From Armatimonadota bacterium (GTDB lineage Bacteria; Sysuimicrobiota; Sysuimicrobiia; Sysuimicrobiales; Kaftiobacteriaceae), in NCBI GenBank assembly GCA_020028455.1, contig JAHZOA010000002.1:1-47986 (forward strand): a stretch of 47,986 bases of DNA. Direction: 5' to 3'. Below are positions 1-47,986 of this stretch, piece by piece (the stretch's first letter is position 1; every line of letters begins with the position of its first letter). A program made the translations under genes and the position numbers. The notes under the pieces are model-generated. The model saw only the letters and a program-made list of their open reading frames with translations. It made no database searches and was not told the DNA's origin.

Positions 1-1
1 T

Positions 2-2878
2 GCCGACGTCGTGCCCCTTGTCGATGACAATCGGATTCTTGCCAGGCACGGACTGGCGAAGATGGAGGCCACCGAGATTCTCGGGCTCTCTTCGCTGATC
101 CGCGCAGCCGGGCTGAGCGGGCCGGTCACGGCCCGGCACGTCGGATTCTCGCTCGGTCCAAGGATCAACGCGGCGGGCCGGCTGGGTGACGCGACCGTGG
201 CGGTGCGTCTTCTGACCACCGACGATTCCGCGGAGGCGGAGACCATCGCGCAGCAGCTCGATGGGGAAAACCGCCGGAGACGTGAGCTGTGTGACCAGGT
301 CATGGCCGAGGCGGTCGAGCAGGTCGAGCGCGAAGGGCTGGCGGACGGGTCGGCCATCGTGCTCTCGCGCGAAGGCTGGCACGCGGGCGTGATCGGCATC
401 GTGGCATCGCAGCTCGTGGAGCGATACTACCGGCCGGTGGTGATGATCGCGGTAGAGCAGGGGGTGGGCAAGGGCTCGGCTCGAAGCGTCGAGGCGCTCC
501 ACCTCGTCGATGCGCTGACGGAGTGCGGAGATGTGCTCGATCGTTATGGCGGGCACGCGATGGCGGCGGGCCTCACCATCGCTCAAGAGCGAGTCCCGGA
601 GTTCACCCAGCGCTTTGCCGGCGCGGCAGCCCGGCGCCTCAGACCCGAAGACCTTCTTCCCTCGTTGACCATTGATGCGGAGGTTCACCTGGCCGACCTC
701 ACGAGCGAGGTCGCTCGCCAGCTACAGCGGCTGGCACCGTTCGGAGCGGGCAATCCTGTCCCGGTGCTGGCCGCGCGCGGGCTGCGCGCGGTAACCACGA
801 GAGTGATGAGCGACGGGCTGCACCTGCGGCTCGGGGTCACCGACGGAGAGGGCTTCGCGGAGGCGGTAGGCTTCCGCCTGGGCGACGCGTCCGAACTGCT
901 CGCGTTCACCCGCGCGCAGATTGATCTTGCCTTCACTGTTGAGCTCGACATCTGGGAGCAGCGCGAACGGGTGCAGCTGGTGCTTCGTGATCTGCTCACG
1001 CCCGGCGTTGATTTGGATACCGTATTGGCCGATACGACGCTGCTGCTCGACCGTCTGTTCAGCCGGTCCGGAGATTACCTTGGTGACGGCGCGCTGGGCC
1101 TCGAAGAAGCAGAAGCATTTCACACGAAGGTCGCGGGCGTGACTTTCGAGGGTCGCCAGGCCATCATTCAGTCGCTTACTCCTGGACAAATGCTGTTGCT
1201 GCAGCGCGAGCCCTCGAACCCGCACGACCCGCATGCGGTCAAAGTGTTGACCGATGGCGGACAGCAGATTGGTTACCTCAGCGCGCGCGTGGCAGCGAGG
1301 CTCGCTCCCACAATGGACAGTGGCGCGCGCTACTCGGCCACGGCGTCCCAGATCACCGGCGGCGGTGAGGACCGATCCTTTGGAGTCAATGTCTACCTGC
1401 AACGTGAGGAGATTGCGGCCGATGACGTCGATCCCGGCCGGTTGCTGCGCACAGCGTGGCAGGAACTTTCCGGTGGCGAACTGCTCGACCGCCTGCGGGT
1501 CGAGCTGCATCGCGGCCGTCCGTTCCGTCCGCCGCAGCTCGAGGTGCTGCAGCGCCTCATGTCCGGCGAGTCGGTGTCGGGCCTGTTTGGACCGGGTCGC
1601 GGGCGAAGGAGCTTGATGGGTATCGGCGCGGCCGCGGTGGCCACAGCGAGACGGCCGATTGGGCGAACGCCGGAAGCAGGCCCCGTTGTCATCGCTCTCC
1701 CCGTCCTGGGTCAAGTGGAGCGGTGGTACGAGCGCTTCACTCCCGCCCTCAGGCAGGTCGGTGTGCACTGCGTACGGGCGCACGGGGCCCTTTTGTTCAG
1801 ACAGCGCCAGCGTCTCGCGCAAAGTCTCGCCTCCGGCGCGGCCGACGTCGTGATCGCGACCTACGAATATCTGATCTCGAAAGGGAGATCGCTTCGTCCA
1901 ACGCTGCTCCTCGTGGATGCGGCTCCGGGAGGCGCATCGATATCACCGCAGCAGGTCATCGCAGCGGTGGAAGCGCGAACGGTGGGAGTCTTTGGCGCGG
2001 ACACGGACGGAAGCGGGCGCCCGCGTGTCGTCGATGTGTTCCTGCGGACAAACGTCCGGCTGGTCGACCGCCGCGGCGATAACGACAGGGAAGCAGTGCT
2101 GGCAGGCATCATTGCCCGGGGCGAGAAGACGCTCGTTTATACTTTGTCGCGCGCTACGTCGGTCGAGGTGGCCAAGAACCTGAGTGCGTCGACGGGCCGC
2201 GACGTCGCGTACTACCACGGCGGCCTGCCCATGCGGGTGCGAGAGGTGTTGGAGCAGATGTTCGCCGACGGAAAGATCGGTGTCATGGTCGTGGCCGACG
2301 GCCTCGATGAGACCGCGCTTCCGGGAGACGTCCGGCAGGTTGCCGTTCTCGGCCTGCCGCAAACGGCGGCAGAGCTGGTCGAGCAGATCGGTACCGCGGG
2401 AATGGATGGCCGAGCATCTCAGGCGACATTGCTCTACGCGAAATCGGATCTTGAGGTCGCGCGCGCGTCGCTGGCCGAGCGAAACCCAACGCGAGACACG
2501 CTGACGGCTATCTACCGAGCGGTGAGGGAACACGTCGTAAAAGACAAGTTCGCATCGTGGCCGGACCCGGGGCTGACCGAGGCGTTGGGGACAGTTGCCT
2601 CTCCTCGAGTGATCGGCATTGGGCTCGATGTCCTGGCTGAGGCCGGCGTGATCCAACGTGAATACGAAGGCGACCACTGGCGCATCACAGTCAGTAATGG
2701 AGCGCGGCGCGAACTGTCTACATCGCTGCGGTATGCTGAAGGTGAACGCGAGCGCGAGGCCTTCACGGAGTTGGAGCGGTTCGCCTTAGGGCCACTGTCG
2801 GAGATCCTGAAGGCGGTGGCAGGGCCGGCGGCCGGGATCAGGGATCGGGGGATCGGGGAACAGGGATCAGTAAGATGA
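2..2878 (+). CDS. recJ: RecJ-type ssDNA exonuclease (5'-truncated by window), fused to HIRAN domain and degenerate RecQ-like helicase region
   Basis: Frame open from window edge (ADVVPLVDDNRI...GPRINAAGRLGDA...GGHAMAAGLTI = RecJ DHH/DHHA1 motifs); FEGRQAIIQSLTPGQMLLLQREPSNPHDPHAVKV = HIRAN; FRPPQLEVLQRLMSGESVSGLFGPGRGRRS...YYHGGLP...EQIGTAGMDG resembles RecQ motifs. Confidence 0.9.
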   Translation, partial: ADVVPLVDDNRILARHGLAKMEATEILGLSSLIRAAGLSGPVTARHVGFSLGPRINAAGRLGDATVAVRLLTTDDSAEAETIAQQLDGENRRRRELCDQVMAEAVEQVEREGLADGSAIVLSREGWHAGVIGIVASQLVERYYRPVVMIAVEQGVGKGSARSVEALHLVDALTECGDVLDRYGGHAMAAGLTIAQERVPEFTQRFAGAAARRLRPEDLLPSLTIDAEVHLADLTSEVARQLQRLAPFGAGNPVPVLAARGLRAVTTRVMSDGLHLRLGVTDGEGFAEAVGFRLGDASELLAFTRAQIDLAFTVELDIWEQRERVQLVLRDLLTPGVDLDTVLADTTLLLDRLFSRSGDYLGDGALGLEEAEAFHTKVAGVTFEGRQAIIQSLTPGQMLLLQREPSNPHDPHAVKVLTDGGQQIGYLSARVAARLAPTMDSGARYSATASQITGGGEDRSFGVNVYLQREEIAADDVDPGRLLRTAWQELSGGELLDRLRVELHRGRPFRPPQLEVLQRLMSGESVSGLFGPGRGRRSLMGIGAAAVATARRPIGRTPEAGPVVIALPVLGQVERWYERFTPALRQVGVHCVRAHGALLFRQRQRLAQSLASGAADVVIATYEYLISKGRSLRPTLLLVDAAPGGASISPQQVIAAVEARTVGVFGADTDGSGRPRVVDVFLRTNVRLVDRRGDNDREAVLAGIIARGEKTLVYTLSRATSVEVAKNLSASTGRDVAYYHGGLPMRVREVLEQMFADGKIGVMVVADGLDETALPGDVRQVAVLGLPQTAAELVEQIGTAGMDGRASQATLLYAKSDLEVARASLAERNPTRDTLTAIYRAVREHVVKDKFASWPDPGLTEALGTVASPRVIGIGLDVLAEAGVIQREYEGDHWRITVSNGARRELSTSLRYAEGEREREAFTELERFALGPLSEILKAVAGPAAGIRDRGIGEQGSVR
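2840..2873 (+). repeat. Tandem GGGATCA/GGGATCGG units (single arm) at recJ 3' end
   Basis: gggatcagggatcgggggatcggggaacagggatca. Confidence 0.6.
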
Positions 2879-5067
2879 AGTGGCTTCAGGCACGACAACC
2901 GAGTGCGTTTCAGGACCTGCCGTCCGAGCTTCAGGGGTTGCTCGCGAAGATGCGCGAGTACCACCCCAAGGCGGATCTCGACGTGGTCCGCGACGCGTAT
3001 CTGTTCGCGGAAGCGGCCCACCACGGCCAGACACGCGTCTCGGGTGAACCCTATATCAATCATTCCGTCGCAGTGGCGACGGTGCTGACCGATCTTCGCC
3101 TGGACCCCGTGACCGTGGCTGGCGCGCTCCTGCATGACGTCGCCGAGGATACCGGGGCGACGCTGGACAATGTCCGCGAAAAGTTTGGTGCCGAGATCGC
3201 CTCGCTTGTTGATGGGGTAACCAAACTCGGCAAGATTGAGTGGATGAGCCGTGAGGAACGCCAGGCCGAGTCGCTGCGCAAAATGTTCCTCGCCATGGCC
3301 AGCGAGATTCGGATCGTCTTGATCAAACTCGCCGACCGTCTGCACAACATGCGCACGATCGAATACCTACCGGAGTGGAAGCAGAAGCGGACGTCGCAGG
3401 AGACGCTGGATATTTACGCACCGCTCGCCGAGCGCCTGGGCATCGGACAGATCAAGCGTGAATTCGAGGAGCTGGCGTTCAAGGTGCTGGAGCCCGACGC
3501 CTACCAGGATCTGAAGACACAAATCGCGCAGGCTGAACCGGCGAGGGCGTCGTTTGTGGAGCGCGTCGCCGACACGCTGCATCGAGAGCTGAATCAAGCC
3601 GGGGTCAAGGTGGCCCGTGAACGCATCAGCGGCCGCCCCAAGCACTTCTACAGCATCTGGCAGAAGATGAAGCGCCCCAAATACGCGGGGCAGCCGGTCG
3701 CGCGCATCTACGACCGGCTCGGCGTCCGCGTCATCCTCGACGATCTGAAGGACTGCTACGCGGCGCTTGGCGTGGTGCACTCGGTGTGGCGGCCGATCCC
3801 CGGCGAGTTCGACGATTACATTGCCAACCCCAAAACCAGCGGGTATCAGTCACTGCACACGACGGTGATCTACGAGGGAGAATCCCTCGAGATCCAGATT
3901 CGCACTCTGCTGATGCACCAGGAAGCCGAGCACGGGATTGCCGCCCACTGGAAATATAAGGAAGGGAAACCTGCCGACCGGGAGGTCGAACAAAAGCTCG
4001 CCTGGCTCCGCCAGCTGCTGGACTGGCAATCCGACCTGCACGACGCCCGCGATTTCGTCCGGTCTGTCAAGCTCGACCTGTTCCAGAACGAAGTTTTCGT
4101 CTTTACCCCCAAAGGCGACGTGGTGGACCTCCCAGCGGGCGCGACGCCGGTGGATTTTGCATACCGCATTCATACCGACGTCGGCCACCGCACGATTGGT
4201 GCGAAGGTCAATGGACGCTTGGTGCCGCTCTCCCACAAACTCCAGACCGGCGACATCGTCGAGGTCGTCACGGGCAAGACCGGCGGCCCAAGTCGGGACT
4301 GGCTGACCTTCATCACCACAACGAATGCCCGCGCCAAGGTCAAGCAATGGTTCAAGAAGGAAGCTCGCGACGAAAACATTCAACGGGGCCGCGAGATGCT
4401 GGAGCGGGAGCTCCGCCGTCTGGGCGCGCTCAGCAGCCTGATGAAGTCCGAGAAACTCCGTGCTGTCGCTGCCGATTTCGAGGCGGGCAACGAGGATGAT
4501 CTCCTGGCCGCGCTCGGCAACGGCGACGTCTCGGTGCTCCATGTCGTCCAGGCGCTGCGGGGGGAACCCGTCCAGGCTGAGGAGCCGCCTCCGCCGGCGC
4601 AGGTCGCTCCGGTTCCGACCCGTGGCGTGCGCGTGCGCGGCGTTGAGAACGTCTTGATGCGCTTCTCTCGCTGCTGCACCCCGCTGCCCGGTGACCGCAT
4701 CATCGGTTATGTCACCCGCGGCCGCGGTGTGACCATTCACCGTGCGGACTGTCCGAACACGGCCTTCTTCAAGGATCACCCTGAGCGAATGATCGAGGTG
4801 GAGTGGGAGGTCGGCACGGAGGGTTCGTACCAGGTCGAGATCGAGGTCGAAGGGTTCGACCGAGTCGGGCTGCTCAAGGACGTGCTCGCGGCGATCGGTG
4901 ACAGCAAGACCAACGTCGTGACCGTCAACGCGCGCGTGCGTCGGGACAAGGTCGGGTTGATCAATCTCGTTCTCGACATCCGCAACGTCGCCCAATTGCA
5001 CACGGTGCTCCAGAGGGTTGGGAAGGTGCCCGACGTGTACTCGGTCGAGCGAGTCGTTCACAGTTGA
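2875..5067 (+). CDS. relA: RelA/SpoT bifunctional (p)ppGpp synthetase/hydrolase
   Basis: HD motif (HDVAEDTGATLDNV), synthetase domain (YQSLHTTVI), TGS and ACT domains; ATGA overlap with recJ. Confidence 0.97.
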   Translation: MKWLQARQPSAFQDLPSELQGLLAKMREYHPKADLDVVRDAYLFAEAAHHGQTRVSGEPYINHSVAVATVLTDLRLDPVTVAGALLHDVAEDTGATLDNVREKFGAEIASLVDGVTKLGKIEWMSREERQAESLRKMFLAMASEIRIVLIKLADRLHNMRTIEYLPEWKQKRTSQETLDIYAPLAERLGIGQIKREFEELAFKVLEPDAYQDLKTQIAQAEPARASFVERVADTLHRELNQAGVKVARERISGRPKHFYSIWQKMKRPKYAGQPVARIYDRLGVRVILDDLKDCYAALGVVHSVWRPIPGEFDDYIANPKTSGYQSLHTTVIYEGESLEIQIRTLLMHQEAEHGIAAHWKYKEGKPADREVEQKLAWLRQLLDWQSDLHDARDFVRSVKLDLFQNEVFVFTPKGDVVDLPAGATPVDFAYRIHTDVGHRTIGAKVNGRLVPLSHKLQTGDIVEVVTGKTGGPSRDWLTFITTTNARAKVKQWFKKEARDENIQRGREMLERELRRLGALSSLMKSEKLRAVAADFEAGNEDDLLAALGNGDVSVLHVVQALRGEPVQAEEPPPPAQVAPVPTRGVRVRGVENVLMRFSRCCTPLPGDRIIGYVTRGRGVTIHRADCPNTAFFKDHPERMIEVEWEVGTEGSYQVEIEVEGFDRVGLLKDVLAAIGDSKTNVVTVNARVRRDKVGLINLVLDIRNVAQLHTVLQRVGKVPDVYSVERVVHS

Positions 5068-5522
5068 GGACGCGAAAAGCCAGTCGGCAGTCGGCAGTCG
5101 GCCGTAGGCAGTCCATCGAGCAGATTAAGCCGATTCTCAAAGCTCATTTTGATGCGCTAAATGGTCGTGATCTCGATAAACTCCTCTCCTTCTATGCAGA
5201 CGATGCGGTGCTCGAATTTCCCGCCAGTCCGCCCGTGCAGGGGATCAACCGCATCCGGCAGGCATTTGAGTCTTTTTTCGACCAGTGGGATGAGACGAGC
5301 GCCTACCGCACTGTGATTGTTTCAGGAACCGTCGCCGCAGTGGAGGGAACAGTCAGGGGACGCCACCGGACGCTGCACCTGCGCATCCCTGGCCGCGTCA
5401 ATGCCGGGTCGCGCGAGTACCGGCATGACTTCGCAATGTTTGTCGAATTTGCTGATGGAAAGATCAAAAGGCATCGGGTGTATTTCGATGCACGGGACCT
5501 GGTGAAACAACTACTGGGATAA
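5064..5522 (+). CDS. SnoaL/NTF2-like domain protein (start codon uncertain)
   Basis: HFDALNGRDLDKLLSFYADDAVLEFPASPPVQG...FVEFADGKIKRHRVYFD; only in-frame start candidate is TTG 5064, upstream of a repeat. Confidence 0.75.
   Translation: MRTRKASRQSAVGRRQSIEQIKPILKAHFDALNGRDLDKLLSFYADDAVLEFPASPPVQGINRIRQAFESFFDQWDETSAYRTVIVSGTVAAVEGTVRGRHRTLHLRIPGRVNAGSREYRHDFAMFVEFADGKIKRHRVYFDARDLVKQLLG
5081..5113 (+). repeat. Tandem 7-nt unit CAGTCGG (single arm)
   Basis: cagtcggcagtcggcagtcggccgtaggcagtc. Confidence 0.75.
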
Positions 5523-5606
5523 AGGGATAAAGGGATAAGGGGATAGGGTGACAATGTTGAGTGATCGCTTATCCCATTATCCCATTATCCCTTTATCCCA
5601 TATCCC
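5516..5606. repeat. Inverted repeat with arms of tandem GGGATAA units
   Basis: gggataaagggataaagggataaggggataggg ... ttatcccattatcccattatccctttatcccatatccc. Confidence 0.9.
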
Positions 5607-5623
5607 GCGTTAGGGGGTAGAGA

Positions 5624-6814
5624 GTGACGAAGCAGTGGACCGCGGCCCGCGTTGGGTTGTTCGCCGAATCGGTCATCCGCGAGATGACCCGTCTGAACAA
5701 CCTTCACAATGGGGTGAACCTCGCGCAGGGCTTTCCGGATTTCGACGCTCCCGCGGAGTTGCTTCAGGCAGCGGCGAAGGCGATGCGCGACGGCTTCAAT
5801 CAATATGCGATCACGTGGGGATCGCCGCGTCTTCGAGCGGCCGTCGCCGAGAAGTTCGCCTGGTACAACGGGGTCGAAGTAGACCCGGACGCGCACATTA
5901 CGGTCACTTGCGGCGCGACCGAGGCCATGATGGCCGCGCTGCTGGCGATCGTCGATCCTGGTGACGAGGTCATCATCTTCGAGCCGTTCTACGAGAACTA
6001 CGGCCCCGACGCGCTGCTCTCGGGCGCGGTGCCCCGTTACGTGTCGCTGAATCTCGGTGATCCGGAGTGCGGCTTCGACCCGGACCAGCTGCGCGACGCA
6101 TTCACGGAGAAGACCAAAGCAATTATCATCAACACCCCGCATAACCCGGCCGGTAAGGTCTTCACTCGGGCCGAGCTGTCACTCATTGCGGACCTCTGCC
6201 AAAAGCACGACGTCCTCGCTGTGACAGACGAGGTCTACGAACACCTCCTGTACGATGGGCGGAAGCATGTCAGCATTGCATCACTCGAGGGGATGGCCGA
6301 GCGCACGGTGACGATCAACAGTATGAGCAAGACCTACAGTGTCACCGGCTGGCGCGTGGGCTGGGCGATCATCAAGAACCGGGACGTGACAAACGGCATC
6401 CGTCGCGCCCACGACTTCCTCACCGTCGGCGCGGCGGCCCCACTCCAAGAGGCGGGTGTCGTTGCTCTCGGTTTCCCACGAGAGTATTATGCACGCACCG
6501 CTGAGATGTACCGGCGCAAGCGCGATCACCTGCTCGGTATCCTGACCAAATTGGGGTTCCGGTGCGTGATCCCTCGTGGCGCGTATTACATCATGACGGA
6601 GTTTGATGCACTCAGCTCGGCCGATGACGTCACCTTTGCCCACAGTCTGGTCAAAGACGTGGGTGTCGCCACCGTCCCAGGTAGCAGCTTCTATCACGAC
6701 CCCTCCATGGGCCGGCGCTTCATACGCTTCGCCTATCCCAAAAAGGAAGAAACGCTGGCTGAAGTAGCCCGGCGGCTCGCGAAACTCCGCACCACAGCCA
6801 AGCTGAAAAGCTGA
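5624..6814 (+). CDS. Class I/II PLP aminotransferase (methionine/kynurenine aminotransferase-like)
   Basis: NLAQGFPDFDAP, NTPHNPAGKVF, SMSKTYSVTGWRVGW. Confidence 0.92.
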   Translation: MTKQWTAARVGLFAESVIREMTRLNNLHNGVNLAQGFPDFDAPAELLQAAAKAMRDGFNQYAITWGSPRLRAAVAEKFAWYNGVEVDPDAHITVTCGATEAMMAALLAIVDPGDEVIIFEPFYENYGPDALLSGAVPRYVSLNLGDPECGFDPDQLRDAFTEKTKAIIINTPHNPAGKVFTRAELSLIADLCQKHDVLAVTDEVYEHLLYDGRKHVSIASLEGMAERTVTINSMSKTYSVTGWRVGWAIIKNRDVTNGIRRAHDFLTVGAAAPLQEAGVVALGFPREYYARTAEMYRRKRDHLLGILTKLGFRCVIPRGAYYIMTEFDALSSADDVTFAHSLVKDVGVATVPGSSFYHDPSMGRRFIRFAYPKKEETLAEVARRLAKLRTTAKLKS

Positions 6815-6885
6815 AGAGCTGGAGAGCTGAAGAGCAGAGGACAGTGATCCGCGACGTAAGATCTCTTGCTTTCCAGCTTCTCTAG
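6801..6885. repeat. Inverted repeat with arms of tandem AGCTGAAG/AGCTGGAG (8-nt) units
   Basis: agctgaaaagctgaagagctggagagctgaagagcagag ... ctcttgctttccagcttctctag. Confidence 0.8.
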
Positions 6886-6895
6886 TGTGAGCTCT

Positions 6896-8068
6896 ATGAC
6901 CGACATCGCTGTAACTGCAGAGGCCAGATGGCTGGCCTACCGCCGGGAGTTCCCAATTTTCGAGCGGGTGACATACTTCAACTCGTGTTCGCTCGGCGCG
7001 CTATCGCGCCGAGTGGCGGCCGCTGTCCGAAGGTTCACCGATCTATGGGACGCACGGGGGGCCGCGGCCTGGTACGGACCCTGGCTGGATGAGGTGGAGC
7101 AGCTCAGGAGCCGGTTCGCTTCGCTCATCGGCGCAACGCCGGAGGAGGTGGCCATCTTCCCGTCCGTCACCGCAGCGCTCACTGCCGTGGCCAGCTGCTT
7201 CGACTATCGGTCGAGGCCCGGGGTCGTGCTCAGCGAACTCGAGTTTCCCACCACGGTATATCAATGGCTGGCCAAAGTGCCTGCGGGTGTTCGACTTCAA
7301 ACGCTCCCGAGTCAGGAGAAGATGACGGTCGCGCTCGACGCATACGAGCGTGCGATCGGTCCCGACACGCAGCTCGTCGTGGGTTCACATGTCTATTTTA
7401 CGAGCGGTGTCATCCAGGATATCGCGGCGCTGGCGCATTTCGCCCATGCGAAGGGAGCGTACTGTCTCATCGACGCATATCAGTCGATTGGCCAGGTGCC
7501 GGTGAACGTGCGCGATACCGGCGTTGACTTTCTAGTGACCGGTGGACTGAAGTGGCTGCTCGGCGGACCGGGCATTGCCTATCTGTATGTACGGCGCGAG
7601 GTGACCGCCCTAATGCACCCGACCGATGTAGGCTGGTTCGCGCACCGGCGGCAATTCGATTTCGACATCACCAGGTGGGACGATGCGGACGGCGCGCGGC
7701 GATTCGAGGGAGGCACGCCGGCTGTCGCGGCCGTGTACGCCGGTCGCGCCGGTCTCGAGATTGTCACGGAAATCGGTGCCCAAGCGCTGCGCGAACGTCA
7801 GATCGAGCATGTCCGGCATCTCGTGTTGGCAGCCGAGCAGGCGGGGCTCCATCCGCGCGTCTCCGGCCCGGTGGATCAGCTCGCGGGGATCCTCACGATC
7901 CCTCGTCCCAATCCCAAAGCTGTCGTAGCGGCGCTTGCAGAGCAGGGGGTTATTATCGACCACCGGCCAGGACTGATCAGGCTCTCACCGTACTTCTACA
8001 ATACGATCGAAGATTGCGACCGGGTAGTACAGGCCATTGCCGAGCTCGAACAGCAAAGGATCGCGTAG
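6896..8068 (+). CDS. Class V PLP aminotransferase (cysteine desulfurase/kynureninase-like)
   Basis: VTYFNSCSLGALSRRV, DFLVTGGLKWLLGGPGIAYLYV; ATG at 6896 preferred over 6866. Confidence 0.88.
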   Translation: MTDIAVTAEARWLAYRREFPIFERVTYFNSCSLGALSRRVAAAVRRFTDLWDARGAAAWYGPWLDEVEQLRSRFASLIGATPEEVAIFPSVTAALTAVASCFDYRSRPGVVLSELEFPTTVYQWLAKVPAGVRLQTLPSQEKMTVALDAYERAIGPDTQLVVGSHVYFTSGVIQDIAALAHFAHAKGAYCLIDAYQSIGQVPVNVRDTGVDFLVTGGLKWLLGGPGIAYLYVRREVTALMHPTDVGWFAHRRQFDFDITRWDDADGARRFEGGTPAVAAVYAGRAGLEIVTEIGAQALRERQIEHVRHLVLAAEQAGLHPRVSGPVDQLAGILTIPRPNPKAVVAALAEQGVIIDHRPGLIRLSPYFYNTIEDCDRVVQAIAELEQQRIA

Positions 8069-8072
8069 CGTA

Positions 8073-8243
8073 ATGACGCTCGAAGAGCTCGAACATCTTG
8101 CCGGCCTGCTGGGCTTTTCCCTGTCGAGGGAGCGGCTTGAACAATTGTTGCCGGAAGTGCAGCGGCTGCGCGAGCATGCGGCCCGCCTGCGCGAGTTGCC
8201 CCTTGATCCGGAAGCGCCTCCATTGCGCTTCGCGATTCCGTGA
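8073..8243 (+). CDS. Small GatC/AtzG-like protein preceding amidase
   Basis: 56 aa MTLEELEHLAGLLGFSLSRERLEQLLPEVQRLREHAARLRELPLDPEAPPLRFAIP; GTGA overlap with amidase. Confidence 0.7.
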   Translation: MTLEELEHLAGLLGFSLSRERLEQLLPEVQRLREHAARLRELPLDPEAPPLRFAIP

Positions 8244-9664
8244 ACACGCAAGATCTCTGCTTCTCATCGATCAGCGATCTTGCCTCGCGGGTCGCGGCCC
8301 GCGAACTCACCGCGCTCGAGGTGGTGCGGTCCTTTCTGTCCCGGATCGACCAAATCAACCCAGCGGTCAATGCCTATATGGTCGTCACGGCCGAGCAGGC
8401 AGAAGAGGACGCGAGGCGTGTCGATAGGGAGATCGCAAAGGGGAGGGCGCCCGGCGTGCTGGGCGGTGTGCCGCTCGGCATCAAGGACCTCATCGACGTG
8501 GGCGGTGTCCCGACCGCGGCCGGTGCGCACCGCCGGTTTCACTACACGCCTGAGCGCGATGCGCCGGTCATCAGCCGGCTGCGTCGCGCGGGGGCCGTGA
8601 TCCTGGGCAAGACGAACCTCCACGAGTTCGCCTATGGCGTGACCAACATCAATCCCCACACCGGCCCTGTGAGGAACCCCTGGGACCCCAGCCGGATCCC
8701 TGGGGGCTCGAGCGGGGGTTCTGCGGCGGCCGTAGCCGCTGGGCTGTGCGCGGGAGCGCTTGGATCCGACACGGGCGGCTCGATCCGGATTCCCTCGTCG
8801 CTGTGCGGAACCGTTGGACTCAAGCCGACCTATGACCGGATTTCGCGCGCAGGCGTGGTCGCACTGGCGTGGACGCTCGACCACCTTGGTCCCATCACAC
8901 GCACAACGCGTGACGCCGCGCTGCTCCTTCGGGTCATGGCCGGTGCGGATCCCGGCGATCCAGCGAGTGTGAAAGCGGAGCCGCCGCCGTTTGATGAGCC
9001 TAGCGAGGACGGCCTCAGCGGCATCAGAATTGGCGTGCCACGCGGTTTCTTCTGGGAACGCACCCACTCCGAGGTTTACGCCGCAGCAACTGGGGCGCTG
9101 CGGGTGTTGGCCGATCGCGGTGCGACCATACTCGATGTCGATCTTCCGCACGCCGAAGATGCGGGCAAGGCCGTGGCGATTATTCTTAGCGTTGAGGCGA
9201 CCGCGTACCATGAGCGTCGTTTACGCGGGTCACTGGGAGCCTATGGCGATGATCTCCAGGTCAGGCTGCTGCGGGGATTCTTCATTCCTGGCACGGACTA
9301 CGTTCTCGCCCAGCGCGCTCGAGCGCTCCTCACGCATGAATTCCTTTCGGCGTTCCACGGTGTGGATGTTCTTGTGACCCCGACAACGACCGTTCCGGCG
9401 CGGCCTATCGAGGAAGACCCCGGTGCGGGCGCGGCGGTTTCGCTCACGATGAGCACTGAACTGACGCGCTTCACGAATCCCTTTAATCTCACCGGGATGC
9501 CGGCGCTGTCCGTGCCGTGCGGGTTTGCTCGAGATGGACTACCAATAGGGCTGCAGATTGTGGGGAAGCCATTCGATGAAGCATTGGTGCTACGTGTCGG
9601 GCATGCGTACGAGCAGGCGACCGAGTGGCACCGCAAAAGACCGAACTTCGGTCATAGGTCGTAG
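8240..9664 (+). CDS. Amidase signature family (GatA-like) amidase
   Basis: GGVPLGIKDLIDVGGVPTAAG, IPGGSSGGSAAAVAAGLCAGALGSDTGGSIRIPSS. Confidence 0.93.
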   Translation: MNTQDLCFSSISDLASRVAARELTALEVVRSFLSRIDQINPAVNAYMVVTAEQAEEDARRVDREIAKGRAPGVLGGVPLGIKDLIDVGGVPTAAGAHRRFHYTPERDAPVISRLRRAGAVILGKTNLHEFAYGVTNINPHTGPVRNPWDPSRIPGGSSGGSAAAVAAGLCAGALGSDTGGSIRIPSSLCGTVGLKPTYDRISRAGVVALAWTLDHLGPITRTTRDAALLLRVMAGADPGDPASVKAEPPPFDEPSEDGLSGIRIGVPRGFFWERTHSEVYAAATGALRVLADRGATILDVDLPHAEDAGKAVAIILSVEATAYHERRLRGSLGAYGDDLQVRLLRGFFIPGTDYVLAQRARALLTHEFLSAFHGVDVLVTPTTTVPARPIEEDPGAGAAVSLTMSTELTRFTNPFNLTGMPALSVPCGFARDGLPIGLQIVGKPFDEALVLRVGHAYEQATEWHRKRPNFGHRS

Positions 9665-9728
9665 GTCGTTGGTCGTAGGAAAGCCACTCTTGTTGCTCGA
9701 CCTACGACCGACGACCCACGACCGTAGT
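9650..9728. repeat. Inverted repeat with arms of tandem GGTCGTA units
   Basis: ggtcataggtcgtaggtcgttggtcgtagg ... cgacctacgaccgacgacccacgaccgtagt, between convergent genes. Confidence 0.9.
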
Positions 9729-10435
9729 TAAGCGATAAAAGATGTGAGCAGTCGCTTCTCGAGTTCTTTTGTAACTTCAGACAGGTCTTTCACTGTGTCC
9801 ACCGACCGCCAGTACGCGCGCGACTTGTAGGCTCCCAGCTGCCGCTCGGCAGCCAGCTGCGGAAACGTTGACGTCTCATGGTCACCTTGATCTGGCAGCA
9901 TCGACTCGATTTCACGCGATAGGACGTAGATGCCGGCATTCATCCAGTAAGGGAGTTCGGGTTTCTCACGGAATCCAACAACCTTGTCCTCCTCGTCGGC
10001 CTCCACAATGCCGTAGGGACTGATGAACGGTGCGAGCACGAGTGTGGCGAGACAGCCGTTCTGACGGTGCGTCTGGATCAGCGGCTTGAGTCTCACGTTC
10101 GTGATGACGTCGCCATTCGTTGCCAGGCAGATGTCCTCGCCATCGGCCAGCGATCGGAAAGCCAGCTTCAACGCGCCGCCCCGTCCGAGCGGTTCCGTTT
10201 CCACCGAGTACTGGATCTTCACGCCCCATTTCTCGCCGCTGCCGAAGTAATTCTGAATCACATCATGGCGGTATCCGCAGGAGACGATAACATCCTCAAC
10301 GCCCTGTGATTGAAGCCACTGCAGTTGATAGCCGAGGATCGGGATTCCGAGAATCTCGACCATCGGCTTGGGCCGGTCTTCCGTAAATGGCCGCAGGCGT
10401 TCTCCCCTGCCACCGGCCAAGATGATCGCTTGCAT
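9728..10435 (-). CDS. Nucleotidyltransferase (mannose-1-phosphate guanylyltransferase-like)
   Basis: MQAIILAGGRGERLRPFTEDRPKPMVEILGIPIL. Confidence 0.92.
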   Translation of the reverse strand: MQAIILAGGRGERLRPFTEDRPKPMVEILGIPILGYQLQWLQSQGVEDVIVSCGYRHDVIQNYFGSGEKWGVKIQYSVETEPLGRGGALKLAFRSLADGEDICLATNGDVITNVRLKPLIQTHRQNGCLATLVLAPFISPYGIVEADEEDKVVGFREKPELPYWMNAGIYVLSREIESMLPDQGDHETSTFPQLAAERQLGAYKSRAYWRSVDTVKDLSEVTKELEKRLLTSFIA

Positions 10436-10438
10436 GAG

Positions 10439-10533
10439 AACAATCTACACAATCTTCTCACTCTGCACAATCTGCACCACCCATGCCCAGGAGTTTATTG
10501 TGTGGATTGTATAGATTGTGTAGATTGGGTGGG
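10439..10533. repeat. Inverted repeat with arms of tandem 9-nt ACAATCTAC units, between divergent genes
   Basis: acaatctacacaatcttctcactctgcacaatctgcacc ... gtgtggattgtatagattgtgtagattgggtggg. Confidence 0.85.
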
Positions 10534-11796
10534 ATGAAAGCTCCGCGCGGAATGCACGATATCCTTCCTGACGAGGCCGAGCGCTGGCAGGCGCTCGAAG
10601 CCATCATCAGAGATTTCGCGGCCAGATTCGGGTACGGCGAGATCCGCACGCCCGTGGTCGAGCACACCGAAGTCTTCCAGCGCACGATCGAGGAGAAGGA
10701 GATGTACACTCTCACCGATCGGGGTGGCCGCAGTCTCACGTTGCGTCCCGAAGGGACGGCTGCCGTGATGCGCGCCTACCTGGAGCACGGAATGGCGTCG
10801 CAGCCCCAGCCGGTGCGGTTGTATTACATCGCGCCCATGTTCCGGTACGACCGGCCGCAGAAGGGCCGCTACCGTATGCACCATCAGTTCGGAGCGGAGA
10901 TCATCGGCTCCCCGTCACCCACCGCTGACGTTGAGGTGCTGAGTCTACCTATCCGGCTGATCCAGGCGCTCGGGTTGACCGAGGTTTCGGTACGCCTGAA
11001 CAGCGTAGGCGATCCCGTGTGCCGGCCGGCGTACGAGGAAGCGCTGCGCGCGTACTTCACCGAGCATATCGATCGACTCTGCGAGGACTGCCGGCGCCGC
11101 CTGCAGGTCAATCCGCTCCGCATTCTGGAGTGCAAGGAGCCAGAGTGCCATGCGGTGGCGATGGATGCGCCCAAGATGGTGGAACACCTGTGCGAACCGT
11201 GCCGGGAGCACCTCGCGGCGGTGAAGAGCTTATTTACGGCAATCGGCATCCCGTTTGTGGACGATCCGATGATCGTCCGCGGGCTGGACTACTACACGCG
11301 CACCGCTGTGGAGGTGCACTCGGGCCGGCTCGGGGGTGCGCAGAACTCGATGTTGGGTGGCGGACGTTACGATGGGCTTGCCGAGCAATTGGAGGGACCG
11401 CCGGTCCCAGGCGTCGGGTTTGGCCAGGGAATTGAACGGTTGCTGCTGGTCCTGAAATCGGAGGGTCTCGAGATCCCGCATCCTGCGAGGCACCCTGACG
11501 GCATCGCGGTCTTCGTTGCGTCCGTGGGTGCTGCGGCGGATCTTGAAGCGTTCAGGCTGGTGGATCAGCTGCGACGTGCCGGGATCAGCGCGGTCGGTGA
11601 GATGCAAGGCCGTGGGCTGCGGGCCCAAATGAAGCAGGCCGACAAGCTCGGGGCGCGCTACGCGGTTATCCTCGGCGAGCAGGAGCTTGCCGCACGACAG
11701 GCCGGGGTTCGGGATATGCGCAACGGCTCGCAGGACGGCGTGGCGCTGGATCGCATCCTGCAGACGCTGTCTACCCGCATCAAGGAGCAGCAGTGA
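10534..11796 (+). CDS. hisS: Histidyl-tRNA synthetase
   Basis: MKAPRGMHDILPDEAERW, YYIAPMFRYDRPQKGRYR; start after repeat at ATG 10534. Confidence 0.96.
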   Translation: MKAPRGMHDILPDEAERWQALEAIIRDFAARFGYGEIRTPVVEHTEVFQRTIEEKEMYTLTDRGGRSLTLRPEGTAAVMRAYLEHGMASQPQPVRLYYIAPMFRYDRPQKGRYRMHHQFGAEIIGSPSPTADVEVLSLPIRLIQALGLTEVSVRLNSVGDPVCRPAYEEALRAYFTEHIDRLCEDCRRRLQVNPLRILECKEPECHAVAMDAPKMVEHLCEPCREHLAAVKSLFTAIGIPFVDDPMIVRGLDYYTRTAVEVHSGRLGGAQNSMLGGGRYDGLAEQLEGPPVPGVGFGQGIERLLLVLKSEGLEIPHPARHPDGIAVFVASVGAAADLEAFRLVDQLRRAGISAVGEMQGRGLRAQMKQADKLGARYAVILGEQELAARQAGVRDMRNGSQDGVALDRILQTLSTRIKEQQ

Positions 11797-13133
11797 AAGC
11801 GCTCAGCACTTCGCTCCCACGCACGCTGATTAAGGATATCCGGAAAGCCGTGGGTTCGGAGGCCAAGGTGCAGGGGTGGGTCAAGACGATTCGCGATCAG
11901 AAGAAGATGCAGTTTCTACTCGTCCGTGATCACACCGGTGTTGTTCAAGCGACCGTCGAACGCTCCGCTGCAAAGGCCTCGATCAACGAGCTGATTGCCG
12001 GGTTGACACGTGAGTCCGCGATCAGCGTGATCGGGACCGTCGTCGAAAATCCGATCGTGAAGACCGGCGGCGTGGAGATCCTCATTCGTGAGCTGATCGT
12101 GGAGTCGCGCGCTGACGGGTTGATTCCAATCGACCCCGATGGGCCGGTGGAGCCAAATTCAGAAGTGCGACTGAACTGGCGCTTTCTCGATTTGCGGCGC
12201 CCTGAGATCGCGTTGATCTTTCAGGTGCAGACCGCGTTCGAGCACGCGATGCGCGAGTATTGGATCAAAGAAGGGTTCCTCGAGATCCACTCGCCCAAGC
12301 TCATGGGAAGCCCCAGCGAAGGCGGCGCCGAGGTGTTCCCATTTGAGTACTTTGGCCGCACGGCGTACCTGGCGCAGTCCCCGCAGTTCTACAAGCAGAT
12401 GGCCATGGCCGCCGGGTTTGACCGGGTGTTCGAGATCGGTCCGGTGTTCAGGGCGGACCCGTCATTTACGGCGCGCCACGCGACAGAATTCACCGGTCTC
12501 GACATGGAGATGTCGTGGATTGATTCACATGAAGATGTGATGGCGTTCGAGGAACGGTGGCTGGCGTACAGTCTCGAGCAGGTGAGGCAGGAGTACGGGG
12601 ACCCGATCCGTGAGACGTTCGGTATTGAGGTGTCGGTGCCGGCGGTTCCGTTTCCGCGAGTCCCGATGCAGGAGGCGAGGGAGATCATCGCCGGCAAGGG
12701 GCATGTGATCCCTCTCGAGCGCGGCGATCTGGATCCACCCGGGGAGCGGCTGATCGCCGAATACGCCATGGAACGGTTCGGGCACGAGTTCGTGTTCGTG
12801 ACGGACTATCCGGTCGACGTTCGGCCCTTCTATCACATGCGGTACGTGGACACGCCTCATATCACGAAGAGTTTCGACCTGCTCTGGAGAGGGATCGAAG
12901 TCACGACGGGCGCGCAGCGGGAACACCGATACGATGTTCTTGTCGCCCAGGCCCGGGAGAAAGGGTTGAGTCTCGAGCCGATCCAGTTCTACCTGGATTT
13001 CTTCAAGTATGGGTGTCCGCCGCACGGCGGCTTCGGCGCGGGCCTCGCGCGCATGTTGATGGTCCTCTTGAATCAATCCAATATCCGGGAAGTGACCTTC
13101 CTCTTCAGGGGGCCGACCCGGCTTCATCCGTGA
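11793..13133 (+). CDS. aspS: Aspartyl-tRNA synthetase, archaeal-type (no bacterial insertion domain)
   Basis: 446 aa; VQGWVKTIRDQKKMQFLLVRDHTGVVQATV; FLEIHSPKLMGSPSEGGAEVFPFEYFGRTAYLAQSPQFYKQ. Confidence 0.93.
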   Translation: MKALSTSLPRTLIKDIRKAVGSEAKVQGWVKTIRDQKKMQFLLVRDHTGVVQATVERSAAKASINELIAGLTRESAISVIGTVVENPIVKTGGVEILIRELIVESRADGLIPIDPDGPVEPNSEVRLNWRFLDLRRPEIALIFQVQTAFEHAMREYWIKEGFLEIHSPKLMGSPSEGGAEVFPFEYFGRTAYLAQSPQFYKQMAMAAGFDRVFEIGPVFRADPSFTARHATEFTGLDMEMSWIDSHEDVMAFEERWLAYSLEQVRQEYGDPIRETFGIEVSVPAVPFPRVPMQEAREIIAGKGHVIPLERGDLDPPGERLIAEYAMERFGHEFVFVTDYPVDVRPFYHMRYVDTPHITKSFDLLWRGIEVTTGAQREHRYDVLVAQAREKGLSLEPIQFYLDFFKYGCPPHGGFGAGLARMLMVLLNQSNIREVTFLFRGPTRLHP

Positions 13134-13182
13134 TTGTTGACTCCGGCTGTCCAAAATCTGTCAATATCATCCGAAATACAGA

Positions 13183-13210
13183 TTGCAAGGTGAGAGATTC
13201 GCGGTAAGAT
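13183..13210 (+). promoter_or_regulatory. Sigma70-like promoter for 6S RNA
   Basis: TTGCAA (13183-13188) - 16 bp - TAAGAT (13205-13210). Confidence 0.6.
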
Positions 13211-13221
13211 CAACGTAGTAA

Positions 13222-13396
13222 AAGATCCTGCCGTGCGCGTGGGGCCGTTAGTTCCGATCCAACAGGTTGCACAAAGGGAGCCCGGCTCTGTTCGTCGATG
13301 ACACGCCTCGATTCACCGAGGTAGTCAGAAGCGCGCAGGAGGGCACCCACCTGGGAGACCAGGTTCGGGAACTGCAGTCCCACGACACGGCGGGGA
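13222..13396 (+). ncRNA. ssrS: 6S RNA
   Basis: ~175 nt non-coding; closing stem CCTGCCGTG (13227-13235) / CACGGCGGG (13386-13394); own promoter and terminator; aspS-6S-rarA position as for B. subtilis 6S-1 RNA. Confidence 0.82.
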
Positions 13397-13402
13397 AATG
13401 AC

Positions 13403-13430
13403 GCGGGCCTCGGCAGACGCCGAGGCCCGC
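13403..13430. terminator. Strong hairpin, 12-bp perfect stem, after 6S RNA and facing HU gene
   Basis: gcgggcctcggc-agac-gccgaggcccgc. Confidence 0.75.
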
Positions 13431-13453
13431 GCAGTCTTATGAGTCCCTTGCTT

Positions 13454-13741
13454 CTAGCGGCCGCCCAGAATAGCGTCCTTGGCCGCCTTGCTCACACGGA
13501 AGCGCACGACGCGCTTGGCCGGGATGCGAAGCGGTTCGCCGGTCTGGGGATTGCGCCCCATTCGGGCCTTGCGGTTTCGCAGCACGAGTTTCCCGACACC
13601 CGGAATCGTGAACGTGTTCTTCGCTTCTCTGTATGCAAGAGAGGCCAGTTCGTCCAGGAACATGTTCGCGGTCTTCTTCGGCACATCGAGCTTGCCGGCC
13701 AGGTGATCAGCGATCTTCGACTTCGTCATGGCCTTTGCCAT
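13454..13741 (-). CDS. HU-family DNA-binding protein
   Basis: MAKAMTKSKIADHLAGKLDVPKK...FTIPGVGKLVLRNRKARMGRNPQTGEPLRIPAKRVVRFRVSKAAKDAI. Confidence 0.96.
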   Translation of the reverse strand: MAKAMTKSKIADHLAGKLDVPKKTANMFLDELASLAYREAKNTFTIPGVGKLVLRNRKARMGRNPQTGEPLRIPAKRVVRFRVSKAAKDAILGGR

Positions 13742-13810
13742 CTACCCACCCCCGTCCCGGAGTCAGTGTCCGGTTGCGATTTCCCGCGTCAATATTGAAT
13801 ATCCTGCATG

Positions 13811-13839
13811 AGTATAGGAATGTGCCCTGGGACTGTCAA
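13811..13839 (-). promoter_or_regulatory. Consensus-like promoter for HU gene
   Basis: minus strand TTGACA - 17 bp - TATACT. Confidence 0.8.
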
Positions 13840-13874
13840 GCAATACCGCGGCTCCTGTCAGGCTAAAAACCAGT

Positions 13875-15266
13875 ATGTTACGATTTGACCAAGAAGCCAC
13901 AGACCAACGGAAGAGGAAAGAAGTGGAACTGTTCAGGCAGGGCACGGCAGAGCGTCTGGCGGCTGAGGCGCCGCTGGCCGCACGGATGCGCCCGCGCACG
14001 CTCGATGAGTTCGTCGGCCAGGAGCACCTGCTGGCGCCGGGCAAGGTGCTGCGCCGCGCGATCGAGAGCGGCGAGCTCACCTCCCTGATCCTCTATGGCC
14101 CGCCGGGAACGGGAAAGACGTCGCTCGCGCACGTGATCGCGCGGCACACCGATTCCGACGTTGAACAGATCAACGCCGTCACCGCCGGCGTGGCCGAGCT
14201 TCGCGAGGTGATCGCGCGCGCGAAAGACCGGCGGATGCTGCACGGCCGGCGCACCATCCTCTTCGTCGATGAGATCCACCGCTTCAACAAAGCGCAGCAG
14301 GATGTGCTGCTCCCGTTTGTAGAAGACGGGACGCTCGTGCTCATCGGCGCCACCACGGAAAATCCGTTCTTCGAAGTGAACGCCACGCTCGTGTCACGTT
14401 CCCGCGTGTTCCGGCTGGAACCGCTCGGTGAGGACGCCCTACGCACGATCCTGGACCGTGCTCTGACCGAACCGGATCGTGGCCTCGGCGCGTTCCGTGT
14501 CGAGGTCAACGAAGATGCGATGACTCATCTCATTGCTGTCAGTAACGGCGACGCGCGTATCGCCCTGAACGCGCTCGAGCTGGCGGCGATGACGGCACCG
14601 CCCGACGGCGCGGGTGTCCGGCGGGTCACGCTCCAGAGTATCGAAGAGGCGGCGCAACGGCGCGCGCTCGTGTACGATCGCGCCGGCGACGCGCACTATG
14701 ATCACATCTCGGCCTTTATTAAGAGCATGCGCGGGTCCGATCCGGACGCGGCGGTGTACTGGATGGCGCGCATGCTCGCGGCAGGGGAGGATGCACGGTA
14801 CATTGCGCGCCGTATGGTCATTCACGCGTCGGAAGACGTGGGGATGGCAGATCCGATGGCGCTCCTTGTCGCGACGGCTGCCGCCCATGCCGTGGAGTTC
14901 GTAGGACTGCCCGAGGCACAAATCCCGATGGCCCAGGCCGCGATCTACATCGCGACCGCGCCGAAGAGCAATGCGGTTGTTCGCGCCATCGGCTCCGCGA
15001 TGTCTGACGTTGAGGAGCGCAAAGCGGATCAGGTCCCCCTACACCTGCGCGAACCGGGGCATCCGCTGGCCGCAAAGCATCTCGGACACGGGCGCGGGTA
15101 CAAGTACGCGCATGACTACGCCGGCGGGTTTGTCCCGCAGCAGTATCTTCCTGATAGCGTCAAAGACCGTATCTACTATCAGCCCTCGGACGCCGGGTTT
15201 GAGCAGGACATCCGAAAGCGCCTAGAGGGCTGGTGGAAAGGCCTCAAACGCTACACTCCGGAATGA
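13875..15266 (+). CDS. rarA: Replication-associated recombination protein A (AAA+ ATPase)
   Basis: RPRTLDEFVGQEHLLAPG, LYGPPGTGKTSLAHVIA, DEIHRFNKAQQD. Confidence 0.96.
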   Translation: MLRFDQEATDQRKRKEVELFRQGTAERLAAEAPLAARMRPRTLDEFVGQEHLLAPGKVLRRAIESGELTSLILYGPPGTGKTSLAHVIARHTDSDVEQINAVTAGVAELREVIARAKDRRMLHGRRTILFVDEIHRFNKAQQDVLLPFVEDGTLVLIGATTENPFFEVNATLVSRSRVFRLEPLGEDALRTILDRALTEPDRGLGAFRVEVNEDAMTHLIAVSNGDARIALNALELAAMTAPPDGAGVRRVTLQSIEEAAQRRALVYDRAGDAHYDHISAFIKSMRGSDPDAAVYWMARMLAAGEDARYIARRMVIHASEDVGMADPMALLVATAAAHAVEFVGLPEAQIPMAQAAIYIATAPKSNAVVRAIGSAMSDVEERKADQVPLHLREPGHPLAAKHLGHGRGYKYAHDYAGGFVPQQYLPDSVKDRIYYQPSDAGFEQDIRKRLEGWWKGLKRYTPE

Positions 15267-15271
15267 TCGGT

Positions 15272-15352
15272 ATGGGGAAATCCTTCGTCTTCGCCGGCCC
15301 CCGCAAGATCGAGGTTGAGACCTACAACGAGGTCGTCCTCCAATTCACGTGA
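15272..15352 (+). pseudogene. N-terminal remnant of Zn-binding alcohol/sugar dehydrogenase-like gene
   Basis: 26 aa MGKSFVFAGPRKIEVETYNEVVLQFT*; resembles N-terminus of zinc-binding dehydrogenases, truncated at start of next gene. Confidence 0.5.
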
Positions 15353-16272
15353 GGGTCGGAATGATCGGCACCGGGGATTTTGCGCGCCGGCACCTGCAGG
15401 TGCTCTCCCGTGAATCGGAAGTGGAGATTGTTGGCCACGTCTCTGGCCGTCCCGAGCGCGCGCAAGGCGCAGCGAAGCAATGGGGTGGACGCGCATACGC
15501 CGATGCGATGGACCTGGTGCGTGGGGGGTCGCCCGACGCGGTGTGGATCTCCATCACCCCTTCCGCACATGGCGCGATCGAGACTGCCCTCATCGATGCC
15601 GGTGTGCCGTTCTTCGTCGAGAAACCGATCGCGGTTGATTTGACGACCGCTGAATCCATCGCGGCGCAACTTGAGCGCAAGCCGGTCATCACAGCGGTTG
15701 GATATCACTGGCGCGCGATGGACACGATTCCGGAAGTCCGTTCCGTGCTCGCACAGCATCCGGTGCGGCTGGTCCAGGGCGCGTGGCTGGATACGCTACC
15801 GCCTTCCAGATGGTGGCACAGGCGCGCCACCGGGGGTGGGCAGATCATCGAGCAGGCGACGCATCCCATTGACCTTGCGCGGTCGCTGGCCGGTGAGGCG
15901 AAGGTCGTCGGCACGACCGAGAGCGACGCGCGAAGTGAGGAAATCGATGTGGCGAGGGCCACCGCCGCATTGGTACGCTTCGAGAACGGCGCGCCGGGGG
16001 TCTTTACCGCAACCAACGTGCTCGATGGCCCCGCGGCTGTCTATCTACAAATCACCTGTGATGGTGTGTTGATTACGATCCTGCGGCATTACGTGACGTA
16101 TGACACCGGGAAGGCGAAGCGCGACACTCCGGTCCGAAATGATCCTATCGTTGATGAGAATCGCGCATTCCTGGCCGCCGTCCGCTCGCATGATCAGACG
16201 AAGGTGTTCTGCACGTATCCCGACGCGCTCAAGTCACACCGGTTATGCTGCTCGATTGCCGCGAGCGCCTGA
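15349..16272 (+). CDS. Gfo/Idh/MocA family oxidoreductase
   Basis: VGMIGTGDFARRHLQVL, VPFFVEKPIAVDLTTAE, GGGQIIEQATHPIDLAR. Confidence 0.92.
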   Translation: MRVGMIGTGDFARRHLQVLSRESEVEIVGHVSGRPERAQGAAKQWGGRAYADAMDLVRGGSPDAVWISITPSAHGAIETALIDAGVPFFVEKPIAVDLTTAESIAAQLERKPVITAVGYHWRAMDTIPEVRSVLAQHPVRLVQGAWLDTLPPSRWWHRRATGGGQIIEQATHPIDLARSLAGEAKVVGTTESDARSEEIDVARATAALVRFENGAPGVFTATNVLDGPAAVYLQITCDGVLITILRHYVTYDTGKAKRDTPVRNDPIVDENRAFLAAVRSHDQTKVFCTYPDALKSHRLCCSIAASA

Positions 16273-16377
16273 TTCGGGCAGGAAGGAAGCAGCAAGAGGC
16301 GCGAACACAGACAACACCCAGCAGGATCCGGCATCATACGTTCCGCACGTCAGTCATGCTCCGAGGGAGGGACCAAC

Positions 16378-17682
16378 GTGAAATTGTGGAGGATAGCCAC
16401 ATTGCTCGCGGTGACGATTCTTGCTGCGAGCGCGCCGCTTGGGTCCGCGCCGGCGGTTGAGATCACTTGGAGCTCAACTCAGCTGAATCCCGTCAACGAG
16501 CAGGAGTGGGCCCGCAACACAATGCTGCGCCCGTTCGAGGAAGAGTCAGGCATGCGGGTCCGATTCGTGAGTGACCTAGCGGGTCCGTTCATTGACCGGC
16601 TGGTGGCTGAGGCGAGGGCGGGGCGCGGCTCGGTCGATATCATCGGCACCCTTCATGGCGACTACCCGCTGCTCGTCGCAGAGGGCGCGGTGCAGGACGT
16701 CGCGGCCATCCTGCGACAGCTCGACGGCCGTCCCGATCGAACTTTCGTCCCGGATCTCGTGCGCGCCGGCCAGATTGGCGGAATTCAGTCGTTTGTGCCG
16801 TGGATGCAGGCGACATACCTGATTGCTGCTCACAAGCAGGCGATGCGGTACTTCCCGGCGGGTCGCGATCCCATGCGTATGACCTATGACGACCTATTGC
16901 AGTGGGGCGAGAACATCAGGAGCGCCACGGGCCAGCGCCGGATCGGATTTCCCGCGTCGCCCACGGGACTGTATGGTCGGTTCCTGCACGGGTATGCGTA
17001 TCCGTCGTTTACGGGCTCACAGGTCAAGAAGTTCAAATCGCCGGAGGCAGTCTCGATGTGGCGGTATCTCCGGCGTCTCTGGGGGGTCAGTCATCCATCG
17101 TCGTTCACTTATGGCTTCATGAACGAACCGCTGCTGCGGGGGGAGGTCTGGGTTGCCTGGGATCATGTGGCGCGGCTTTTGCCGGCGTTCCGCGAGCGCC
17201 CGGATGATTTCGTCGCCCTCCCGTCGCCCGCCGGCCCAAGGGGACGATCTTTCCTGTCGGTCATCGTCGGCCTGGGCATTCCCAAGAATTCCCCCAATCC
17301 CGAGGCGGCGGCGCGATTGATCGAATACTTGACGCGTCCGCGAACGCAGGTACTGACTTTGCAGGGCGTCGGCTTCTTTCCGGTGGTTCGGGAAGCCGCC
17401 GGTGTGGTTCCCACCGGAGGTCTAAAGGTCATGGCGGAAGGCGTGACCGCCCAGGCGACGGCCACGGATGCCCGTACAGCGCTGCTGCCGATCGGACTCG
17501 GTGCGCGCACCGGCGAGTTCGTCCCGCTGTACCTAGAGACGTTCACGCTGATCGCGATCCAGGGTAGGAACATCGAGCAGGTGCTGAACGATCAGGCACG
17601 CAAACTCGAGGAGATGTATCGCACTACGAATGCGCCGTGCCCGCCGCCCGATTCCGCGGAGCGGCCGTGCAGGCCTGATTAG
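16378..17682 (+). CDS. ABC sugar transporter substrate-binding protein
   Basis: Signal peptide, ARNTMLRPFEEESGMRVRFVSD; operon with two permeases and ATPase. Confidence 0.88.
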   Translation: MKLWRIATLLAVTILAASAPLGSAPAVEITWSSTQLNPVNEQEWARNTMLRPFEEESGMRVRFVSDLAGPFIDRLVAEARAGRGSVDIIGTLHGDYPLLVAEGAVQDVAAILRQLDGRPDRTFVPDLVRAGQIGGIQSFVPWMQATYLIAAHKQAMRYFPAGRDPMRMTYDDLLQWGENIRSATGQRRIGFPASPTGLYGRFLHGYAYPSFTGSQVKKFKSPEAVSMWRYLRRLWGVSHPSSFTYGFMNEPLLRGEVWVAWDHVARLLPAFRERPDDFVALPSPAGPRGRSFLSVIVGLGIPKNSPNPEAAARLIEYLTRPRTQVLTLQGVGFFPVVREAAGVVPTGGLKVMAEGVTAQATATDARTALLPIGLGARTGEFVPLYLETFTLIAIQGRNIEQVLNDQARKLEEMYRTTNAPCPPPDSAERPCRPD

Positions 17683-17690
17683 GTGCTGAC

Positions 17691-17716
17691 CGCGGGGGAG
17701 GGGATACTCCCCCGCG
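17691..17716 (+). terminator. GC-rich intercistronic hairpin between SBP and permease genes (attenuator/processing stem-loop)
   Basis: cgcgggggag-ggatac-centred perfect dyad: cgcgggggag / ctcccccgcg, 10 bp, no U-tract. Confidence 0.55.
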
Positions 17717-17725
17717 CCAGTTCTT

Positions 17726-18631
17726 ATGACTGTTGCCGAACAGCGGCTGGAACAGACGCTGCCACCGGTCCGTCGTCAGGCGGTCGACTGGCTTCCGTAC
17801 GTTCTTCTTCTGCCGACGGTCGTGTTTCTCGCCGTGTTCTTCGTGTATCCCATGCTGCAAGCGTTTGTGCTCAGCTTCCGGTCTCCCGAAGGCGCGATCA
17901 CGTTGCGCTACTTTCAGGCCATGCTCAAGGACACGTATTTTGCGGGGGCGCTGCGTAACAGCTTCTTACTGACGGCGATAATAATCCCGCTCCAGGTTGT
18001 CCTGGCACTCGTGATCGCGCTGCTGATCAACACGCGCTTCCAAGGCCACCCCTGGTTTCTGTTCATCTGCGCCATTCCGCTCGGCATCTCCGATCTCGGC
18101 GCTGGACTTATCTGGTCGTCATTCTTCACCGAGCGTGGCTACCTGAACCTCATCCTCCAAAACTTGGGCCTGATCAATGAGCCTATCACGTTTCTTTCGT
18201 TTGAGAGACCGGCCTGGCTATACGGCGCGATTGTGGCCACCGAAGTGTGGCGAGCGACGGCGATCGTCATGGTCATCCTCGTGGCTGGTCTACAGCTGAT
18301 CCCCAAAGACTACTTCGAGACGGCCGACGTCTTCGGTGCGAGCAGCTGGCGCAAGTTGCGCTATGTAACCCTGCCCCTGCTGCGGCCGGCGCTGCAGACC
18401 GCGCTCATCATCCGCACGATCTTGGCCTTTCAGTTATTCGCAACCGTCATCGTCATGGCCGGCCGCATTGTGCCGGTGCTTGCGGGAGAAGCCTACTTCC
18501 AGTACGGGCTTTTGCGCAATGTGAATATCGCGAGCGCGTATGCAGTGCTCATCATGACATTGTCGATGACTATCACCATCTTCTACCTTTGGTTGCTTCG
18601 CACCAAGGAAGAGGAGCTGGGGCGAGGATGA
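17726..18631 (+). CDS. ABC sugar transporter permease 1
   Basis: Multi-TM; EVWRATAIVMVILVAGLQLIPKDYFETADVFGASSWRKLRYVTLPLLRPAL EAA loop. Confidence 0.93.
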   Translation: MTVAEQRLEQTLPPVRRQAVDWLPYVLLLPTVVFLAVFFVYPMLQAFVLSFRSPEGAITLRYFQAMLKDTYFAGALRNSFLLTAIIIPLQVVLALVIALLINTRFQGHPWFLFICAIPLGISDLGAGLIWSSFFTERGYLNLILQNLGLINEPITFLSFERPAWLYGAIVATEVWRATAIVMVILVAGLQLIPKDYFETADVFGASSWRKLRYVTLPLLRPALQTALIIRTILAFQLFATVIVMAGRIVPVLAGEAYFQYGLLRNVNIASAYAVLIMTLSMTITIFYLWLLRTKEEELGRG

Positions 18632-19443
18632 CAACGCCTGGCCGGAAGGCATTGTTGACGGTCCTCGTGGTGCTGATCTCCGCATGGGTGCTGTTCCCCA
18701 TCATCTTGATCGCACTGGCCAGCTTCACGACACGAACGCAGCTCTACGCCTGGCCCCGGTCGCTCGTGCCATCACCGTTCTCCGCTGAGACGATGCGATT
18801 CTTCGTCCAGGCCCAAGATGTGCTGCAGTCGCTGCTCAATAGTCTCCTCGTCGCAGCGATGACGATTGTCCTCGCGGTTCTCATCGGTGCGCCGGCGGGA
18901 TATGCGCTCTCGCGGTTTCGCTTTGGAGGGAAGGAAGTGTTCCGGCTCGGCATCCTGGGGACGAAGATGTTTCCCGCGACGATTCTCGCTGTGCCGCTGG
19001 CGGTCTCGTTCATCAACTGGAACCTCTACGACACTCTGCTGGGCGTCGCGCTGGTGCATACAACACTGGCTCTTCCCTTTGCCGTCGTGATCACGACGAG
19101 TGTCTTCGTCGGGGTGCCGTTTGAGCTGGAGGAAGCCGCGATGACGCTCGGCTGCAGCCGCGCACAAGCGTTCCGCAAAGTTGCGATGCCTATTGCCTTA
19201 CCTGGCTTGGCCGCCGCTGCGATCTTTACATTTGTGCTGTCGTGGAATGAGGTCTTTGCGGCGACCATCTTGACCCTGCGCAACCGGACGCTGCCAGCGC
19301 TGGTGATGAATGCGGTCGGGCTCGCCGGCGCGCCGATCGACTACCGGTTCGCCGGTGGATTCTTCATGATCATCCCGGCGCTCATCATCATTTTTGTGAT
19401 CCGGCGGTATCTGCTGACCCTGTGGGGGGTCACGGTCAGGTGA
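18628..19443 (+). CDS. ABC sugar transporter permease 2
   Basis: ATGA overlap; ELEEAAMTLGCSRAQAFRKVAMPIALPGL EAA loop. Confidence 0.93.
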   Translation: MTTPGRKALLTVLVVLISAWVLFPIILIALASFTTRTQLYAWPRSLVPSPFSAETMRFFVQAQDVLQSLLNSLLVAAMTIVLAVLIGAPAGYALSRFRFGGKEVFRLGILGTKMFPATILAVPLAVSFINWNLYDTLLGVALVHTTLALPFAVVITTSVFVGVPFELEEAAMTLGCSRAQAFRKVAMPIALPGLAAAAIFTFVLSWNEVFAATILTLRNRTLPALVMNAVGLAGAPIDYRFAGGFFMIIPALIIIFVIRRYLLTLWGVTVR

Positions 19444-19449
19444 AGCGTC

Positions 19450-20541
19450 ATGGCTGACATTCAGCTCGAACGTGTCCGCAAGATGTTTGGGAAGGTCCTG
19501 GCAGTGGCGGACGTCTCGCTCCACATCAAAGAGGGCGAGTTTATGGTGCTGCTGGGGCCGAGCGGGTGTGGCAAAACGACACTCCTGCGGTGCCTGGCGG
19601 GGCTGGAGCGGGTTGATGGAGGACAGGTCATCATTGGTGGCGACGATGTCACCGACCATCCGCCGGGGAAGCGCGGCATTGGGATGGTGTTTCAGTCGTA
19701 CGCCGTCTTTCCGCACATGACCGTGTTCGACAACATCGCCTTCGGGCTGCAGATGCAGCGCGTGAGCTCGGCCGAGATCCAACGTCGCGTAGGCGAAGGC
19801 GCCGAGCTCCTGCAGATTCAGCAACTGCTGGCGCGCTATCCGGCACAGCTCTCCGGCGGACAGCGTCAGCGCGTGGCGGTCGCGCGCGCGATCGTGATGC
19901 GCCCAAGAGTGCTCCTCATGGACGAGCCGCTCAGTAACCTCGATGCACTTCTACGCCTGCAGATGCGCGGCGAACTGAAGCGGCTGCATCACGAGGTTCG
20001 CTCGACCACCGTCTATGTCACTCACGATCAGGTTGAAGCGCTCAGCCTCGGCGACCGGATCGCGGTCATGAAGGACGGAACGATCGTGCAATTGGACATC
20101 CCGGATCGTGTCTACGATCTGCCTGCCACACGCTTCGTCGGGAGCTTCATCGGCAGCCCACCGATGAACTTTCTGGAAGGAACGATACGGTCTTCCAACG
20201 GTGCCCGCGCGCTGGAGACGGCGGGTGTGCGGTTGGAGTTCCACGGCGTGCCCGCCCGAGGCCGAGACGCGGTGCTGATCGGCATCAGGCCGGAGCATAT
20301 TGCCGTTGAGCGAGTCGCAGTGGCGGGCGGCATTCCCGCGGGCGCCATCCCCGCGGCGGTGGTCGTCGTCGAACCCATCGGCCCGCAGAAACTCCTTACA
20401 GTGCAGGTCGGACCGTCCACACTGAAGGTCACCACGCCGGTGGACTTTGCGGTGGATCAAGGCCAACGCGTCTGGCTGCGCTTCGATCCCTCACGGATCC
20501 GCCTCATGGATCCTCAGACCGGCGACGCCATCGCATCCTGA
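19450..20541 (+). CDS. ABC sugar transporter ATPase (UgpC/MsmK-like)
   Basis: LLGPSGCGKTTLLRCLAGLE, LSGGQRQRVAVARAIV, MDEPLSNLDA. Confidence 0.96.
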   Translation: MADIQLERVRKMFGKVLAVADVSLHIKEGEFMVLLGPSGCGKTTLLRCLAGLERVDGGQVIIGGDDVTDHPPGKRGIGMVFQSYAVFPHMTVFDNIAFGLQMQRVSSAEIQRRVGEGAELLQIQQLLARYPAQLSGGQRQRVAVARAIVMRPRVLLMDEPLSNLDALLRLQMRGELKRLHHEVRSTTVYVTHDQVEALSLGDRIAVMKDGTIVQLDIPDRVYDLPATRFVGSFIGSPPMNFLEGTIRSSNGARALETAGVRLEFHGVPARGRDAVLIGIRPEHIAVERVAVAGGIPAGAIPAAVVVVEPIGPQKLLTVQVGPSTLKVTTPVDFAVDQGQRVWLRFDPSRIRLMDPQTGDAIAS

Positions 20542-20545
20542 CCCG

Positions 20546-21826
20546 GTGACAGAGCAGGATCTCCTCTCCCGCGCAGAGGGCGTCCTCCGCGCCAACGATG
20601 TCGGCGAGTACACCAAACCGAGCGGCCGTCTGTACCCTCATCAGTGGAACTGGGATAGCGCATTCAACGCGCTCGGGTGGGCCCATGTGGATTGGGAGCG
20701 CGCTACGCGCGAGGTCGAGGCACTGCTGGCGGCGCAGTGGACAAACGGGATGTTGCCGCACATCCGCTACAATCCGTCGGTCACTGACTACGCCCCGGGT
20801 CCAGAGTGGTGGACAGACGTTCCTGTGACGCGGGCAGGCGAGGTCACGAGCGGGATTTCTCAGCCCCCGGTGCTATCCACGATGGTACATCTCGTCGGGC
20901 TGATCCAACCGGACGAGCAGCGCCGGCGGCACTGGTGGGACCGCGTCTATGATGCGTTGGCCGAGTCACTGCTCTACTTCGAGCGCGACCGTACGACGGG
21001 CAATTCGCCCCTGATCGTACTGGTACACCCATGGGAGAGCGGACTGGACAATAGTCCGCGCTGGGACGCGGCGGCGGCCAAGGGATTCCGGCCCACCCGG
21101 CCGTACCGGCGCGTGGATACCACAAAGGTAGCCGCGGCCGAACGCCCAACGTCTCGCGACTATGATCTGTACATGTTCCTGGTCGAGCTGATCGCCTCGC
21201 ATCGATATGACATGCGCAGTTACCTGCCGGTCACACCGTTTGCCTTCTACGATTCAATGTTCAACGCGGCGTGGTACCGCGCCGTGAAGGATCTGAATCG
21301 GATCGCAGACATGATCAACCGGCCGGTCATCGTCTCCGACGCATCGCTGGATGCATTCCGGCGCGCCTACCAGGCCACGTTGTGGGATGACGAGGCCGCC
21401 ATGTTCCTCGACTTCGACCTGACCGCACGCGCAAAGGTTCCGGTTCACTCGTGGACCGGGATCGCCGCAGTCTACGCCGGACTCGTCGATGGGGGGCAGG
21501 CGGAGCTCATTTACGATGGCTACACGAAGCGGTCCCGGAACTGCCGCCGATTCCCGTCGGTGTTGCCGGACCAGACGGGCTTTGAGTCTGATCGGTACCA
21601 CCGCGGACCGGTGTGGGTTAATGCCAACTGGATGATCACGCGCGGCCTGGCTGAGCTCGGCCTGCAGTCGCGTGCGCGACAACTCGGTGAGGCGACGATC
21701 GAGCTCGTCCGTCGCAGCGGTTTCTATGAGTATTTTGATGCGTACACCGGGCGCGGCGCCGGTGCCGATCAGTTCTCGTGGACGGCGGCGCTCACTATTG
21801 ATCTCATTAAGCGCCCGATCGTATAG
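20546..21826 (+). CDS. GH63-like glycosidase (mannosyl/glucosylglycerate hydrolase or trehalase-like)
   Basis: QWNWDSAFNALGWAHVDWERA, AAQWTNGMLPHIRYNP, RGPVWVNANWMITRGL. Confidence 0.78.
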   Translation: MTEQDLLSRAEGVLRANDVGEYTKPSGRLYPHQWNWDSAFNALGWAHVDWERATREVEALLAAQWTNGMLPHIRYNPSVTDYAPGPEWWTDVPVTRAGEVTSGISQPPVLSTMVHLVGLIQPDEQRRRHWWDRVYDALAESLLYFERDRTTGNSPLIVLVHPWESGLDNSPRWDAAAAKGFRPTRPYRRVDTTKVAAAERPTSRDYDLYMFLVELIASHRYDMRSYLPVTPFAFYDSMFNAAWYRAVKDLNRIADMINRPVIVSDASLDAFRRAYQATLWDDEAAMFLDFDLTARAKVPVHSWTGIAAVYAGLVDGGQAELIYDGYTKRSRNCRRFPSVLPDQTGFESDRYHRGPVWVNANWMITRGLAELGLQSRARQLGEATIELVRRSGFYEYFDAYTGRGAGADQFSWTAALTIDLIKRPIV

Positions 21827-21834
21827 CGTCTATT

Positions 21835-21864
21835 TTGACCCCCGCGGGTAAGCCTTGTTATGAT
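21835..21864 (+). promoter_or_regulatory. Promoter of mnmA
   Basis: TTGACC - 18 bp - TATGAT; TTGGAGGTG Shine-Dalgarno before ATG 21890. Confidence 0.65.
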
Positions 21865-21889
21865 GGGAAGCGTTTCTTGGAGGTGAACG

Positions 21890-23002
21890 ATGGGCAAGTG
21901 GGCCGTCGCGATGAGCGGCGGAGTCGACAGCTCAGTCGCCGCTGCGTTGCTCGCGGCCGAGGGTCACGAGGTCGTGGGTCTCACCATGAACCTCTGGCCG
22001 GACTGGCTCCCCGAGCCGGATGATAGTTTCAAAGCCTGCTGTGGCGTTTCGGCAATCGACGACGCGCGGGCGACCGCGCGCCACCTCGGGATCCGGCATT
22101 ATGTCCTCAACATGCGCGAAGAGTTCGAACGCGCTGTGATCGGTTACTTCGTCGACGAGTACGCGTCCGGCCGTACCCCCAACCCGTGCATTGCCTGCAA
22201 TCAGAGCATCAAGTTCTCTTTGCTGCTCGACAGGGTGAGCGCGCTCGGCTTAGACGGTGTGGCCACAGGTCACTACGCGCGCCTGCGACACGACGACAAG
22301 AGCGGGCGATGGCTGGTACTCAAGGCCGCGGATCCGCACAAGGATCAGTCATACGTGCTGTACGGACTCACGCAGGCGCAGTTGCCCCGAGTGCAGTTTC
22401 CGGTCGGCAGTTATACGAAAGAGGAGACACGCAACCTGGCGCGCCGGTTCGGTCTGCCCGCGGCCGACAAACCGGACAGCCAGGAGATCTGCTTTGTGCC
22501 TCGAGGTTCGTACACAGACGTGGTGGCTCGATTCCGTTCGGAAGCCCTTACCCCCGGTCCCATGGTCGATACCTCAGGCCGTATTGTCGGTGAGCACCAG
22601 GGGATTGCGCGGTATACGGTGGGCCAGCGCCGCGGGCTTGGGATCGCGGCCGGCGAGCCGCTGTACGTCATTGGGATTGATCGTGAGCGAAACGCGGTCA
22701 TCGTCGGAAGCGAAGAAGACCTCCTTTGTGTCGAACTCGTGGCGTCCAGGATGAATTGGATCGCCCTTCCGGAATTGCGCGGTGCACAGCTCGCAACGGC
22801 TCGCATCCGTCACGCCAGCCGAGACGTCGAGGCCGTTGTCAGACCCGGCCGCGAGCCTGGCGAGGCGATCGTGCATTTTGCCGAAGCGCAGCGGGCCGCC
22901 GCGCCCGGTCAGGCCGTGACCCTCTACGATAGAGATGTCGTGCTGGGCGGCGGGACCATCACGAGCGTGCGCACGGCCGCCTCACTTGCCGCTTCTGCCT
23001 AG
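21890..23002 (+). CDS. mnmA: tRNA-specific 2-thiouridylase
   Basis: AMSGGVDSSVAAALL, GRTPNPCIACNQSIKF, KDQSYVLYGL. Confidence 0.96.
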   Translation: MGKWAVAMSGGVDSSVAAALLAAEGHEVVGLTMNLWPDWLPEPDDSFKACCGVSAIDDARATARHLGIRHYVLNMREEFERAVIGYFVDEYASGRTPNPCIACNQSIKFSLLLDRVSALGLDGVATGHYARLRHDDKSGRWLVLKAADPHKDQSYVLYGLTQAQLPRVQFPVGSYTKEETRNLARRFGLPAADKPDSQEICFVPRGSYTDVVARFRSEALTPGPMVDTSGRIVGEHQGIARYTVGQRRGLGIAAGEPLYVIGIDRERNAVIVGSEEDLLCVELVASRMNWIALPELRGAQLATARIRHASRDVEAVVRPGREPGEAIVHFAEAQRAAAPGQAVTLYDRDVVLGGGTITSVRTAASLAASA

Positions 23003-23029
23003 TCCGCTTTACAGGGTACCCTCTACAAT

Positions 23030-24355
23030 ATGAGTCCCGTTCGGCTAAGGCTGCTGGCGTGGGTCGCAATGGCCGCGCTCCTGCTGGCGCCGCCGCCGCT
23101 TGCCGCGCAGTCGCCTGACGAGGCGGTTGCCCTCGTCCAGGAAGTCTTCACACGCCTCCGCGACGACGCACTCGCAGCGGCTGATGGTCCTTCGCTGTTG
23201 CGCGCTGCCGTGAGTGGCGTGCAGCAGGTCCTCGTGGGTACTTCCGCGGTTCCCATGGTTCCGGTGCTTTCAGGGATCGAAGATGAGGATCTTCGCGCCG
23301 TTGCGATGTACGTGGAGGCGGCCGTCAAAGCGGCTCCGGGCCGGAGCGAATTCGTCCTGTCCTCGGCGCTGCGGGCGATGGTGCGTTCGGTGGCCGATCC
23401 GGTCAGCGCTGTCTTCACGCCTGCTGAACTGGGCCGGTACATGGCTGACCTGCGAGGCGAGCACGGAACAATCGGCATGCAAGTAGATACGATCGGAAAT
23501 GCGATCAACGTTGTCGAGGTGGTGGACGGCGGCCCAGCGGTACGGGCGGGGATTCGCGTGGGAGATCACATTCTGGAGATCGACGGAACCTCGATCGACT
23601 TTCACTCTCCCGACGCGGTGCTCAGTCTTCTGCGAGGGCGGCTGGGATCGCCTGTGCTCGTTACCATCCGGAGAGGTTCGAGCCAACCGCAGCGCCTCTC
23701 GGTGATCCGTGAGCAGGTGCGGGAAATCCCGATCCGCGCGCGGATGCTCGAGCCGCGGGTAGGGTATCTTCGGCTCCTCGGATTTACCGAGCGCGCGCAC
23801 GAAGATCTGGCGCGCTGGCTCCTCCGTCTGAACGAGCAAGACGCGCGGGCATTGGTGCTCGATCTTCGAGAGAACGGCGGCGGTCTTGTAGAGGAAGCCG
23901 TGAATGTGGCGTCAGCCTTTCTTCCCCAGGGCGTCGTGGCGGTGGAAGAGGGGCGGCGCGGCCAAGTCACGCTCATCGTACGACCGGCGGCGCACCGGTT
24001 TGCCGGTCCTGTTGTGGTCCTGGTAAATCGCGGCACAGCGAGCGCTTCAGAAATCGTTGCGGGCGCGCTTCAGGATGCCGGTGTCAGCCTCGTGGGAGGG
24101 AGGACCTTCGGCAAAGGAACCGTGCAGACGGTGTACTTCCTTCAGGCAGGGTGGGGGCTCAGGATTACTACTGCGCGGTACAGGACGCGTGCGGGTCGTG
24201 CGATTGACGGTACAGGCCTGACGCCAGATGTGCCGGTCGTTCAGGCCGTGAATCAGGTCCAGGGTCCAGGCGATACCCAGCTTGAAATCGCCCGAGTTCT
24301 GGCCCGCAGGCGGCTGGAGTCCACGGGCCAGCGAGCTACCGGTCGGCGCTGGTGA
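23030..24355 (+). CDS. S41 family C-terminal processing peptidase with PDZ domain
   Basis: PDZ GIRVGDHILEIDGTSI; LDLRENGGGLVEEAVNVASAFLP; VNRGTASASEIVAGAL; GRTFGKGTVQ. Confidence 0.94.
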   Translation: MSPVRLRLLAWVAMAALLLAPPPLAAQSPDEAVALVQEVFTRLRDDALAAADGPSLLRAAVSGVQQVLVGTSAVPMVPVLSGIEDEDLRAVAMYVEAAVKAAPGRSEFVLSSALRAMVRSVADPVSAVFTPAELGRYMADLRGEHGTIGMQVDTIGNAINVVEVVDGGPAVRAGIRVGDHILEIDGTSIDFHSPDAVLSLLRGRLGSPVLVTIRRGSSQPQRLSVIREQVREIPIRARMLEPRVGYLRLLGFTERAHEDLARWLLRLNEQDARALVLDLRENGGGLVEEAVNVASAFLPQGVVAVEEGRRGQVTLIVRPAAHRFAGPVVVLVNRGTASASEIVAGALQDAGVSLVGGRTFGKGTVQTVYFLQAGWGLRITTARYRTRAGRAIDGTGLTPDVPVVQAVNQVQGPGDTQLEIARVLARRRLESTGQRATGRRW

Positions 24356-25680
24356 GTACATTACGAGAGGGCGCCGTCGAGGTCGTCCGGCGGTTGCGCG
24401 CTGGGGGATTCGCAGCATTTTGGGTGGGTGGCTGCGTGCGGGATCTTGAGATGGGACGAGAGCCGCACGACTACGATATCGTCACAGACGCGCGCCCCGA
24501 GCAGGTCGCATCGCTGTTTGATGATGCGGTTGCTGTGGGCGCGGAGTTCGGGGTCGTCGCCGTATCGTCACATGGCCATCAGTACGAAGTGGCAACGTTC
24601 CGCACCGAAGGACCCTATCTGGATGGTCGGCGTCCATCGTCCGTAAGGTTCGCGACAGCCGAGGACGACGTTCGTCGCCGCGATTTCACGATCAACGGGC
24701 TACTCCACGATCCTCTTTCCGGGCAGACGATCGATCACGTCGACGGGCGGCAGGACATTAAGCGGCGGATCATCCGGACGATCGGACCTCCGCAAGAGCG
24801 GTTCGCCGAAGACTACCTGCGCCTGCTCCGCGCTGTGCGGCTGGCCGCCGAGCTCGATTTTACGATTGAGCCCCAAGCATTCCGTGCCATCACCGCGCTG
24901 GCTCCTTCCATTGCACGGGTCAGCGCGGAGCGAATCCGGGACGAGTTGTTTCGCCTGCTTGTCGCGCCGGGCCGGAGCAAGGGCGTGCAGCTCCTCGACG
25001 AAAGCGGCCTCTTGAAGGTGATCCTGCCGGAAGTGGCGGCAATGAAGGGTGTGGAGCAACCTCCCGAGTTCCATCCAGAAGGTGATGTCTTTGTACACAC
25101 GGTCCTTGCATTGGGGCACCTTCGGAATTCCTCGCCGGAACTCGCGCTGGCCACGCTACTGCACGATGTCGGAAAGCCACCGACGATGACGCGAGAGGAC
25201 CGGATCCGTTTCAATAACCACGACGAAGTCGGCGCACAAATGGCAGAGTCCATTTGCCGGAGGCTCCGGTGTTCAAACGAGCAGATGGACCGAGTGGTCT
25301 CGCTGGTCAGGAATCACTTGCGCATCAAAGACCTTCCGAAGATGCGGCCGGCGAAAGCCGCCAGGTTCCTGCTGCAGCCTGACGCCGCCGACCACCTCGA
25401 GCTGCACAGAGTCGACTGTCTCGCAAGCCATGGGGATCTGAGTGTGTGGGAATGGGCGGTCAAAGCGCAGCAGGAGCTCGCGGCGACGAAGCCTCTGCAA
25501 GCCAGGCTGCTGAGCGGGGACGATCTTATAGAGTTGGGTTTACCGCCCGGACCAAAGTTCAAGGAAATCCTCGAGTACGTCGAGGATGCGCAGCTCGAGG
25601 GGCAGGTCAGTAGTCACGAGGAAGCCGTGGCTCTCGTCAGGCGAGTATTTCCGACCGGGCCGCGGTCGGGTCCGCGGTAG
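24352..25680 (+). CDS. CCA tRNA nucleotidyltransferase with HD domain
   Basis: FWVGGCVRDLEMGREPHDYDIVTDA, RRRDFTINGLLHD, LLHDVGKP. Confidence 0.95.
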   Translation: MSTLREGAVEVVRRLRAGGFAAFWVGGCVRDLEMGREPHDYDIVTDARPEQVASLFDDAVAVGAEFGVVAVSSHGHQYEVATFRTEGPYLDGRRPSSVRFATAEDDVRRRDFTINGLLHDPLSGQTIDHVDGRQDIKRRIIRTIGPPQERFAEDYLRLLRAVRLAAELDFTIEPQAFRAITALAPSIARVSAERIRDELFRLLVAPGRSKGVQLLDESGLLKVILPEVAAMKGVEQPPEFHPEGDVFVHTVLALGHLRNSSPELALATLLHDVGKPPTMTREDRIRFNNHDEVGAQMAESICRRLRCSNEQMDRVVSLVRNHLRIKDLPKMRPAKAARFLLQPDAADHLELHRVDCLASHGDLSVWEWAVKAQQELAATKPLQARLLSGDDLIELGLPPGPKFKEILEYVEDAQLEGQVSSHEEAVALVRRVFPTGPRSGPR

Positions 25681-25728
25681 AGGTCTGATTTAAGAAGTAG
25701 GGAAGTTAGGACGCGAGGTGATGCGACG

Positions 25729-25875
25729 GTGTCGGAACTAGAAGTCGTCTATATCTTCCTCGCGCTCCTCGGATTATTCATCGTTATCGGCGCACTGATT
25801 CCGAAGTATCTGCCCTCGCTCGTCCGCTACCTTGACAACAACGTCCTCAAGGAGAACAGGAAGGACCATCACTAG
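25729..25875 (+). CDS. Small single-TM protein (48 aa)
   Basis: GTG with GAGGTG upstream; MSELEVVYIFLALLGLFIVIGALIPKYLPSLVRYLDNNVLKENRKDHH. Confidence 0.6.
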   Translation: MSELEVVYIFLALLGLFIVIGALIPKYLPSLVRYLDNNVLKENRKDHH

Positions 25876-25880
25876 AAAAC

Positions 25881-26002
25881 GGGATATGGGATAGAGGGAT
25901 AAGGGGGATAAGAAGCTGCCCTGAAAAGCTGAGGCCTGGGAGCGAATCCCAGGCCTCTTTCATCTTGAACCTTATCCCTTTATCCCATATCCCTTTCTCC
26001 CG
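25881..26002. repeat. Inverted repeat with arms of tandem GGGATAA-type units, enclosing a terminator
   Basis: gggatatgggatagagggataagggggataag ... cttatccctttatcccatatccctttctcccg. Confidence 0.88.
25931..25960. terminator. Intrinsic terminator between convergent genes
   Basis: gaggcctggg-agcgaat-cccaggcctc-ttt, 10 bp perfect stem. Confidence 0.85.
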
Positions 26003-26013
26003 CAGTTGGCGTG

Positions 26014-27174
26014 TCAGTCGGGATCGTCAGCAGTGACGGCTGCTTCCCGCGTTGCGGCCGTTATCCCCTGACCGTTTCGCACCGCGAACTCGGGATCCAA
26101 CTTTCGCAGCCTAGCCACAATTCCGCCGTACTCGAGCTCTGACATGGGCAGCATCGCCGGTTCGAAGAAGCCTTGCCGGCGCATCTCAATGGCTTTCTCT
26201 GCGATCCGGTCCCGGACCTGATTCCAGAACGGATCAGCGAACAGGTCGACGGGCGCCGTGAGGATGCCATCATGCATCGAGAACCCAAGCGCTGAGACCA
26301 TCGGGCAGCAGAAGAACGTCGACGCCGGCGTGTTCATTGGAACCGGCATTAGCGGCAGGTTGTGGCTGCCGCGTGTGTCCCCGCCGACGAATGGCGCCAC
26401 CGCGAATGCCGGGCCGAACTCCTCGGTGGCCGGGAAGATCTTCTGCACCCGGATCACGGCCGGCGGGTCATCCTTTCCCACGTAGCGGCCCGCGATATTC
26501 CGCAGCCTCGTCGTACCGACCGCGGCCGCCTGTTCGTTGGGATACTTCCGAGACCAGATGGCCTCGATCGCATAGCGGTTCGTGTCACGTAGAAGGGAGG
26601 CAATATCGTACAGACGCTCGGGCGCTTCCAGCACAATCACCCGATCGCCTTCGGTGTGGTCCATGTCCATGATGTGGAAGGTGAAGCCGTCGTGCAGTCC
26701 TTCGGAGAGCATCAAGCCGGGAGAGTACATCGGGTCGGCGAATGCCAGGTACAGCGGCAGGTTGAACGCGCCTGGGCCACACTTGTCACCCAGCGTCACC
26801 ATGAACGCTTCGCTCGGCCTCTCATCCAGCTCAATCTCCGCGCTCCCCGGTCCGAGCCCCCGGACGTTACCCGAGAACGCCTCCTTAAGAAGGTCTTGTC
26901 CGGCGCCGTACAGACCTTGGCTCTTCGCCTTATCGGTGGCTTTGATGAGCGCGTCCCACGCCAGCTGGTGCACGTCCGGGCTATCTTGACCTTTCGCGTG
27001 GGTCATGATCATGGCGATGTCGTCGCCGGTGTGACACACAAACGCGTCGATCAGGAGTTTCTTGCGCTCCCGCTCGACGCGGTCTCTGACGATGCCCAAG
27101 ATCTCGGCGCTGGGCATGGTGTGGCCGCCGATCGCGCCGATGTCGGCCTTGATCACGCTGATAGTGACGCGCAT
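26014..27174 (-). CDS. fbp: Fructose-1,6-bisphosphate aldolase/phosphatase (archaeal-type bifunctional, class V FBPase)
   Basis: MRVTISVIKADIGAIGGHTMPS, GDDIAMIMTH, GDKCGPGAFNLPLYLAFADPMYSPGLML, GPAFAVAPFVGGDTRGSHNLPLMPVP. Confidence 0.95.
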   Translation of the reverse strand: MRVTISVIKADIGAIGGHTMPSAEILGIVRDRVERERKKLLIDAFVCHTGDDIAMIMTHAKGQDSPDVHQLAWDALIKATDKAKSQGLYGAGQDLLKEAFSGNVRGLGPGSAEIELDERPSEAFMVTLGDKCGPGAFNLPLYLAFADPMYSPGLMLSEGLHDGFTFHIMDMDHTEGDRVIVLEAPERLYDIASLLRDTNRYAIEAIWSRKYPNEQAAAVGTTRLRNIAGRYVGKDDPPAVIRVQKIFPATEEFGPAFAVAPFVGGDTRGSHNLPLMPVPMNTPASTFFCCPMVSALGFSMHDGILTAPVDLFADPFWNQVRDRIAEKAIEMRRQGFFEPAMLPMSELEYGGIVARLRKLDPEFAVRNGQGITAATREAAVTADDPD

Positions 27175-27227
27175 AACCTCGCCTCCTTAAAGTTCTACGA
27201 AATTGACAGGCGCCATGAGACGACGAA

Positions 27228-27256
27228 TCGACCGGCACAGGAACGGTGCCGGTCGA
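27228..27256. promoter_or_regulatory. Perfect 11-bp dyad in divergent parA/fbp region
   Basis: tcgaccggcac-aggaacg-gtgccggtcga. Confidence 0.5.
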
Positions 27257-27450
27257 AGGCCAAACGGTTGGCGCTGTATGGTGGCAGCTTCACGCTCGGT
27301 GTGCTCATTGTAGCACTTTCTGTAGGGAAAAGAGGAAAACCTTCAGAAGAGTCGAACACGCAACCGAAACGGAACCAGGACCATTTTCAGCGCGACGCCC
27401 AGCGGGCATTGCCCGGCTGGGTATCAACGCAGAGACGAATCGAGCATCGC

Positions 27451-28275
27451 ATGATCTACCCTGAATCCGCGAGGGTCATCGCGCTCGTCAACCAGAAGGG
27501 CGGCTGCGCGAAGACTACCACGGCGGTGAATCTTGCCGCCTGCCTCGCCGTCAACGGTCATCGAACCCTCCTCGTCGACCTCGATCCCCAGGCCAACGCG
27601 ACCGTAAGCCTCGGCGTCGACCCCGGTAGCCAGCACCGCAACATCTACCATGTCCTGGTGGAAGTGGACCACGACGATGATGGCACGACTATACCGTCGA
27701 TTATCGTTCCAACCACCGTGGACAACCTGATGCTGGCTCCCTCCTCGATCGATCTCGCGGCCGCAGAACTGGAACTGGCCTCCCGCATCGGCCGGGAGCG
27801 GGCTCTGCGCAAGCGCATGGGCCCCGTGCTCTCAGAGTATGAATACATCGTCCTGGATACGCCCCCGAGCCTGGGAGTCCTGACGCTGAACGCCCTGGTC
27901 GCGGCCGACGCGCTGATCATCCCGATTCAGACGCATTACTACGCACTACTGGGGATGCGGCAGTTGCTGCGGACCTTGAAGATGGTGAGGGAGGAAGTGG
28001 GGCACAACGTCGAGATCCTCGGCGTACTACCCACGATGTACGACTCCCGGACGAACATCAGCAAGGAGATCTTACAGGGCATTCAAGACTTCTTTGGCGA
28101 GAAGGTCTTCGGCACCACGATCCACTTCAACATCAGACTGGTCGAGTCGTCGATGGTCGGCGTCCCATTGTTCATCCATGACAAAGCATCGCGAGGCGCG
28201 CAGGAGTATATGGCGCTGGCCAAGGAGGTCGTCAAGCATGCGGAAAGAACGCGAGGAGCTGCGGCGCGGACTTAG
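27451..28275 (+). CDS. parA: ParA/Soj family ATPase
   Basis: VIALVNQKGGCAKTTTAVNLAACLAVNGHRTLLVDLDPQANAT; YIVLDTPPSLGVLTLNALVAAD; start ATG 27451. Confidence 0.93.
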   Translation: MIYPESARVIALVNQKGGCAKTTTAVNLAACLAVNGHRTLLVDLDPQANATVSLGVDPGSQHRNIYHVLVEVDHDDDGTTIPSIIVPTTVDNLMLAPSSIDLAAAELELASRIGRERALRKRMGPVLSEYEYIVLDTPPSLGVLTLNALVAADALIIPIQTHYYALLGMRQLLRTLKMVREEVGHNVEILGVLPTMYDSRTNISKEILQGIQDFFGEKVFGTTIHFNIRLVESSMVGVPLFIHDKASRGAQEYMALAKEVVKHAERTRGAAART

Positions 28276-28642
28276 ATCGTTCATCGAGGACGCGTCGATT
28301 GAGCTAGCGGAGTTCACCAAAGGTGCTCCGGCGCCGCAGACACTGCCCCCGGCGCCCAAGCCTCTGCGGGAGCCGGCGCCGCCCGAGCGTCCGATCCTTC
28401 GCCTGGTGCGTGAGGCTCAACAGCAGGATGTCGACGCACCCAAACTTCTGGAGATGACGCTGCATCTCCCCAAGAAGGGTGTGTGCGCCGCCTACTACAT
28501 CAATAAACGGTGCTGGGAGCTCCCCGACGCGTTCTGCAACCATGCGCTGCATATCTGCAGGCTGCGCGAATGCCCCGTGTACAATCTCCATCGAGAAGAG
28601 ATGGAGGGGCGATTCGCGTCGAAGTTTCGGCACCTCTGGTAA
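28238..28642 (+). CDS. Uncharacterised 134-aa protein with Pro-rich linker and C-terminal Cys cluster, overlapping parA
   Basis: ATG 28238; CX8CX7CX6CX4C: KGVCAAYYINKRCWELPDAFCNHALHICRLRECPVY. Confidence 0.8.
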   Translation: MRKEREELRRGLRSFIEDASIELAEFTKGAPAPQTLPPAPKPLREPAPPERPILRLVREAQQQDVDAPKLLEMTLHLPKKGVCAAYYINKRCWELPDAFCNHALHICRLRECPVYNLHREEMEGRFASKFRHLW

Positions 28643-28684
28643 GAGCTGGAAGGCAGCTTTTCAGTTCTTCAGCTTTCCAGCTTC
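28643..28684. repeat. Short inverted repeat of AGCTGGAAG-type units between convergent genes
   Basis: gagctggaaggcagcttttcagttcttcagctttccagctt. Confidence 0.65.
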
Positions 28685-29322
28685 AAGTCGAGTAACTCTC
28701 TCAGGTCCATTATCCATTTCCAGATCGGCAATCCTCGATCGCGGACTGACGCTTCCTTCGTTCCGAATCCAATGAAGCGCGCGCCTGCGTCGCGCGCTGC
28801 CTGCGCGTCGATCCAAGCATCGCCGATCAGGTAGAAGCGGCTCACGCGATCCAGGCGATTCACGATGTAGACGATGCCGTCCGGGTGCGGCTTCAGCGCA
28901 GGCACTTCATCCCGGGTAGCCATGACCTTGAAGTGACGCTCCAGGTCCAGTGGTCGCAGCCGGTCCGCGACCCCCGCCCGCGCATTGTTGGTCAGCAGCG
29001 CCAGTTGATAACCCCGCTCGCTGAGTGAGGCAACAACCTCGGGAGCGCTCGGAATCACTGTGGCGTGTTCGAGACCTTGCCGCTCCGCCTCTCCGATGAT
29101 TTGCCACATCTGATCAGCCAATCCCAGGTTAACCTGGCTGCCCAGGGAGACCAGTTCCGGAAGGGCCAGCCGCACGAGCTCGTCCCGGGTCTGGGTCGAC
29201 GGTCCCTTTTTATATAGAAGGTCGATGAGATGGTGGCGCAGGCCGAGGAAGTCGATGTGAGAGTCGATGAGGGTGTTGTCGAGGTCGAAGATGAGGGCGA
29301 TTTCGCGGGGCGGCAGAGGCAC
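28669..29322 (-). CDS. HAD-family hydrolase (phosphoglycolate phosphatase-like)
   Basis: IALIFDLDNTLIDSHIDF; LLTNNARAGVADRL; LKPHPDGIVY...YLIGDAWIDAQAARDAGARFIGF; start GTG 29322 inferred. Confidence 0.88.
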   Translation of the reverse strand: MPLPPREIALIFDLDNTLIDSHIDFLGLRHHLIDLLYKKGPSTQTRDELVRLALPELVSLGSQVNLGLADQMWQIIGEAERQGLEHATVIPSAPEVVASLSERGYQLALLTNNARAGVADRLRPLDLERHFKVMATRDEVPALKPHPDGIVYIVNRLDRVSRFYLIGDAWIDAQAARDAGARFIGFGTKEASVRDRGLPIWKWIMDLRELLDLKLES

Positions 29323-29365
29323 AAGAGGGGTTTCGTTTGTTCTTCCCAAAATTCTTTTCCAATTG

Positions 29366-29450
29366 GCCAGCTCTGAGGGAGGGCGAAGCCTCTCCCCGAC
29401 TACAACTAATACGGGGACCCCTCTGGCTCCGCCCTCCCTCACGCTGGCCG
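29366..29450. repeat. Long imperfect inverted repeat (~34 nt arms) between divergent HAD and peroxiredoxin genes
   Basis: ggccagctctgagggagggcgaagcctctccccg ... cggggacccctctggctccgccctccctcacgctggcc. Confidence 0.85.
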
Positions 29451-29471
29451 TTGAGTTCTCAGGAGGATGAC

Positions 29472-29930
29472 GTGATTGAACAGGGCCAGCGTGCGCCAGA
29501 TTTCACTCTCCCCGACGATCGAGGCGAGCGAGCATCGCTGAAGGATTACCGGGGGCAGAAGGTGGTCCTATGGTTCTACGTCCGGGATGACACTTCGGGT
29601 TGAACAGTTGAAGCCGCCGCGTTCCGTGACGAATACGCGGAATACACGAAGCAGAACGTCGCCATCCTCGGTGTGAGCCCGGACAGTGTGGACAGCCACG
29701 CCAAATGGAAAGAGAAAATGAAGATCCCTCATGCGCTGCTGGCTGACGAGGGAGGGAACGTGGCGCAGAAATACGGGGTCTGGGTCGAGAAGACGAGCCC
29801 TTCAGGCAAGACCTACTGGGGCGTGGCCAGGACCACTTTCATCATTGATGAGGAGGGTAACGTGATGAAAGTGTTTCCGAAGGTACAGGCGCGGGGGCAC
29901 AGCAAGGAAGTACTTGCCGCTCTGAAGTAG
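29472..29930 (+). CDS. bcp: Bcp-type peroxiredoxin, predicted selenoprotein (UGA=Sec at codon 44)
   Basis: GTG 29472 with aggagg SD; DDTSG-TGA-TVEAAAFRDEYAEY keeps frame to TAG 29930; UGA aligns with peroxidatic Cys of Bcp (TPGCTxxAC); downstream NVAILGVSPDSVDSHAKWKEK...FIIDEEGNV. Confidence 0.88.
29601..29640 (+). promoter_or_regulatory. Putative bacterial SECIS element
   Basis: UGA 29601-29603; stem CCGCG(29617-21)/CGCGG(29636-40) plus UUC/GAA; loop CGUGAC starting 22 nt after UGA, G at second loop position. Confidence 0.7.
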
Positions 29931-29975
29931 GTCGACAGCTTGCGATCTATAGACCTTTTACCTTCGGCAATCGCA

Positions 29976-30905
29976 CTACTCCGGGCACGTCATGCAGGGT
30001 TCAGACCCAAGCTTCGGCCGTGCTTCCGCGGGTGGAGGCTGGCTGATGGCACCTGCATACACGCTTGCTAGGACAAGCCCGCCACCGAAGATCAGTGAAG
30101 GTGACATCGGGGCGCGTTCAAGTATGGCACCGAGGATGATCGCTACAACTGGGAACAGGACAAACTGATAGGATGCCGCTGATGCCGACCAGTGCTTTAG
30201 AACAAATAGAAAGAGGACGAACCCGGCACTGGACCCCAGCACGATCAGATAGCCGAGCGCGATCCAGGTACTGGCACGAACCGGGACGCTCCAGGATTCT
30301 CGTGATAGAAGCGACAGGATAACAAGGAGAATCACGCCAGCCGCCATAGCGACAGCATTCGTGCTGACCGGATGGGTCTTCGGAAAATTCTTGACGATGA
30401 TCGCCGACTCCGCGACACAGAGCGCCGCAACGACAAGGGCCAGTAAGGATAACAGGGGAACGCCTGTGCCTACCGACCCTCGGAAAATAACGGCGATCCC
30501 GATCAGGGCAACGATGCCTCCGACGAGGGCCCGCCAGCGGAACTTCTCTTGACCGTGTAGCAAGGCAAGAAGAAAAGTGAGCAATGGCGCGGAGGCAAAT
30601 ATCACGGCAGCAAGCCCGGCCGAAACGTGCTGCATTCCCCACATCGCAAACGCGTATCCTGCCCCGAACCCCAGCCCTCCGTAGATAGCCGCTCCGATCA
30701 GCGCGCGGCCTCGGGGAAGAGGGAATTTCTGGGTGAGCGCGACTGCAAAGAGGAGCAGCGCTGCCACCGCGAAGCGAAGAGTGGCGCCCCAGAACGGTGG
30801 GAGCTCGCGGAGGCTGAACCGGACAGCGACAAAGTTGGTACCACCGATTAGGACGATGGCCCCAAAGGCAAACAGCGTCAGCTGATCGGATCGCCGGTTG
30901 TCCAT
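29976..30905 (-). CDS. DMT/EamA family transporter
   Basis: 10 TM-type; NFVAVRFSLRELPPFWGATLRFAVAALLL; start ATG 30905. Confidence 0.9.
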   Translation of the reverse strand: MDNRRSDQLTLFAFGAIVLIGGTNFVAVRFSLRELPPFWGATLRFAVAALLLFAVALTQKFPLPRGRALIGAAIYGGLGFGAGYAFAMWGMQHVSAGLAAVIFASAPLLTFLLALLHGQEKFRWRALVGGIVALIGIAVIFRGSVGTGVPLLSLLALVVAALCVAESAIIVKNFPKTHPVSTNAVAMAAGVILLVILSLLSRESWSVPVRASTWIALGYLIVLGSSAGFVLFLFVLKHWSASAASYQFVLFPVVAIILGAILERAPMSPSLIFGGGLVLASVYAGAISQPPPAEARPKLGSEPCMTCPE

Positions 30906-30974
30906 GCGCGTCAGAACTTCATCCCCGCTCGGGCGATCCCAGCATGAAAGAGCGCTGTAGCACAACATTCATTT

Positions 30975-31006
30975 CCACGACCGACGACCCACGACCTACG
31001 ACCGCG
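30975..31006 (-). repeat. Single arm of GGTCGTA-type tandem units
   Basis: ccacgaccgacgacccacgacctacgaccgcg. Confidence 0.8.
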
Positions 31007-31009
31007 GTT

Positions 31010-32302
31010 TTAGGGATACAGCCTGTTGAGCAGTCGAGGAAATGGAATCGTCTCGCGGATATGCTCGATCCCGCATATCCAGGCCACAGTTCGCTCGATC
31101 CCAAGCCCGAACCCGGAGTGGGGAACAGAGCCGTAGCGACGGAGATCGAGATACCACTGGTAGACATCGGTCGGAAGGTTGTGCTCGCGCAGCCGCTGCT
31201 CGAGGAGCGCAAGGTCATCGATCCGCTGTCCACCTCCAATGATTTCGCCATATCCCTCGGGGGCGAGCAGGTCGGCGGAAAGGACCACATCGTGCCGCTC
31301 CTGGTCGGGCTGCATGTAAAATGCCTTGCATTTTGCCGGATAGTGATGCACGAAGAGCGGGCGGTCGAACTGCGATGAGAGCATCGTTTCTTCATCCGCT
31401 CCGAGATCATCGCCCCAGGGCACCGGCTTGCCGGATTTCTTTAGCCGTTCGAGCGCCTCGTCGTAGGACAACCTGGGGAAGGGGGACTGAATGTCTTTGA
31501 GCTTTGCCGTATCTCGCTCGAGAGCGGCGAGTTCGTTCGTCCTGCGCTGCAGCACCCGGCCGACGACGGCGACCATCATCTCTTCAGCAAGCGCCATGTA
31601 CTCGTCCAGCGTCATGTAAGCAACTTCCGGCTCCAGCATCCAGAATTCGCTGAGGTGTCGCCGGGTCTTCGACTTCTCGGCGCGGAACGTAGGACCGAAA
31701 CAGTAGACCCGGCCGAAGGCCATCGCGTTTGCCTCGTTGTACAGCTGACCGGACTGCGTGAGGTATGCGGTACCGAGGTCGAAGTATGGCGTTTCGAAGA
31801 GGGTGGTCGTCCCCTCGACGGCGGCCGGGGTCAGGATAGGCGTATCCATCCGGACGAACCCTTTGCCATCGAGAAATTCAGCGCAGGCCCGGATGACCTC
31901 GGCGCGTACGCGCATCACGGCGTGCTGCCGGCGGCTCCGCAGCCACAGGTGTCGGTGGTCCATTAGAAACTCGACGCCGTGCTCTTTTGGCGTGATCGGG
32001 TAGGGCGCCGCGATCTGCACGACCTTCAGGTCCGTGAGCGAGAGTTCAACACCGCCGGGCGCTCGTTTGTCCTCGCGCACGAGGCCGCGAATGATGACGG
32101 AAGACTCCTGCGTGAGATTCTCCGCGAGCCCGAACGCGTCTTGGGATACGTCCTGTTTGGCCAGAACAGACTGCATGATCCCGCTGCCGTCGCGGATCTG
32201 GAGAAAGTGGATGCTGCCGCTGCTTCGTTTGTTGTACAACCATCCCTGGATCTCGACTTCTTCTCCCACGTGTGCGGCAGCGTCTTCAATCCGAATGTGC
32301 AT
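31010..32302 (-). CDS. asnS: Asparaginyl-tRNA synthetase
   Basis: [73 protein letters not shown]. Confidence 0.95.
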
Positions 32303-32387
32303 TGATGTCACCTCGCGCTGGCCGCTAGATTCATCGATGCACGATCATTACCTCCCCAGGGCCTCGGACCTCGGGAATTTGCTCGGG

Positions 32388-32416
32388 TTGCCATCGCTGG
32401 AGGGTGATGTTATACT
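32388..32416 (+). promoter_or_regulatory. Promoter of rimP-nusA-infB operon
   Basis: TTGCCA - 17 bp - TATACT. Confidence 0.75.
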
Positions 32417-32482
32417 CGGAATGTCGCGTGCAACGCGCGATGCTGTGCAAAATCAACGAGCTTCCGTTCGGAGGCAGAGTGT

Positions 32483-32508
32483 GAGTGGGTTCCAACCCAC
32501 TCTTTTTT
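32483..32508 (+). terminator. Intrinsic terminator in rimP leader (attenuator candidate)
   Basis: gagtggg-ttccaa-cccactc-tttttt located 19 nt upstream of rimP ATG and downstream of the promoter. Confidence 0.85.
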
Positions 32509-32526
32509 AATGAAGAAGATGGCGTC

Positions 32527-33018
32527 ATGAATCGAAAAGATGTGGTTCAGCAGGTGGAGGAGCTCGTGGGGCCCATTGCTCAGGGCATGGGGTTGGAGGT
32601 CGTGGACATCCAACTGACGGGGGACATACATCGACCGCTGCTGCGGGTGTTGATGGATCGCCTCGAGGGCGGGATTACGGTCGACGAGTGCGCCCGTGCC
32701 AACGAGGCGCTGAGCCGACAACTCGACCTGTACGATTTGTTTCCGACCTCGTACACGGTGGAGGTGAGCTCGCCCGGCCTGGATCGGCCACTGCGGACCG
32801 ACGCGGACTTCCGGCGATTCGCCGGACAGCGGGCCGAGATTAAGACATTCGTTCCGATCGACGGGCAGCGCCGCTTTCGGGGGACGCTGCTCGGGATCAT
32901 CGGCGACGCTGTCGTGGTACAGATTGACGGGCGCCAGGTGCACGTGCCCAAAGGGGAGATTGCACAGGCCCGTCTCGCCGTAGAGATGGAAGATTTGCGA
33001 CAGGACTTTAAGCGGTAA
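32527..33018 (+). CDS. rimP: Ribosome maturation factor RimP
   Basis: MNRKDVVQQVEELVGPIAQGMGLEVVDIQLTG; YTVEVSSPGLDRPL. Confidence 0.95.
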   Translation: MNRKDVVQQVEELVGPIAQGMGLEVVDIQLTGDIHRPLLRVLMDRLEGGITVDECARANEALSRQLDLYDLFPTSYTVEVSSPGLDRPLRTDADFRRFAGQRAEIKTFVPIDGQRRFRGTLLGIIGDAVVVQIDGRQVHVPKGEIAQARLAVEMEDLRQDFKR

Positions 33019-33035
33019 CGCATGGGGTGGATTGG

Positions 33036-34343
33036 ATGAACGGAGAACTGCTCAAGGCGCTTGAAGCCCTTGAGGAAGAGAAAGGTATTACCAAAGAAGT
33101 CATCCTCGAGGCCATCGAGGCGGCTGTGCTGTCCGCGTACAAGAAAAAGCACGGGCCGTCGGCGCAGAACGTGCGCGTCGAGGTGGACCGCGGCACGGGG
33201 GAGATGCGCGCGTATCAAGTCCGGACGATCGTAGAATCGGTCGACGACGAGCACACACAGATTGCACTGGCCGAAGCCCGCGAGTGGGACGATTCGGCGA
33301 CAGTCGGCGACATGGTGGAGCTTGAGGTCACCGTCGATCCTCAGGAGTTCGGCCGCATCGCCGCACAGACCGCAAAGCAGGTCGTCGTCCAGCGGCTCCG
33401 TGAGGGTGAGCGCGACCTCGTTTACAAGGAGTTCCGGGACCGCGAAGGCGACATCGTCACAGGCACGGTACAACGTATTGAGCGGAAGAATGTGTATCTG
33501 GACCTGGGGCGCATCGAAGCAGTGCTCCCTCCGACCGAGCAGATTCCTCGCGAGAGCTACCGTCAGAGCGAGCGGATCAAAGCATACGTGGTCGAGGTCC
33601 GCCAGGGGACACGCGGTCCGCAAATCGTAGTCTCCCGCACGCATCCAGGGTTGCTCAAGCGGTTGTTCGAGCTGGAGGTGCCCGAGATCTACGAGGGCAT
33701 CGTCGAGATTAAGGCGATTGCACGTGAAGCCGGCGGTCGCAGCAAGATTGCCGTCTCCTCGCGCGATAAGAATGTCGACGCCGTCGGCGCGTGTGTCGGT
33801 CCCAAAGGCTCGCGCGTCCAGGCCATTGTCGATGAACTGAAGGGCGAGAAGATCGACATCGTCCCGTGGAACGCCGACCAGGCGTTGTTTGTGGCCGGCG
33901 CCTTGAGTCCGGCAAAGGTGAGCCGCGTCGAGATCGATGACGAGACGAAGACAGCGCAAGTCATCGTGCCGGACAACCAGCTGTCGCTGGCCATCGGCCG
34001 CGAGGGACAGAACGCGCGACTGGCTGCGAAGTTGACCGGATGGCGTATCGACATCAAGAGCGAGACGCAGATCAAGGAGATCGAGGCGAAGAAGCTCTTC
34101 ATCGACTTGCCCCCGGAAGAAACTGTGGCGGAAGCCGCAACGGCAGCTCCCGAGGAGGGAGCGCCCCTGGAGGGAGCGCCCGTGGAAGGAGCACTCGTGG
34201 AGGGAGCGCCCGTAGAGGGTGCGCCTGTAGAGGGTGCGCCTGTGGATGCTGTTTCCGGCGAAGCAGGCGAGGGCGTTGCTTCGGACGGAGAAGCACCCGA
34301 TACGACTGTAAAGAAGGAACCCTCGACGGCGGGCGATGCCTAG
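33036..34343 (+). CDS. nusA: Transcription factor NusA
   Basis: SRTHPGLLKRLFELEVPEIYEGIVEIKAIAREAG; GPKGSRVQAIVDELKGEKIDIV; GREGQNARLAAKLTGW. Confidence 0.96.
   Translation: MNGELLKALEALEEEKGITKEVILEAIEAAVLSAYKKKHGPSAQNVRVEVDRGTGEMRAYQVRTIVESVDDEHTQIALAEAREWDDSATVGDMVELEVTVDPQEFGRIAAQTAKQVVVQRLREGERDLVYKEFRDREGDIVTGTVQRIERKNVYLDLGRIEAVLPPTEQIPRESYRQSERIKAYVVEVRQGTRGPQIVVSRTHPGLLKRLFELEVPEIYEGIVEIKAIAREAGGRSKIAVSSRDKNVDAVGACVGPKGSRVQAIVDELKGEKIDIVPWNADQALFVAGALSPAKVSRVEIDDETKTAQVIVPDNQLSLAIGREGQNARLAAKLTGWRIDIKSETQIKEIEAKKLFIDLPPEETVAEAATAAPEEGAPLEGAPVEGALVEGAPVEGAPVEGAPVDAVSGEAGEGVASDGEAPDTTVKKEPSTAGDA
34155..34244 (+). repeat. Six 15-nt tandem units encoding (EGAPV)n in NusA C-terminus
   Basis: gagggagcgcccctg gagggagcgcccgtg gaaggagcactcgtg gagggagcgcccgta gagggtgcgcctgta gagggtgcgcctgtg. 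Confidence 0.95.
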
Positions 34344-34608
34344 TACGCGAAAGGTGCCCGCGCGCACATGCGTGGCATGTCGTCGCACGCGTCCAAAGCG
34401 AGAGATGGTGCGTGTGGTGCGTACACCTGCCGGCGAGGTCATGGTGGATCCGACCGGGAAGCTGTCGGGAAGAGGCGCATACGTCTGTCCCGAGTTGGAT
34501 TGCGTGAACGTCGGCGTGCGAGAACAGCGTCTCCAGCATGCCTTAGAAGTTCAAATCCCAGAAGAGATCGCGCAAGTGTTGCGTGGGTTGATACATGCGA
34601 GTACATGA
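34336..34608 (+). CDS. ylxR: YlxR (DUF448) family protein
   Basis: RTCVACRRTRPKREMVRVVRTPAG...GRGAYVC. Confidence 0.92.
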   Translation: MPSTRKVPARTCVACRRTRPKREMVRVVRTPAGEVMVDPTGKLSGRGAYVCPELDCVNVGVREQRLQHALEVQIPEEIAQVLRGLIHAST

Positions 34609-37030
34609 ACTAGCCAAAGACCTAGGCGTGTCCAGCAAAGCGCTGATGGATCTCCTGGCCAAGATGAAGATTCCGGCCAGGAGTCACAGCAGCTCACTGG
34701 ATGATGCCGCCATCGGGCGCATCCGCCAGCAGCTTAAGGCGCCTGCCAAGCCTGCCGCCCCGGCTGTCCCTGCGCGGATTGCGAAGACACCGACGGGCGA
34801 GCGGATCCTCGGTATGCGCAAGATCGTGCGTCCAGTGGTGGAAGAGGCGCCGCCGGTAGCAACGGCTCCGGTCGCCGAGCCGCCGGTTCATGAAGCTCCT
34901 CCGGTCGTACCCCCGCCCCCGCCTGTTTTGCCTGAGCCCGTCAAAGTGAAACCGGCCGTCGTTCCAGATGAGGCAAAAAAGCCCGCAGCAAAACCAGCGC
35001 CGGAGGCCCCGGTGATCAAACCCGCGGCAAAGGCGCCCGCGCCACCGCATCCCAAGGCTCCGCAAGTGGATACAAGACTTCCCGGTACCCGGACGCCGCG
35101 GCCGATGCTGCGTCCAGTTCCGCGCAAAGAAGCGCCGAGAGCGATGCCTCCACGCGGTCCGGGAGGGACTCCTGTCACGTCGACCGGAGCACCCTCGGTT
35201 GTTCCGGCGGCGTCAAGCGATCGGAAGACCAGGGAACGCATGCCCCCTCCGCCATCGCAGCCGCTTCCGGTCGCACCCGTGGTTCCTGCCGAGGTCGAAC
35301 TCACCAGCGCGTTGACGGTGGGCGACCTTGCAGCAAAGCTCGAGCTTCACGGCGGGGAGGTGGTGAAGCGACTCCTCGAGCAAGGTGTGCTGGCAGGCAT
35401 CAACCATCAGATCTCACTCGAGGCGGCATCCAAAGTTGCGGAATCGTTCGGTTCATCGGTAAAGAAGCCCGCGCACGCCGGCCAGCCGGGCAGCCGGGTG
35501 TCAAAGCGTCTCGAGGTTTCCAAGGAAGGCACGGTTGCGCAGCGTCCGCCCATCGTGACCATCATGGGTCACGTCGACCACGGAAAGACAACGCTGCTGG
35601 ACGCGATCCGGCAGACCGATGTCGCAGGCAAAGAGTTCGGGGGGATCACGCAACACATCGGGGCATCGACGGTGGACGTCGACGGCCGCCGCATTGTCTT
35701 CATCGACACACCCGGCCACGAAGCGTTCACGGCCTTGCGGGCGCGGGGCGCGCAGGTCACTGACATCGCGGTCCTGCTGGTTGCCGCGGACGACGGCGTT
35801 ATGCCGCAGACGGTTGAAGCGTTCAACCACGCCAGGGCCGCGGGCGTCCCGATTATGGTGGTGATCAACAAGGTGGATCTGCCGCAGGCCAATCCCGATC
35901 GCGTGAAGCAGCAGCTCTCGGAGCTCGGGTTGGTTCCTGAAGATTGGGGCGGCGATACGGTGACCGTTCCCGTGTCTGCGCGGACGAAGCAGGGGGTCAA
36001 GGAACTTCTCGAGATGATCCTGCTCGTGGCGGACCTGCAGGAACTGCGTGCCCCCGCGGACCGTCCCGCTCGCGGCACCATCGTTGAAGCGGAGCTCGAC
36101 AAAGGCCGCGGCCCCGTGGCGACTGTGCTCGTGCAGGAAGGGACGCTCAGAGTCGGCGACGCCATCGTCGCCGGCGAAGCGTATGGACGGGTCCGGGCGA
36201 TGACGGGTGATCGCGGCGAACGGCTGAATGAGGCCGGGCCGGCGGTGCCCGTAGAGGTTGTGGGGCTCGACAGCATGCCTCAGGCCGGCGATCTGCTGGA
36301 AGTAGTGCGCGACGACAAACTTGCAAAGGCTGTTGCGGAAGAGCGCCGCGAGCGACGGCGTGCAGCGGAAGTGGCGGTCGCGCGTCCGTCCATGGGCACA
36401 GAAGAAGGCGGTGAGGCGGGACCGAAGGAGGCGCGCCTGATCATCAAGGCGGATACGCATGGATCCGTGGAAGCGTTGACGTCCTCGCTATCTCGCCTGG
36501 CGATTCCTGAAGTTGGGGTCACGATTCTTCACGCGGCGGTCGGCAACGTGGCGGAGTCTGATGTGATGCTCGCTGCCGCGAGCCGCGCGGCCATCATCGG
36601 GTTCAACGTCCGTCCCGAGCCTCAGGTGCGCAAGCTGGCCGAGCAAGAGCAAATCGAGATCCTCACGTATCGCGTGATCTACGAAGCGATCGAGGATCTG
36701 CAGAAACGACTGCGGGGCATGCTGGCGCCGAAGCGGCGCGAGGTTGCGCTCGGTCAGGCCGAGGTCCGCCAGACGTTCACGATCTCGAAAATCGGCACCA
36801 TCGCCGGCTCGTATGTGGCGGCCGGGACCATCCCACGCAGCGCGAATGTCCGTCTGATCCGGGATGGTGCGGTCGTGCACGAGGGGAAGATTGCCTCGCT
36901 GCGCCGCTTCAAAGATGACGTCCGCGAGGTCACGGAAGGCTTCGAGTGCGGCATCGGGCTGGAACGCTTTAATGACATCAAGGTGGGGGACATTATAGAG
37001 GCGTACGAGATCAGAGAAGAACCTGCATAG
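34595..37030 (+). CDS. infB: Translation initiation factor IF-2
   Basis: [44 protein letters not shown]. Confidence 0.97.
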
Positions 37031-37033
37031 GAG

Positions 37034-37116
37034 CGGTCGTAGGTCGTTGGTCGTAGGTCGTTGACAAATCCATTGCATTTCCTACGACCTACCACCTACG
37101 ACCTACTACCGTAGTT
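37034..37116. repeat. Inverted repeat with arms of tandem GGTCGTA units
   Basis: cggtcgtaggtcgttggtcgtaggtcgtt ... cctacgacctaccacctacgacctactaccgtagtt. Confidence 0.9.
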
Positions 37117-37119
37117 TCG

Positions 37120-37413
37120 ATGGTAGTTTCGATGGTGGTTGGCGTCCTGCACATCCAACTCAGTTTACCGGGCGCAGGCAGTTTAAAGGACAAGCGCCGG
37201 CTGCTCACGAGCTTGCTCGATCGGCTCCACAACCGGTTCAATGTCGCGGCGGCGGAGGTTGATCAGCAGGACGTCTGGCGCCGGGCCGAGGTTGCCGTCG
37301 CCTGTGTCAGCAGCGAAGGCCGCCACGCCAACCAGATCCTCACGCGTGTGATGACGGAAGTCGAACGCGCGAACGATCTCATTGTGGTCGGGTACGAAAT
37401 GGAACTACGGTAG
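37120..37413 (+). CDS. ylxP: DUF503 / YlxP-like protein
   Basis: VGVLHIQLSLPGAGSLKDKRRLLTSLLDRLHNRFNVAAAEVDQQD. Confidence 0.92.
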   Translation: MVVSMVVGVLHIQLSLPGAGSLKDKRRLLTSLLDRLHNRFNVAAAEVDQQDVWRRAEVAVACVSSEGRHANQILTRVMTEVERANDLIVVGYEMELR

Positions 37414-37433
37414 CCCGCGATCCGGGTAGAGCG

Positions 37434-37832
37434 ATGACGCGAAGAACCGAAAAACTCCAGGAGTTCATCAAGGAGCAGGTGAGTGAGATCATCCAGCAGC
37501 ATGTCCGCGATCCTCGCATTGGGTTCGTCTCAATCACCGACGTCGAGGTCAGTGCGGATATGCGCCATGCGAAGATCTTCGTCAGCGTGCTGGGAGATGA
37601 GGATGCGAAGTCTGGGACGATGGCCGGCCTGGACAGCGCTTTGAAGTTCATCCGCGGCGAGCTGGGCCGCAGGCTGGAGATGCGCTACACGCCGGAGATC
37701 ATGTTCAAGCTCGACACGTCGATCGAACGCGGTTCACGGATCGTGTCATTGATCCGGGATGTCTCCCGGGGAGCCTCGCATGACGACGACACTGCCCCTA
37801 CAGATCGCGACGACGCTTCGAAAAAGCCCTGA
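37434..37832 (+). CDS. rbfA: Ribosome-binding factor A
   Basis: RTEKLQEFIKEQVSEIIQQHVRDPRIGFVSITDVEVSADMRHAKIFVSV. Confidence 0.95.
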   Translation: MTRRTEKLQEFIKEQVSEIIQQHVRDPRIGFVSITDVEVSADMRHAKIFVSVLGDEDAKSGTMAGLDSALKFIRGELGRRLEMRYTPEIMFKLDTSIERGSRIVSLIRDVSRGASHDDDTAPTDRDDASKKP

Positions 37833-38748
37833 CGTTCTGATCGCCTGCCACGTCGCCCCGGACGGAGACTGCATCGGAGCATCATTAGCCCTGGCGCGTG
37901 CGACAAGCCGGCTGGGCGTGCGCGCCGTGGTGGGCAGTGCCGACGGCGTGCCCGAAGCATTCTTGGATCTTCCAGGTGCGGATCAGATCGTCAGCACGCC
38001 ACCCGTCCAGGCGTTCGCCACAGCCGTGGCCATGGAGTGCAGCACGATCGAGCGGTCAGGGGTGTTTGCAGACGCGTTGAAGCGTGCCGGCACGCTCATC
38101 AACATCGACCACCATCTCAGCAACGCCGGATATGGCCACGTCGTGTACTGGGACAAGGGCGCGGCCGCCGTCGGAGAGATGGTCACCGAGATCATCCGGG
38201 CGCTCGGGACGCCGATCGACGCTGGCATCGCGCAGTGTCTACTGGCGGCCATTGTCACCGATACCGGGGTCTTCCGGTTCACGAATGTCACGCCACATAC
38301 GCTCCGACTCGCCGCTGAGCTCGTCGAAGCCGGCGGCTCCATTCACCGGCTTGTGGAGCGTGTCTACGAAACTCGGTCGCCGGGCGGACTGCGATTGCTC
38401 GGCATGGCGCTGGCGGCGGTGCGCCTCTCCGCGGACGGACGCGTCGCCTGGACAACGGTGACACCTGAGATGCTGGCGGCATCGGGCGCGCGGCCGGAGG
38501 ATACCACGGGGATCGTCGGCATGCTGCGACAGATCCGCGGCGTGAAGGTCGCGTTGATGTTCGAGTCGACGGCCGACGGTATCAGGGCGAGTATCCGTTC
38601 GCGAGACGGCGCCCGCTCCAATGTGATCGCGGAGACCCTTGGGGGCGGCGGCCATCAAGCCGCGGCGGGGTTCACGCTGGCCGGCTCGATGAGCGACGTC
38701 GTCGGCAAAACTCTGCTGGAAGTCGAAAAAGAACTGCGTGCACAGTAG
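37780..38748 (+). CDS. nrnA: DHH/DHHA1 phosphoesterase (NrnA-like)
   Basis: LIACHVAPDGDCIGASLAL; NIDHHLSNAGYG; GGGGHQAAAGF. Confidence 0.93.
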   Translation: MTTTLPLQIATTLRKSPDVLIACHVAPDGDCIGASLALARATSRLGVRAVVGSADGVPEAFLDLPGADQIVSTPPVQAFATAVAMECSTIERSGVFADALKRAGTLINIDHHLSNAGYGHVVYWDKGAAAVGEMVTEIIRALGTPIDAGIAQCLLAAIVTDTGVFRFTNVTPHTLRLAAELVEAGGSIHRLVERVYETRSPGGLRLLGMALAAVRLSADGRVAWTTVTPEMLAASGARPEDTTGIVGMLRQIRGVKVALMFESTADGIRASIRSRDGARSNVIAETLGGGGHQAAAGFTLAGSMSDVVGKTLLEVEKELRAQ

Positions 38749-39667
38749 CTCCCTATTGCCGCCCGCCGGCGGCGTGCTCAGTATCTGCAAGCCGGTTGGG
38801 ATGACGTCCCATGATGTGGTCGATGCGGTCCGCCGCATCGTTGGTACGCGGAGAGTCGGCCACACCGGAACGCTCGATCCTGGCGCAGCCGGCGTGCTCG
38901 TCCTCGTCCTCGGTCGGGCCACCCGCGTCGCCGAGTTCATCGCCGATGCCGACAAAGAATATCGCGTGGAGATCGTGTTTGGCCGCTCCACCGACACCGG
39001 CGATGCGTATGGTGAGATCGTCCGCGAAGGCGCCCCGGCTCGCGTCGGGCGGGACGAACTAACCGCGGTCCTGCATCGGTTTACCGGCAGGATCGAGCAG
39101 GTGCCCCCGATGGCATCCGCGGTGCATGTAGGTGGTCGGCGACTGTACGAGTACGCGAGGCAGGGAAGCACCGTCGAGGCCCCGCCGAGGGAGGTGCACA
39201 TCTTTCGGATCGACATCCTGGAGGTGCGCGAAGGCCCGCCGGCCGGGGCCTGGCTCCACGTTGTGTGTTCGAAGGGGACCTACATTCGAAGACTCTGCAC
39301 CGACATCGGCGAGGCCATCGGCTCCGGGGCGTATGCACAATTTATGGTCCGCACCCGAGTGGCCGCGCACCATCTCGACGAGACACTGACCCTCGAAGAA
39401 ATCGATCGTCTCGCCTCCTCAGGCGATTTGACGCGGGCACTTCAACCGACGGATGCGGCCCTCGGCGACCTGCCTGCGGTTGATCTGACCCCCAGTCAAC
39501 GCCAGGCCGTCCTGCATGGTCAGGGGCTTCCGTTATTCAAAGTTGCCGATTGGCAGGCGCTTATGCAGGCGCGTGCGATACGGCTTCGTGACACCCAGGG
39601 ACTCGTTGCAATCGGGAAGGTAGAGCAGGGCGTGCTGCGACCATTCAAAGTGCTACGTGAGTCTTAA
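38738..39667 (+). CDS. truB: tRNA pseudouridine55 synthase
   Basis: GVLSICKPVGMTSHDVVDAVRR; VGHTGTLDPGAAGVLVL. Confidence 0.96.
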   Translation: MHSSSLLPPAGGVLSICKPVGMTSHDVVDAVRRIVGTRRVGHTGTLDPGAAGVLVLVLGRATRVAEFIADADKEYRVEIVFGRSTDTGDAYGEIVREGAPARVGRDELTAVLHRFTGRIEQVPPMASAVHVGGRRLYEYARQGSTVEAPPREVHIFRIDILEVREGPPAGAWLHVVCSKGTYIRRLCTDIGEAIGSGAYAQFMVRTRVAAHHLDETLTLEEIDRLASSGDLTRALQPTDAALGDLPAVDLTPSQRQAVLHGQGLPLFKVADWQALMQARAIRLRDTQGLVAIGKVEQGVLRPFKVLRES

Positions 39668-39688
39668 GTAATGAGTCGTGACTGGTGA

Positions 39689-40639
39689 ATGGAAGTCATC
39701 AACGGATTAGAGAGCTTTCCGAGACCGCGTGTGCCTGTCGTGGTCGCGCTCGGCACGTTCGACGGCGTGCACATCGGGCATCAAGCATTGATCCGTCGCG
39801 CCTTGGACCGGGCGCGAGTGATCGGCGGCCGCGGCGTCGTGCTGACCTTCGATCCCCATCCGCTGCAGGTCATTGCTCCTCCGGCAGAACCGTTTCTGCT
39901 CACGACGCTCCGGGAGCGACTTCAGTTGTTCGCAGACCTCGGAGTGGACATCAGCGTCGTCGTGCGGTTTGATCCGGCGTTGCAGCAGATTCCGCCGGAC
40001 CGATGGATCGCGATGCTCGTGGAGCACACCCGGCTGGCCGAGGCCGTGTGCGGCCCGAACTATACCTTCGGGCATGGACGAATGGGCACCGTGGCTGCAC
40101 TGATGGACGAAGGGCACGATCACGGATTCGTAGTGCACGTCGTGCCTCCAACGGAGATCGATGGTATCACCGTGAGCAGCACGGTGATCCGAACTCTCCT
40201 GCGGAAGGGCGACGTCCGCAGAGCCGGGAGATTGCTCGGGCGGTGGTATGGAATTCGCGGCACGGTCGTTCGTGGGGACGGCCGGGGCGTGGAACTTGGT
40301 TTTCCTACCGCAAACCTCCGGCCGCCCACCGACAAGGTCACGCCTGCTCAAGGTATCTACGCCGGATTTGCCCGGGGGCCGTCAGGAATGGGCCAGGCGG
40401 CGATGAGCGTCGGAACACGACCGACCTTCGGCCCGGGACAGCTGCTTGTCGAGGCGCATCTCATTGATGTGTCGGTGGATCTGTACGGTGCCGAGATTGA
40501 TCTCTATTTTGTCGAGCGCCTCCGCGATGAACTGAAGTTTGGTTCTATCGAAGAACTCATCCGTCAGATGCACGCCGACGTCGAACAGGCGCGCGTGGTG
40601 CTGGGGGACCCCGGCCTTCCGCGCGCATTGCCCGCATGA
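39689..40639 (+). CDS. ribF: Bifunctional riboflavin kinase/FAD synthetase
   Basis: VALGTFDGVHIGHQALI; VSSTVIRTLLRKGDVRRAGRLLGRWYGIRGTVVRGDGRGVELGFPTANL. Confidence 0.96.
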   Translation: MEVINGLESFPRPRVPVVVALGTFDGVHIGHQALIRRALDRARVIGGRGVVLTFDPHPLQVIAPPAEPFLLTTLRERLQLFADLGVDISVVVRFDPALQQIPPDRWIAMLVEHTRLAEAVCGPNYTFGHGRMGTVAALMDEGHDHGFVVHVVPPTEIDGITVSSTVIRTLLRKGDVRRAGRLLGRWYGIRGTVVRGDGRGVELGFPTANLRPPTDKVTPAQGIYAGFARGPSGMGQAAMSVGTRPTFGPGQLLVEAHLIDVSVDLYGAEIDLYFVERLRDELKFGSIEELIRQMHADVEQARVVLGDPGLPRALPA

Positions 40640-40711
40640 TAAGATGCAAAGAGAGTGAATTGGCTGGGAGGTCCGTGCCTCCGGCGGCCCCTTGGCCTTC
40701 TTCATGAACTG

Positions 40712-40797
40712 CGGTCGTTGGTCATAGGTCGTCGGTCGTGGAAAAAATCTCGACCTTCTGCCTACGACCTACGACCCACTACCTACGACCGTAGTTG
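40712..40797. repeat. Inverted repeat with arms of tandem GGTCGTA units upstream of rpsO
   Basis: cggtcgttggtcataggtcgtcggtcgtgg ... cctacgacctacgacccactacctacgaccgtagtt. Confidence 0.9.
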
Positions 40798-40819
40798 GGG
40801 TTCTATGGAGGTGAAACGG

Positions 40820-41089
40820 GTGGCCCTTCGCAAGTCGGCCAAAACTGACATTGTGACGAAGTACAAACGCCATCAGGAAGATACCGGCTCGCCTGAAGTT
40901 CAGATCGCCCTTCTCACGGAACGCATCAATCAGTTGACCGAGCACCTCACGACCCACAAGAAGGATCTCCACTCGCGACGCGGGCTGCTGAAGATGGTGG
41001 GGCAGCGGAGGGGCCTGCTCACCTATCTCATGCGCAGCGACCCGGCTCGATACCGCCAGATCGTCGACAACCTCGGTCTCCGCCGATGA
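40820..41089 (+). CDS. rpsO: Ribosomal protein S15
   Basis: GTG 40820 preceded by GGAGGTG; (M)[35 protein letters not shown]. Confidence 0.93.
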
Positions 41090-43308
41090 CTTCAGTCGGG
41101 CAGACCCCGGTGCAACGCACCGAGGTAGACCTCGCCGGCCGTACGCTCTCGCTCGAGACCGGATGGCTGGCCAAGCAGGCCAATGGCAGTGTGGTCATCC
41201 GCTATGGGGACACCGTCGTGTTGGTGACGGCGACCATGGCGGAGACGCCGCGCGAAGGGATCGATTTCTTCCCGCTGACCTGCGACTTCGAAGAGAAGAT
41301 GTACGCCGCAGGAAAAATTCCCGGCGGGTTCTTCAAACGCGAAGGGCGTCCCGGCGAGCGTGCCGTCCTCTCCAGTAGGCTCATGGACCGTCCGCTCCGC
41401 CCTCTCTTTCCAAAAGGCTTCCGTAATGACGTTCAGGTAATTGCCACGGTGCTGTCGACAGACCAGGAGAACGATCCGTCGGTTCTCGCCGTGAATGGCG
41501 CGTCCGCGGCACTGACCATATCCAACATCCCGTTTGATGGCCCCATCGGAGCCGTCCGCGTTGGGCTGGTCAACGGTGAGCTCGTCGTGAATCCAACGAT
41601 GAAGCAGACCGACGAGGAAAGCGATCTCGATTTCATCGTCGCCGCAAGTGAGGATGCGATCATCATGGTGGAGGCGGGAGCCAACGAGGTGGCGGAGGAG
41701 CGCATGCTCGAAGCGCTTGATCTCGCCCACCGCGAGATCCGACGCATCCTCGGGGCGCAGCGTGAGCTCGCCTCGCGCGTCGGGAACGCAAAGGTTTCGG
41801 TCCAGCTTGCCACGCCCGATCCCGAGCTCGACACTGCGGTGCGCGGGCGGGCGCTGCCACTCATCAGGGCGGCGCTATCGCAGCCTGAGAAGCTCATGCG
41901 TGAGGACGCGCTTCGGCGCGTCGCCGAGCAAGTGGCGCCGGCGATCCTGGAACAGTATCCCGAGCGTGCAAAGGAAATTGAGGAGATCATTGCGTCGGCG
42001 ACCAAAGAGGAAGTCCGGCGAATGATTCTCGACGACGGCCGCCGACCGGACGGCCGGGGCGCACGCGACATCCGGCCACTCACCGCCACCGTCGGGGTGC
42101 TGCCGCGCGCACATGGCTCGGGACTGTTTTCGCGCGGTCAGACTCAGGTGCTCTCCATTGCCACCCTTGGTACGGGCGAGGATGAGCAGATCATCGATGA
42201 TATCAGCCTCCGCCAGAACAAGCGATTCATGCACCACTACTCGTTCCCGCCGTTCTCAGTTGGTGAAGTACGCCCTCTGCGCGGTCCCGGTCGTCGCGAG
42301 ATCGGGCACGGATTGCTCGCAGAACGGGCGCTCGAACGAATGATTCCCGACCAGACCGCGTTTCCGTACACCATCCGGCTCGTGTCGGAAATCCTCGAGT
42401 CGAACGGATCGACTTCCATGGGCGCGGTGTGTGGCTCGACGCTCGCGCTCATGGACGCGGGAGTGCCGATCAAGGCGCCGGTCGGCGGGATCTCGATCGG
42501 ACTGGTGAGCAGTCAGCAAGGGCGGACGGCTTTGCTGACCGACATCCAGGGGATCGAGGACGCGATGGGGGACATGGACTTCAAGGTAGCCGGGACGCGC
42601 GCTGGCGTGACCGCAGTGCAGTTGGACGTCAAGAACAAGGGACTGTCGCGCGACGTGGTGAGCCAGACCTTTCAACAGGCGCGAGAAGCCCGTCTGACCA
42701 TCCTGGACGCCATGGCCCGGGCGATCGCCGCGCCGCGGGGGGAACTGTCACGGTTCGCCCCGCGCATCATCACCATCGAGATCAACCCCGAAAAGATCCG
42801 GGAGGTCATCGGCCCGGGCGGCAAAGTCATCAACAAGATCACAGCCGAGACCGGTGTGAAGATCGACATCGAGCAGGATGGCCGCGTGCTCATCGCGTCG
42901 GTGGACGAGGAAGCCGCCAGAAAAGCGCGCGAAATGATCGAGGCGATCGTGCGTGAAGCGAAGGTCGGGGAGACGTACACGGGGCGCGTCACACGGCTGA
43001 TGAACTTTGGCGCGTTCGTGGAAGTGTTGCCGGGCAAAGAAGGACTCGTGCACATCTCAGAGCTCGCTGAAGGACGCCCCGAAAGAGTGGAAGACGTCGT
43101 GAAAGTCGGCGATGAGCTGACCGTCCGGGTCAAAGAGATCGACCACCAAGGCCGCCTCAACCTCACGCGCCGCGGCCTTCCGGGCGGACCGACCGGTGAG
43201 GCCGCTCCTGTGCCGTCAGGTGACCGGCGACCGCGACGCGACGATCGCCGGTTCGGGGACCGCCACCGGCGTCGAGGCCCGCGTCCCGATTCTCCCAACC
43301 AACCGTAG
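41086..43308 (+). CDS. pnp: Polyribonucleotide nucleotidyltransferase
   Basis: Two RNase PH domains, KH ([29 protein letters not shown]), S1 domain. Confidence 0.97.
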
Positions 43309-43367
43309 CAAGGTAGCAGTAGCCCCAGGACTTTTCTGCCACCCGCGTAATTCCACTTGGAGATTAC

Positions 43368-44669
43368 ATGACTGAATTGATCAATAAAACTGTTCTGCCT
43401 AGCGGCATTCGCGTCCTCACCGAGCGGATGCCGCATGTGCGCACGGCGGCGATGGGCATCTGGGTCGGCGCAGGGTCGCGCTACGAGCCTGCCCCGCAGC
43501 ACGGGATCACGCACTTCCTCGAGCATCTGTTCTTCAAGGGAACCGAGAAGCGGAGCGCGCTGGAGATCGCCCAGGCTGCCGACGACATGGGCGGTCAGAT
43601 GAACGCATTTACTGACCGCGAGCAGACCGTGTTCTTTGTCAAAGTGCTCTCCACGCATCTCGAGCAGGCTGTGGAGATCTGCGCCGACATGCTCCTGCAC
43701 AGCACCTTCGCCACCGAGTCGGTCGAGCGCGAGCGTCAGGTGATCATCGAAGAGATCAAGAGTTACGAGGATGCCCCGGACGAGCTAGTGCAGGACCTGT
43801 TTGCGCAGACCGTCTGGAACGGCCATCCGCTGGGCCGGCCGGTGATCGGAACTCTGGCGACCGTCAGCCGCCTGACGCGCGACGATTGCCTCGCGCACGT
43901 CCAGCGCTACTACCGCGCGGCCAACGTGGTGGTGGCGGTCGCGGGCGAGATCGAGCACGAGCATGTCGTCGAGTTGATCAGCCGGTACTTCGGCTCGTGG
44001 GATGGCGCCGTCGAAGTGATGCCGGCCGATCCCCCCGTTCCGCTCGCCGATGTTGCGACCCGCTTCAAGGAAACGGAGCAGGTACATCTGTGCGTCGGCG
44101 CTCAGGGTCTGGCGTACGATGACGAGCGGCGCTACGCGCTCTCGGTGCTGGATACGGTGCTTGGTGGAGGAATGAGTTCGCGGTTGTTCCAGGAGATCCG
44201 TGAGCGGCGCGGATTAGTGTATACGATCGGGTCGTACGGCGCGTCGTATCGTGACGGTGGGCTGTTTGTGATCTACGCCGGCATGAGCCCATCGGCCGGT
44301 CCCGAGGTCATCAGGCTTACGTTTGCTGAGATTGAGAAAATGAAGCAGGAGTCTCCTTCGCCGGAGGAGCTTGCCAGAGCAAAGGAATCTTTGAAGGGCA
44401 GCCTGATGCTCGGTCTCGAGAGCACCAGCAGCCGGATGATGATGCTGGCACGATCGGAGGTGTACTACAACCGCCAGATCACGCTCGACGAGCTGATCGC
44501 GCGCATCGATGCCGTCACGGCGGACGAAGTGCAGCAGATGGTCATCGAACTGCTCCGACCTGGCCGGCTGTCGATGGCGGCGATTGGGCCGTTCAGGCCC
44601 GACGGAAAGCTGGACGGTGAGCTGAGAGAAGCATTCAGACAGTCTCGCGGTAGCGCGGTCGCGCGGTAG
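43368..44669 (+). CDS. M16 family zinc peptidase (MlpA-like)
   Basis: GITHFLEHLFFKGTEKRSALEIAQAADDMGGQMNAFTDREQTVFF (HxxEH). Confidence 0.96.
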   Translation: MTELINKTVLPSGIRVLTERMPHVRTAAMGIWVGAGSRYEPAPQHGITHFLEHLFFKGTEKRSALEIAQAADDMGGQMNAFTDREQTVFFVKVLSTHLEQAVEICADMLLHSTFATESVERERQVIIEEIKSYEDAPDELVQDLFAQTVWNGHPLGRPVIGTLATVSRLTRDDCLAHVQRYYRAANVVVAVAGEIEHEHVVELISRYFGSWDGAVEVMPADPPVPLADVATRFKETEQVHLCVGAQGLAYDDERRYALSVLDTVLGGGMSSRLFQEIRERRGLVYTIGSYGASYRDGGLFVIYAGMSPSAGPEVIRLTFAEIEKMKQESPSPEELARAKESLKGSLMLGLESTSSRMMMLARSEVYYNRQITLDELIARIDAVTADEVQQMVIELLRPGRLSMAAIGPFRPDGKLDGELREAFRQSRGSAVAR

Positions 44670-44674
44670 CCCCC

Positions 44675-45493
44675 ATGGCTGAAAAGATCAGGGTTGCGAT
44701 CGCGGGGGCTGCGGGACGGATGGGACGCGCATCGGTGCGGACCATCGCGAAGCAGGACGATATGATCATTGTCGCCGCACTCGGGCGTGCGAATCAGGTT
44801 GGCCGAGACGCAGGCGAGGTCGCGGGTGCCGCGGCAATCAACGTCAAGATCACCGAGAGTCTGGACGAAGTGCTCGCAGCGGGGGCGAACGTTCTCGTAG
44901 ATTTCGCTCCCGGCGCGGCCGCGATCGCCCATGCCCGCGCCGCGATCACCTCGGGGGTCAGTCCCATCGTCGGCGGGACCGGTCTAAGTAGTCAGGAGAT
45001 CAACGACCTGACAGGTCTGAGTGAAGCGCGCCGGGTCGGTGCGGTGATTGCTCCGAACTTTGCGATTGGCGCGGTCCTGATGATGGACTTCAGCAGGCAG
45101 GCTGCTAAGTATTTTCCGCACGTGGAGATCATCGAGCTCCATCATGACCGCAAACGCGACGCGCCGTCCGGGACTGCGGTGAAGACAGCCTCGCTGGTTG
45201 CCGCAGGACGGGCCGGTCCGCCGGCCGCCCCTGTCCCCGAGGAAGAGACGATCGCCGGTGCGCGCGGAGGCCGTGTTGAGGGCGTTCGTGTGCACAGTGT
45301 TCGGCTCCCAGGCCTGGTGGCGCATCAAGAGGTCATTTTTGGAGGACCAGGCCAGACGCTGACGATCCGGCACGACTCTATCAACGAGGAATCGTTCATG
45401 TCCGGGCTGCTGCTCGCTGTGCGGAAGGTGCGATCGTTGCCCGGGCTCGTCTATGGGCTCGAGAAACTGCTTGAACTACCGCTGAAGCGCTGA
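44675..45493 (+). CDS. dapB: 4-hydroxy-tetrahydrodipicolinate reductase
   Basis: IRVAIAGAAGRMGR; EIIELHHDRKRDAPSGTAVKTA. Confidence 0.96.
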   Translation: MAEKIRVAIAGAAGRMGRASVRTIAKQDDMIIVAALGRANQVGRDAGEVAGAAAINVKITESLDEVLAAGANVLVDFAPGAAAIAHARAAITSGVSPIVGGTGLSSQEINDLTGLSEARRVGAVIAPNFAIGAVLMMDFSRQAAKYFPHVEIIELHHDRKRDAPSGTAVKTASLVAAGRAGPPAAPVPEEETIAGARGGRVEGVRVHSVRLPGLVAHQEVIFGGPGQTLTIRHDSINEESFMSGLLLAVRKVRSLPGLVYGLEKLLELPLKR

Positions 45494-45562
45494 AAAGCTG
45501 GAGAGCTGAAGAGCAACTGACGAATCTCTTCAGCTTTCTAGCTCTCCAGCTTTCTAGCTGGA
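45484..45562. repeat. Inverted repeat with arms of AGCTGAAG/AGCTGGAG units
   Basis: gaagcgctgaaaagctggagagctgaagagc ... ctcttcagctttctagctctccagctttctagctgg. Confidence 0.85.
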
Positions 45563-45584
45563 AGGAAACTGAGGTACATATAAG

Positions 45585-46613
45585 ATGATGACGGATTTTC
45601 GTGTTGGGATCGTTGGGGCCACGGGGGCCGTCGGGCGCGAAGTCGTAAAGATCCTCCGCGAGCGGCGATTTCCTGCGACGTCAGTGCGGTTGATCGCGTC
45701 CGGGCGGTCTGCGGGAACGCGGCTTGGCGACACGGTCGTCGAGGCGATTTCCGAGGAGATGCTCAAGGATCTTGACGTCGCCATCTTCGACACGCCGGAC
45801 GATATCGCGAGGCGATGGGTCCCGATCGCCGCATCGCTCGGGGTCACCTCTATCGACAACTCCGCGGCGTTTCGCATGGAACCCGACGTGCCGCTGGTGA
45901 TTCCAGAGATCAACGCACACGCGTTGCGGAATGCCTCACGGCGGATCATCGCCAACCCGAATTGCACGACCGCGACGATCGCCCTGCCGCTCGCACCCCT
46001 CCATCGTCTGGCAGGACTCTCCAGAGTCATCGCGTGCTCGTATCAGGCCGTCTCTGGTGCCGGACAGAAGGGCGTGCAGCAGTTGTGGGCTGAAGTGGAC
46101 GAATCCGCGAAGACCCATCAGCCGCCCGCCATCGCGCACGGGGATGCATTTACGCATCCCATCGCCTTCAATCTCATCCCCGCGATCGGTTCATTCAAGG
46201 GCGAGCATACAAGCGAAGAAGTCAAAGTCGGATCCGAACTTCGCAAGATGCTGGACGCGCCGGACGTCCGCACAGGTGTGACCTGCGTGCGCGTCCCGAC
46301 GTTCACCGGCCATGGTGTGGCGGTGCACGCAGAATTCACCCGGCCGATCGATGCTGCGACGGCCCGGCGGACATTGATGGATGCGCCGGGCGTTGAGGTG
46401 GTTGATGATCCGGGGGGCAGCCGTTATCCGACCACGCTGCAATCGGCCGGTCGAGATCCTTGCTTTGTCGGGCGGATCCGCGACGATGGGGCAGGGGCGC
46501 TGGCGTTCTTTGCGATCGCGGACAATCTCCGGAAAGGCGCTGCGCTCAACACGATTCAGATCGCAGAAACGCTGATCGAGATGGGACTTTTGGTGCCTAG
46601 GGTTCGTGCCTAG
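45585..46613 (+). CDS. asd: Aspartate-semialdehyde dehydrogenase
   Basis: VGIVGATGAVGREVVKILRERRFP; ANPNCTTATIALPLAPL. Confidence 0.95.
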   Translation: MMTDFRVGIVGATGAVGREVVKILRERRFPATSVRLIASGRSAGTRLGDTVVEAISEEMLKDLDVAIFDTPDDIARRWVPIAASLGVTSIDNSAAFRMEPDVPLVIPEINAHALRNASRRIIANPNCTTATIALPLAPLHRLAGLSRVIACSYQAVSGAGQKGVQQLWAEVDESAKTHQPPAIAHGDAFTHPIAFNLIPAIGSFKGEHTSEEVKVGSELRKMLDAPDVRTGVTCVRVPTFTGHGVAVHAEFTRPIDAATARRTLMDAPGVEVVDDPGGSRYPTTLQSAGRDPCFVGRIRDDGAGALAFFAIADNLRKGAALNTIQIAETLIEMGLLVPRVRA

Positions 46614-47853
46614 TATCATCGTTCAAAAGTACGGCGGCAGTCTGCTCGCGACGACGGAAGGACGCGAAGAGGCCGCCAGGCAGATCATCACGACCCGCAA
46701 CGCCGGGTCGGCTGTCATTGCGGTCGCGTCCGCGATTGGCCGCGAAGGGGATCCGTACGCGACCGATACACTCATCACCCTCCTTCACGACGTTGACCCG
46801 CGGGTCGATCCCCGCACCATGGACCTGTTGCTCTCCACGGGGGAGATCATCTCCACCGCTCTGCTGGCCCACATGCTCGTCCGTATGGGCTGTCCGGCGG
46901 TGGCTCTGACCGGCGCCCAGGCCGGCATCCTGACAACCGACGAGCACACGGACGCGCGTATCCTTAGTATTGATGCCGCGGTGATCCGCCGCTACCTGGA
47001 ACGGGGCGAAGTGGTGGTGATCGCAGGGTTCCAGGGTGTGACCCCGGATGGGGAAATTACGACCTTGGGTCGCGGCGGCAGCGACACCACGGCGGTGGCG
47101 CTCGGTGCCGCGTTGGGTGCGGACGTCGTGGAGATCTATAAAGACGTCGAAGGCATCATGACGGCCGACCCGAAATTCGTGCCTGCCGCTCGTCCAATTG
47201 AGACGATCACGTATGACGAGGTCTCACAGATGGCGGCGCTCGGCGCCAAGGTGTTGCACCCGCGGGCGGCGGATCTCGGACGGGAGCATGATGTCCGGCT
47301 CGTGATCAAGCGGCTCGGTAGGTCAAACGGAGGGACACTCATCGTGAAGGGACCGGGGTTAGGTGTGCCGATCAGTGATGGAAGGCCGGTGATCGGTCTC
47401 GCGCACGTGCCGGCGGTTGTGCAGCTCAAGATCCGGAGGACATCTGAACGAGATCTTGGCAGGCCGATGCTCGCCCTCCAGACGCTCGCGGAGCACGGCA
47501 TCAGCATTGACCTCATCAACCTCCTGCCGGAGGTCCTGGTGTTCACCGTGCAGGAGGAGGCGGTTTCGCGCGCCGCCAACCTTCTGAGCGAGCGCGGTTT
47601 TAATGTCACGGTGAGCGAGCCATGCGCGAAAGTGTCGATCATCGGCGCTGGCATGCGTGGACGTCCCGGCGTGATGGCGCGCGTCGTGCGGGCGCTGCAC
47701 ACCGCCGGCGTGGATATCCTTCAGACGGCCGACTCACACACGACGATCTCGTGCCTGGTGCAGCGGGGACAGATGGAGCGCGCGTTGCGCGCGTTGCACG
47801 ACGAGTTCGAGCTGGCGAAGGAAGTCGCATCGCAGCGAGAGAGCGAAGGGTAG
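46606..47853 (+). CDS. lysC: Aspartate kinase (DapG/LysC type)
   Basis: IVQKYGGSLLATTEGREEAARQI; ALGAKVLHPRAADLGREHDV; C-terminal ACT domains. Confidence 0.95.
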   Translation: MPSIIVQKYGGSLLATTEGREEAARQIITTRNAGSAVIAVASAIGREGDPYATDTLITLLHDVDPRVDPRTMDLLLSTGEIISTALLAHMLVRMGCPAVALTGAQAGILTTDEHTDARILSIDAAVIRRYLERGEVVVIAGFQGVTPDGEITTLGRGGSDTTAVALGAALGADVVEIYKDVEGIMTADPKFVPAARPIETITYDEVSQMAALGAKVLHPRAADLGREHDVRLVIKRLGRSNGGTLIVKGPGLGVPISDGRPVIGLAHVPAVVQLKIRRTSERDLGRPMLALQTLAEHGISIDLINLLPEVLVFTVQEEAVSRAANLLSERGFNVTVSEPCAKVSIIGAGMRGRPGVMARVVRALHTAGVDILQTADSHTTISCLVQRGQMERALRALHDEFELAKEVASQRESEG

Positions 47854-47866
47854 AGAGGTGAGTGGG

Positions 47867-47986
47867 ATGTCTGAGATCTTCGGGCGAGTGCTGACCGCGA
47901 TGGCGACCCCGTTCGACGAGTCCGGGGGCGTGGACTATGGACAGGCCACGGTCCTGGCGAAGCACCTCATCGCGAACGGATCAGAC
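47867..47986 (+). CDS. dapA: 4-hydroxy-tetrahydrodipicolinate synthase (3'-truncated by window)
   Basis: MSEIFGRVLTAMATPFDESGGVDYGQATVLAKHLIANGSD. Confidence 0.9.
   Translation, partial: MSEIFGRVLTAMATPFDESGGVDYGQATVLAKHLIANGSD

Follow-up and report, generated by a model that had tools for sequence, protein, structure and literature searches.

The parA2 locus in the Sysuimicrobiota

The window analysed here, a whole stretch of 47,986 nucleotides, belongs to Ca. Sysuimicrobiota, an uncultured phylum. It carries a parA-type gene (parA2) whose end overlaps the start of a second, shorter gene, referred to below as the partner. The pair and its relevant neighbors are:

24352..25680, + strand: gene of the CCA-adding enzyme type (PolyA_pol), conserved neighbor upstream
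26014..27174, - strand: fructose-1,6-bisphosphatase gene (FBPase_3), a neighbor only in family f1 and some members of f4 and f5
27451..28275, + strand: parA2, Soj/ParA-type deviant Walker A ATPase of 274 aa from the phylum's orphan clade (PF13614, E=4.6e-58)
27496..27522, + strand: deviant Walker A motif KGGCAKTTT of parA2 (residues 16-24)
28238..28275, + strand: overlap of parA2 and the partner gene, 38 nt
28238..28642, + strand: partner gene, encoding a 134-aa adaptor-like protein
31010..32311, - strand: asnS-type class II tRNA synthetase gene, conserved neighbor downstream

A preliminary description of this DNA had reported a parA with the Walker A sequence KGGCAKTTT, overlapped by a 134-aa open reading frame; its coordinates, strand, 38-nt overlap, and motif (residues 16-24) were all correct. 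It had also noted the absence of a ParB gene and a parS site nearby, and both absences were borne out: the ParB profile PF02195 matches only another contig of the genome, and the window contains 0 parS-like sites at ≤3 mismatches. The flanking genes, which it called metabolic, are so locally, but phylum-wide the conserved neighbors are mainly tRNA and translation genes. The recurrent order is mnmA, (S41 peptidase), cca, (FBPase), parA2, partner, HAD or pfk, asnS, rimP, nusA, infB, and rbfA, and it was seen, completely or partially, in each of the six families compared (f1-f5 and f7), as far as contigs extend. The parA2-partner pair thus occupies a constant chromosomal position next to translation genes, and its fixed synteny, together with a lack of plasmid or viral matches, rules out a mobile element or cassette. 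Among the loci compared, no third gene adjoins the pair in conserved order. No microcompartment genes were recognized among the conserved neighbors, and the conserved neighborhood holds no gene pointing to a cargo.

Occurrence and linkage across the phylum

The partner was found in 41 of 43 Sysuimicrobiota genomes, including 27 of the 28 of good quality. Of the two genomes lacking a match, G021 is cut off by a contig end and retains just the beginning of the gene, and G031 is a 72% complete bin without a full ParA match. Beyond the phylum, a profile search of ~350 genomes returned 0 matches to the partner, and no recognizable homologous partner was located behind ~90 ParAs of 80 outside genomes searched. 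Linkage to parA, proposed earlier as a check, was constant, with ParA2 directly preceding the partner in 30 of 30 loci examined (L012-L041). The 38-nt overlap is identical in 27 of these loci, the exceptions being a different start (L025) and a longer ParA end (L033 and L035). Phylum-wide conservation rules out a spurious open reading frame as the source of the partner. The two genes form a real, phylum-wide, and apparently undescribed ParA-adaptor pair.

One bin contained a second parA2-partner copy with masked bases within the partner (L096, G007:C144), which probably reflects a strain mixture or contamination and not a paralog.

ParA2 is distinct from the ParA of the ordinary ParABS system

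The best relatives of ParA2 in the PDB are ParA (8ray) and Soj (1wcv). Across 30 ParA2 sequences, the Walker A motif reads KGGCGKTT in 20 and KGGCAKTT in 10, and diagnostic residues are C19, S53, T137, T161-H162, H225-F226, and the S233-M235 region. Two basic residues, R200 and R/K229 (R200 and R229 in the window), align with the known DNA-binding residues R189 and R218 of Bacillus subtilis Soj, and a Phe occupies the position of Soj R215. ParA2 accordingly retains its nucleotide-binding motif and two DNA-binding positions. Phylogenetic analysis placed the ParA2 proteins in one clade, separated from other ParAs with support of 100/99-100. This clade does not fall within the group formed by ParA1 of the phylum and the other ParB-linked ParAs (group support 97/96), which rules out a recent origin of ParA2 by duplication of the ordinary ParA in the same genome.

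Sysuimicrobiota also encode an ordinary partition system, as ParB was present in 28 of 28 good genomes. The canonical parABS of the window's genome, which the preliminary description had suggested looking for, was found away from the pair: ParA, ParB, and a parS-like site occur together on another contig (C119), which also carries the sole ParB_N domain of the genome. A genome-wide search for parS-like sites at ≤2 mismatches returned only one, located beside the canonical parAB. Likewise, in G023, ParB is located at 1,027 kb and the partner at 2,690 kb of one 3,154-kb contig.

Several outside genomes encode KGGCGKT ParA-type ATPases with, as judged by eye, a C-terminal stretch resembling an AMPK-type glycogen-binding domain, followed by a second open reading frame (L166, L185, and L221). 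These three fall into one clade (support 100/99), which also contains L191, where the C-terminal stretch is absent.

The partner is a three-part protein with five invariant cysteines

The partner has a three-part layout:

28238..28321, + strand: N-terminal charged helix (residues 1-28) with a ParB-like LRRG[LIV] motif, the proposed ParA-activating peptide
28322..28468, + strand: Ala/Pro-rich linker, a proposed disordered tether (pLDDT <50 over most of the linker)
28469..28639, + strand: C-terminal Cys domain (residues 78-134, ~57 aa)

The cysteine pattern described earlier is exact (C83-x8-C92-x7-C100-x6-C107-x4-C112), and the partner contains no further Cys. Conservation was scored on 30 distinct full-length partners plus 32 domain sequences. 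None of the five cysteines varies within the phylum, and every full-length protein contains exactly five. The histidines attributed to the cluster, by comparison, vary among homologs and are not conserved. Invariant residues of the C-terminal domain comprise C83, C92, W93, C100, N101, C107, C112, and P113, and the terminal W134 is near-invariant (Trp in all homologs but one). The domain is mildly basic. The linker spans 38-152 aa in 30 aligned partners, with longer open frames in family f7. In an AlphaFold model of the partner, both ends are helical and the middle is of low confidence; overall confidence is medium (mean pLDDT 67), as it is for the Cys domain modeled alone (pLDDT 72), which is predicted to be short and helical.

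No ParB domain was detectable in the partner, and none of 30 members matched a Pfam or NCBIfam family; searches against PHROGs and the PDB also gave no family match. Foldseek searches with the partner models, including that of the Cys domain, yielded nothing significant, and no homologs were present among plasmids and viral contigs. The Cys domain resembles the two-CW domain (NF045718) in its CW-x6-C stretch and further Cys, although an NCBIfam HMM search up to E=10 gave no match to NF045718 in 30 partner members. A literature search for Cys-rich or Fe-S ParA partners found nothing relevant. The best reading is that the partner represents a new adaptor family, with a Cys domain outside the families of the libraries searched here.

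Judging from the spacing of its cysteines, the C-terminal domain probably binds a metal, and structural Zn would be more likely than Fe-S; the metal or Fe-S module suggested for the partner at the outset is plausible. The five conserved cysteines, together with the conserved C19 within the Walker A motif of ParA2, could also fit a metallochaperone-like NTPase from the NUBPL/NifH side of the superfamily, with the partner as its cluster scaffold or client. We consider this very improbable, as ParA2 is a far better match to Soj/ParA than to NUBPL/NifH profiles, and the KGGCGKT variant is found in ParAs elsewhere too.

Could the mildly basic domain instead bind DNA? The partner might be a centromere protein of the Zn-finger type, in which case the pair would partition the chromosome as a second system, acting at a site of its own. 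Membership of ParA2 in the Soj/ParA family is consistent with this, as is the gene order, since partition cassettes typically consist of parA and then an adaptor gene. However, there is no iteron-like array around the genes and no parS near them, the partner matches no known DNA-binding fold and has no plasmid or viral homologs, and the chromosomal neighborhood is fixed across the families examined, unlike that of a mobile cassette. We therefore regard a centromere function as distinctly unlikely.

Similarity of the partner N-terminus to ParB

Residues R5, L8, G11, and R13 are invariant in the N-terminus of the partner. ParBs encoded in the same genomes as the partner start with RRGLGRGLGALIPG-like sequences, and their N-termini (RRGLGRGLGALI) resemble that of the partner. 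A 12-position PSSM, built solely from ParBs outside the phylum, selected the REELRRG[LIV]R..I window in 25 of 30 partners. The median partner score was 8.2, versus 23-32 for true ParBs, and a score of 8.2 was also reached by 2.6% of 190 unrelated open reading frames. We consider the likeness moderate, and it may represent convergence on the same ParA surface.

According to published work, ParA/MinD ATPases are acted on by the short, positively charged N-termini of their partners, the remainder of which binds cargo (PMC7993993; PMC10241942), and in PomX an Ala/Pro-rich stretch follows the N-terminal peptide (PMC7993993). With its charged N-terminal peptide, Ala/Pro-rich linker, and conserved C-terminal domain, the partner shares the layout of the ParA-activating adaptors ParB, PomX, and McdB.

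A proposed positioning system and its possible cargo

The preliminary description had suggested positioning of the ParA/MipZ/McdA type. Of the two outcomes it had named as refuting, non-conserved cysteines and a ParB domain in the partner, neither was observed. Invariant cysteines, a partner without a ParB domain, constant linkage, and a parABS located elsewhere together make ParA-type positioning with a non-ParB adaptor well supported. The more specific comparisons did not hold: the MipZ profile (PF09140) aligns to ParA2 at the P-loop only (37 bits, best stretch residues 9-47), with no full-length match, and the Walker A motif of McdA differs.

We think it likely that the pair is a two-gene, nucleoid-based, ParA-driven intracellular positioning system with a new adaptor, for which we infer N-terminal activation, nucleoid binding, a metal, and movement. 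ParA2 would dimerize with ATP and bind the nucleoid, with the partner as the adaptor that stimulates its ATPase activity. Docking on the ParA2 dimer is proposed to occur through the charged N-terminal helix (REELRRG[LIV]R..I) and to lead to hydrolysis and release, while the Ala/Pro-rich linker would act as a flexible tether. The five-Cys domain, probably held together by a metal, would bind the cargo or oligomerize. Repeated binding and release could then move or space the cargo over the nucleoid, as in a diffusion ratchet.

Regarding the cargo, motility genes have been reported in just two families of the phylum (PMC11604079), and flagella or chemotaxis arrays alone are therefore unlikely. 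A cargo in cell division would explain conservation in both motile and non-motile families. None of the 43 Sysuimicrobiota genomes had a MinC_C match above the cut-off and FtsZ was present in 28 of 28 good ones, so that the phylum seems to be without the usual Min regulator and placement of division is one candidate, on circumstantial evidence. Under this reading, which amounts to the positioning system proposed above with a specific cargo, the adaptor would bind FtsZ or a different protein acting early in division, and ParA2 would set the position of that protein relative to the nucleoids, as in PomXZ- or MipZ-like systems. An outside genome (L131) offers a possible parallel in an orphan-type ParA whose gene overlaps that of an FtsZ with an LKRG-containing basic N-terminal extension, although the relationship between this ParA and ParA2 is insecure. 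Moreover, no ftsZ occurs near parA2 in the loci examined (~400 kb away in G023), no obvious ParA-binding-like N-terminal extension was identified on the FtsZs of the phylum that were checked, and many bacteria without MinC have no such system. Overall, division-site positioning is possible but unlikely. A further variant appears more doubtful still: the adaptor might sense metal or redox state as a metal- or Fe-S-containing protein, so that some universal cargo, for instance the division machinery, would be positioned in a redox- or metal-dependent manner, in place of the missing Min system.

The L131 locus (L131:5399-7550, G318:C26), where the ParA gene overlaps ftsZ, encodes the basic extension MKKKSLKRGFSERLDFKRELIRDTTKDL on FtsZ, as if a ParA-binding peptide had been fused to FtsZ itself. 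A sister relationship between the L131 ParA and ParA2, with FtsZ being the cargo, was considered and rejected: a quick tree gave support of 97, but careful trees did not resolve the relationship, and only 3 of 24 diagnostic residues are shared.

Because the partners of orphan ParAs have no sequence in common, they are difficult to recognize. In the present case, a gene overlap identifies the partner, which is conserved throughout the phylum. The pair offers a defined case for probing which other objects bacteria place by means of ParA, and is a candidate mechanism of cell organization in the MinC-lacking Sysuimicrobiota.

Comparison with known positioning systems

PomX-PomZ of Myxococcus xanthus likewise combines a ParA-type ATPase with a non-ParB activator composed of a charged N-terminal peptide, an Ala/Pro-rich stretch, and a separate C-terminal domain (PMC7993993). 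The C-terminus of PomX, however, is a filament-forming coiled coil, and the system includes a third protein, PomY, whereas the partner has what is modeled as a short five-Cys helical domain and no third gene was seen adjoining the pair.

The McdA-McdB system of carboxysomes also comprises an ATPase and a cognate small adaptor acting via a basic N-terminus (PMC11321042; PMC10241942), although the Walker A motif of McdA is SGGQGKT (PMC9178275), compared with KGGCAKT in ParA2. A conserved C-terminal Trp is common to both adaptors. The cargo of McdAB is a microcompartment, whereas no microcompartment gene was recognized near the parA2 pair. McdB is not known to have a Cys cluster.

PpfA/TlpT and other orphan ParAs are similar in that an additional ParA, encoded apart from parABS, has a partner other than ParB (PMC9178275). 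PpfA serves chemotaxis clusters, whereas the parA2 pair is found among translation genes, and its partner matches no known family.

Chromosomal ParABS (Soj/Spo0J) shares with the pair the ParA family, the deviant Walker A motif, and a partner N-terminus resembling the L-G-[RK]-G-L peptide of ParB. It differs in that the partner described here is without ParB_N or parS and the genomes keep a separate, ordinary ParAB. Maintained besides that ordinary ParA/ParB pair, the parA2-partner system looks like a phylum-specific one for placing an object within the cell.
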